Assembly: GCA_946055775.1 (NCBI GenBank) | Contig: CAMGHE010000003.1 | Coordinates: 1 to 41,085 of the forward strand | Direction of reading: 5' to 3' | Source: an uncultured Bacteroidales bacterium | GTDB lineage: Bacteria; Bacteroidota; Bacteroidia; Bacteroidales; Bacteroidaceae | DNA length: 41,085 bases | Shown here: positions 1 to 41,085 of the stretch, piece by piece | Layout of the letters: each line of letters opens with the position of its first letter | Position numbering within the stretch: the stretch's first letter is position 1 | Program-made: the position numbers and the translations under genes | The notes under the pieces: model-generated | The model's input: the letters and a program-made list of their open reading frames with translations, nothing else | The model's database searches: none | What the model was told of the DNA's origin: nothing

Positions 1-155
1 TGTAGGATTTGGCCTCAAAATCCTCTTCGGCGGTGAGTTTCTGCTTGGCGTCTGTAAGCAAATCCATCGTGAAAATAAACTTTGTACGCTTCTTGTTGAG
101 GTCTTGCAGTTTGGTGAGTTTTTGCAGGGTGGTTTGCAGTTCCTTTTGCATACGT
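1..155. repeat. Terminal direct repeat, left copy (circular genome overlap)
   Basis: These 155 bases are identical to the last 155 of the window (40931-41085). A minus-strand reading frame that enters the repeat on one side continues in phase on the other, so the natural reading is a circular molecule, or a circularly permuted or terminally redundant phage genome, whose assembled ends overlap. A true physical terminal repeat cannot be excluded from sequence alone. Confidence 0.95.
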
Positions 156-403
156 TCGGCGCGCTGCTCTGCGGTTTCGGGCTTGGCTTCTTCCTTGGGT
201 GCTTCCGTCTTGCGTGTGCGCTTGGGCTTTTCGTCTGTCTCGGGCTTCGCCTGGGTTGCTGCCTGAGGTGTGGGGATTGTTCCAACCACCAATTTGGCGG
301 CTGCTTGTTCTCCGAAACGCTTGGCGGCTTCGTTGTTTACTGCGTTGGCTACGGTTGCAGCGTTCTGGGCTGCGCTGTTGGTTGTGGTGCTGTTGGTCTG
401 CAT
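1..403 (-). CDS. Hypothetical protein, N-terminal part (continues at 40930-40782)
   Basis: This is the first part of a 183-residue protein that crosses the window join. The ATG is at 403-401 and the frame runs to base 1, then resumes at 40930 and stops at 40782. Residues 1-84 are rich in Ala, Asn, Thr and Gln, followed by a Lys/Pro/Glu linker; the rest is charged and helical. I recognise no family. It is the last of three minus-strand genes (1368 to 40782) whose proteins all begin with similar low-complexity Ala/Lys/Thr-rich stretches, which suggests a common origin or role. A longer minus-strand frame here (410-15) is out of phase with the continuation and is a shadow. Confidence 0.8.
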   Translation of the reverse strand, partial: MQTNSTTTNSAAQNAATVANAVNNEAAKRFGEQAAAKLVVGTIPTPQAATQAKPETDEKPKRTRKTEAPKEEAKPETAEQRAERMQKELQTTLQKLTKLQDLNKKRTKFIFTMDLLTDAKQKLTAEEDFEAKSY

Positions 404-474
404 AGCACAAAAAGTTTTGGGTGGCGGTTGGTTAGGCCGCCGTTTCCTTTGAAAAATGATTATTTAGGGTTTGT

Positions 475-990
475 TTATTGTCTGGGCGCTACTTGTTGAT
501 TGCTGAAAAGGTAGGCAAGGGGATAAAAGTCGCTTTCTGCTTTCTCCTCTGGCTTGCCTGCCTGCTTGGCGGCTTCCTTGGCAAGGCGGCTCGGTTTTGG
601 GCGTCCCCATAGGAGTAAGGCTTTTTCTCCTTTGCGTATGTTATAGCCTGCCTGTTTCCACTCCTGAAAAGTCCTTAGTACGGCGTGCCCTGCCTGTGCG
701 TAGTACTTGCGTAAAAGTTCGTTAGGCGTTTCTTCCATCCCTGCGGCCTTGGCGGCTGCTTGCAGGGTGTTGCAAAGTGCTCTCAATGCTTGGCGGCTTG
801 CGCGTGCGTTGGCCTGCTTTTCAGTGAGGGGTTTTGCTTGTTCGGGCTTTGGTTCTGCCTGCGGGGCTTCGGTGTCTGGCTCGGCGGCTTGTGCGGTTTT
901 GCGTCCTGCGTCTATCTTGGCAAGGGTTTTTTCAACGCTTTGCATTGCGGCCTTTATTGAAATGGTTTTGGGGGCTTTTTTCGTTTTCAT
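475..990 (-). CDS. Hypothetical protein, ArdC-N-terminal-like segment
   Basis: A 171-residue protein. Residues 1-60 form a low-complexity Ala/Lys/Pro/Glu linker. The middle is helical, and a segment near residues 110-132 (FQEWKQAGYNIRKGEKALLLWG) resembles the 'W-x-GxxVxKGEKA' signature found in the N-terminal ssDNA-binding-like domain of ArdC antirestriction proteins. The metallopeptidase part of ArdC is absent. It lies between two unknown small genes on the same strand, with short gaps. A role in anti-defence or single-strand binding is inference only; it could be any small accessory protein. Confidence 0.65.
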   Translation of the reverse strand: MKTKKAPKTISIKAAMQSVEKTLAKIDAGRKTAQAAEPDTEAPQAEPKPEQAKPLTEKQANARASRQALRALCNTLQAAAKAAGMEETPNELLRKYYAQAGHAVLRTFQEWKQAGYNIRKGEKALLLWGRPKPSRLAKEAAKQAGKPEEKAESDFYPLAYLFSNQQVAPRQ

Positions 991-1035
991 TGCTGTAAGA
1001 TTTAACTGGTTAAAATTCTTTTAGGTAGTGGCTTT

Positions 1036-1368
1036 TCATTTGACTTTAATGGGGTTTCTCTTTTTGCAGTCAAAAAACGATAGGTGCTTCCAATCGGTAC
1101 TTGTGGCCTCTATTACCCTTTTATTGTAAATGTCGTAGAAAAAGATAGTAAGTTGTCCGTTCTCTACTTCCACGCGCCAAATATCAACCAGAAGAAGAAA
1201 TTTGTCTGTAATAGCCTTAATGGCGGCGGCTACGCGCTCATCAATGTTTATTGTAGAGCTAAGAGCTGAGTGGGTGTGAGGGGTTTTGGCCTTGGCTGCA
1301 TTTGTTTGGGCATTAAGGATAGCGGCGGAAGCCGTCTTGGATTGGGTGGTTTGCATTGTAGCGTTCAT
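1036..1368 (-). CDS. Hypothetical accessory protein
   Basis: A 110-residue protein, the first gene of the minus-strand trio running toward the window join. The first 40 residues are Ala/Thr/Lys-rich and probably disordered; residues 45-110 look folded, with a beta-rich stretch (VDIWRVEVENGQLTIFFYDI). A second ATG 12 bases downstream is a possible alternative start. No family recognised. The region upstream (1369-1581) is intergenic and carries no clear consensus promoter on this strand. Confidence 0.65.
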   Translation of the reverse strand: MNATMQTTQSKTASAAILNAQTNAAKAKTPHTHSALSSTINIDERVAAAIKAITDKFLLLVDIWRVEVENGQLTIFFYDIYNKRVIEATSTDWKHLSFFDCKKRNPIKVK

Positions 1369-1581
1369 TTTGTTTCAATTTTTAAGAGTTCATTGCGTCG
1401 CTTGTCGCTTCGCGGTACGTTTCGGGGTTTTGATACTGCTTAAAGAGGGAGGACAGGGCAGACCGTGCAAGGGAGGATGTCCGCCATTTTTTCAGTCCCC
1501 GGGCCTTGAAAAGTTTTTTGAGCCTGTGAGGAAAAGTTTTTGAAAAAATCGTGGAACCCCTTGCAGGGGATGCCCCCTCCC
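1369..1581. other. Intergenic stretch before the structured-RNA promoter
   Basis: There is no convincing gene on either strand. It holds T/A-rich runs and a short GC hairpin (ccccttgcagggg, about 1556-1568) just ahead of the plus-strand promoter. The minus-strand frames crossing it have no codon-usage or motif support. Confidence 0.5.
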
Positions 1582-1589
1582 TACCTTTG
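1561..1589 (+). promoter_or_regulatory. Bacteroidetes-type promoter for the structured RNA
   Basis: TACCTTTG at 1582-1589 is a perfect match to the Bacteroidetes -7 box TAnnTTTG, and a TTG at 1561-1563 lies at about -33 spacing. The predicted start of transcription is near 1596, pointing into the gene-free structured region. The same box and following GCAG occur at 2647-2657 in front of the next plus-strand gene. Confidence 0.6.
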
Positions 1590-1784
1590 CAGTAGCATAA
1601 ATCCCGGAAAACAGGGCCGTGATGCAGAAAGCGATGTGGAGCCCGCTTAGGAACAAAATGGATGCTACAAGCAAAAGGCAAACCACCCAATCCAAGGCGA
1701 AAAGCCTTCCTCCGCTATCCGCCCAAACAAGTGTAGCCAAGGACGTATAGAATAGATAATACCTGACCAAGAATTGGGCAGGTG

Positions 1785-1849
1785 GCCGCTCTCCCCGAAG
1801 CGTAGCGGAGTGGGGCAACCCGTGCTCAGAGTGGAACGGCGAGCACGTA
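1785..1849 (+). repeat. Structured-RNA module, copy 1
   Basis: A 65-nt unit that aligns without gaps to 2032-2096, with 58 of 65 bases equal by eye. It contains a conserved hairpin (cgtgctc...gagcacg) whose stem is unchanged in both copies while the differences fall mostly outside it. Confidence 0.75.
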
Positions 1850-2031
1850 AACAACTGGCAGGGAACGGCGCAGCGTAGGCGGAGGTGGCGGGAGCACGGA
1901 TAAGAGGATGTGCGAAAATGGCCGGGAATCAGAGCAGGTCTTGCGTGACTTGTCGGCAAGATGTGCTCTCCGGCCGCTTATCCTATTAGCCGTACTCCCG
2001 CGCCGCAGACGTAGCGTAGCCGTTCCCTGCT

Positions 2032-2096
2032 GCCGCTCTCCTCGTAGCGCAGCGGAGTGGGGCTAACCGTGCTCAGAATGGAATGGCGAGCACGTA
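2032..2096 (+). repeat. Structured-RNA module, copy 2
   Basis: Second copy of the 65-nt unit at 1785-1849. The two copies flank a large imperfect inverted repeat (1856-1907 with 1981-2034), so the whole block reads as unit, stem-loop, unit. Confidence 0.75.
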
Positions 2097-2623
2097 GGAA
2101 CTTGACACTCCCTTGCCGGAACGGAGGCGGAGGAGGCAGGCCTGCCGTGGCGGAACTGTGGCGAGGAAGCACATAAGGGGCGGAGAAGAAACGTGTCCCG
2201 GTGTGGTACACACTGGGACTTGTTTCCCGCACGTGCTTCCGCCTCAGTGCAGCCACGTCAGGCCTGCCCCCGGAGCCGTAGTGAAGGCAAGGGTGTGTCC
2301 TACCGCTATGGAGCGCGCGGGGGCCCCGGGGCGTTTGTAAAAACGTCTTGGGCGCGCGCGACATCCCGCCGCAAAAACGCTGGCAATGTGGTCTGAAAGC
2401 CTGTCCGAAATAGTGGATTTATCCCTTTCGGGCGCTCAGAGGCGATAAGACTACATTGCCAGCGTTTTTGCGGCATAGCGCCCGCAGTTTCCTGCGGGTA
2501 GAGCGCGAGGGCACCCCACCACTGCCCTACGGAGCGCGAGCCGTTACCCCCGATGCAAAAGCGGAATATGCGCATGGTATAAACGCAATTTTGTCGAATC
2601 CGATAAAATTATCCTTATTTTAT

Positions 2624-2654
2624 TTGGCAATGACCGGACTAATCATTACCTTTG
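2624..2654 (+). promoter_or_regulatory. Promoter of the plus-strand two-gene cassette
   Basis: TACCTTTG at 2647-2654 matches TAnnTTTG perfectly. A TTG near 2624-2626 gives the expected -33 spacing. The start codon of the next gene follows at 2689, so the leader would be about 25-30 nt. The surrounding 2580-2690 stretch is AT-rich compared with the rest of the genome. Confidence 0.7.
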
Positions 2655-2688
2655 CAGCAGATAACCTAACCCTTAATACAATATCATT

Positions 2689-3027
2689 ATGAAAACCGAG
2701 GACGTAAAATTTGTAACAGTCAGCACCGACACATACAAAGTGTTTGTCGCCTTAAAGAATGGCAAAAACGTTATGAGATATTTTGATCGTGAAGACACCC
2801 TTGCTGCAAACAGAACCCTCAGAGAGGGTGGCCACGCCGCGCGTGTGGAGTTCGTCGTCAACATGATTAACAAGAAGTACATGAGATACGAGGAGCCCAA
2901 GCCAGCGCCTATGTGTTATGAGGACGAGCGCTTCTTTTGGCTAAAACATTTGAAAGATAACGGCCTGTCTCTTACAGACGAGGAAGAAGAAGAATATAAG
3001 CGCCTTCTTGATTGGGATGGATGGTGA
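2689..3027 (+). CDS. Hypothetical protein, first gene of moron-like cassette
   Basis: A 112-residue, acidic-tailed protein (four consecutive Glu near residues 98-102). I recognise no family. It has its own promoter and is followed 52 bases later by an XRE-family regulator on the same strand, an arrangement seen in toxin-antitoxin and other small regulated prophage cassettes. No ribonuclease or kinase toxin motif is evident, so the toxin idea rests on context only. Both genes run opposite to the flanking phage operons, which suggests independent expression from the prophage. Confidence 0.7.
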   Translation: MKTEDVKFVTVSTDTYKVFVALKNGKNVMRYFDREDTLAANRTLREGGHAARVEFVVNMINKKYMRYEEPKPAPMCYEDERFFWLKHLKDNGLSLTDEEEEEYKRLLDWDGW

Positions 3028-3079
3028 AATATGGAAGATAATAAACGCGAAAAGATAACAAGAGAAACAAGAGAATACA

Positions 3080-3523
3080 ATGGATAACGCAGAAAGATTT
3101 AGCATACAGCGCGCCGAGAAGCCCGGCTACTGGGAGTGCACGGACAAGGAGCACGGGATAAAAATCACGTTCAAGGAGCACAACTTCAACGGCTCACAGG
3201 AGGTGACGATACTTGGCGGAGATACTTTCGCCAGCATGGAGGAGGCCATGGGCGTGGCGAAGGCGCTGCGCGAAATGACCGATTGGCTATGCCGCGAGCA
3301 CAACAAGAAGTGTATGCCCGACCTCCAGGCTATGCGCGAGAGGATGGGCAAGGACATCCGGGCCATCCGCATGGAGCGCGGCATGAGCCAGACGGATTTG
3401 GCTGCGGCTGCGGGGATAACGATTGCCAACCTCAGCCGTATCGAGGCTGGAAAATTCTCGGTCGGCTTGGACATCCTCAACAAAATTGCCATAGCCCTCG
3501 GGGTGACGCTCAAAATGGAATAA
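3080..3523 (+). CDS. XRE-family helix-turn-helix regulator
   Basis: A 147-residue protein. Residues 1-80 form a separate unknown domain. Residues about 92-147 are a classic Cro/C1-type HTH: IRAIRMERGMSQTDLA, then AGITIANLSRIEAGK and a closing helix (LNKIAIALGV). This domain binds operator DNA and is typical of antitoxins and small repressors. It probably autoregulates the promoter at 2647 together with its partner gene. A bidirectional hairpin at 3544-3580 ends the cassette. Confidence 0.85.
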   Translation: MDNAERFSIQRAEKPGYWECTDKEHGIKITFKEHNFNGSQEVTILGGDTFASMEEAMGVAKALREMTDWLCREHNKKCMPDLQAMRERMGKDIRAIRMERGMSQTDLAAAAGITIANLSRIEAGKFSVGLDILNKIAIALGVTLKME

Positions 3524-3543
3524 GGGGCGACGGCAAACAACGA

Positions 3544-3580
3544 GAAGGGGCGTATCAGAATCCATCTGGTACGCCCCTTC
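3544..3580. terminator. Bidirectional terminator between convergent genes
   Basis: A strong hairpin with arms gaaggggcgta and tacgccccttc plus an inner cAGA/TCTg pairing. It lies between the stop of the plus-strand XRE gene (3523) and the stop of the minus-strand large terminase (3596), exactly where transcription from both sides must end. Confidence 0.75.
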
Positions 3581-3595
3581 ATCATGAGCAAATCC

Positions 3596-5194
3596 CTACC
3601 AGTCGCTGGTGACGGGATAGACGACGCCATCCTGCGGGAACCGCTCGCAACCGATATACAGCGTGTCGAAGGCGTCGGAGAAGTCGGTGCGCTCCTCCAG
3701 CCGGCTCTCCTCCGTCTCGGGCGTCTTCTCGAGGCGTTTGTCCTTGTGGCCATTATAGACGCCTGCGGTCTGCACCGAGATAAGGAGGCTCTCGTTATTC
3801 TGCTCGTTAAAGAAAGGCATGAGGCGTGCCCGGCCGTCAAAGCCGCGGTTGATGAGCAGCTGCTTCTCGAGGTGGCCCATGGGGCGGCCGATAAACACCG
3901 GGCGGACAAGCCAGCCGTGCGCCTCGAGTTCGTGGATGATTACCCAGCGGAAGTCCTCGTTGTTCACGGCGTAGTTACTGCCGAGCGCCGTGCTGTCGAA
4001 GTAGAAGATGACCTCCTTATTGGGGAAAGTGTAATAGTAGCGGCAGAAGTCCTGGATGAGGCCTTGAAGTTTCCGCTCGTATTTGACGTAAAACGATTTC
4101 ACCACGTTGAGCCGGCGCTGCGCCTCGTCGGTCTGCCCTACGACAAGGCAGTTGATGTTGGCGTTGTAGTCGAACGCGATGCACAGCGGCTTGTGCTTCT
4201 GCAAATCTGCGTCGAGGCGGCTGTCCACATTGGTGAGGCGTTCCGTGTCGTAGCCAAGAGAGTCGAGGTAGTGAAAGTCGGTCGCGTTGTAGCGGTGCGA
4301 GGGTTTCATCGAGGAGTAAAATCCGTCCTTGATGATGTCCACGGGCAGGCAGAGGATGGAAGTGCGGAACTCGATCGGCGGCAGGTCGCGCTTCATCTGG
4401 CGGAACCATGCCTCGCCAAGCACCTCTATGTTGGTCAGCGAAGAATACCTGCCGAAGAATGTAGCGTGCCGCCTGACCTTCGCGAGGAGGTCCGTCACGT
4501 CTTGCAGCCGGCGGCGGAGGTAGTAGGTCGGCGTCTCGGCTATGGCGTCCTTCAAATGCCACTGTTCAGCCAGCAGCGCCCTGATGCAGGACAGCGTCTC
4601 GGGGTCGCACTCTTTCTCGTACTGGAGGAACCACGAGCCCTTTTTGGTCACGGGCATGTCGGACGTAATGAGCATCCCGTGGTGGAAGGGCAGGTGACCG
4701 AACTCCGCCACCTGTCCGCGGTTGGCGGGGAACGTCTCGCTTTTCAGTTGTTCGTAGTCGATATATTTCGCCTCGTCGATGTCGAGAAAGTCGAACGATT
4801 TGGAGTTTGAAGTACCGCTGCGGTCCTGCGAGATAATCTGCCCTATTGCGCCGGTGTAGAAGGAAATGATGTTGTCGTAGTTCTCGGGTTTGTAGATGGG
4901 GTCAGGCCATTTCAGTTCCTTTGGCGGCTTCTGACCCACCACCCAATGCACGCCGCGCTTATACCCCCAATTTTCCCAATGGGCGAACATGGACGGCAGC
5001 GTGTTGGTCAGTGCGCGCTTCGCGTTCGGCGCGACAAAGGCGGTCGTCGAGCGCGGCATCATCTGAAAATTCTCCAACACGAAGGCGGCGTGCAGCAGTC
5101 CCTTGCCTGTGCCGCGCCCTGCACATATCACCGTCTTGTTAGCACGGTAGAGGGCTGCCTCCCGTTGCATCTGGTTGAAGTATATTTTTGCCAT
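3596..5194 (-). CDS. terL: Terminase large subunit (TerL)
   Basis: A 532-residue DNA-packaging motor with ATPase and nuclease halves. Walker A is GRGTGKG at residues 26-32; Walker B is FLDIDE at 136-141. The RNase H-like nuclease half carries acidic residues in AFDYNAN (D342), FYFDS (D400) and a C-terminal FSDAFD cluster (504-510), the usual three-acid pattern. It would cut concatemers and pump DNA through the portal encoded at 22749. Unusually it is the last gene of the early operon, 33 bases after a small unknown gene, rather than next to portal and capsid genes. Confidence 0.93.
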   Translation of the reverse strand: MAKIYFNQMQREAALYRANKTVICAGRGTGKGLLHAAFVLENFQMMPRSTTAFVAPNAKRALTNTLPSMFAHWENWGYKRGVHWVVGQKPPKELKWPDPIYKPENYDNIISFYTGAIGQIISQDRSGTSNSKSFDFLDIDEAKYIDYEQLKSETFPANRGQVAEFGHLPFHHGMLITSDMPVTKKGSWFLQYEKECDPETLSCIRALLAEQWHLKDAIAETPTYYLRRRLQDVTDLLAKVRRHATFFGRYSSLTNIEVLGEAWFRQMKRDLPPIEFRTSILCLPVDIIKDGFYSSMKPSHRYNATDFHYLDSLGYDTERLTNVDSRLDADLQKHKPLCIAFDYNANINCLVVGQTDEAQRRLNVVKSFYVKYERKLQGLIQDFCRYYYTFPNKEVIFYFDSTALGSNYAVNNEDFRWVIIHELEAHGWLVRPVFIGRPMGHLEKQLLINRGFDGRARLMPFFNEQNNESLLISVQTAGVYNGHKDKRLEKTPETEESRLEERTDFSDAFDTLYIGCERFPQDGVVYPVTSDW

Positions 5195-5227
5195 TGCCGT
5201 TCAATTTTTCTTGTTCAAATTCTTACA

Positions 5228-5710
5228 CTATAATCGCACTCTTTTTTGATAACATTTCCCGACGACGATGCCGTGCGCCTGGTACTCCCGCCGCATCCTG
5301 TAAAACTTCTGCCGGACGGCCTCGCGGGCATCGAGGGAAATCCCGCTTTTCGCGCACCATTCATCCAGCCCCTTGTTCAGTTCGCCCTTGCTGTGGATAA
5401 GGGCTGCGCAACTGCTCCACAGGTCGAGCCTGAACAGCCCCTCGATGGATGAAATCATGACGCGCTGCCCGCGGATCCCGAGATAGTTGTAGTGCTCGGG
5501 CTTGCGATGGCGGCAGTCGGTGATGACCAGCGCCACGCTGTCGGCCGTCGGCTTCACGGGCTGCACGCTCGCCGGCCGCTTCGTGAGCAGCGTGTGCAGC
5601 AACTCGTTCTCGTAGGAGCGCTCGGGAAAGCGGACCGGAGTTCCAAGATGGAACTCCAGCCACTCTTTGAGGTATCGGGGAAGACGTAGGTAGATGAGTA
5701 AGTCTTTCAT
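5228..5710 (-). CDS. Conserved-looking hypothetical protein upstream of TerL
   Basis: A 160-residue protein starting at the ATG at 5710; an upstream in-frame ATG at 5725 is less likely. Basic C-terminus (QKRVRL). The position immediately before terL and the mixed helical, basic character would suit a small packaging or DNA-binding protein, but there is no recognisable HTH and no family match that I can name. The stop and the terL start are 33 bases apart, so the two are probably co-transcribed. Confidence 0.75.
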   Translation of the reverse strand: MKDLLIYLRLPRYLKEWLEFHLGTPVRFPERSYENELLHTLLTKRPASVQPVKPTADSVALVITDCRHRKPEHYNYLGIRGQRVMISSIEGLFRLDLWSSCAALIHSKGELNKGLDEWCAKSGISLDAREAVRQKFYRMRREYQAHGIVVGKCYQKRVRL

Positions 5711-5761
5711 GATGCTGCCGAGCACAACGGTGGGTTAAACAAGGGAGAAGTAGCGGGAGAA

Positions 5762-5932
5762 TCAGCCGCGGAGAAGTTTCCCGAGGCCTTCTTTCTTCTT
5801 CTTGGGCTTGGGGTACAGCCCGAGAATGGACTTCATACGCTCCAGACTGTGCCGGTACATTTCAAAGCGGCCTTCATCTTCGCCGCTGAGCCTGCGCAGA
5901 TTTCTGAAAATGTCTTTAATGTCGTTCTTCAT
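5762..5932 (-). CDS. Small protein sharing a C-terminal tail with its neighbour
   Basis: A 56-residue protein starting at ATG 5932, which overlaps the stop of the preceding gene (ATGA). Residues 19-56 (EGRFEMYRHSLERMKSILGL..., ending KKEGLGKLLRG) are nearly identical to the C-terminus of the 157-residue protein at 6114-6587. The tail is basic and amphipathic. The function is unknown. The duplication is described in the findings. Confidence 0.75.
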   Translation of the reverse strand: MKNDIKDIFRNLRRLSGEDEGRFEMYRHSLERMKSILGLYPKPKKKKEGLGKLLRG

Positions 5933-6096
5933 AGGGCAATCGTATATTTTCGGTGTTTCAGAAACGGGTGGTGCTTCTCTGCAAACGCTTCCAGTTCTTC
6001 CTGCGTCACGGCAAACGCCGGGCAGAAGCGGTAGTACATCGTGCAGAAGAAGCGGTTGCCGAGCATGATGTCGAATTTGAGCAAGTTCTTTTCCAT
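5929..6096 (-). CDS. Small protein MEKN..., 55 residues
   Basis: Short gene with ATG at 6096-6094 and stop at 5931-5929, overlapping the next start by four bases (ATGA). The product starts MEKNLLKFDIMLGNRFFC and ends KHRKYTIAL; it looks like a compact folded protein. Its start region (ATAACGACCT before ATGGAA) is the same as that of the 157-residue gene just upstream, so the two begin with a duplicated leader. No family recognised. Confidence 0.75.
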   Translation of the reverse strand: MEKNLLKFDIMLGNRFFCTMYYRFCPAFAVTQEELEAFAEKHHPFLKHRKYTIAL

Positions 6097-6113
6097 AGGT
6101 CGTTATTTTCATG

Positions 6114-6587
6114 TCATTTGCCGCGGAGCAGTTTCCCGAGGCCTTCTTTCTTCTTTGCCGGCTTGGGGTACAGCCCGAGAATAGATTTCATACGCTCCAG
6201 ACTGTGCCGGGCCATTTCAAAGCGGCCTTCATCCGCGGCCGTCCTATCGACGAGCAGAAGAAGAAACTCCTGTAGCCTGTCGCTGTCGTCGTAGTAGGCA
6301 TCCATGTCGAGGTCGTACATGGTCTTGGTGGCGTCCTTGGCGGCGTATTTGAGGCGCATTGCCTGTTGTTGGAGGTACTTAAATCGCGACTTCTCCGCGG
6401 GCTTTAACCCGAGGGCGACGCGGTTGTATGTATGCTCACAATCCATAAGAAGTGAGTTGGCCACGTCGGCCAGCGCGTAGGCCAGTTTGGTGCGGACCAC
6501 GCAGATAATGCGTTCGCGCTCGGTCAATAGTTTTTCCTGGGGGAATGTCGAGGAGGGTTTTCCCCATTCGTTGCGTTTGGTTTCCAT
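6114..6587 (-). CDS. Hypothetical helical protein, parent or fusion of the small duplicated genes
   Basis: A 157-residue, largely helical protein. Residues 20-110 look like a coiled-coil or four-helix arrangement; the last 40 residues repeat the tail of the 56-residue protein at 5762-5932. Its leader is shared with the 55-residue gene. It lies downstream of the primase-helicase, from which it is separated by a 371-base gap full of hairpins. Its function may be linked to replication or packaging, judged only by its place between the primase and TerL. Confidence 0.75.
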   Translation of the reverse strand: METKRNEWGKPSSTFPQEKLLTERERIICVVRTKLAYALADVANSLLMDCEHTYNRVALGLKPAEKSRFKYLQQQAMRLKYAAKDATKTMYDLDMDAYYDDSDRLQEFLLLLVDRTAADEGRFEMARHSLERMKSILGLYPKPAKKKEGLGKLLRGK

Positions 6588-6616
6588 AGGTCGTTATATG
6601 TTTGGTAATACTTCGT

Positions 6617-6694
6617 GCGGCAGTGGGGAATCGGACCCCATGCGCCTGCTGAACGCTTCCTTATGCTGCCACTGGCGCCGCGCCTGCCTGCCGC
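6617..6694 (-). other. tRNA-like hairpin set (probably not a working tRNA)
   Basis: On the minus strand the sequence has a perfect seven-pair acceptor-like stem (GCGGCAG at 6694-6688 with CTGCCGC at 6623-6617). Directly 5' of the 3' arm is a T-arm-like 17-mer (TGGGG, loop TCCGATT, CCCCA). The alternative 5' arm at 6672-6666 gives a 56-nt form. A normal D-arm and anticodon arm could not be fitted, and loop position 55 is C instead of the nearly universal U. It may be a decayed tRNA, an att-like remnant or chance. Confidence 0.2.
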
Positions 6695-6790
6695 TTCCCG
6701 TGCTGTTGCGGGACGTCACCGGTTTGAAGCCTTGCAGGGGGGATTCCCCTTCCGTTGGCATCTATCGAGAAAAACCCTTATGGTCTGTCT
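6695..6790. other. Non-coding stretch with short hairpins
   Basis: Part of the 371-base gene-free gap between the primase-helicase stop and the 157-residue gene. It holds small hairpins (cccg/cggg about 6697-6712; aggggggattcccct near 6736-6750). The cttgcagggg...cccctTCC segment resembles the sequence in front of the 1582 promoter but lacks an intact TAnnTTTG box. Confidence 0.35.
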
Positions 6791-6794
6791 ATGT

Positions 6795-6945
6795 GCCGTG
6801 TCAAACTTTTGACATGCCGTGTCAAATTGTTGACATGCCGTGTCGATTTTTTGACATGGGCGACTGATTTTTCAGTTCGGGCGATAGAATTTTCTAAAGC
6901 CTGTGCCAAATTTTCGTCACGCCGTGCCAAATTTTTGTCACGGGC
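6795..6945. repeat. Array of seven 21-bp palindromic units
   Basis: Tandem units with consensus gccgtgtcaaattttTGACAT start at 6795, 6816 and 6837 (exactly 21 bp apart), then degenerate units at about 6858 and 6879, then two units of the form gccaaatttt.gtcac at about 6900 and 6921. Each unit is an imperfect palindrome (tgtcaaa...tttgaca). Spacing of two helical turns suggests phased protein binding or a stack of alternative hairpins. The same unit recurs at 27272-27340. Confidence 0.75.
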
Positions 6946-6958
6946 TACCGGCGACTGT

Positions 6959-9900
6959 TCAGAAGGGCACCTCCCCAGCGGGCTTCGCGAAGAGTTCGCC
7001 CTGCTTGGGCGCTGGCGCCTTCGGCGGCTGCGTGTCCTGCCCTGCCTCGTCGCCCGGTGCCGCAATGGTGGATGCCTCCAGGCTGATGCCGTACTTCTCC
7101 CGGACGATTTCGTAGTCGATGGCCAAAGCCCGCGTCACGCGATAGACGGGGCGCGGTACGCCGGAGGCATCTGCCCGCAACTCCTCGACGCTCCCGATGA
7201 ACGACTTAAAGCGCACGGCCTTGACGGAGCCGAGGAAGGCGCTGTCGTGCTTGATATACTCGCGCAGGGCATCGTCGGGGATGACGTTGTCGCCGGCCTT
7301 GCGGGCGGCTTCCTTGTACAGGTTGAACACGCGGGAGATATTGACCAGCAGCACGGGGTGCGGCGTGGCGAAGGTGCGCTCTATCGTCTCGCTCTTGAAC
7401 GTGGTGTAGTTCTTTAAGAGATAGTCTCCGCGCTCCATCAACGTGCCGCTGTCGCGGAGGAACATGAAAGTCCGCCAGAAGTGGGCCAGTTCGTTGCTGT
7501 TTCCGCTCAATTCATTCTGCCGCTTCATGTACCGCAGGCAGAGGGCATAGACCTCCTCGAAGGTGAAGGGGAAATCCAGTCGGCCTTCCAGACTGCGGAA
7601 GACGGCGAGCATCTTTGCCCAGTTCTCCAGGATTCGCGTCTCGACGTCGCCGCCGGTGTCGTCCTGCATACGGCGGGCGATTTCTGCGTAGCGTCCAGCG
7701 AAGCCGGTCTGCACCTTCGGGCGCTGCTCGAGGGCCTCGATGGTGTAGCGGGTGCAACCCAGTTTCTGTATCTCGACAAGGTCGGTGAGCCGCGACTTCT
7801 CTTCTGTCGAGAAGTGGTCCTTGGTAAACATGAGAAATATGCAACGATGGAAGAGGGCGATGTCTGCCGTCGGCATTTCCTGACCGCTGACGATGACGCC
7901 GCTCTTCACGCCCGTCATCTTGCGCTCCTTAAAGTCGTTGCCGCCCATCTTCGTGCGGCCCACGCCGTCGTACGTGCCTTTGAGAAATTCCACAATCTGA
8001 GGGCGTATGCTGTTTTTGTATTCGTCGAAGTGGACCAAGGCATTTGCTGAGTAGCCCACATCATCGTTTAGCGCTGCCATCGTGGCGTTCTGCAGGTTGG
8101 GCGGGAAGTTGCCTGTAACGAAGAAGGTCATTAACTGTGAGCCGAGGTAACTCTTACCCGTTCCCTTCGGACCGAAGAGGTTAAGCAAAGGGAAGGAACG
8201 GGTTTGCCCGGCCACGATGTCGCGGAACAATGAGGCAAGCCAATAGAGCAGGCCCACGCGGCCGTTGTCGCCCCATACATCGACGAACTTCTGCATGTAC
8301 TCTCCAAAGCGCAGCGTGCCGAGCGTGCGGTGGTGGAAGCGGCGCTCGCGTTCGTAACTCCCGCCCTCTGTGCTGCCGTCCGCATCGACGGAGGCGGCGG
8401 CTGCCGGGAGGAACCAGCAGCGCGTGGTCTTCGCATCATCCCCTGTGCGGACGATGCCGTATTGGTCGGCCTGGCGGAAAGCGCCGTCGCACCACAGTCC
8501 GTTGCCAAAGGCGTAGAAGCCGGCGGTGTTCCAGCCCATCTTCGTCACGGCGCGGGCTGTGTCGGTGTTGTCGTAGAGATAGGTTTTGAGTTTCACTATT
8601 TCGCTCTCTCCTCCCATCCAGATATAGTTGCCCATCGATTCCAGTCGCTTGCGGAAGCGTTGCAGACTGTTGAGGTCGTCCATATCCAGGCGCAGCAACT
8701 CCTTCACGCCGCCCTTGCCGCTCAGTTCAAAGAGGCGGGCGGGGGTCTCCTCGTCGCGGATATGGAAGAGCGGGCGCAGGGTAAAATTTGACCACTGCAC
8801 CTCGCCGCTGTCCGTGATGCCGTAGTAGCAGCCATGGTCCTCGATGAAGCCGTAGGTGCGCAGATCGACGTCGCCGCGGCGCTGTTTGGCGGCGTCCATT
8901 CTGGCCCAGCGTGCGCGGTTGATGTTGGAGCGCCAAAACTCCTTGCCCTTGCGCAGTTTGACCAGTTCATCGACAATCATTTCCAGACGCGTGTCGTCGG
9001 TCACAAACGAGGCCAGTTCGGCAATCTTACCGATGACCTCACTCTTGGTATTGATATTGCCGTCTTTCTTCCACATCTTCCGCGCCGCCCACGAGACGAA
9101 CTCCTCTTCATTGAGGGTGTCCATCATCTGCGCGTTCTTGAAGTAACTGTCGGGGTCTTGCTTCGTGTTGCCCTCGCCGCAGGCTATCTCGCGCACCGAG
9201 ACGGTGAGGCCAAGTTCCATGGCCGTGCGCCCATTCTTCAGCACGAACCCAATGCCCGTGCCGTAGGCTTCACCGGGCTTCACAGGGTCGGCGTCATTCA
9301 GGAAGCAGACGCACTTGGACGCCTTGGCCAGCATCCGCAGTTGCTCCTTCGTCCACGCACCGCCGAGGGGCGCCGCCGTGTTGTCGAAGCCCACAGCGTG
9401 CAACCGCATCGCGTCGGGCGCACCCTCAACAAGATACCACAGGTCGCGCTTCACGGCCTCGCGCCAGCCGACGTCGATGCCGAAGACCGACGTCGCCTTG
9501 TGGTAGGCGTCGCTCTCGCAGGAGTTGATGTATTTGGCCTCGCTCTGCCCGGAGAGGTCGCGCGCCGTGAAGCCGATGACGCGACGCATACGGTCGCGGA
9601 TAGGGATAACCAGGCGATTCCTATAAAAGTCATAGTACGTGCCCCGCTGCTCATTGCGCTTGACCAAGCCGCAGGCCTCGAGCAGTTCCGGGTTTTCTCC
9701 CTTGGCCAAGGCATGGACGTGGTAGGCATGCCCCGAGGCCGGAGCGAAGCCCATGCCCGCCTCTTCCACATACTCGTTGCCCCACCTGTTGCGGGCGTAA
9801 CTCAGCGCCGTCACTGCGTCAGGATCCGAAGCATCGTGCAGCCGTTCGGCATACCACGCCGCGGCACGGTTGTTCACACCCAGCATGGCCTCCTTGCGCA

Positions 9901-10228
9901 GCCGTGCCTCGCGTTCCTCCGACGATTCACTCTCCTCGTCGATGTCGATGCCGTAGCGCTGCGCCAACTGCCGCACCGCTTCGATGAACGTGACCCCTTC
10001 CTTCTTCATGACGAAGGAAATCACGTCCCCGCCTTCTTGGCACGCCCCGAAGCAGTGCCACGTGCCGCGCGCCGGGTTGACGTGAAAACTTGCCGTCTTC
10101 TCATTGTGAAACGGGCAGCAGCAGACGAACTCGTGGCCGCGGCGGGCCAGTCCGCCCACCGCGTCACCAATTACCTGCACTATGTCGGCGCGGTCGAGCA
10201 CCGCCTCTATCGTTTCTCTCGCAATCAT
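6959..10228 (-). CDS. Primase-helicase fusion for phage replication
   Basis: A 1089-residue protein. N-terminal CHC2 zinc finger: C38, H41, C59, C63 (CPFH...HCFGACQEGGD; the second pair is spaced by three instead of the usual two). A DnaG-type TOPRIM core follows: LVEGAPDAM (E267, D271) and FLNDADP (D311, D313). The C-terminal half has Walker A (FGPKGTGKS, about residue 685), Walker B (LVHFDEYKN, about 730) and a sensor-like GVIVSGQE, fitting an SF3/AAA+ helicase. It would prime and unwind the phage origin. It is the main gene of the early operon; the large size combines two activities often on separate genes. Confidence 0.9.
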   Translation of the reverse strand: MIARETIEAVLDRADIVQVIGDAVGGLARRGHEFVCCCPFHNEKTASFHVNPARGTWHCFGACQEGGDVISFVMKKEGVTFIEAVRQLAQRYGIDIDEESESSEEREARLRKEAMLGVNNRAAAWYAERLHDASDPDAVTALSYARNRWGNEYVEEAGMGFAPASGHAYHVHALAKGENPELLEACGLVKRNEQRGTYYDFYRNRLVIPIRDRMRRVIGFTARDLSGQSEAKYINSCESDAYHKATSVFGIDVGWREAVKRDLWYLVEGAPDAMRLHAVGFDNTAAPLGGAWTKEQLRMLAKASKCVCFLNDADPVKPGEAYGTGIGFVLKNGRTAMELGLTVSVREIACGEGNTKQDPDSYFKNAQMMDTLNEEEFVSWAARKMWKKDGNINTKSEVIGKIAELASFVTDDTRLEMIVDELVKLRKGKEFWRSNINRARWARMDAAKQRRGDVDLRTYGFIEDHGCYYGITDSGEVQWSNFTLRPLFHIRDEETPARLFELSGKGGVKELLRLDMDDLNSLQRFRKRLESMGNYIWMGGESEIVKLKTYLYDNTDTARAVTKMGWNTAGFYAFGNGLWCDGAFRQADQYGIVRTGDDAKTTRCWFLPAAAASVDADGSTEGGSYERERRFHHRTLGTLRFGEYMQKFVDVWGDNGRVGLLYWLASLFRDIVAGQTRSFPLLNLFGPKGTGKSYLGSQLMTFFVTGNFPPNLQNATMAALNDDVGYSANALVHFDEYKNSIRPQIVEFLKGTYDGVGRTKMGGNDFKERKMTGVKSGVIVSGQEMPTADIALFHRCIFLMFTKDHFSTEEKSRLTDLVEIQKLGCTRYTIEALEQRPKVQTGFAGRYAEIARRMQDDTGGDVETRILENWAKMLAVFRSLEGRLDFPFTFEEVYALCLRYMKRQNELSGNSNELAHFWRTFMFLRDSGTLMERGDYLLKNYTTFKSETIERTFATPHPVLLVNISRVFNLYKEAARKAGDNVIPDDALREYIKHDSAFLGSVKAVRFKSFIGSVEELRADASGVPRPVYRVTRALAIDYEIVREKYGISLEASTIAAPGDEAGQDTQPPKAPAPKQGELFAKPAGEVPF

Positions 10229-10317
10229 TTGTCAAGTGTGTTACTTGTCAGAAAATCTACAGCCCTCCAGCCGTGGGGCCCGTGCATTGGGTCAGTTCAT
10301 CCAGCCTCCCATAGGGC

Positions 10318-10575
10318 TTAGAATTGAGACAGGGCGACGTTGACTTTGTCGGCGGCTTCGACAAATTCCAGGATCTTTTCTTTGTCGGTGAGGCCGAACA
10401 TGCCTGCTGCCGCGGCCAGCCTGTTAAGTTGCTCCATCGAGCTGCGCGTGCCAATCGCTTTCATGCGCTCGTTGAGTTCGTCCACGTCCTCGGCGGAAAG
10501 TCCGGTAAATTTCCGTACCAGTTCCTTGGCTTTTTTAAGAGCACGGGCAGACTGCTCTATTGATTTCTTATCCAT
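10318..10575 (-). CDS. Stand-alone fragment homologous to the tape-measure protein
   Basis: An 85-residue protein; the ATG at 10575 (MDKKSIEQ) is preferred over an upstream in-frame ATG. Residues about 10-83 align without gaps to residues about 183-250 of the tape-measure protein at 15999-20183: roughly 45 of 71 positions identical, including LEFVEAADK and NVAL. The DNA is also clearly related (10330-10530 versus 19440-19630). It ends right after the shared segment. It lies in the early operon, between an acidic gene and the primase-helicase, far from all tail genes. A role in interfering with tail assembly or superinfection is inference. Confidence 0.85.
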   Translation of the reverse strand: MDKKSIEQSARALKKAKELVRKFTGLSAEDVDELNERMKAIGTRSSMEQLNRLAAAAGMFGLTDKEKILEFVEAADKVNVALSQF

Positions 10576-10617
10576 AGTTCTTCGACGTCTTTTAGTGATG
10601 CCGCCTATCAGCGGCAA

Positions 10618-10980
10618 TCAGTTTTCGTGCTCTCCGCGCTCGGATTCCCGCTTTTTCTCCGCCTCTATAATGCCATTGACCATCTTGAAAAGGAGTTGCT
10701 TGCACAAGTCGCTCGAACCATCTACAATGGCGTACCGGCTCTTTTCTAAGCTTATGCCGAACACTATCGAGTATCCTTCACCCATGTCCGACAGCATATC
10801 CTTCACAGCAACCGCGAAGCCCCTTACCTCACGGGCTAACTCATCAAATGGGTCGTCGTTGCTGGTCTTTTTCTCCGGCTCGTTGGGAATCTCGTCCACC
10901 ATCTGTTCTACCTGCTCCTCGGGAATGTCTGCCACCTGTTCAAGCATGTCGTTTACCCAGCGTTTTTCTTCGTTTGTCAT
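10618..10980 (-). CDS. Acidic hypothetical protein, early operon
   Basis: A 120-residue protein, strongly acidic in its first half (repeated Glu/Asp around residues 15-45) and basic near the C-terminus. I recognise no domain. Third gene downstream of the early promoter; 42 bases separate its stop from the start of the tape-measure-like fragment, so the two are likely translated from one message. Small acidic early proteins can be DNA mimics or host-takeover factors, but nothing specific supports that here. Confidence 0.7.
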   Translation of the reverse strand: MTNEEKRWVNDMLEQVADIPEEQVEQMVDEIPNEPEKKTSNDDPFDELAREVRGFAVAVKDMLSDMGEGYSIVFGISLEKSRYAIVDGSSDLCKQLLFKMVNGIIEAEKKRESERGEHEN

Positions 10981-11056
10981 GATGTTGTATGTTTTAGGTT
11001 ATTACTTATTCGCGAGCCTACGCCCGTCCTTTTGATTTCTCTGGTTATTTCCGGGA

Positions 11057-11302
11057 CTATTTACCAGACCGCTTGTGCCCGTCCTCTACACGGTCATCGA
11101 CCAGTCTGCGCAGGCATTCAAGTTTGCCGTCTTTCATCCATCTGAGGGCAAGCCAGACGGCAGCGCCCATAACCGCCAGACTGGCTGCTTTAACGCCCAG
11201 CGTGGCAATGTCGTTCCCCGCTACCTCAGCAACGCCCAGAGCGCCGCCGGCCACAAGCGAGCATTCTACAATGATAGTGCGTCCAAGTTCTTTCGCGTTC
11301 AT
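11057..11302 (-). CDS. Small membrane protein, early operon
   Basis: An 81-residue protein with two hydrophobic stretches: about residues 9-28 (IIVECSLVAGGALGVAEVAG) and 33-53 (LGVKAASLAVMGAAVWLALRW). A charged cytosolic-type tail follows (DDRVEDGHKRSGK). It lies directly after the first early gene and before the acidic protein. Placement in an early operon makes a superinfection-exclusion or membrane-anchoring role possible, but a hydrophobic protein of unknown use is all the sequence shows. Confidence 0.7.
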   Translation of the reverse strand: MNAKELGRTIIVECSLVAGGALGVAEVAGNDIATLGVKAASLAVMGAAVWLALRWMKDGKLECLRRLVDDRVEDGHKRSGK

Positions 11303-11331
11303 AGTTTCAATTGTTAGCGTTCGACAAAATG

Positions 11332-11523
11332 TTAGGCTTCTCTTTTTACAGCGACCAGCCCCGCGCTGCGGTCCGTATTCGTCACGAACTTTCTACCGTT
11401 GACCAACCCGAGGTTGCAGGCCAGCGTTCTAACAGAAAACGTGCTGGAGATAGGGAACGTGCACACGTCACCAATGGACAATCCCAGTATCGTAGCGCTG
11501 ATGTTGATTTTTTCTGTGGTCAT
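11332..11523 (-). CDS. Small early regulator-like protein, divergent to the repressor
   Basis: A 63-residue protein; the start is set at ATG 11523 (MTTEKINI), as further upstream the frame enters the promoter. It carries a helix-then-beta pattern (FSVRTLACNLGLVNGRKFVTNTDR) resembling small DNA-binding phage proteins, with Arg/Lys-rich strands. It is transcribed divergently from the CI-like repressor, so by position it is a Cro- or excisionase-type candidate and the first gene of the early operon. The family assignment is not certain. Confidence 0.7.
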   Translation of the reverse strand: MTTEKINISATILGLSIGDVCTFPISSTFSVRTLACNLGLVNGRKFVTNTDRSAGLVAVKREA

Positions 11524-11561
11524 AACGATTTTATTTATTTGTTTATTTATATATTGCACGG

Positions 11562-11586
11562 CAAAGGTACTCGTTTTGAGAATACC
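11562..11586 (-). promoter_or_regulatory. Early promoter with overlapping palindromic operator
   Basis: Read on the minus strand, TACCTTTG at 11569-11562 is a perfect TAnnTTTG box, with TTG about 20 bases upstream. The 21-bp palindrome at 11566-11586 (half-sites GGTAcTC and GAaTACC) covers the box. A CI-like repressor bound there would block the early operon. The leader to the ATG at 11523 is AT-rich (repeats of ttattta). Confidence 0.6.
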
Positions 11587-11617
11587 AAACAAGCATTTTA
11601 AGTAATTTTTTCGCGTT

Positions 11618-12010
11618 ATGAATAAAAAAGAAAGACTTGAGACCTTAATCAATTATTATACAGACGGGAACAAATCAAAGTTTTCTGCCTTGTTAGGCGT
11701 TAAGCCTCAGACAATAAATACTTGGCTTACTCGCGACACCTTTGATGCAGATTTGATTTACTCGAAGTGCGAGTGCTTATCAGGAGACTGGCTACTCAGC
11801 GGAGAAGGGGAAATGCTAAAGGTAAGCACTCCATCTGACAAGCCATCTGTCGTAAGCACCATCCATGCCAGGCAGAGCGAGGTGAGCGTGACCCAGACGA
11901 ACGGCGCCTGCCAGTCTGAACTCGTCGCCCACCTCAAATCCCTCCTTGAAGAAAAGGAGCGCACCATACAGGTGCAACAGCAGTTAATCGACGCCCTGCG
12001 CAAGCCATGA
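11618..12010 (+). CDS. CI-like phage repressor
   Basis: A 130-residue protein. Residues 3-60 match the CI-repressor type HTH: FSALLGVKPQTINTWLTRD followed by YSKCECLSGDWLLSGEGEM, a hallmark ending of this domain. The C-terminal third is a Glu/Gln-rich helix (residues 100-127) likely to be a coiled coil for oligomerisation; there is no LexA-type self-cleavage peptidase domain, so induction must act in another way. Divergent from the early operon and sharing its 94-bp control region. It is probably the lysogeny master switch. Confidence 0.85.
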   Translation: MNKKERLETLINYYTDGNKSKFSALLGVKPQTINTWLTRDTFDADLIYSKCECLSGDWLLSGEGEMLKVSTPSDKPSVVSTIHARQSEVSVTQTNGACQSELVAHLKSLLEEKERTIQVQQQLIDALRKP

Positions 12011-12051
12011 GGAGAAGCAATGTTCTCCTCGCGCGCACGCGAGAAAACACT

Positions 12052-12260
12052 GACTACAATGACTACATTTTACTACGTCCTGTAAATCAATATGTTGGCT
12101 GACTACAAAAATTGCATTTGTAGTCAGGGGTCTGACTACAACCCCAAATTTGTAGTCATTTGTAGTCACCCTAACTACACGCTGACTACAAAAATCACGC
12201 TTGTAACGTATTGATATACTATTATTTACAAATTTGTAGTCAATTGTAGTCATTGTAGTC
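12052..12260. repeat. Iteron-like array of GACTACA / TGTAGTC
   Basis: Eleven exact 7-bp sites lie in 209 bp: GACTACA at 12052, 12061, 12101, 12134, 12184 and TGTAGTC at 12119, 12151, 12161, 12235, 12245, 12254, with a variant at 12174. Groups are spaced 9-10 bp apart (one helical turn). The left part has mostly one orientation and the right part the other. The sequence is AT-rich around the sites. This fits a replication origin bound by an initiator, or a multi-operator. Confidence 0.75.
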
Positions 12261-12265
12261 AGGCA

Positions 12266-12800
12266 AAATCGACTTTTACCTAAAACCACCACCCAAATTT
12301 AGGAAGATTTGCGACATAAATTCCATTTTTCCCCAGCCCCCCATCCATCAAGGCCAAGGCAGTCCTCAGAAAATCGTCCGCCCAGGATAAAAAATGCCTC
12401 CTCTTCTCCATGCCCATCCTCCCCAAATCTCCGTATGTATTACCTATGTATTACCCACCCACTTCTTATAATACACAAATGATTCATTTCCCGACTTTTA
12501 ATAAAGCCCCGTTCCGCTCCCAAGCGGATCACAGAAAGGGTTGGCGCGTAGATTACGCGCCAGCCCTTGGTGTTGCCTATACCCAACTTTGCAGAAAATT
12601 ACGCGCGCGGGAAATGCTTGTTTTTCAGGTGTTTTCTTGCGCGTTAGGCGTTTTAAGAGGCCATAAGGGTTGGGCAAACCGAATGTCCCGGGATGGTCCT
12701 GAACACTTCTGCGGGCGGTTATTGTATGACCAATGTATTACCAAGGGAAAATGTATGACCCACATGTATTACTACACCAATCTAAAACTGAAATCACACA
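12266..12800. other. Intergenic region upstream of the integrase with candidate attP arms
   Basis: No gene. It holds direct repeats ATGTATTACC / ATGTATGACC at 12434-12444 and 12445-12455 (tandem), then 12723-12731, 12733-12742, 12751-12760 and 12764-12772. Between the two groups lies a 15-bp inverted repeat (ggg.tggcgcgta, loop gat, tacgcgcca.ccc; 12536-12568). Two clusters of one motif flanking a palindromic centre, next to an integrase gene, is the layout expected of attP arm-type sites. A near-consensus promoter box (CAACTTTG, 12584-12591) would give a 200-nt leader for int. The actual att core cannot be identified without a host junction. Confidence 0.4.
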
Positions 12801-13967
12801 ATGAGCAGCACTATTGATAGACTGACCGTGGCCTTCGTGCACGGTAGAAAAGAAAAAGGCAAAGGGAAGGCGGAAGGTAGAATCGAGTTGCGCCTCACGT
12901 TGTCGAGGCAACAAAAGTATATCAGCACGGGCATCCGATGCAAGTGGGACGAGTGGGACGGCGAGAGGGTGCGCCAGAGAGCGGACGCACCTGAACTGAA
13001 CAACCTACTTGCCGACCTCATGAGGAATGTGCGTGAGATTGAGCAGGAGTTGCGGCTGCGCTCGATGCTTTCCCTCGACAATATCCAGGCGCGATTGGAG
13101 CAGCGCAAGTCCAGCGCGAGCCTTGACATCTGGACGTTCTTCGATGAGCGAATAGCGGTAAGAAGTTATGGGAAGGGCAAAACGACGCACATTCGATACC
13201 GCCACGCAGTGGACGCTCTTAGAGCGGTCTGTCCCATTCGCTGGGTTGACCAAATGAAAGCAGCGGACATCGTGCAGTACGACCGGAGCCTTCTCGCTGC
13301 GGGACTTCAAGAATCGACGCGGTGGCACAATTACCACCGCCAAATCCGCGCCCTGATGAGTGATGCTGTGAAGGCCGGGCTGATTCGGCGCAACCCTTAC
13401 GACGAAGGCGTAGTGCATCGTCCGAAAGAGGAGAGCGGGAAAGCGTTGGAGCGCTGCCTCACGATGGAGGAACTGGATAGGATTGTGAAGGCTGACCTCG
13501 GCAGCGCCTATCTCTCACGAGCTCGCGACCTTTTCCTCTTCCAGATATACACCTGCATGGGCTATGCCGACCTCGAGGCCTTCGACCCCACGAACGTGCA
13601 GGAGTTCGATGGAAGGCTGGTCTATTCCTCGAGACGGCACAAGACCGGGGAGAAGTTCACCTTTCTTATCCTTTCGGAAGCGGAAGCCATTCTGAGAAAG
13701 TACGAGTGGCGCCTTCCTAAAATCAGCAATCAGAAGTACAACGTGTATTTGAAGGCGGTGGCCGATATTGCACAGGTTAGAAAGCCTATCTCCTCGCACT
13801 GGGCACGCCACACCGGCGCTACCATACTCCTCAATGCCGGCGTACCTATGGACATCGTCGCGCGTGTGCTTGGGCACTCCAACAGCGAGATAACGCGGAA
13901 GGTCTATGCCAAACTGCTCGACGAGACTGTAGCACGCGAGATGCTGAGGATAGAAAGTCATATTTAG
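12801..13967 (+). CDS. int: Tyrosine recombinase (phage integrase)
   Basis: A 388-residue site-specific recombinase. It has an arm-binding beta domain at the N-terminus (RIELRLTLSRQQKYISTGIR), a SAM-like core-binding domain (residues 105-205) and a catalytic domain with K near 280 (RRHKTGEKF), HWARHTG (H333, R336), VLGHSN and the nucleophile Tyr in KVYAKL (about 368). The usual first catalytic Arg is missing: the motif reads IYTCMGYADL, as in IntDOT-type Bacteroidetes recombinases. It should integrate the phage into the host chromosome and is closely followed by a strong hairpin. Confidence 0.93.
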   Translation: MSSTIDRLTVAFVHGRKEKGKGKAEGRIELRLTLSRQQKYISTGIRCKWDEWDGERVRQRADAPELNNLLADLMRNVREIEQELRLRSMLSLDNIQARLEQRKSSASLDIWTFFDERIAVRSYGKGKTTHIRYRHAVDALRAVCPIRWVDQMKAADIVQYDRSLLAAGLQESTRWHNYHRQIRALMSDAVKAGLIRRNPYDEGVVHRPKEESGKALERCLTMEELDRIVKADLGSAYLSRARDLFLFQIYTCMGYADLEAFDPTNVQEFDGRLVYSSRRHKTGEKFTFLILSEAEAILRKYEWRLPKISNQKYNVYLKAVADIAQVRKPISSHWARHTGATILLNAGVPMDIVARVLGHSNSEITRKVYAKLLDETVAREMLRIESHI

Positions 13968-13974
13968 AAAACAA

Positions 13975-14009
13975 GGCGGCGCGCTCCTGTGGCAAGGGAG
14001 CGCGCCGCC
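13975..14009. terminator. Bidirectional hairpin between integrase and late genes
   Basis: Perfect 13-bp stem (ggcggcgcgctcc / ggagcgcgccgcc) with a 9-base loop, between the integrase stop (13967) and the stop of the last minus-strand late gene (14014). No T-run follows on either side, but its place between convergent genes argues for a terminator or a transcript-stabilising structure. Confidence 0.7.
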
Positions 14010-14013
14010 GTCG

Positions 14014-16002
14014 TCAATCTTGGTTTAGTTCGTAGAAGTAGCCGCGCTTCATTGGGCGCACGCCGTACTCGTCGATTTCATACTCAATCTTTTGGCAGAC
14101 GTAGCGGCGGTTCCTGATGAGGAAGACCGCTGCCACGTCGATGGGGCAGGTGTCCGTGAAGGAGAAGCAGTGCAGGCAGCGCGTATCAACATTGTAGCCC
14201 GTCTCGATGGCATCCGCACGTAGCGACGGGCTCTTCGTCTTCGTCAGTTTGAAGTAGTCGCAGTTGTCCACGCCTTCAATTGGAATGTTGACGGGAATGT
14301 AATACCCGTCGTCGTTCTTGCAGTATGCGATACCGAGCGGCACGGGCAAGTCTGCCTCTTTTGGTCCGAGCGTGTACCCCTCGGCCGCCTCGTAGTGCCA
14401 CTTCACGCCTGTGTTGAGGGCTACACGCAGAATGTCCGGGCGTTCGTCCGTCTTCTCGTTGCTGCTGCTCTCGCTGTTGATTGCTGCGTCCACGCTGTAC
14501 GTTTCGTTAATCCTGCACAACGTGTCGGAAGAAACCAGCGTCGGTACTGGCATACAGTCTTGCACTATATCGTTGTCGTAATACCGGCCGTTGACCGTGC
14601 TTTTTATATAGGTGATTTTCACCCATTCCATCTTTGCGGGGATGATGCGCAGCGTGATGCCGATGTCCCTGCCCTTACCGCTGTATTGTCCCTCGCCGCG
14701 TATCAGCGGCGGGCAGCAATCCACCTGCGCCATGTGGTATTCGCCGTTTAGCTTGCTGCGTAGGTATGCGAATGTGCGGCCTTGATCCTCATCGACAAGT
14801 AACCAGGCCGATGTCTCGCGCTTGTCTTCCGGTATATTCTGCTTCACCCACTGCACGAGGATGGTTTCTGAGGAGAATACTTTGACGATGGCGTTCTCCC
14901 ATACCTCGTCGGGCAGTCGCAGCATGTCGTCCGTATCTGGCCGCTCGTAATCTACATTGGCTGTGCTGATGTCCTTCCCTCCGTCCTCGTCGTCATCGAT
15001 GTCCGCGCTGTGCTCGTCGCTCACCTCAGTGAGGCTGATGACGGACGAGGCCGCGTTGTAGTAGTTCGCGCGACGTATGATTTCGGCCACGCCTGACTTT
15101 GGCACCACGATGGAGACGCCGAAGAATCGGCGCACCTCGTCGAGAAACTCCCGCACCGTCCAATGGGGCAAGACGTTGGCAAATTTGTACTCGCTCCGTG
15201 TATTCGCTACGAAGATGTCCTGCATCCATGTTCCGCGTATCTCGTTGCGGTCCACGTGGTAGCCGAGTGCTGCCAGTACGCGCTCGATGATGACCACGAG
15301 GTATGGTTGTGCTGCAAATACCAGTCCATCGTCGTACGTGCCGCTTGGATTCGTGATAGGATAGCGGTATTCCTCCTCCGTTCTCGTTCCTGCTACGAAG
15401 TATTCCCGCAGGCCGCGTGCATTGGCGAAGCCGGCGTCCGCCGACGACCAGACGGGGAAGAGGACGCAGTCTGTGACGCCTGCCGTCCCATATATCTGCT
15501 CATCATTAGCACTCTCCTGGACCCACTGTCGCAATTTAACTCGTGGCGGCAACGTATAGGGCTTGCCCTCAATGTAGCGGTCGCCCTCGGCGTAGTAGTC
15601 CTTCGCTTCTTCATCGTATGCGCGGCCCAGGTCCATTTCATCTATATATACGTCTGTGCCCTGTGGTGTCGTGGCTGAGACGTTCAGATCCGACGCACCC
15701 GCCAGCAGTTGCACCTTCGCTTCGTCCTGGTTCACGCTCGTTACTACGGCCGTCCCGTCGATGCGCAGGACTGTGGTCTGTAGGACGAACGGCAGACGTA
15801 GCCCACACAGGTCGTCCAGCCTCACCTCGGGGCGATGGCGCAGACCGATGGCCCGCTGGTTCTGCGGGCAGCCTGCCAGCGGCAGCGTGATGTCGAAGGT
15901 GTAATCGCCCGCTTCTGTAAATATTGGATTCTCGCGGACCAGTTTAATAGTGGAGCCGCTTTTCGTGACGACGGGAACGCCGTCTATGTGAAGTGTTATC
16001 AT
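14014..16002 (-). CDS. Tail hub / tail-associated structural protein
   Basis: A 662-residue protein encoded immediately after the tape measure (its ATG overlaps the tape-measure stop, ATGA). In siphophages this position is taken by the distal tail or tail-associated hub protein. The N-terminus is beta-rich (MITLHIDGVPVVTKSGSTIKL); the middle has a long acidic stretch (DDDEDGG, near 340). No enzyme motif was found. It probably forms the base of the tail tip that connects to the receptor-binding proteins, inferred from gene order. Confidence 0.75.
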   Translation of the reverse strand: MITLHIDGVPVVTKSGSTIKLVRENPIFTEAGDYTFDITLPLAGCPQNQRAIGLRHRPEVRLDDLCGLRLPFVLQTTVLRIDGTAVVTSVNQDEAKVQLLAGASDLNVSATTPQGTDVYIDEMDLGRAYDEEAKDYYAEGDRYIEGKPYTLPPRVKLRQWVQESANDEQIYGTAGVTDCVLFPVWSSADAGFANARGLREYFVAGTRTEEEYRYPITNPSGTYDDGLVFAAQPYLVVIIERVLAALGYHVDRNEIRGTWMQDIFVANTRSEYKFANVLPHWTVREFLDEVRRFFGVSIVVPKSGVAEIIRRANYYNAASSVISLTEVSDEHSADIDDDEDGGKDISTANVDYERPDTDDMLRLPDEVWENAIVKVFSSETILVQWVKQNIPEDKRETSAWLLVDEDQGRTFAYLRSKLNGEYHMAQVDCCPPLIRGEGQYSGKGRDIGITLRIIPAKMEWVKITYIKSTVNGRYYDNDIVQDCMPVPTLVSSDTLCRINETYSVDAAINSESSSNEKTDERPDILRVALNTGVKWHYEAAEGYTLGPKEADLPVPLGIAYCKNDDGYYIPVNIPIEGVDNCDYFKLTKTKSPSLRADAIETGYNVDTRCLHCFSFTDTCPIDVAAVFLIRNRRYVCQKIEYEIDEYGVRPMKRGYFYELNQD

Positions 16003-19000
16003 TTCCGTGCTTTCATTCGGTTATACCTGTTCCACTGTTTCTCGAGCCCGTCCTCGCCTGTGATGACGACAGAGGCATGGATTCCCGCCTCGAGGTTCTC
16101 GTTCAGCCGTCGTATCGCGTCGCGCGTCTCGTCGTCCTTCGCTTGCTCGATGCGCACCACGGGTGCTGCTGCCGCCGGCATATTGGCCACGGCCGATGAT
16201 GTGGCCTGCGGCGCGATGACCGCGCGGCTCACGTCCGCCGCCGTGAGTGAGGCGATGGTATTGTTTCGCTGGGCGTGGTCGATGAGGCGCAGGAAGGGCA
16301 GGACGTTGGGGTTCTGTACAGCGAGGTGCGAGGCGACGAACTCGCCCTCGTGGACGATGCCGGCGCGGCGGCGGTAGTTCCTGCCTCCGGTGAAGCCGCC
16401 CTCGTAATAGCCCGTGCTCTCTGCCGCGTGCTGCTTCTTGATGGCGGCAATCTGGATGCCGCCTGCTGCCAATGCCATGGCGGCGGCGATAGGTGCCAGG
16501 AGAAACGACACCTTTGCTGCCGATGCGTAGGCATTGATGGCGGCCATTGCGGTGCTCGCTACGGCCTGAGCCACCTCCATGGTCATCTGCTTCTTGCGAT
16601 ACTTGTTCTTGACCTTCGCCAATTCTTTCTGCTTCTGCTCTTCCAGTTTCTTTCCCTTGACCGAGTTCTCGCCCACCTTCTTGATCTCGGCGTCGTATCG
16701 CTTGGTCACCGCTGCCTCCTCGGCCTGCTGCTGTGCGGCGTAGAGTTGCGAGACAGAAGACAGCGCCGAGCCGACGAAGGCCAACGCCGATACGGCGACG
16801 GCGGCATAGTCTTCCCACGTCGCTTCACCGTCTCGTAGTTTGGCCTGCAGGCTTTCCAGTTTTTTGAAGATGTCGATGAAGTCCGAGGCAATGCCCGTGG
16901 CGTTGCCCAGCGGATTTTCAATTTTCTTGCCTTCTTTCTTGTCCTCCTTGTCCTTCTCGTCCTTGCGAAGGCCCTTGTACTTTTTCTGGATTTCCTCGAT
17001 ATACGCCTGCTTCTTCTCCTCGGCGATGACACCTGCGGTTACCAGTTCGTCGAGCAGGCGCAGTTCGTCCTTCTCGCGCTCGTCGAGCGACTTTTTGAAG
17101 TATTCGTCCTGCATAGCCTTGGCTTTTTGCAGGAAATCCTTGCGGCGTGCCATTTGCTGACGCAGGTCCTCCTCGTCCGCCTGTGCGGTGAACTCCTTTG
17201 CCTTCTCGGGGTCGCCGACTTGCGTATAGTAGTCGGCCCTATTTCGCAGGTGGGTAAGTTTGATTTCGTCGAGGCGTTTCTGATACTGCTCTTCGCTGAG
17301 CGTGCCTTGCAGGTATTCGCGCTGGGCGGCAGCGTTGGCTTCTGCCTCCTGACGCGCAATGTCCTGCATACTCCATTGCGTCTGCTGTTCGCGGACGCGC
17401 TGCGCCATATCGAGGCGCTTCTCTTCAAGTTCGTTCCAGTCTTCACTGCCCTTCTGGTAGAGGTCGCGCTGCTTGATGACCGTGTCCTGCTCGATGGCGA
17501 GAAGTTTCTCCTCATACTCTCGGCGGGACGTCAGACCTTGCTGATATTGCATCGTCGCGTACAGTTTGCGTGCGAGGGCTTCTTTCTCGAGTTTTTCCCG
17601 GGCTTCCTTGACGGGGTCGGTATTTTGACCATTGGTCGGCAGTGTTGTGGACGTATTACCTTGGGGCTTATTGAGGTCGGTTTCATTGCCGCCAGAAGCC
17701 ACGAGGTTTCCCAGCATCTTGTCCACACCTTGCTCTTTGGCGTATGACATGTATTCCTCAACTACCGCGTCGGCATTCTTTTTTTGAGCGTCCATCATCC
17801 CTTTCTTAAGCAGCATCGACTCGTATGTGTCATCCCACCTATCATTCCAATATCTCCTCCCATACAGGTCACCCATAGCTTTCAAGTAGAGATCCCGTGT
17901 ATAAGAGCTGTACCCCTTGTTTTTCTCATACTTTTCTACATTCTTGTCCCACTCTGCGGCAGCCATATCTGCGTTGGCTTTCTTGCTCATGGCCTCTTTG
18001 AGTTTCTCGTATATGGCTTCGGCAAGCGCCTTCTTTTTGAGTTGCGCAAGGTAGTCTTTGATGGCCTCGGTGTTCCGCTCAGTCAGCGTGCCCTCGTTGC
18101 TGAGTGAAGCGTGGTAAGCGGGGACATACTTCTGCATTTCCGCTATAGCCCACCGGCGTTCTTTGATGGAGCGTGTGTTGTCGTGGATTATCTCGTTGAG
18201 TTTTTCAATTCGTGATACCTCTTCGGCGTGCTTCTCGTTGGCGTTCTTCTCAGCATCGTGCATATCTTCCAATGCCTTCTCTCGTTCTGTGATGGCCTTG
18301 GTGTTCTCTTTCACCTCTTCCGTGTTTCCACCAAGCACTCCTGTGAATTGCAGTACCCACCCGACCACGGCACTCAGCGCTACGGCGATGAGGCCGATGG
18401 GGTTCTTGGTCATTGCTATCGTAAGCAGTTGGAACTGTATTCGGGCGGCGACCACGCCCTTAGTGAAGAGCGTGATGGCCACGGTGAAGAGGCCCTGCGC
18501 GATGGCGCAAGCCTGCACGGCGGCTTTGTAGAGCGTGGTGCTCTTTATGGCCAGCAGCAGGTTGGCCACCTTGGCTTTCAGTTGCAGGTTGTGCAGCGCC
18601 TCCCATGCTGCGGCGGCTTTGAGCGTCGCGTTATAGACGACGATGGCGGCAGTTATAGAAATAATGGTCTTGTAGTTCTTCTGCACCCACGTAATCAGCG
18701 CCGAGAGCGTCTTCATGAAGAGCGTGGTGAAGTTGAGCATCTTTGATGCCACCGGCATGAGTTTCTCGCCGAGTTCGACGCGCATGTCCTTCATGGCCTT
18801 GGCCGCCTTGTCGAGTTCGGCCTGCACGGTGCTGTTCTGTATGGCCGCCTCTTTGTCGATGCTGACGGCTTCGCTGTAGGCCTCGTTGGCCAAGGTCTGC
18901 ATACGCTGGACGTTCCCGAGTTTGTCGGCCAGCGAGGTCAGTACCGCCGTAGCGCGTGTGCCGTCGAGCCCCATCTGCTGGAACATGGGCGCCAGACTCT

Positions 19001-20183
19001 CGAAGCCGCCCTGGGCTTTCATGTTGGCGAGGAAGGCGAGGATCGCGCCGTTCGCATCCTCTTTGAGAAGGCGCGAAAACTCCTGCACGTCCTTGCCGGC
19101 CAGGGCGGCGAACTTCGCCGGCTCCTGGTACATCTTCGTGATGAGTTGCGAGAAGGCCGTGGCTGAGGTTTCGTCCTGCTGCATATTCTCATCGAGCACG
19201 GCGGCGAAGGCCATAATCTGGGCTTGCGTCAGCCCGGCCTGCTTGCCCACACCGGCCACGCGGGCGGTGAAGTCTTCGAGGTAGGCTGCACCCGCCGAGG
19301 AGTTCTGCGACAACTCATTGATGACGGAGGCCGTGGCCAGCATGGCGCCTTTGAGGCCGAGACGTTGGTCTTCCTCGAAAAGCATGGCCAGTTTGCCCAC
19401 GTTCTTGACTGCGCCGGCGCCGAGATCGTCGCCGAGGGCGACGTTAATCTTGTCGGCGGCTTCTACAAATTCCAGGATTTGGTCTTTGGCGGTGATGCCG
19501 AGTTTGCCAGCGTCGCCGGCCAAGGCGTTCAACTGCTCGCGGCTTGTCCGCGTGTCCATCTTCTTCAGGCTCTCGTTCAGTGCATCGACGTCCTCGGCGG
19601 CGAGGCCGGTGTATTTCCGCACCTGCGCCTTCGCCTCCTCCATCTCGGCAAACTCGCTCACCGACTGCTGGAGAATGCCGCGCACGCCGCTGGCCACGCC
19701 GAAGAAGGCCTGCACGTTCATGACCAGGCCCATCCACTTGTTTCCCCACTCGGCAAGGCGGTCGCTCCACGAAGCGCGCTGCGTCTCGCGCAGTTCGCGG
19801 TTCACGTTGGTGAGCGCCGCGTTGGTTTCACGTATGGCCTTCGTCAGTGCCTGCCACTCCGCAGAGCCGCGCTGCACCTTGCCTGAGTTGAGTTCCTTCT
19901 GAAGTTCGCGCAGGGTGCGTTTCAGTTCGTTTGGCGCCGACTTGTCGAGGTTCTCGAGCGCACGGGTCATGGTCGCGGCCTTCGTCTCGGTGCGCTCCAT
20001 CTCCCGCTCAACCTTCCGCAGTTCTTTGGAGTAGAGCGAAAAGGCCTGCGAGTCCCCCTTCTCGAAAGCCTCCTGCCGCTTGGTGCGAATGGTCTCCAAC
20101 TTCGTCTTCAACTCGTCGAGGCGCTTGCGGGCCTGCTCAGAATTGACGATGAGTTCAATGGTTTTTATTTCTGTGCTGTTCAT
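15999..20183 (-). CDS. Tail tape-measure protein
   Basis: A 1394-residue protein, by far the longest gene. Residues 1-150 are coiled coil; residues about 150-480 are the tape-measure core (SVSEFAEMEEAKAQVRKYTGL onward). Several hydrophobic segments lie at about 500-620 (TIISITAAIVVYNATL; NPIGLIAVALSAVVGWVL). Long charged coiled coils follow, with a hydrophobic C-terminal segment (ASTAMAAINAYASAAK) and the motif GGFTGG...GIVHEGEFVA. It sets tail length; at about 0.15 nm per residue the tail would be near 200 nm. A terminator-like hairpin abuts its start codon, and a fragment of residues 183-250 is duplicated at 10318-10575. Confidence 0.93.
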   Translation of the reverse strand: MNSTEIKTIELIVNSEQARKRLDELKTKLETIRTKRQEAFEKGDSQAFSLYSKELRKVEREMERTETKAATMTRALENLDKSAPNELKRTLRELQKELNSGKVQRGSAEWQALTKAIRETNAALTNVNRELRETQRASWSDRLAEWGNKWMGLVMNVQAFFGVASGVRGILQQSVSEFAEMEEAKAQVRKYTGLAAEDVDALNESLKKMDTRTSREQLNALAGDAGKLGITAKDQILEFVEAADKINVALGDDLGAGAVKNVGKLAMLFEEDQRLGLKGAMLATASVINELSQNSSAGAAYLEDFTARVAGVGKQAGLTQAQIMAFAAVLDENMQQDETSATAFSQLITKMYQEPAKFAALAGKDVQEFSRLLKEDANGAILAFLANMKAQGGFESLAPMFQQMGLDGTRATAVLTSLADKLGNVQRMQTLANEAYSEAVSIDKEAAIQNSTVQAELDKAAKAMKDMRVELGEKLMPVASKMLNFTTLFMKTLSALITWVQKNYKTIISITAAIVVYNATLKAAAAWEALHNLQLKAKVANLLLAIKSTTLYKAAVQACAIAQGLFTVAITLFTKGVVAARIQFQLLTIAMTKNPIGLIAVALSAVVGWVLQFTGVLGGNTEEVKENTKAITEREKALEDMHDAEKNANEKHAEEVSRIEKLNEIIHDNTRSIKERRWAIAEMQKYVPAYHASLSNEGTLTERNTEAIKDYLAQLKKKALAEAIYEKLKEAMSKKANADMAAAEWDKNVEKYEKNKGYSSYTRDLYLKAMGDLYGRRYWNDRWDDTYESMLLKKGMMDAQKKNADAVVEEYMSYAKEQGVDKMLGNLVASGGNETDLNKPQGNTSTTLPTNGQNTDPVKEAREKLEKEALARKLYATMQYQQGLTSRREYEEKLLAIEQDTVIKQRDLYQKGSEDWNELEEKRLDMAQRVREQQTQWSMQDIARQEAEANAAAQREYLQGTLSEEQYQKRLDEIKLTHLRNRADYYTQVGDPEKAKEFTAQADEEDLRQQMARRKDFLQKAKAMQDEYFKKSLDEREKDELRLLDELVTAGVIAEEKKQAYIEEIQKKYKGLRKDEKDKEDKKEGKKIENPLGNATGIASDFIDIFKKLESLQAKLRDGEATWEDYAAVAVSALAFVGSALSSVSQLYAAQQQAEEAAVTKRYDAEIKKVGENSVKGKKLEEQKQKELAKVKNKYRKKQMTMEVAQAVASTAMAAINAYASAAKVSFLLAPIAAAMALAAGGIQIAAIKKQHAAESTGYYEGGFTGGRNYRRRAGIVHEGEFVASHLAVQNPNVLPFLRLIDHAQRNNTIASLTAADVSRAVIAPQATSSAVANMPAAAAPVVRIEQAKDDETRDAIRRLNENLEAGIHASVVITGEDGLEKQWNRYNRMKARK

Positions 20184-20224
20184 AAAAAAAGCGTTACTCT
20201 TGGTTTTTGGCCAAAAGTAACGCT
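20184..20224 (-). terminator. Terminator-like hairpin directly before the tape-measure start codon
   Basis: Read on the minus strand: stem AGCGTTACT / AGTAACGCT (20224-20216 with 20198-20190), an inner ttgg/ccaa pairing, then seven T (20190-20184) and at once the ATG. This is the form of an intrinsic terminator, placed where it could cut or delay read-through into the tape-measure gene. The same stem contains TACTTTTG, which also fits TAnnTTTG, so it could instead be a promoter. The two readings are exclusive. Confidence 0.6.
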
Positions 20225-20265
20225 CCCAAACTGTTTCGTAAAAGACGCTTTCGCACCAGGCTTTC

Positions 20266-20712
20266 TTAGCCCCGCTCGCGGTCCGTCAGGGTGTCGAAGA
20301 GGCCGGCAAAGTCTTGCCCGATGACGTCGGCGAGTTTGTCCTTTAAGACCATGGTGGATATGTACCAGGAGCGACTAAACCACATTCGCCGCTCGCGCTT
20401 CTTCCCCATCTTGTGCTCCATTCTGTAGGTGGGGTTGAGGATTTCCAAGTCGCCGCCGTTCCCGCGCCGGTAGCCGTTGCCCACGCCGAGGTCAACGTAG
20501 ATGCCGTACTGCAAATAGCGGAACGCCATAGCGCCGCCGGCGTCGCCCATGTCGAAATGCCACTTTTGGACCGAGGCGCGAAGGGCACCGGTGTCGCGGA
20601 CACCGAGCAGGTCGAGACGGTCGCGCCAAATCTCGATCATCTTGTCTTGCCAGCCTTGGGCGTATTCCCTTATGCTGTCGGTTACTCTGTCGGTTCTGTT
20701 GTCGGTAGCCAT
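20266..20712 (-). CDS. Head-tail connector / neck protein, HK97 gp10-like
   Basis: A 148-residue protein. GVRDTGALRASVQ followed by YLQYGIYVDLGVGNGYRRG is the pattern of HK97 gp10-type neck or tail-completion proteins, which join the portal vertex to the tail tube. The start region overlaps the end of the previous gene by 31 bases, indicating coupled translation. An 82-base gap with the hairpin at 20184-20224 separates it from the tape measure. Confidence 0.65.
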   Translation of the reverse strand: MATDNRTDRVTDSIREYAQGWQDKMIEIWRDRLDLLGVRDTGALRASVQKWHFDMGDAGGAMAFRYLQYGIYVDLGVGNGYRRGNGGDLEILNPTYRMEHKMGKKRERRMWFSRSWYISTMVLKDKLADVIGQDFAGLFDTLTDRERG

Positions 20713-21200
20713 TCGTCTTCGCGAAATTGCAGGTCGGTGGGCTCGTCTATGGCGAGCATGAAATAGAGGCCGGTGCAGCCGTTGATGAACTGCCCGCCGA
20801 GTTCACGACTGCGTATGTCATCGACGGCCAAGTAGCAGAGTTCGGACTGCAACCGCGCCTCGTCCAGGATGAAGCGCGTGTGCATCTGTCGGAAGAGTTC
20901 GCGGCACAGGCCCATCTTGGCGGCGTAGTCGTCCGCGCGGCGCTGGTCGTAACGTGCCAGGATGAAGACGGTAAATACGCGCCGCTTAAACCATGCCCCG
21001 CCGCGGCGCACCGTGCTCTCCTCGCAGACGTCGCTGACGCAGACGAAGGCGCGGCTGGTGCGCAGGCGTTCAAGTACGCCCTCGAGATAACCGATGCCGG
21101 AGCAGGAGCACGGGGTGAAGCCCTCCGCCGTGGCAAGGCGGTTGTGCCGCACCATACTATATATATACGAATGGAAATCGAAAAACGCTTTGCAATCCAT
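20682..21200 (-). CDS. Probable tail terminator/completion protein
   Basis: A 172-residue protein between the tail-chaperone-like gene and the gp10-like gene; in siphophage gene order this place is used by connectors and the tail terminator. It has several Cys (CSCSGIGYLEG; FVCVSDVCEES) and a mixed alpha/beta character. No motif decides the function, so the call rests on position. The start ATG at 21200 is 18 bases after the preceding stop. Confidence 0.55.
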   Translation of the reverse strand: MDCKAFFDFHSYIYSMVRHNRLATAEGFTPCSCSGIGYLEGVLERLRTSRAFVCVSDVCEESTVRRGGAWFKRRVFTVFILARYDQRRADDYAAKMGLCRELFRQMHTRFILDEARLQSELCYLAVDDIRSRELGGQFINGCTGLYFMLAIDEPTDLQFREDEWLPTTEPTE

Positions 21201-21218
21201 GACCTTTTTCCTTTGGGG

Positions 21219-21953
21219 TTATTTCTTATAGAGTTTTTCCAACTCGCGCGCCTCGCGTGCCTTCGCGTCGAGTTCTGCCAGGGCGGTCCACGTATCCACG
21301 TTCAGCACGCGCTCTTCTTTCGTCACGTCGCCCGATGTGAGGGCGCGGATCTGCGCCAGCATGGCCTCGCGGAGGTCGGGCAGGCCGTCGGCCGTCGGCG
21401 CGGGGCGGTACAGATTGGGAAAGAAGTGGGAGAAGTGCATCTTTAGCCCCGTCATCCAGTGGACGATGAGGTAGCGGAACACCTTTGCTCTCGCCTTCCG
21501 CTGCGGTATGCCGGGATAGAGCAACCGCGCCATAGGGAGGAGAAGGCGGTCGTCGGGCTGTTGGAGGTACTGCTGGAGGTAGTTCTCGATCTGCAGGTAC
21601 TGGCCGAAGGGCACGCCGTGCATCTCGGCGTTGACGGCCTGCACGCCGCCCCACCGCTCCGGGCGCTGCGGGATGGGCGGCGGTTCGTGGATGAAGTCGA
21701 GGGCCATTGCGCCGAGGACGACTTCTTCTCTCGAGAGGGGGATGAGTTTCCACCCTCTGCGCACGATGAGGGCGCCGCGTTCCTGTCGTATAACGCCCAG
21801 TCCGGCGAAGCGCAGGAAGGCATAGACCTGCACGCGGTTCGCGTCGATGCCAGCGGCGAGGAGGCGGAGGATGTAGAGCAGTTGGCCTTCGTTCAGTTCC
21901 TCCCACGCCTTGGGGACGTTGACCTCTAACTTATCCAAAGAAGAAGCAGGCAT
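21219..21953 (-). CDS. Structural/assembly protein, tail assembly-chaperone candidate
   Basis: A 244-residue, mostly helical protein with repeated Gln/Leu helices (YLQIENYLQQYLQQ) and a Lys/Glu-rich C-terminal helix. It lies between the connector-like 273-residue gene (overlapping its end by 23 bases) and the tail genes. I see no slippery frameshift site and no overlapping second frame, so a classical two-protein chaperone is not shown. The function is inferred from the neighbourhood only. Confidence 0.5.
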   Translation of the reverse strand: MPASSLDKLEVNVPKAWEELNEGQLLYILRLLAAGIDANRVQVYAFLRFAGLGVIRQERGALIVRRGWKLIPLSREEVVLGAMALDFIHEPPPIPQRPERWGGVQAVNAEMHGVPFGQYLQIENYLQQYLQQPDDRLLLPMARLLYPGIPQRKARAKVFRYLIVHWMTGLKMHFSHFFPNLYRPAPTADGLPDLREAMLAQIRALTSGDVTKEERVLNVDTWTALAELDAKAREARELEKLYKK

Positions 21954-22752
21954 CGTCCTTTTTGTTTTTGTAGGTTATAAAATCTGCCGCCTCCCGCGTG
22001 CGGCTCGTACTGTATTCGGGCAGTTCGTCGGCATTCCTTTTGAGAAATCCGCGCAGCGCTGCCTCCAGATCGCGCACTGCCGTCTGCCGCCCCATGATGT
22101 GTGCCGCCATGAGCCGCCGGCAGTGCTCGCGCAGTACCAGGCGCAGGTCGCCCGCGGTGTCCTCGGCGTCGGCCTCGTCCTGATGGGCGACAAGCCACGC
22201 CATTTGCTCGGGGCCGATGATGAACTCCGCAAGCACGTGTGCGCCGTGTATCGCGCCGGCCATTCTCCTGAACTCTTCCGCATAGACGGCATTCCTCACG
22301 CCCGCCGTGATGCCGTAGCGGCGGCACAGCGTCGGGCACCACAGCAGCGTCGTGCGCCGGCGCCGCGCCGTGTCTGTCTCTCTCCAATCCGCGTCAGCGT
22401 AGAGGGCGAAGAGCAGGTCGTCGCGGGCGTCGCTTTCCGCCTGCCGAAGACTTTCGCGCAGCGCCTCGACGCGCTCCTTGCTTGCCGGCGCCAGGTTCCC
22501 GTTGCTGACCACGGCAAAGCCGCTCTCGGTCGGCACCAAGTCCATCGACGGCACGGCCAGATAGGCGGCACCGGTGCACACCGCCGCGTCGATCAGCGCC
22601 GGGCGGGCGAACTCGGAGGGAATGTGCAGCGGGTCGATGATGCGCGCGATGTACTGCACCATGAAGGGCTTTACCGCGTCGTAGATGCGGCTCTCCGCGT
22701 CGCGGAAGGCGGAGACGTAACGCTCGAAGGTTTCCTGTGAGGGTGTGTTCAT
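21931..22752 (-). CDS. Head-completion type structural protein
   Basis: A 273-residue protein that starts in the stop of the portal gene (ATGA) and ends inside the next gene, so it is tightly coupled to both. The helical pattern and the portal-proximal place fit a head-completion or adaptor protein. Its C-terminus (FITYKNKKDDACFFFG) is unusual in ending with several Phe. No named family is certain. Confidence 0.55.
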   Translation of the reverse strand: MNTPSQETFERYVSAFRDAESRIYDAVKPFMVQYIARIIDPLHIPSEFARPALIDAAVCTGAAYLAVPSMDLVPTESGFAVVSNGNLAPASKERVEALRESLRQAESDARDDLLFALYADADWRETDTARRRRTTLLWCPTLCRRYGITAGVRNAVYAEEFRRMAGAIHGAHVLAEFIIGPEQMAWLVAHQDEADAEDTAGDLRLVLREHCRRLMAAHIMGRQTAVRDLEAALRGFLKRNADELPEYSTSRTREAADFITYKNKKDDACFFFG

Positions 22753-24119
22753 GACTGTGGTTGATTAGGGTTAATGCGTTTGGCGTCTTTATGCTCATCC
22801 AGCGTCGTGAGCATAATCATAGGTACGGCGGGACGTACGTCGTCCCAGCCGTTGAAGGCGCAGACCAGTTCGATGGGGCGCAGCAGCAGGTCGTGGAAGG
22901 CCGTCTCGAGGGCCTGCTTCATCGTGAAGAGTTCGCGCTTGTCCGAGCCGGAGTTGTTGCTCTGACTCTTGCCGGGCACCGCGCCGACGAGGTTGGGGTG
23001 GGTATTGTCGGCATAGCAAAGGGTGTTGGCGGCCACGTTGATGTCGTCGGCATAGTCGCCGCCCTCCTTGCTGCCCTCGATGTTGATGACGCGGACGTCG
23101 CGCACCTCGTGGCCCATGGGGTCCATGTAGTAGCCGGTTATCCACGCTTTACCCGAATTATGCACGCCAGCCACGAAATCGCGTATATTTTCTTTTTCGC
23201 GTTTAATTCTTTGGCGGATAAGCAGCGGGTCGGTGATGCGTTCCTCCTCGATAATTTTCTTCCAGTACGAGTGCTCCACCTCTACCTGATACTTGACGCT
23301 GGCGTGGTTCCTTATCTTCGCCACTTTGGCCGCCGAGATAAGGCGCTTCTCGTAGTACGAGCCGCCGCGAAACATGGCGGCGTAGTAGGGCACGGGATAA
23401 TACGAGCAGCCCACGGTGGGGAAGCGGAGCAGGATGGCGAACTTTCGCTGGGGCGTGCGCACGGCGCAGCGGCCGTCGGCGGCGGGTTCCCTGCCCATCT
23501 TCACCATGAGGTCGCCGATGGGGTCGTCCTCGCGCAGCAGCGGGATGCGCTCGATGTCGTCGCGGCTCAGTCCGCTCTTTTTCCAGTTGGCGTAATAGAC
23601 GTACCCAATGCGGCCGTAGCGGTCGGCCTTGGCAAGACGGCAGAAGCAGGCGTCCTTGTGGATGATGCGATTTATCTGCGAGCCGTCTTTCGAGAGGATG
23701 ATGACGGCGACGGACATAAAGAAGTACTTCATATCCGTCACTTGCTCGAGGAAGTAGGTCTTGAGCGCATTCCGCTGGGCGAAGCGGCGCACGTCGGCGT
23801 CAGCGGTCGGTTTCCCCTCCGCGTTTTGCAGTTCGAGGCCCGCGCCGTAGCACGCCAGCACGTTAAAAAACTTGTTCTGCGCCGTCACCTCGTCGCCGCC
23901 CACGAGATTGGCCAGACGGAAGGGCAGTTTGTCATCGACGCCCCACGGCGCGTATTGCTCCTTTGCCCGTCCCGGCACGGGTTTGTATTGCATACGTGCG
24001 TCGTCGAAGATGCCGCTGGAATCTTCCACCGTGGCGATGGCGGCCTGCACGCCGTCGGGGCCGATGTCGAAAAGGGTGGTTTCGACAATCGACGATGTTG
24101 CTTTCTCAATCTCTGTCAT
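22749..24119 (-). CDS. Portal protein
   Basis: A 456-residue protein with the features of Bacteroidetes phage portals: an N-terminal clip-like region with CYGAGLELQNAEG, a central domain in which LFTMKQALETAFHDLLLRPI resembles the portal stem and tunnel helices, and a C-terminal end rich in Asn and Pro. Length and position next to connector genes agree. It would form the dodecameric ring through which TerL (3596-5194) drives DNA. The ATG at 24119 lies 18 bases after the fibre gene stop. Confidence 0.75.
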   Translation of the reverse strand: MTEIEKATSSIVETTLFDIGPDGVQAAIATVEDSSGIFDDARMQYKPVPGRAKEQYAPWGVDDKLPFRLANLVGGDEVTAQNKFFNVLACYGAGLELQNAEGKPTADADVRRFAQRNALKTYFLEQVTDMKYFFMSVAVIILSKDGSQINRIIHKDACFCRLAKADRYGRIGYVYYANWKKSGLSRDDIERIPLLREDDPIGDLMVKMGREPAADGRCAVRTPQRKFAILLRFPTVGCSYYPVPYYAAMFRGGSYYEKRLISAAKVAKIRNHASVKYQVEVEHSYWKKIIEEERITDPLLIRQRIKREKENIRDFVAGVHNSGKAWITGYYMDPMGHEVRDVRVINIEGSKEGGDYADDINVAANTLCYADNTHPNLVGAVPGKSQSNNSGSDKRELFTMKQALETAFHDLLLRPIELVCAFNGWDDVRPAVPMIMLTTLDEHKDAKRINPNQPQS

Positions 24120-24137
24120 TGCTTTTCCTTTCGTTTT

Positions 24138-26555
24138 TTAATTCAACAATAACGTGCCGTCGCTTTTGCGTGAGAGGGTGTACCACGTGCCGCCGAGCAT
24201 GACCTTGATGGTGCCGTCGTAGATGTCGTAACCGCAGTTCCCTGTCACCATCTTGTGCCTCATCTTGCCGTTTTGGTTGATGGCCGCGATGAAGTTTGTG
24301 GGGCTGCTGCCGTAGGCGAAGCCGTTGCCGAAGAGGCGGGAGAGGTAGAAGTTGATGCCGAAGGTGACGTCCGTGATGTCCCATGATGCTTTGGCGATGC
24401 TGCTGCCGTCGGGCTTCCCGATGGCATCGAGGATGTACTCGAGATTGACCTCGTGGTAGCCGGCTGGGACGTCTATCTGCGTCTTGCCGAGGTCGAAGGT
24501 TAACGGCTCTTTGTCGCCGCGGGAGGTGAGATATTTCACCTGCTTGCTGCTGATTTGGGTTGCGCCAACGCTACTGCCCGCGTAGGTATCGACGCGCAGG
24601 ATGATGGTGGCGGTGTTCAAGTACCAATAGCGTCCTTGGTCGTCCATCATGCCCTCGCTGTCGTTCTGCACGGTGTTGGCGAAGACGGTCAGCGTGCCTT
24701 GGAAGGAGAGGCGGGCGGCGGCCTCGGTGGTGGCCGTGCCTATATTTCGTGTGATTCTTACCGTGCTTTTACCCCCTGTCGGCGCTATGGTTTGACCGCC
24801 TGTGGGGAAGCCTTTGGAGAGGTCGAGGTGCACCTCGTTGCCGCCGAAGATGGCGGGGAGGTCTTTGTAGATTTCGCCGCTGAGGTTGGCTACTTCAGCG
24901 CCATTGTCGTCGTAGATGCGTATCTCCTTGGCGTATGGGTCGAGTTCTACACGTCGTCCTCTTTCCACGCCCATAACCTGCACGCCGTTCTCTTTGACGC
25001 ACCATGTATAGCCTTCTTTCTCATGGAAAAGTGATATAACGCCGTGTATGCCGTCGAGCGTCAGGCTTTTGTTGCGGCTCTTCAGAACGTCCGACGAGGC
25101 CATGAAGCCGCCGATGTTGGCATTCGCGCCGAAGATGGTGTCGGTGACGAGGGTCTGTATTTTATGCGCAACCTCCCATTTGGAATCTCCCTCTGGTGAT
25201 GTCGGCGGCGTGCCCGCGGGTATGGTCATACCTTTCTTGCGGACGCCGAACTTGTAGAACGTGCCGCCAAACTCGTAGTTGACGAAGTCGCGGCGGGTGT
25301 CGTTCCACAGATAGACGGCGGTCTCGTTCCACAGGCCGTTGTCCCACGGGAAGCCCGTGCGCTCGGCGGCGTTGTCGGCGATGTCGGCATCGTTGGTGGT
25401 CCACTCGGTGGCTTGCGTGCCCTCCTCGAGTTTTGGCATACAGATAATGACGTCGTGGCTATCGGCGGGCAGACGGAAGAGGACGTACTGGTCTTTGTTG
25501 AAGTCCTTTGTCTTGAACGTGACGACGTGGCGGACGAACGTCTCGGTGAGCGTCCACTTCACGCTGGCGTCGTCGGGCGACGCGCCTTTCTGCACGCCGT
25601 CAACCACCATGCCGGCGGTGGTGTCGCAACAGGAGGGATAGACGAATGACCACACCTTGCTGCCCTCTTTCGTGGTCTTGGCGTAGAAGGAGAGGGTGTA
25701 CCAGCGGTTCGACTGGATGGCCTGTATTTGCTGGCGCAGAAGGTCTTTTGCGGCGGGTGCAGCGGGGTCGATAGTGCCCATGTAGGCGTTGATGCCGTTG
25801 ATGCCGTCGGTGGTAGCGCCCGCGGCGATGTCCCAAGCCCCCATCTGCGTCGTTACGAAGGCGGTCTGTCGGAGCATGTTGCCGCGTTTCTCGTTGGCGT
25901 AGGCGGCGCGCGTGCCTTCTCGGAAGAGGGTGGGTGCGGTCCACGTGAGCGGCTGGCCTGCGTCGTCGTAGGTGAGGGAGGAGGATAGCCATACGGGGCG
26001 GTTGCCGACGCGGACGCGGACTTTCCTTCCATCGAGCGGCGTGGTGGCTTCTATCAGTCCGAGGCAGAGGGTGTGTACACCTGCCGTGGGCACGGTGATG
26101 GCGACGGCGTTATAGTCTTCTTCCTCGTTGGCCGTGGGCTCGATGCGCAGGGCGTAGTCGGTGGTGGAGAAGGGTTTGTCGATGTTGCCGACGTAGATAA
26201 GCGCCATCGTCTTGCTCCACACGCCGACGTGTACGGTCTGCGCTGCTTCTGTGGTGGCGATACGGAGGGTGCATGTCGTCTTCGTGCCTGCCGCGGGCTG
26301 CGGGGCGAGCAGGCTGCCGTCGTCTGTTGGCGACCACTCGCCGCCGAACGACACGTCCACCTGCGGCTGCTTCGGGGGCTGCGCGCTCCACGCGGCGGGG
26401 GTGCTGCCCGTGGGCGTGGCCGGCATGACGTAACCCTCGGCGTAGATGATGCGGGCGGTGCTGCCGTCGTGGCCGGGCTCGCCGGGTGCGCCGGGAGGGC
26501 CGGGCTTGCCGTCCTGTGCGGCCCAGCGGATGGGGAATGCGCCTTTTATCTTCAT
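24138..26555 (-). CDS. Tail fibre with short collagen-like segment
   Basis: An 805-residue protein. Residues 16-30 are collagen-like Gly-X-Y triplets (GKPGPPGAPGEPG), typical of phage fibres and useful for trimerisation. Long beta-rich regions with carbohydrate-binding look follow (residues 100-420), then GFMASSDVLKSRNKSLTLDG and a terminal fibre section with repeated polar strands. It is probably a host-receptor or capsule-binding fibre. A perfect 8-bp hairpin lies at 26576-26595 just ahead of the start. Confidence 0.75.
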   Translation of the reverse strand: MKIKGAFPIRWAAQDGKPGPPGAPGEPGHDGSTARIIYAEGYVMPATPTGSTPAAWSAQPPKQPQVDVSFGGEWSPTDDGSLLAPQPAAGTKTTCTLRIATTEAAQTVHVGVWSKTMALIYVGNIDKPFSTTDYALRIEPTANEEEDYNAVAITVPTAGVHTLCLGLIEATTPLDGRKVRVRVGNRPVWLSSSLTYDDAGQPLTWTAPTLFREGTRAAYANEKRGNMLRQTAFVTTQMGAWDIAAGATTDGINGINAYMGTIDPAAPAAKDLLRQQIQAIQSNRWYTLSFYAKTTKEGSKVWSFVYPSCCDTTAGMVVDGVQKGASPDDASVKWTLTETFVRHVVTFKTKDFNKDQYVLFRLPADSHDVIICMPKLEEGTQATEWTTNDADIADNAAERTGFPWDNGLWNETAVYLWNDTRRDFVNYEFGGTFYKFGVRKKGMTIPAGTPPTSPEGDSKWEVAHKIQTLVTDTIFGANANIGGFMASSDVLKSRNKSLTLDGIHGVISLFHEKEGYTWCVKENGVQVMGVERGRRVELDPYAKEIRIYDDNGAEVANLSGEIYKDLPAIFGGNEVHLDLSKGFPTGGQTIAPTGGKSTVRITRNIGTATTEAAARLSFQGTLTVFANTVQNDSEGMMDDQGRYWYLNTATIILRVDTYAGSSVGATQISSKQVKYLTSRGDKEPLTFDLGKTQIDVPAGYHEVNLEYILDAIGKPDGSSIAKASWDITDVTFGINFYLSRLFGNGFAYGSSPTNFIAAINQNGKMRHKMVTGNCGYDIYDGTIKVMLGGTWYTLSRKSDGTLLLN

Positions 26556-26575
26556 GGTGGTGTCCTTTCTTTTTC

Positions 26576-26595
26576 CCGTGCGCTGACGCGCACGG
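26576..26595. terminator. Short perfect hairpin upstream of the fibre gene
   Basis: Eight-bp stem ccgtgcgc / gcgcacgg with a four-base loop, in the 57-base gap between the 132-residue gene and the fibre gene. On the minus strand it is followed by a purine-rich stretch, not a T-run, so it may act as a translational or RNA-stability element rather than a terminator. Confidence 0.4.
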
Positions 26596-26612
26596 CACTG
26601 GGGTTATTGCGG

Positions 26613-27011
26613 TTAGTAGGCGGCGAGGACTTCCTTTGCGGCGTCGGCGCACATTCTTCTGAACTCGCAGAAGGCGACGAAGGCGCGGATGTCCTCGGTG
26701 TCGGCATTCTTCTTGAAGTCTTCCCAACTTGACGAGTTGGCGATGGCGTCGATGATGTTTTCCACGGCGTTCATGAGGAGGCCAAACTCGTCTTTCTGTG
26801 CAAAGCCGCTCTCGATGAGTTGGCTCTTTATGTGGCCGTAGTCGATGTGGCGGTCAATCTGCACGGGGATGTACGACCAGCCTTGCTGCTTGTTGCCGTC
26901 TTCGTCGGTGCGGGTCTCAGCGACGATGTCGAGGCATACGGTGCGGGTCGGTTTGTCGTAGATGGCGGGCTTCTGTTCCTGCCAGCGGCGTTGTAGTGTT
27001 CCTGTAATCAT
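26613..27011 (-). CDS. Hypothetical late protein, 132 residues
   Basis: Start set at ATG 27011 (MITGTLQRRWQEQKPAIYDK); longer upstream reading is in the shadow of the neighbouring gene. Mixed alpha/beta, slightly acidic, with several Cys near the C-terminus (FCEFRRMCADAA). It lies between a zinc-finger-like small gene and the fibre gene. The function is unknown; a structural or fibre-assembly partner is possible by position. Confidence 0.65.
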   Translation of the reverse strand: MITGTLQRRWQEQKPAIYDKPTRTVCLDIVAETRTDEDGNKQQGWSYIPVQIDRHIDYGHIKSQLIESGFAQKDEFGLLMNAVENIIDAIANSSSWEDFKKNADTEDIRAFVAFCEFRRMCADAAKEVLAAY

Positions 27012-27022
27012 TGTAGTGTGGG

Positions 27023-27253
27023 TTATTGGTTGTTGATGTAGTTGATTTTTACGTTTACGCCTTTTTGCCGGAGCGCCCAAAGGAGGGCCTTGGTCGTATA
27101 ACACAGCAGGTGCTCTTTGCCCTTGCCGCTGCGCTGGCGGTATTGCTCGCGCCGGCAGTCTTTGCAGTAGCGCTGGAGGCCGTCGGCGCGGGAACTGTCC
27201 TTGCCATAGCACGATTCGTCCAGTTCGCGCTTACATTTCAGGCATTGCTTCAT
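27023..27253 (-). CDS. Small zinc-finger protein
   Basis: A 76-residue protein. CLKCKRELDESCYGKDSSRADG followed by CKDCRREQ gives a CxxC...CxxC zinc-ribbon, the N-terminal signature often seen in front of phage HNH nucleases; here no HNH part follows. The C-terminal half is a short basic helix and Asn-rich end. It could be a free-standing DNA-binding zinc ribbon or a remnant of a homing nuclease. The 21-bp palindrome array lies directly upstream. Confidence 0.7.
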   Translation of the reverse strand: MKQCLKCKRELDESCYGKDSSRADGLQRYCKDCRREQYRQRSGKGKEHLLCYTTKALLWALRQKGVNVKINYINNQ

Positions 27254-27271
27254 GGCTTATACTTTACAGTT

Positions 27272-27340
27272 GCCCGTGTCAAATTTTTGACATGCCGTGT
27301 CGAAATCTTGACATGCCGTGTCGAATTTTTGACACGGGCT
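27272..27340. repeat. Second array of 21-bp palindromic units (three copies)
   Basis: Three units of ccgtgtc(a/g)aa...ttgaca, exactly 21 bp apart (27274, 27295, 27316), bounded by an outer inverted repeat (gcccgtgtcaaa / tttgacacgggc). It shares its consensus with the seven-unit array at 6795-6945. It lies between the HU-like gene and the zinc-finger gene. It could be a terminator cluster or a binding array. Confidence 0.75.
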
Positions 27341-27355
27341 TTAGAAAATGCGCGC

Positions 27356-27769
27356 TTACTCGTTCTCGTCGGCGGGAGGTGCGGCGGGGGCATCGACGCG
27401 CTGAAAACCGACGTTCTGCACGGCCAACTGGCGCACCATTTCGCCGCTCGGCGTGAAGCGGACGCGGACGCGCTTGATGCCCGCGGCGTTGACGTCGTCG
27501 GCGCTGTCGTAGGTATAGGCGTTGAGCGTCGGGCGGAACGAGCCGAGGTCGCCGAGGCGCACGCTGTGGCCTTGTCGCAGGTGCTCGATAATCTGATACT
27601 CGAGGGCGTCGAGGCACGACTTTACGTCGGAGGCGGAGAGCGATGTCACCTTCTCGACGGCGCGGATAATCTCCGAGCGGCTGACGGGCTGTGTGTTGGC
27701 GATGTGGGGATAGTACTTTACTGAGCCGTCGGTCATGTTCTTACGGCGGGCTGCATAAAACTGAATCAT
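27356..27769 (-). CDS. HU-like DNA-binding protein (Bacteroidetes type)
   Basis: A 137-residue protein. Residues about 30-100 carry the HU/IHF pattern: an N-terminal helical pair (RSEIIRAVEKVTSLSASDVK), then EHLRQGHSVRLGDLGSF, the diagnostic turn of this family. The C-terminal Pro/Ala-rich tail is extra. Proteins of this kind bend DNA. Its presence among late structural genes suggests a packaged or chromatin-like role, but that is inference. The start MIQFYAARRK is typical of this subfamily. Confidence 0.85.
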   Translation of the reverse strand: MIQFYAARRKNMTDGSVKYYPHIANTQPVSRSEIIRAVEKVTSLSASDVKSCLDALEYQIIEHLRQGHSVRLGDLGSFRPTLNAYTYDSADDVNAAGIKRVRVRFTPSGEMVRQLAVQNVGFQRVDAPAAPPADENE

Positions 27770-27843
27770 GATTTTTTTGTTTATTTATTATGCTGCAAAT
27801 GCCGTGCGGCGCGGTTGTTTTGGTTTTTTGCTTATGGATGAGG

Positions 27844-29190
27844 TTAGGAGGCAAGTTGCTTGAAGCGGGAGGTCGTCACGCGGTTGAGAGGACCATAATA
27901 AGCAAGGCGAGGCGAGCAGGCAGCGTACAAGTCCGACCAAGCGTATTCCGAGTACCCAGTCGCGAGACCGCAAACCGTAGCGGAGCCCGAGGGACCGCCG
28001 AACAGCCACACCTGACCTGATTCGGTGTAGGAGTAATAGTCGCTATACGACACTCCAGACAGACTCTGCTTAGGTATCATATAGACACCCTGCCCGTTCT
28101 CGGAGGCTATGATATTCATGCCCCATGCGGCTGATGTCGAACGAGTAAGGAGAACATGCTCGATACTATTGAATGTCTCTGCCGTGGGAGAAGACGCAGG
28201 AACGATGTTGCTTCTCCAGCAATACACATCCGTTCCGACTGAGCAGAGACCGCCCACCATTTCCCAATACTGGCCCCATGGGTTCTCGAAGCCTGCCACG
28301 CTGACACCATGCACGGTAGTTCCGTCGGCATCCGTCACGGCCATCTTGCCATCGTTATCACCAAGGCTCAGCGTGTGGCCAGTCTTGATGCCTTTCTGAC
28401 AGATAAACTTGTCGCTTCCTTTGCTCTCCGTTCCGTCAAGCCCAACGCCCCATACGAGTGTGCCGTCGGCGGTCTTGCAGTTTTGGCTGTCGCGCCATCC
28501 GTACTTGCTCATCATGTAGAACAGCAAGTGGTTGCGGAAGTCGAGGTTGGCCAACCCGTGGTTTTTCGAGCGTGCCTGCGCCAGGTCGAAGAAGGCGTTG
28601 ATATTCCTATTGCCCTCGGGAACTTTGCCCGGCAGCGAACGCAAAGCAGCGTTCACCACAGAGCTCTTGAACTTGCCGACGACCTGCTGGGGGATGATGT
28701 AACCGCCGGGGAGGGGCACGAGGCTCAGCCACAGGCGGTGGATGGTGGTTGCGCCGACGGTGACGGTCTGCACGCGGCCGTAGGTCGGGGGGATAATCTT
28801 CATGAAGTCGGCGTGGGCAAACTCGGCGCGCACTGTTCCATCCTCGTTGAGGACGGCCTCGCCGTCGGCGGTGAAGCGGTTGTCGTCGCGGTTGAGTGGG
28901 CAGTAGTTGCCGCTGGCATCCATGAGGACGCTGACGGCGGCATCCTCCCACAGTTGGCGCATTCCCATATTCCCGCCGACATCGACGCGGGTAGCATCGC
29001 CGCTGGTGCTGGGCTTGTTCACGTCGATATAAAATGCGAGGCTCTCGATGACCTCCTCATCGTCCTTGTTGAGGGCGTGGCGGAGGTTTGCGAGGGTGAT
29101 TTGGCCCACGCTGCCGCCGAAGTTGCCGAAGAGGCTGTTGCTGTCCGACATGGAGACGATAAAATCCTTGTCTGTAAGTTTCTTTGCCAT
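27844..29190 (-). CDS. DGR-type variable receptor-binding protein (no RT in genome)
   Basis: A 448-residue protein. Residues 1-170 form a fibre-attachment part; residues 170-448 look like a C-type-lectin fold as in diversity-generating retroelement targets of Bacteroidales phages (FENPWGQYWEMVGGLCS, then QVWLFGGPSGSATVCGL and the closing PRLAYYG). The last 60 residues (27844-28025) are the expected variable region. I found neither a reverse transcriptase nor a template repeat in the genome. It would be displayed at the tail tip for host binding. The gene is followed by a short AT-rich gap and the HU-like gene. Confidence 0.75.
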   Translation of the reverse strand: MAKKLTDKDFIVSMSDSNSLFGNFGGSVGQITLANLRHALNKDDEEVIESLAFYIDVNKPSTSGDATRVDVGGNMGMRQLWEDAAVSVLMDASGNYCPLNRDDNRFTADGEAVLNEDGTVRAEFAHADFMKIIPPTYGRVQTVTVGATTIHRLWLSLVPLPGGYIIPQQVVGKFKSSVVNAALRSLPGKVPEGNRNINAFFDLAQARSKNHGLANLDFRNHLLFYMMSKYGWRDSQNCKTADGTLVWGVGLDGTESKGSDKFICQKGIKTGHTLSLGDNDGKMAVTDADGTTVHGVSVAGFENPWGQYWEMVGGLCSVGTDVYCWRSNIVPASSPTAETFNSIEHVLLTRSTSAAWGMNIIASENGQGVYMIPKQSLSGVSYSDYYSYTESGQVWLFGGPSGSATVCGLATGYSEYAWSDLYAACSPRLAYYGPLNRVTTSRFKQLAS

Positions 29191-29218
29191 TGTTTTTCAG
29201 TGTTTTTTATGTTAGCGA

Positions 29219-30331
29219 TTATTGGATTTCGGCCGTCACCTGCACGTCGCAGTCGGCGTAGTAGGCATCGTCGCCTGTGCCGACTTTGGCGTAGTCGGTG
29301 AGGACGGTGACGAGGCTGCCCGTGCCGGTAGGTTCCTTCTGGCCGTCAGGTTTCTTCACGCCCATGGCGTTATATACGTCCCATGTGTAGGTGACGTTGC
29401 CGCCGGCGTAGTCCTTGCCGTTTTTGAGGATGGAGAGGTTGTAGGTGGCGTTGTGGTTGACGCCAATCCAGTTTGCGCCGGCGTTGGTAGGTGTCGCCAT
29501 GATTTGATACTCGTCCGCGATGTCGTTGATGCGCTGGCTGTCCTGCGCCACGGCGCTGTCTTTGAGGAATAGTTTGGCGATGAAGAGGCTACCGCCCGTC
29601 ACCATGTCGCGGTCGACTACGAGCGTGTCGGCGGTCGTCCCGTTCCGTTCTACGCCGTCTTGATACCATTTGATGGTGTAGTCGCCGTCCTGCCCTATCT
29701 TCACGTACTCCGTGCCGTACATGCCGACGGCTGTAAGCGTGGAGGAAGGGGTTTTATCGTCCAACTCTACGTTGGTGGCTGAGATTTGCAGCATGTGGCT
29801 GTTTGAGCCCGCGGCCTGTATGAGGACATCGACGCTGCCCTTCACCGTGTCGGTCATGCCGTTGCAGGCGTAGTTCACGTCGTAGGAAATCTGCCGGTTA
29901 GCCACATTTTTCTTACTTGCAAGGTTTCCTACGATTTTCAGTTCGTAGTTCGCGCCGTTGATGCGGGCTTGAAACTTTTGGGCGTCGAGGTTTTCGGCGT
30001 CGGCTTCGGCGGTGACCCACTCTGCGCCTCTGAGGTTGAACTTGAGCGCCTTGTTGTAGTACCACGTGACGCTCTTTATCTCGGCGGGATATTTGTAGGC
30101 CGAGCGCACGCCAAGTCGGATGATGGGCTGTGCGTCGAGGACGGCCTCTTTTTCTGCGCCCTCGGGGAGGTTTGTGGCGTCCCAGTTGGGGGCGATAGTG
30201 CCTCTTTCCGGGTCAACTACTTGAAAGAGGGCGAGGCCGCTGTCTTTGCGGTTGACGATGTTTCTAACTATAACTACTTGGTCCCCGTTACGTAAAAAGC
30301 GGACGGAGAAGGCCGCACCTGTCGTACTCAT
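29219..30331 (-). CDS. Structural protein, Ig-like/beta-rich
   Basis: A 370-residue, beta-strand-rich protein with no enzyme motif; repeated Val/Thr/Asp patterns suggest stacked immunoglobulin-like domains used in phage adhesion and tail decoration. It is part of a set of four consecutive late genes (29219-32634) that resemble each other in composition. Its start overlaps the stop of the 70-residue gene (ATGA). A specific role cannot be read off. Confidence 0.65.
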   Translation of the reverse strand: MSTTGAAFSVRFLRNGDQVVIVRNIVNRKDSGLALFQVVDPERGTIAPNWDATNLPEGAEKEAVLDAQPIIRLGVRSAYKYPAEIKSVTWYYNKALKFNLRGAEWVTAEADAENLDAQKFQARINGANYELKIVGNLASKKNVANRQISYDVNYACNGMTDTVKGSVDVLIQAAGSNSHMLQISATNVELDDKTPSSTLTAVGMYGTEYVKIGQDGDYTIKWYQDGVERNGTTADTLVVDRDMVTGGSLFIAKLFLKDSAVAQDSQRINDIADEYQIMATPTNAGANWIGVNHNATYNLSILKNGKDYAGGNVTYTWDVYNAMGVKKPDGQKEPTGTGSLVTVLTDYAKVGTGDDAYYADCDVQVTAEIQ

Positions 30332-30540
30332 TTTCTCAGAATCTTTAGTTTTGTTATAGCCTGCTCGTGCGTGATGACCTCTCCGCCCATGGCGCGGGCG
30401 GCCTCGTCGATGTCTTGCGAAACAAGCCGCAGTTCATTCTCGTTGACCATCATTTTGCTGTCGTCAGCAAAAAGAAGGTGGTGGGCGGGGTTGATGCCCT
30501 TAGCGCGCCCCGCGGCGGTGTCAATAATTGCATACTTCAT
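30328..30540 (-). CDS. Small late protein, 70 residues
   Basis: Starts at ATG 30540 (MKYAIIDTAAGRAKG) and stops inside the ATG of the next gene (ATGA). Compact, with a helical C-terminus (QAITKLKILRK). Coupled to two structural genes. The function is unknown; small proteins in this place may be assembly chaperones for the neighbouring fibre components. Confidence 0.7.
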   Translation of the reverse strand: MKYAIIDTAAGRAKGINPAHHLLFADDSKMMVNENELRLVSQDIDEAARAMGGEVITHEQAITKLKILRK

Positions 30541-30575
30541 GTCGTGGTGATATTGGTCTGTCGTTGGTCGTCGGT

Positions 30576-31847
30576 TCAGCAGATAAGGAAGTTGCCCGCC
30601 TCGTCGGTGAGGACGTTGCCTGCCTCGTCTGTGCAAAGCGTGGCGGTGGGGTGGGCATCCACTGTAAACCAATAATCGAAGAAACTGTCGTTCTTGGTTA
30701 CGCCTATGCCGAGGTCGGCCACCTCCACAAGCATGTCCGTGCCGTGCTGCCACTCCTTCTCAGCGGCATACTTCCACACGCCGTTGTCGTTATACTGTGC
30801 CTGCGTAAACCAGCGGATGAGGTAGTAAAGTTCCGGATATTCCACGAGACGGTCACGCACGTTGATGATGGCCGTGTTGGCATAGGTCTTCTGAGAGGCG
30901 GCAATGTCAGCGCCGCGCAGACCCTGCCCGTCGGTGGGCATGGTGACCTGCGTCCTAATGCCGATGGGGCTGCGTGCCACGACCTTGTTGTCGTCCTTGA
31001 AAAACTGCACCTCATATTCTCCCTTGGCCACGAGGCGCATGTCGAAAGATATGCGGGGATAGGAGGCAAAGGTCAGTTCGGGCGACGCCTCGCTATTCGG
31101 CGTGAGGGGTATTTCCGTGCCAAGCCTTGCCACGCGCATTTTATACCCCGTGTCGCTCAGAGTTTTCACCTCCTTCGTGCCGATGGTGAGGATGACGTTC
31201 ACGTCTTGCTCGTAGCACTTCCCGTCCTTGAAGTCGTCACGGTTGCCGCTGCCGGTAAGTCCGCGCGCCGCCTTGTATTCGTACAGCAGCAGGTTATCGA
31301 AGAGCGGGTCATAAACGATAAGGGGCTTGTCCACGTAACACTGCACAGCGTCTGCGCCCTTGTCCGTACAGGTCAGCGCAAGGTCGTCGCTCTCTACGGT
31401 GTAGGCAATGCCCGTGCGCCAGTCGAGGAACTGCCCCGTGAAATGCAGCACTGCCTTTTCGGAGGCGGGGAGGTTCTTCTTCACGATGAGCGTGCCGCGG
31501 GTGTCGGAATCGCTCTGGTCGATGGTGAAGTCCTCGTCAGGTTTCCACACGTCGGCGATGGGCTGCTCGTTCACATACCACGCGATGCCGCCGACGTCGA
31601 GCGAGAGATACCTGTTTGCCGGGCCGTGCGGGAAGATGTTGTCGGGGTCAACGGCGCGCACGTCGGGGAAGATGGCCGTCGGCGAGAGCGCGCGGTTGGG
31701 CTCGTACTGAGGCGGCGTGCTGAGGGTGTTAACGGTCTGCGCGGCGGGCGACTGCGGCGTGAGGCAGACCAATTGGCAACTCACCGTGAGCGGTGAGAAT
31801 TTTACCCGCGTGTGCGTCCTTCTTGACGCAAATGTGTTTTCGTTCAT
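30576..31847 (-). CDS. Structural protein, adhesion-type
   Basis: A 423-residue beta-rich protein. The C-terminus holds a short internal repeat (LTDEAGN twice, in LCTDEAGNVLTDEAGNFL). No catalytic motif. It is related in style to the 370- and 256-residue neighbours and probably belongs to the same tail-tip or baseplate complex. The beginning has Arg/Thr-rich residues, and no signal peptide is evident. Confidence 0.65.
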   Translation of the reverse strand: MNENTFASRRTHTRVKFSPLTVSCQLVCLTPQSPAAQTVNTLSTPPQYEPNRALSPTAIFPDVRAVDPDNIFPHGPANRYLSLDVGGIAWYVNEQPIADVWKPDEDFTIDQSDSDTRGTLIVKKNLPASEKAVLHFTGQFLDWRTGIAYTVESDDLALTCTDKGADAVQCYVDKPLIVYDPLFDNLLLYEYKAARGLTGSGNRDDFKDGKCYEQDVNVILTIGTKEVKTLSDTGYKMRVARLGTEIPLTPNSEASPELTFASYPRISFDMRLVAKGEYEVQFFKDDNKVVARSPIGIRTQVTMPTDGQGLRGADIAASQKTYANTAIINVRDRLVEYPELYYLIRWFTQAQYNDNGVWKYAAEKEWQHGTDMLVEVADLGIGVTKNDSFFDYWFTVDAHPTATLCTDEAGNVLTDEAGNFLIC

Positions 31848-31863
31848 ATTGGGTGTTCTTACG

Positions 31864-32634
31864 TTAAATGAGATAGGTTGCTGTTACGCCCTTTGCCACT
31901 TCGCCTGTGCTCTCGTCCGAGGCAGTGACGTAGAAGTCGGACACCGACTTTCTGATGCCGTCGATACCGAGATCCGAAAAGGCGATGGTGAAGGGGTTGC
32001 CCACGTTGGTGTGGTTGTTGTTCCAAAGCGCGTCGCTGGCCTTGTCGCCCGTGTGCCGTGTGACGGAGAAGAGGGTGAAGCGTTCGGTGACGTTCTCGCC
32101 GTAGCCGTTGACGATGGTGACCTTGACCTCCTCCTCCTCGCCAGGGGCAAGGCTGCCGCCCTTTGATTGGCTGATGTAGCATAGGCATTCCCCGTTCTCG
32201 ATCCTCATCATCATCTCTGCAATTTTGGTGACGAACTCGGGATCAAGCGACATTCCCGTCAGCGCGTAGATGTCGGCCTCGTGCTGCTCCCGCAGTTTTT
32301 CCAACTTTTTTGCCAGCGCTTCAGCATAGTGTTTCTCGTCGGCGATGGCGTTGGAGAGTGCTGCATACTTCCGCGGTGTGATGACGCCGGCGGCGGTTTC
32401 TGAAAGGGTGGGAAGGTCGATGCGCACCTCGCGCGGCGTGCCGTCCTCGTCGATGTAGGAGAGGTGGAGCCAAGCGGACACGTCAGACGACGTGGCGCGG
32501 ATGTCCGTCACGCGCCGGGCAATTTCCTGCGCAGCGAGGACAATGGTGCTGCCCACGCGGTGGGCAGTGTTGAGCGCCTCTTCCTGCTCGTCTCTGATGA
32601 CGGCTGCGCGTTCCAAAAGCGTTTTACCTTCCAT
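31864..32634 (-). CDS. Structural protein with coiled-coil centre
   Basis: A 256-residue protein: an N-terminal helical region, a coiled-coil stretch near residues 85-120 (EALAKKLEKLREQHEAD) and a beta-rich C-terminus. It has a separate promoter-like box upstream (TAGATTTG, minus strand, 32680-32673). It probably links fibre or baseplate parts, inferred from the neighbours. Confidence 0.65.
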   Translation of the reverse strand: MEGKTLLERAAVIRDEQEEALNTAHRVGSTIVLAAQEIARRVTDIRATSSDVSAWLHLSYIDEDGTPREVRIDLPTLSETAAGVITPRKYAALSNAIADEKHYAEALAKKLEKLREQHEADIYALTGMSLDPEFVTKIAEMMMRIENGECLCYISQSKGGSLAPGEEEEVKVTIVNGYGENVTERFTLFSVTRHTGDKASDALWNNNHTNVGNPFTIAFSDLGIDGIRKSVSDFYVTASDESTGEVAKGVTATYLI

Positions 32635-32672
32635 TATATATATGGGATGTGATGAAGTGGTTGAAATCGTAG

Positions 32673-32680
32673 CAAATCTA
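32673..32680 (-). promoter_or_regulatory. Candidate internal late promoter
   Basis: TAGATTTG on the minus strand matches TAnnTTTG, in a 96-base gap ahead of the 256-residue gene; no good -33 TTG is seen at the normal distance. A perfect palindrome (gccgccggcggc) lies nearby at about 32713-32724. Confidence 0.4.
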
Positions 32681-32730
32681 AGGAATCAAGAGGCCAGAGG
32701 AAAAGACAGCAAAGCCGCCGGCGGCCGCCG

Positions 32731-33141
32731 TCAGCGCATAGCGAGAAGGGGCACGTCCGACGTCCATCTCACGGAGAGCGAGACCGCCGATACCTCGGCG
32801 GCCCTCGACGGGGCAACCGTCTCCTGCACGGTCAGCGGGAAAGGAGGGAAGGCCGTCCCGAGGAGGAACTGCTGTCCGCCCACCGTCGTCAGGCGGTAGG
32901 CCAGCGGCCGCTCAGGCAAGGGCATGCGCTTCCCCGCCAGCGTCGCGGTGAGTTTGGTGGTAAACAGCCGCACCCCCTTCTCGACCTCTTCCGACGTCTC
33001 CAGGGCGGCGAGCCCCGCGATGTCTATGCGCTGCCACGGCATAGGCTCAGGGAGGAAGACCAGCGCCGTCTTGGGGTAGATGAGCGCTGACGCGAGGTGG
33101 TAGGCCTCGCAACTATCAATACGTCGAATATGGAGCAGCAT
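32731..33141 (-). CDS. Hypothetical late protein, 136 residues
   Basis: A 136-residue mixed alpha/beta protein whose start lies within the end of the 209-residue gene (26-base overlap), so translation is coupled. It contains a Pro-rich LPEPMPWQRIDIAG and a conserved-looking GGQQFLLG stretch. Its place between packaging-type genes and adhesion-type genes fits a tail or baseplate accessory. No family was recognised. Confidence 0.6.
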   Translation of the reverse strand: MLLHIRRIDSCEAYHLASALIYPKTALVFLPEPMPWQRIDIAGLAALETSEEVEKGVRLFTTKLTATLAGKRMPLPERPLAYRLTTVGGQQFLLGTAFPPFPLTVQETVAPSRAAEVSAVSLSVRWTSDVPLLAMR

Positions 33142-33745
33142 AGGCGGTGGGTGTTTGTTCGGGTTCCTGTTCTTTTTCCTGGCTGATGACCTCGACGGGC
33201 TCGATGTGCTCCGCTTCCTTGCTGTAACGGTCCAGGAGCAACTTCACACGTTCCTGGACGTTGGGAATACGCTCGAAGCCGGCCACCGTCGGGTCGGTGG
33301 TCATTTCGAATTGCTGCGGGACGATTTGCGAGTAGTCAGGCCCGGTAGCCTCGCCGTGGTCCAGTCTGGTGAACTTGCCCAGCGCCGCCAGGACCTTGGC
33401 AAAGGCATTGGCGTCGCCCGAGGCGCGGGCCATAGCAAAGCCCTCTTCGCAGCGCTGGAGGAAGAGGTACTGGCACCATTGGCGCGTCACCTGCCCGAGG
33501 TTCCCGAGGCAGATTTTGAGCAGGCGGACGTCTTCATAAGCCTGCGTTAAGCCTATACTGTACTGCTGGCGCAACTGCGCCACGATGCCTTTGTCCGGGG
33601 TTTGGGGATGCCGCTGCCAGTAGGAATACATGTCGCGTATGCGGAGGATCCTGTCGCGGCAGGACGGCGTAAGATGCGCCTCGCGCATTTCATCCTCTGA
33701 AGCGAAGAGGAAGCGTTGTGTGCGTTCGATGAGTTCGGGGTCCAT
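33116..33745 (-). CDS. Small terminase subunit candidate
   Basis: A 209-residue, mainly helical protein with an N-terminal HTH-like region (LRQQYSIGLTQAYEDVRLL), a helical middle and an acidic, Glu/Pro-rich C-terminus. The size and architecture are those of phage small terminase subunits, which recognise DNA for packaging and hand it to TerL. It lies over 28 kb from terL on the unit circle, or about 11 kb the other way. No decisive motif is visible, so the call is tentative. Confidence 0.5.
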   Translation of the reverse strand: MDPELIERTQRFLFASEDEMREAHLTPSCRDRILRIRDMYSYWQRHPQTPDKGIVAQLRQQYSIGLTQAYEDVRLLKICLGNLGQVTRQWCQYLFLQRCEEGFAMARASGDANAFAKVLAALGKFTRLDHGEATGPDYSQIVPQQFEMTTDPTVAGFERIPNVQERVKLLLDRYSKEAEHIEPVEVISQEKEQEPEQTPTAYAAPYSTY

Positions 33746-33764
33746 AGTGTTAATGGTTGAGGGG

Positions 33765-34046
33765 TTATTCTTCGCGGAGCATATCGCGGTAGTAGGCGAC
33801 GACGTTCTCTGCGGCCGTGGTCGAGCCGGCTTCTGCCAGTTCGATGTCGCGCTGGCGGAGTTTGAGCGCTATCTGCGCCTTGGCTTGGCGGTAGGCCAGA
33901 GAAACGGGAGACGCGAGGTCGTCCAACTCGTCGCGGAGGGTGCGTTCGTGAACCCCCAGCAGGAGCGCCATGTCGGGAACAGGAGTAAGGAGGGCGACGA
34001 GGTCGCGAATCTCCTGCAACCTATTGGAGAGTGGTATTTCGTTCAT
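33765..34046 (-). CDS. Small HTH-like late protein
   Basis: A 93-residue protein with MALLLGVHERTLRDELDDL, a helix-turn-helix-like segment near residues 26-44, and a basic/helical remainder. Its start overlaps the stop of the PLD-like gene (ATGA). It could assist packaging or regulate late genes. The 209-residue gene follows after 19 bases. Confidence 0.65.
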   Translation of the reverse strand: MNEIPLSNRLQEIRDLVALLTPVPDMALLLGVHERTLRDELDDLASPVSLAYRQAKAQIALKLRQRDIELAEAGSTTAAENVVAYYRDMLREE

Positions 34047-34507
34047 AAGACTTTGTATGTGGCCAGTCCGCGGAGCGTCGAGAGGCAGTAGTCAGCGGCC
34101 TCACGCGATTGCAGGATGGCGTAGTTTTCGAGGCGGTTGCATCGGGTCTGATTTTGCGAGGAGAGGACCAGGGCGGGGAACGCACCCTCAATAACCATGA
34201 CCTTGCTATGATTCTGGCAGAAGCGCACCTCATCGTAGGCCGCGCGCAGTATGGGGGTCACTCTGGCCGTCTTCTCCGCGGCTTTGAAGTCGGTGAAGAG
34301 GTGGGCCGAGCGCACCAGTCCCTTCCGGCGCAGGGCGAGGAGTTTGCGTAGAAATTCCTCACCCGTGGAGTAAGTGCTTACCGTGATGTCGGCCGCGCCC
34401 GTGAAGGCCAGCAGGCTTTCCAGGACGTAGCCGAGTTGGAAGGTGTCGGTCAGGATGACCTGCACCTGACGCTCGCGAGGGTCGTAGATGGTGGGCTTCG
34501 TGTTCAT
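34043..34507 (-). CDS. Phospholipase D-like domain protein
   Basis: A 154-residue protein, start at ATG 34507. It carries one HxK motif in NHSKVMVIEG (H100, K102), the signature of the PLD/NucA-type superfamily, whose small members work as dimers with one motif each and may cut DNA or phospholipids. It sits in the late operon between unknown and packaging-type genes. A nuclease role during packaging or host DNA breakdown is plausible but not shown. A terminator-like hairpin lies upstream (34527-34558). Confidence 0.7.
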   Translation of the reverse strand: MNTKPTIYDPRERQVQVILTDTFQLGYVLESLLAFTGAADITVSTYSTGEEFLRKLLALRRKGLVRSAHLFTDFKAAEKTARVTPILRAAYDEVRFCQNHSKVMVIEGAFPALVLSSQNQTRCNRLENYAILQSREAADYCLSTLRGLATYKVL

Positions 34508-34526
34508 ATTCCTTATAAATAATAAT

Positions 34527-34558
34527 GGGCGGCACGGGTCTCCCGACTGGTGCCGCCC
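34527..34558 (-). terminator. Terminator hairpin within the late region
   Basis: Stem gggcggca / tgccgccc (8 bp), with further partial pairing inside. On the minus strand it is followed by attattattt. It separates the 272-residue gene from the PLD-like gene and may limit read-through from the capsid genes into the genes beyond. Confidence 0.6.
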
Positions 34559-34593
34559 TTTCATAACCTAATCTAATCAAACTATGAAAAACC

Positions 34594-35412
34594 TTACTTG
34601 CTATGTGTAAAGACCAGCCCCAGGTTCTCGAGATCCGAGCGATAAGCCGGGGCGAAACCGTGGCCGGCGGCGAGGATGAGGTCAACGCGCTGCTGCATCT
34701 TCGCTTTGAGCTCTGCCGTGTCCTCTTCGGAGAGTTCTGCCAGGCGCTTGCGGCCAATCGAGAGGAATTTCCGGGCGGCGGAGACCTGTTCAGGAGTGAC
34801 CTTAGCTGCGTCGTCGGGCGTGGGCTCTTCGCCGCGCTGGTCGTCGCAGGCGGCGCCGTTGGTGACGCTTGCCCACGTATCGTAGGTGTTCCAGTTCGCG
34901 CGATACTCGCGGTCCATCTCTACGAGTTGTGTCAGCAGTTCGTGGCGGTCGCACGGCGTGGCGTCCTCCATCTTTTTCAGCGTCTCAAAGAGATTCTTGA
35001 TTTTGAAGAAGAGGGCGCCGTTCCTGTCGTAGAGTTCTCTGACCTGTTCGGGCAGTGCGTCGTGGTCAGGGCGTCGGCCGTGATACTCGGCGGCGGGCTG
35101 GTCCGCGTCGGTCGATATGACCGGGGCTTGGGTGGCGATGGTCTTTGCAATGCGCGGCATCGCCTCGCTCTCCATCTTCGCCACCTGATGGGCCGTCAGG
35201 CCCTCGAGGCGAATCCGCAGATGCTTCTGCAACTCGTATTCCAGTTTGGCGAAGTTGCGTCGGCGGATTATGTTGGCGTGCATGAAGCGGTTGCGATTGA
35301 GCCGCAGGAGGAGGAGCGCGCCCTGTTCAAGGCTACGCTCCGCCTGCGACGCATTCAACCACTCTTGCACATTTTGCGTCAGTCGTTCGTCCATCGTGAG
35401 GGGGCACGTCAT
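34594..35412 (-). CDS. Hypothetical late protein downstream of tail-tube-like gene
   Basis: A 272-residue, mostly helical protein beginning in the stop of the preceding gene (ATGA at 35412). It has a basic N-terminal half (NRNRFMHANIIRRRNF) and an acidic middle. No known domain. It lies at the end of a putative capsid-tube operon, followed by a terminator-like hairpin at 34527-34558. It may be a head or tail accessory protein. Confidence 0.65.
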   Translation of the reverse strand: MTCPLTMDERLTQNVQEWLNASQAERSLEQGALLLLRLNRNRFMHANIIRRRNFAKLEYELQKHLRIRLEGLTAHQVAKMESEAMPRIAKTIATQAPVISTDADQPAAEYHGRRPDHDALPEQVRELYDRNGALFFKIKNLFETLKKMEDATPCDRHELLTQLVEMDREYRANWNTYDTWASVTNGAACDDQRGEEPTPDDAAKVTPEQVSAARKFLSIGRKRLAELSEEDTAELKAKMQQRVDLILAAGHGFAPAYRSDLENLGLVFTHSK

Positions 35413-36002
35413 TCTTCTGCGGGCTGTCCGGTGGCGGCGTTGATCGTGCCCTCCTTCGTTTGGATCTTGCCAACGTAGAAGGGAGCGGGGCAGACGTCGG
35501 TCACCTCGACCTCGATGGTCGTACCGAAGTCGCCGGTCACGCCCTCACCACTGTCTTGCTTGGGCTTGGTGTCCGTGGGGAAGGCCTCGTTTCCGAGGAC
35601 GCGGAACTTTCCGTTTCTTACCTGCGTGAGATAGACGAAGTCGTCGGCGTTGGCCTGGCGGCAGAAGCCGGTCGCCTCCTCGTTGGTCTCGGGGTGTACA
35701 ACAGAGGTCTTGTTGAGGAAAGAGCGAGCGGGGTAGTCGCCCTGGCTTTCACTTTCAATCTTGCCCTTATTGTCGATAAGGTCGATGTACTGCCAATACT
35801 TCTCGGCAGCCAGGGTGAAGTCGCCCTTGTAGGTGGCCAGTTCGGCCATGTTGGTCGATGCCACCTCGGGCAACTCAGGCCACTTGACGATGTCCCGCTT
35901 GGGGATGAAGTAGAGGCGCGAGCGGATGCCCGGCAGGATGGGTTTGCCCTTGCAAAACGAGAGCGATTCGTAAAGGGCAGCGTTGGTACAAGTATTTGCC
36001 AT
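35409..36002 (-). CDS. Tail tube-like structural protein
   Basis: A 197-residue protein directly after the major capsid gene. N-terminal MANTCTNAALYESLSFCKG...LPGIRSRLYFIPKRDI resembles the start of major tail-tube proteins in Bacteroidales siphophages, and the beta-rich body fits a tube subunit. It would polymerise around the tape-measure protein. An alternative is a decoration or head-completion protein. Confidence 0.6.
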   Translation of the reverse strand: MANTCTNAALYESLSFCKGKPILPGIRSRLYFIPKRDIVKWPELPEVASTNMAELATYKGDFTLAAEKYWQYIDLIDNKGKIESESQGDYPARSFLNKTSVVHPETNEEATGFCRQANADDFVYLTQVRNGKFRVLGNEAFPTDTKPKQDSGEGVTGDFGTTIEVEVTDVCPAPFYVGKIQTKEGTINAATGQPAEE

Positions 36003-36020
36003 GATGATAAGCGTTTTTGG

Positions 36021-36983
36021 TTAGATGGATGCGAGGCGGGCCACCATGAGGCGCTCCTTGCTGATGCTTTCAAATTGGCAGCCAAAGAACATGGTAGCCA
36101 CGTACGAGAGCAAAAACTCGTGGTGCTTTTCAATGGCCACCTTCTCGTCGGCCATGCCGTCGCCGTAGCCATAGACCGTATTGGCCTTCGTGGTCAGGTG
36201 GATGAAATTCGAGCCCTTCTTGCTTACCAGCGGCACGAGCTCACAGAGGTTGTCCGAGCCTTCGAGATACGTCTTCTTGTACTGCTGGTTGTACACTACG
36301 TTGCCGAAGGATGCGAGGTAGTCTTTGAGGTAAGCGCGATAGACGCTGTACGGCATGAACATCTTGGTAGGTACGCCCTGGAGCGTGTCGTCGGCACGCT
36401 CGTAGATGCTCATGAGGATGTCGGTGGCGTTGGTGCCGTCGATGGCGTCGGAGAGGTTGATGAAGTTGCCCTCTTTCTCAGCGATGGTGCCGGCCTCAAT
36501 CTCCTTCTGCGTGATGGTGTCAAAGCCGTCGAAGAGGTCAGCGGTCTTCGTGCCGCTGTCGTTCCTCTTGGCGTTCCAGATGCAGAGGTTCAGACCTTCG
36601 CCCAATTTCATGGACAAGTAGTTGAGGACCTGCTGGGCGAGGTCGAGCGAGGCAAGGCCGTCGCCCTGCGTCGTCAGCGAGCCGTAAACCGTCTTGGCGA
36701 CGCTGTTGAGGTCGAAGCGCTTGATGACCGAGCCGAGGAACGTTTCCAAGGTACGGGGCTTGACCGACAGGCCGCTGTCGTCGGTGCGGTTGGGGTCGTA
36801 AGGACCAATCTCAATGCCGCCGGCCAACTGACCGAGGACTTCACGACCGGCCACGCCGGGGCGGGGGGTCATGTGCTGCAAGGTGGCTTCTGCTGCCACG
36901 ACGGGCATCATGAGCAACTCCTTACGATAGGTGACGGCCGACTTCTGGAGCTCGGCGTCAGAAATGTTGATGTTGTAAGCCAT
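36021..36983 (-). CDS. Major capsid protein
   Basis: A 320-residue protein with an HK97-fold type layout: an N-terminal arm (SDAELQKSAVTYRKELLM), then long beta and helix alternation, and a C-terminal P-domain-like end (FFGCQFESISKERLMVARL). It immediately follows the protease/scaffold gene in the direction of transcription, as is usual for phages that process their capsid. It would form the icosahedral head. Confidence 0.8.
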   Translation of the reverse strand: MAYNINISDAELQKSAVTYRKELLMMPVVAAEATLQHMTPRPGVAGREVLGQLAGGIEIGPYDPNRTDDSGLSVKPRTLETFLGSVIKRFDLNSVAKTVYGSLTTQGDGLASLDLAQQVLNYLSMKLGEGLNLCIWNAKRNDSGTKTADLFDGFDTITQKEIEAGTIAEKEGNFINLSDAIDGTNATDILMSIYERADDTLQGVPTKMFMPYSVYRAYLKDYLASFGNVVYNQQYKKTYLEGSDNLCELVPLVSKKGSNFIHLTTKANTVYGYGDGMADEKVAIEKHHEFLLSYVATMFFGCQFESISKERLMVARLASI

Positions 36984-37026
36984 GTTTCTTCACTTTTTAA
37001 TAAGTTCTTTAATTTCTGTGAGGCGA

Positions 37027-38061
37027 TTAGTCCAGGCCCTTCAGCCGGCGGTAGTCTGCACGTACGCGGGCTGCGGCGGTTGTGGCATCGTCGTCGGCAC
37101 CGTCACCGACGCCGTGCGATGATGCGCCGTCCATCTTTTTGAGGTTTTCCACCTGAGCCGTCAAGTCGTCCACCTGTTTCGTGAGGTCGGCGATGGTAGA
37201 GGTGTGCTGTTCTTCGTTCACCGCGAAGTCGGAGAGGCGGGCGTCGAGCGCTTTCAACTGCTCGCCGTTGAGCGAAACCTCTCCGGCCTTCGCGTCGAGC
37301 GCTTCCAGATGCAGGACGTTAAGCAGGTTGCTGTATGTGGTAACTTTCTCGGTCGGCACGTCGGGCTCCTGGGCCATTGCACCGGGCTTGTCCACAACGC
37401 GGGACTTGGTGAAGAGCGCGCGGAAGCCGTCGAGGAAAGAGCGGAGCGAGAGGTCAGCGTCGGGTTCCGCCTTGACGTCGGGAAGAGGAAGGCCGCAGGC
37501 AAGGATTTCGCCGCGCACGCCGTCGTTAACGTCGAGGGCCTTGTCGTCGTCGCAGATGCTGTCGATGAGGCCGCGGTTGAGGCACTCCTCAGCGGTGAGC
37601 CATTTGGCGTGCATCATCCAATCGGCAACATCTTCCACCTTCTTGCCGCAGCGTGCGGCGTAGATGCTGGCGATGGTCTGGTCGATGGTCTCGAGGGTGA
37701 CCTTCTGCGATTCCAGTGTCTTGATTGCGGCCGCAATCTCCTCCGCGTTGAGTTGTCCCCACGTCTCCACCCAATTGGAGCAGCGGTGCATGAGGAAGAG
37801 GGCGTACCGCCCCATGTGGACCTTGGCCGCGCCCATAGCGATGATGGTGGCCGCGGATGCCACGAAGCCATGCAGGTGCACTTCTACCTGGCCGTGTTCA
37901 AGGAACATTTGGCGGATCTGCAGGGCGTCGGCCACGCTGCCGCCCAGCGAGGAGATATAGACGTTACAAGTCTTCTTCTTGCACTTGTTGAGCTCAGACT
38001 GGACGTACTCAGCAGAAAACGGCCAGCCGATTGTAGAATTGATGTAGATGTCGTATGTCAT
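37027..38061 (-). CDS. ClpP-type head maturation protease with scaffold tail
   Basis: A 344-residue protein starting at ATG 38061 (MTYDIYINST); an in-frame TTG 57 bases upstream is possible. Residues 1-190 are a ClpP-fold protease: SSLGGSVADA (oxyanion region), Ser69 in GFVASAATI, His92 in LFLMHR. Residues 275-320 form a coiled coil (LTKQVDDLTAQVENLKK) like a scaffolding domain. It should assemble and then mature the capsid made by the next gene, degrading its own scaffold part. Confidence 0.87.
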   Translation of the reverse strand: MTYDIYINSTIGWPFSAEYVQSELNKCKKKTCNVYISSLGGSVADALQIRQMFLEHGQVEVHLHGFVASAATIIAMGAAKVHMGRYALFLMHRCSNWVETWGQLNAEEIAAAIKTLESQKVTLETIDQTIASIYAARCGKKVEDVADWMMHAKWLTAEECLNRGLIDSICDDDKALDVNDGVRGEILACGLPLPDVKAEPDADLSLRSFLDGFRALFTKSRVVDKPGAMAQEPDVPTEKVTTYSNLLNVLHLEALDAKAGEVSLNGEQLKALDARLSDFAVNEEQHTSTIADLTKQVDDLTAQVENLKKMDGASSHGVGDGADDDATTAAARVRADYRRLKGLD

Positions 38062-38129
38062 GTCAAGCGGTTTTGATGTTGCGAAATTAACTTGCCCCTT
38101 AATTTTCAGAAAAGACAAGGGAAAGTGTG

Positions 38130-38366
38130 TCAGAGGTAGATGCTCAGTCCGTCAATTTCAAATAAGGTTATGTCGCGGAACTCGCGGATAACGCCCGAGA
38201 GCGGAATGCGGATGCGGTGCGTGCCGCCGCGCTGGTGCGCGCCGCAGCAGACCGCGCCCTTGTAGTGGAGAATGTCGCCTGTCGAGATTTTCCACACGCG
38301 CAGGTCATGGGGCTGGCCGTCCTCCAGGAGGCGGATGGCGTCGCGTCGGTGTATCGTGAGCATCAT
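38130..38366 (-). CDS. Small beta-rich late protein
   Basis: A 78-residue protein starting in the stop of the preceding gene (ATGA); two ATG codons follow each other directly. Several His, Cys and Arg residues (AVCCGAHQRGGTHRIRI) suggest a small folded unit, possibly metal-binding. It lies between a tail-type gene and the protease/scaffold gene. Function unknown. Confidence 0.7.
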   Translation of the reverse strand: MMLTIHRRDAIRLLEDGQPHDLRVWKISTGDILHYKGAVCCGAHQRGGTHRIRIPLSGVIREFRDITLFEIDGLSIYL

Positions 38367-39442
38367 AGGTACGTCTCGTCAAAGGTGTCGTCAAAGGTGC
38401 GGAATGGCGCTGTGCGATGAAGAATTGCACCACGTCCCGCATAGCGGAAGGTGATACTCCCCTGCTGGGGCTCGTAGGCGTCGTTGAGGATTTTCAGGTC
38501 GTCGTCCACGATGGTCACCTCCGGCCCGTCGATGGACCGCAGTCTGACCTCGGTGGCGCTGCACAGGTCAGCAAAGAGCGCCTCGTCTTCTTGGCGGAGG
38601 ATGCCCGTCTGCACAGTGAACTCCGGAACGGCCTTTACCAGAAAGTTCCTGAACTTCCCCGAGAAGGTCGCGGAATTTCGCGTAGGCTTCATTTCCTTCT
38701 GAACGTTGCCGAACAGATGGAACGTATCGAACAGGCCAAAAGCATTCTTGAAGACCAGCGTCAGCGGAACGGCATCGAGCGAGGGAGAGAGGACAAACTT
38801 CTTCTCGCGCCGTCCTGCACTGACGGCATACGAATGCAGCGCGTAGCCTTCCTTGGGGATGGCGAATCGTTGCGGCGATACGTCGATTTGCCACAGCCCT
38901 TGTGCGATTTCCGAGGCGCTGCCGACTTCTTCTTCCTTCATCGTGGTGTTCTTAAATGAGCCGTCGCCTTCGTTCCACCAGCAGAGCGACACAGAAAAAG
39001 CCGGGCGTTCCTCGCCGTCCGGTGAGAAGAGCGTCAGCAATTCCAGCGCGCCACGATAGGTCCGTTTTGTCTTGCCCTGCGGAGTGAGGAAATGGAGGGC
39101 GCAGAAATCAGAAGCGGGGTCCGCCACGTCACAGCGGCAAGGCAGGACCGTGAACGCCTGCGTACCGCCGTCCCATGTGAGGGTACAGACGCGCGGCATC
39201 CCGTCCGCCGTGAAATCACGCAGGACGGGTGCGAAGTCCTCAACGACGACGCACTGCTTCTCGTCAGGTGACAGGAGCAGGTCGATGGTAGCATCCTCAC
39301 AGGCGACGCGGAAGGCCATAGGACCGCCCACTTCCTCACAGGCGACGCGGAAGGCCATAGGACCGCCCACTTCCTGGAAGCGTATCGTATCGAACTCGCC
39401 GGGGAATCCATACTCAGGTAGAGGTGAACTAAGTTTTGCCAT
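38363..39442 (-). CDS. Structural protein with in-frame 39-bp tandem duplication
   Basis: A 359-residue beta-rich protein, no enzyme motif. A 13-residue unit (EVGGPMAFRVACE) occurs twice in tandem, coded by a perfect 39-bp DNA duplication at 39294-39375. The body resembles tail or adhesion components. It lies immediately after the spanin-like gene (14-base overlap). The duplication keeps the frame, so the gene should still be active. Confidence 0.65.
   Translation of the reverse strand: MAKLSSPLPEYGFPGEFDTIRFQEVGGPMAFRVACEEVGGPMAFRVACEDATIDLLLSPDEKQCVVVEDFAPVLRDFTADGMPRVCTLTWDGGTQAFTVLPCRCDVADPASDFCALHFLTPQGKTKRTYRGALELLTLFSPDGEERPAFSVSLCWWNEGDGSFKNTTMKEEEVGSASEIAQGLWQIDVSPQRFAIPKEGYALHSYAVSAGRREKKFVLSPSLDAVPLTLVFKNAFGLFDTFHLFGNVQKEMKPTRNSATFSGKFRNFLVKAVPEFTVQTGILRQEDEALFADLCSATEVRLRSIDGPEVTIVDDDLKILNDAYEPQQGSITFRYAGRGAILHRTAPFRTFDDTFDETYL
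39294..39375. repeat. 39-bp perfect tandem duplication inside a structural gene
   Basis: The stretch 39294-39336 equals 39333-39375, giving a 39-bp period (two copies plus four bases). It adds 13 residues in frame. Confidence 0.9.
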
Positions 39443-39839
39443 TGCGGAATATCTTTAGAATGAGATAGGCGTTCAGTGCGACGGCGGCAGCCAATAAGAG
39501 CAGGCGCAGCCAGGGGACAGACGGGGAAGAGCCCACGACGCGGGTGGACGACTGAGAAGCGACGTGGATGGTGTCTCTTACCGTTCGATAGACCGTGTCG
39601 CGGAGCACACGAACACGCTCTAAAGTGTGCCAGTGGTGCGTCTCGATGTGCAGCGTATCGCCGACCATGCGCTCCATCAGGCGGACACTGTCGCGAACGA
39701 CGACCGAATCATGCCGAATCTGCGTCAGGTGCAGCGTGTCCCGATGGGTGATGTGTTCCATCTCGGACAGGGAACTCTCACGGGTCCGGCATCCAGTGAA
39801 GAGCAGTACGAGGAGGACGGCAAGCAGGAGGCATTTCAT
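39429..39839 (-). CDS. Unimolecular spanin candidate (lipoprotein with C-terminal membrane segment)
   Basis: A 136-residue protein. N-terminal signal LLLAVLLVLLFTGC with lipobox Cys17; a periplasmic middle rich in RDT/RDS-type strands (residues 30-95); and a C-terminal membrane helix (WLRLLLLAAAVALNAYLILKIF, about 109-130). A lipid anchor at one end and a membrane helix at the other are the mark of one-gene (u-)spanins, which fuse the outer and inner membranes in the last lysis step. It directly follows the amidase (ATGA overlap) in a lysis cassette. Confidence 0.75.
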   Translation of the reverse strand: MKCLLLAVLLVLLFTGCRTRESSLSEMEHITHRDTLHLTQIRHDSVVVRDSVRLMERMVGDTLHIETHHWHTLERVRVLRDTVYRTVRDTIHVASQSSTRVVGSSPSVPWLRLLLLAAAVALNAYLILKIFRNGKT

Positions 39840-40252
39840 AGCGAGGCGTATTCTTTACGTGCGTCGAACGATGGGCAGGCCTTGGCGGCAAAATCGCGAT
39901 GGCCATAAATTTTCGCGCCGGGGTATTTTTTACGCAAGTGGCGCAGCAGCATGAGCAGAGCCTCGCGCTGTTCCTTGGTGCGTGTGTCCTTTGGCGTCTT
40001 GCCGTCAGCGGCGAGGCCGCCGATGTAGCAGACGCCGATAGAGACTGCGTTATGCCCCACGCAGTGCGCGCCGATTTCTCCATCGGGACGACCGAGGTGT
40101 ACCGAACCGTCCCGATAAATCACATAGTGGTAGCCGATAGTGCGGAAGCCGCGCTGTTTGTGCCAGGTGGCGATGTCGATTACGGTGAAGTCCTTTCCCT
40201 CGGGCGTTGCAGAGCAGTGCACGATGATTTCAGTGATTTTTCTTTGGGCCAT
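39836..40252 (-). CDS. N-acetylmuramoyl-L-alanine amidase (endolysin)
   Basis: A 138-residue T7-lysozyme-type amidase that cleaves the bond between muramic acid and the stem peptide. Zn ligands H12 (IVHCSA), H118 (YGHRD) and C126 (KACPSFD); catalytic Tyr41 (GYHYVIYRDG) and Lys124. The length equals that of the family. Start MAQRKITEI at 40252 is chosen over an upstream in-frame ATG. It lies between holin and spanin-like genes. Confidence 0.92.
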   Translation of the reverse strand: MAQRKITEIIVHCSATPEGKDFTVIDIATWHKQRGFRTIGYHYVIYRDGSVHLGRPDGEIGAHCVGHNAVSIGVCYIGGLAADGKTPKDTRTKEQREALLMLLRHLRKKYPGAKIYGHRDFAAKACPSFDARKEYASL

Positions 40253-40478
40253 TAGCGTCCATTTTGTCCGCGAGAGCGCGGAATTTCTCATTTATATAAA
40301 TGCCGACGCCAAAGATGGAGCCAGCATAAATCATGGTCTGGGCTGCAAACCACAGGACCGAGTCGGAGATTTCCCCGACGGGGGCTACAATGAAGCCCGC
40401 CACGGAGAGCGCCACGCCGCAGAATAGCATACCGATGGCTGAGAAATACTGGATATTGATTCTTGTTTCGCGGGTCAT
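40230..40478 (-). CDS. Holin candidate
   Basis: An 82-residue protein with two membrane segments (about 10-32, YFSAIGMLFCGVALSVAGFI, and 38-60, SVLWFAAQTMIYAGSIFGVG) and a charged, basic C-terminus (ADKMDANGPKKNH). Its end overlaps the amidase start by 23 bases. Size, topology and position fit a class II holin that makes the inner-membrane lesion for lysis. A longer in-frame start is possible but enters the hairpin region. Confidence 0.75.
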   Translation of the reverse strand: MTRETRINIQYFSAIGMLFCGVALSVAGFIVAPVGEISDSVLWFAAQTMIYAGSIFGVGIYINEKFRALADKMDANGPKKNH

Positions 40479-40656
40479 GAGGTGTTTATTTTGTTGTTCA
40501 AGACAAAAGTCGTGCTTTCTGTTGGCCAAGAAAAAGACATGAAGCATAATGCCTTCTCAGTTCCTTTTAAGGGAGGGCGCAACGGAGTGCGCCGGGTGGG
40601 TGGGGTAATAAAACAACGCCCTTTCCCGACATGTCGGGGAAGACCTCTTAACGGGC

Positions 40657-40700
40657 CCCACACGATTTTTGCGGAGTGTGCGGAGCAAAAATCGTGTGGG
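40657..40700. terminator. 16-bp perfect inverted repeat
   Basis: cccacacgatttttgc pairs with gcaaaaatcgtgtggg across a 12-base loop; TTTT follows on the plus strand. It could stop plus-strand transcription or act as a binding site. Confidence 0.6.
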
Positions 40701-40730
40701 TTTTATGGGCGGTTTTTTTCGTGTCGGCAC

Positions 40731-40763
40731 GAAAAGCCGCCCCCGGGTGAGGGGGGCGGCTTC
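40731..40763 (-). terminator. Intrinsic terminator behind the hypothetical gene at 40782
   Basis: Minus strand: gccgccccc-type stem (40760-40752 with 40744-40736) followed by TTTT, 20 bases after the stop of the hypothetical gene crossing the window join. An alternative stem (40707-40712 with 40737-40742) uses the same arm, so the two hairpins are mutually exclusive. Confidence 0.7.
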
Positions 40764-40781
40764 TGTCAGTGCTGTGGCCTT

Positions 40782-41085
40782 TTATACCTCGATGATTTGA
40801 GCCTCCAAGGAAGAAACGCGCTCTTGGATTTTGCTTTGCATAAAATCCACAAAATCAAGCAAAAGTTCTCTGTTGGCGATGGAAAAGAGCCTGTCGTCCC
40901 TGAAATTCTCACCTCTACAGAAATCTAACTTGTAGGATTTGGCCTCAAAATCCTCTTCGGCGGTGAGTTTCTGCTTGGCGTCTGTAAGCAAATCCATCGT
41001 GAAAATAAACTTTGTACGCTTCTTGTTGAGGTCTTGCAGTTTGGTGAGTTTTTGCAGGGTGGTTTGCAGTTCCTTTTGCATACGT
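40782..41085 (-). CDS. Hypothetical protein, C-terminal part (start at 403)
   Basis: This is the C-terminal part of the 183-residue protein that starts at 403 and runs through base 1, including bases that lie in the terminal repeat. A local ATG at 41081 is in frame but internal, and the continuous frame supports the longer protein. The visible part is helical and charged (KELQTTLQKLTKLQDLNKK, then NRELLLDFVDFMQSKIQE), probably a coiled coil. It is followed by a strong intrinsic terminator. Function unknown. Confidence 0.8.
   Translation of the reverse strand, partial: RMQKELQTTLQKLTKLQDLNKKRTKFIFTMDLLTDAKQKLTAEEDFEAKSYKLDFCRGENFRDDRLFSIANRELLLDFVDFMQSKIQERVSSLEAQIIEV
40931..41085. repeat. 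Terminal direct repeat, right copy
   Basis: Same 155 bases as 1-155; the reading frame passing through it joins the two ends. The unit circle is therefore 40,930 bp. Confidence 0.95.

Follow-up and report, generated by a model that had tools for sequence, protein, structure and literature searches.

A probable new family of structured RNAs at a fixed place in the genomes of Bacteroidales phages

What occupies the 1.3 kb without a convincing gene that, in a Bacteroidales phage region, separate the gene 1036-1368 (minus strand) from a two-gene cassette at 2689-3523 (plus strand)? The window analysed here (41,085 nucleotides) corresponds to contig 3 of the draft genome G000 and carries phage genes for a primase, tape measure, tail, head-maturation protease and integrase; ARAGORN finds no tRNA genes across these 41 kb. 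The gene 1036-1368 is the first of a divergent operon; its product has no family match in protein-family library searches, and neither this gene nor 475-990 retrieved viral relatives when used as a query. The cassette together with its promoter (2647-3523, plus strand; genes 2689-3027 and 3080-3523) lies between the element discussed below and the gene of the terminase large subunit TerL (3596-5194, minus strand), which is convergent to the element. One of the two cassette genes encodes an HTH protein (3080-3523), and the cassette promoter is a second TACCTTTGCA promoter. TerL was assigned from the annotation of relatives (phage records label some of them, at 25-35% identity, as terminase) and from Walker-type motifs recognized by eye; no PHROG, Pfam or NCBIfam match was found at the thresholds used. 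Relatives of this TerL are plentiful in viral contigs, yet it has no library match, which marks a blind spot of PHROG, Pfam and NCBIfam.

The original prediction placed a large structured element at 1582-2540, and folding bears this out: on the plus strand the minimum free energy (MFE) is -487.2 kcal/mol against a mean of -380.05 (sd 10.7) for 20 dinucleotide shuffles, none of which reached the native value (z -10.0). The region had also been described as gene-free, and no convincing gene was found in it. ORFs of 67-155 aa traverse it in several frames; nevertheless, a Pfam search of seven of them gave nothing above the cut-off (one match was sub-threshold), and 10 of the 11 gaps between window positions 1785-2543 and the closest relative are not multiples of 3. 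On these two grounds a protein gene or conserved protein frame through the element is rejected. As to the known large phage RNAs (ROOL, GOLLD, OLE) or other Rfam families, the size, phage location and elaborate folding would suit them, but no Rfam model, those of ROOL, GOLLD and OLE included, reaches its gathering score in the window or in eight relatives, and the nine matches obtained in the window at relaxed E all lie far below that score and mostly belong to microRNA hairpin models. Membership in a known class is refuted at the sensitivity of Rfam and thus highly improbable.

The order on the plus strand is promoter, inverted-copy leader, two tandem units, two more hairpins and a 3' domain that ends near 2573. 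The promoter (1561-1589), claimed earlier and found as described, consists of TTG at 1561-1563, 18 nt, and TACCTTTG at 1582-1589, and was assigned by the Bacteroidetes promoter consensus; TAnnTTTG occurs at the corresponding place in G051, in G226 and in a subset of other relatives. The stretch 1541-1742 is an inverted duplicate of 1290-1494 (blastn 68%, E 2.4e-12; local alignment score 135, best of 200 shuffles 48), and what is copied is the promoter and leader of the adjacent minus-strand gene along with its first codons. At 1658-1750 (plus strand) lies a 30-codon remnant that resembles the start of the protein encoded by 1036-1368 and is probably a decayed copy; judged by eye, its frame is broken in G051. 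The duplicate stands outside the folded body and the conserved domain reaches at least 2573, so the extent first claimed held as regards a folded element but not as regards its borders.

The folded body, all on the plus strand, starts with the linker of tandem unit 1 (1785-1849, small hairpins, the 65-nt direct repeat D1) and continues with giant hairpin A (1857-2031, ~175 nt, arms 1858-1869/2019-2030 in the fold), the linker of unit 2 (2032-2096) and giant branched hairpin B (2104-2299, arms 2104-2163/2240-2299, 60 nt, 75% complementary). Since the two linkers form an 89% direct repeat, the two giant hairpins are tandem units, each composed of a 65-nt linker and a hairpin of ~175-200 nt; the multi-branched arm seen at 2104-2299 by the original prediction does exist as a helix, as one member of this pair. 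Then come a GC-rich hairpin predicted by folding (2310-2362, ends approximate) and, directly 5' of the core, where the family has its hairpin C, a long hairpin (2368-2474) with arms 2368-2402/2440-2474 of 35 nt that are 89% complementary. The conserved 3' domain (2479-2573, ~95 nt; covariance-model R1 match, 47.8 bits) comprises two hairpins and two conserved segments: H1, CCCGCAG-TTTC-CTGCGGG (2481-2498), recognized by its sequence and by covariation in the family; H2, which follows it and is poor in the window (two of five pairs non-standard); and, from the family alignment, CCCCACCACTGCCCTACG (2514-2531) and GCGGAATATGC (2561-2571).

A DNA search of 58 genomes of the genus gave three matches, namely G000 itself, G051 and G037. 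The last was rejected as a homologue, its match stemming from a CRISPR-like array (L010, G037 C42, ~3500-4290); the ~47-nt repeat of this array includes a Bacteroidetes promoter-like GCTACCTTTGCAGTAGC, and the repeat with one spacer gave the 79% match to window positions 1581-1638. G051 harbors a syntenic copy of the element with three giant hairpins against two in the window. The counterpart of hairpin B occurs twice in it, in copies 97.8% identical over 275 nt, which indicates that the units duplicate. A counterpart of the cassette 2647-3523 is not apparent in G051; there the TerL match comes 242 nt after the core. Paired and unpaired regions are 71 and 70% identical between the window and G051, with 27 two-sided compensated pairs (9-16 in slid controls) and 66 broken pairs (144-165 in slid controls).

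More distant members were reached in two ways. Loci were fetched via relatives of the window's TerL, and many of them share the sequence signature of the element, 3' of TerL and on the opposite strand. Sixteen of 20 located sequences formed alignment A1, used for inspection and RNAalifold, and nine of these 16 were picked for alignment A2 because their helices aligned; RNAalifold on the first MAFFT alignment had missed the hairpins because of misalignment. Covariance model R1 (92 positions, nine training sequences, window and G051 left out) finds 25 members among 90 sources at E<=1e-3, of which 16 are outside the training set, including the window (E 6.8e-10) and G051 (E 3.7e-10); L015, counted among these 16, has the same core as a training sequence. 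According to R1, the order H1-H2-CCCCCACYGCCCTACG-GCGGWATATG is present in the window, itself untrained, with three of five H2 pairs standard. The second retrieval relied on a pattern of the two conserved segments alone and gave 56 stretches of species genomes and 106 matches in viral contigs, 80 of which were fetched; R1 confirms 52 of the 56 (E<=1e-4) and 77 of the 80 (E<=3.2e-6).

Altogether the 3' domain was located in 154 loci, 123 of them distinct, nearly all in Bacteroidales genomes or uncultivated phage contigs, and these are real homologues in Bacteroidales phages. The records of 50 of the 52 confirmed genome loci are titled as Bacteroidales, among which we count Candidatus Sodaliphilus on the assumption that it belongs to this order. 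Two MAG contigs titled Staphylococcus sp. and Oscillospiraceae (L181 and L168) contain the element at E about 1e-14 and are probably mis-binned Bacteroidales phage DNA. The carriers include Bacteroides congonensis, B. mediterraneensis, B. ilei, Segatella maculosa, Hallella multisaccharivorax and Prevotella lacticifex. In samples graded by kinship the element was present in 9/58 genomes of the genus (E<=0.01), 15/349 of the family (E<=0.001) and 1/395 of the phylum (E<=0.001), the latter being the window's own. No INPHARED isolate carries it by blastn with the window and two relatives as queries; in four phage records (TerL 26-35% identical) the ~13.5 kb surrounding TerL gave R1 a best E of 1.4, a search with a 19-base linker pattern yielded no viral relatives, and the first 14.8 kb of MT835542 were left out of the analysis. 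The element is often only some 250-450 nt long overall, judged from promoter distances, with a compact form of about 0.4 kb. What the family conserves is the 3' domain of ~95 nt together with a series of hairpins; the window clade has reached its ~1-kb form through expansion by tandem hairpin units.

Does the family retain pairing, or only sequence? Covariation was assessed in 95 representatives (<93% identity) of the 123 distinct loci from the 154 matches, a set that replaced an earlier 95 taken by score. In H1 and H2, 80% of the cells form standard pairs (52% in shuffles), 292 cells are compensated on both sides (106 in shuffles) and the covariation score is 0.505 (0.142 shuffled, at most 0.086 slid), all from an alignment that was fitted to the model and hence leans towards it. 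All 12 base pairs show some two-sided change, which is not above the shuffles (mean 10.9; 101 of 500 reach 12). In a model-free check, a Watson-Crick stem of score >=6 stands just 5' of the conserved segment in 44 of the 76 representatives retrieved by pattern (5.6 expected). At the position of hairpin C a stem score >=7 was reached in 62/93 representatives (5.8 expected), against 6/63 control stretches 1.7 kb upstream. The hairpins upstream of the 3' domain retain pairing despite sequence change.

TerL was found in 89 of the 123 distinct loci (tblastn, E<=1e-4), in 87 of them 3' of the element and on the opposite strand, and in L094 and L023 on the same strand and 5'. Those 87 genes lie within 520 nt (35 loci), at 0.5-4 kb (51) or further away (one). 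Among the 34 loci without TerL, 28 have less than 3.6 kb on that side; six have 4.8-7.6 kb and still show no TerL match, so that the adjacency is not absolute, and three of these six show a primase match instead. Homologues of window genes in family loci are on the opposite strand in a ratio of 524:12, the window's own genes being counted. The element keeps a constant position in the phage genome, where it stands back to back with the next operon's promoter and is convergent to the operon of the terminase.

Among the 80 viral loci fetched via TerL, the element occurs in 16 of 24 whose TerL is at least 53% identical and in none of 56 whose TerL is at most 47% identical (E<=1e-3 in both cases); in five of the eight element-less loci of the former group, the sequence extends for 0 to 1.2 kb on that side of TerL. 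The element goes with one terminase lineage. A broader model, R2, suggests that the family may reach into more distant TerL lineages, since L034-L036 (one phage type, E 0.005), L024 (E 0.016) and L042 (E 0.46) give weak matches where the element would be expected and on the expected strand; such a wider range is only suggested, because matches of comparable E also fall away from the expected place (L052, 0.007; L064, 0.036). A pattern match was also observed in a Deltaproteobacteria MAG (L150, 2129-2218; R1 E 0.067, R2 E 7e-4).

Which strand is transcribed, if any? The strand, promoter and stem tests were run on 86-94 representatives with enough flanking sequence. In ungapped strong stems GU exceeds AC at each of the 12 settings (4:0 to 134:81); the strongest setting is 52:11 in 145 stems (p 1.7e-7) and the weakest has p 0.12. 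Folds computed without GU give a weak excess (84:62, 47:33 and 22:9 by flank length; 23:12, 12:3 and 4:1 for RNase P), and in the aligned helices the ratios are 25:16 (H1) and 9:4 (H2), with no excess in flanked cells of H1/H2 (6:6). Raw MFE is better on the minus strand in 67 of 92 loci, a base-composition effect according to the shuffle control; the composition-corrected MFE is better on the plus strand in 57 of 92 (p 0.0016; 23/28 in the RNase P control). GNRA loops number 17 on the plus and 8 on the minus strand, which is not significant (p 0.11). The original prediction took the G-U closures as favouring the plus strand; the family data do favour it, while the closures in the window itself do not reveal the strand, its single mismatches at 1785-2475 being two GU against two AC. 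Six window-clade loci have no GU excess (16:22), therefore the window alone leaves the strand unsettled.

The transcription signals around the element frame it on the minus strand. An intrinsic terminator of that strand lies between TerL and the element in 14 of the 26 representatives with TerL within 520 nt (1.9 expected), whereas none of these 26 close loci has a plus-strand terminator there. At the other side, near the 5' end of the element, a minus-strand TAnnTTTG pointing away is found in 65/86 (chance 12), and in the 76 of 95 representatives with a match, the median distance between this promoter of the next operon and the core is 256 nt. Judged from these signals, the element looks insulated on the minus strand, which leaves a plus-strand RNA or untranscribed DNA. 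Could the element belong to the minus-strand transcript of the terL operon, as its 3' untranslated region or as an RNA processed from it? TerL does lie upstream on the minus strand in 87/89 loci; yet the terminators stop its operon before the element in 14/26 close loci, minus promoters are not enriched on the TerL side (8/88, chance 7), the GU bias is the opposite one, and a gap of 0.5-4 kb precedes the element in 51/87 loci. We regard such an origin as very unlikely.

As for untranscribed DNA, the pairing could reflect inverted repeats of a cos or pac site, an origin, a recombination site or a promoter-control element. The frequent proximity to TerL, the position between a minus-strand terminator and a minus-strand promoter, the weak or nil GU excess in several tests and the fact that no plus promoter is detectable in most loci are what one would expect in this case. 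However, GU exceeds AC in strong stems at every setting and the corrected energy bias is strand-specific, while TerL is 0.5-4 kb away in 51/87 loci, and we consider a DNA-level element unlikely. A plus-strand RNA is the favoured reading, and on the stem, energy and terminator data quite a probable one.

A plain plus-strand TAnnTTTG 180-520 nt upstream is seen in 13/86 representatives, which is at chance level (9.3 expected). The strict plus promoters are enriched, though few: TAnnTTTGCA in 7/86 (0.6 expected) and promoters with a TTG box in 10/86 (0.9 expected). A clear plus promoter is present in the window clade and in a Bacteroides/Prevotella subset, and there the leaders of the two strands duplicate each other in inverted orientation: of 17 related loci, 16 beat all 200 mononucleotide shuffles, L037 passing by one point and L014 falling below. 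Upstream of the minus TAnnTTTG promoter, by ~35-50 nt, inspection by eye revealed a recurrent palindrome, GTCTGCAGAC, in L164, L174, L184, L205 and similar loci, and in other clades a GTCTTTTTA box at the same position; both are possibly a phage late-promoter operator.

Transcription of the proposed RNA in the window would start near 1596, from a promoter that is part of the inverted copy of the neighbouring operon's promoter and leader, and the twin leaders lead us to infer that the RNA and the divergent operon are co-expressed. This arrangement would also suit an RNA with a regulatory or decoy function that is induced along with the next operon and titrates, by its tandem hairpins, an RNA-binding protein or a nuclease of host or phage, or a divergent transcription that tunes the operon. 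Besides the twin inverted leaders, it would explain the back-to-back position relative to the next operon's promoter (65/86) at a median of 256 nt from the core, as well as the tandem, nearly identical hairpin units of varying copy number. What is best conserved, however, is the single 3' domain and not the repeated units, and no candidate partner was found; complementarity of the conserved segments to the 16S and 23S rRNA of one same-genus genome does not exceed that of shuffled motifs, so rRNA pairing was rejected as being at chance level. We hold a regulatory or decoy role to be possible, although doubtful.

We suppose, with somewhat better than even confidence, that the element belongs to an undescribed family of structured phage RNAs transcribed from the plus strand, for which a ribonucleoprotein role is proposed. 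The RNA would act in trans, as a ribonucleoprotein, during virion production, its conserved 3' domain docking a protein of this phage lineage; this function is put forward tentatively, as less likely than not. The first candidates for the docking partner would be terminase and portal, since TerL is the most constant neighbour of the element, and the RNA would then serve the packaging motor in the manner of phi29 pRNA; the argument for packaging comes entirely from the gene neighbourhood. Bulk, stability or extra binding sites would come from the variable hairpins of the 5' part, which are duplicated in the window clade. In its most far-reaching form, which seems unlikely to us, the proposal would imply a second, independently evolved packaging- or assembly-motor RNA with a conserved docking domain at its 3' end and a modular, expanding array of long hairpins, lineage-wide in a large group of temperate Bacteroidales tailed phages.

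Phi29 pRNA binds the prohead or portal as a ring and is required for packaging, and Rfam includes a pRNA family. Like it, the element is a structured RNA candidate of a phage lineage, and the association with a packaging gene suggests an analogy; in contrast to pRNA, it has no Rfam match, and the neighbouring terminase reads as a canonical TerL. To our knowledge, large structured phage RNAs are few and mostly without known function. ROOL and GOLLD are characterised by RNA-only nanocages and often sit close to tRNA genes of phages. ROOL is described as a large multi-hairpin RNA of phages and prophages, of unknown function and frequently adjoining tRNA islands, and GOLLD as a phage RNA with a conserved 3' and a less conserved 5' region; Rfam profiles of ROOL, GOLLD and OLE are mentioned in the same source (PMC12286853). 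The element resembles ROOL in being large, rich in hairpins and phage- or prophage-borne, and GOLLD in its phage setting and in the contrast between a conserved 3' and a less conserved 5' region. It differs from both in having neither an Rfam match nor tRNA genes (none in the window; none by ARAGORN in 60 family loci of 4-18 kb), and from ROOL also in that its 3' domain is short and conserved, its 5' part variable and its occurrence tied to one terminase lineage. The original prediction of a new class akin to ROOL and GOLLD stands in that no Rfam family fits and homologues covary, and two of the outcomes named as refuting it, missing covariation and a protein frame conserved through the region, did not occur; it has to be narrowed in that the conserved part is a 3' domain of ~95 nt and that the setting is unlike theirs, given the missing tRNA genes and the tie to one terminase lineage.

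The survey of Fremin and Bhatt (2021), deposited as PMC8040213, is the other work to be compared. It lists thousands of short candidate structured RNAs of human microbiomes, the intergenic ones of 27-219 bp, including HMP2_4078, a Bacteroidetes phage-associated candidate of 109 bp that neighbours D5 N-terminal and phage integrase domains, and the word "terminase" is absent from its main text (PMC8040213). Some of these candidates are likewise short and associated with Bacteroidetes phages, and they may include part of the 3' domain. The literature considered gave no account of an RNA of this kind. The element is most likely a new family of structured phage RNAs, distinct from ROOL and GOLLD, with a function that is only inferred.

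The element is widespread in Bacteroidales phages, and its small conserved core has an easily searched signature. Work on its expression, deletion and structure is directly possible because it occurs in the genomes of named species. If a role in packaging or in late gene control proves true, major gut phages would turn out to use a new step that depends on RNA.
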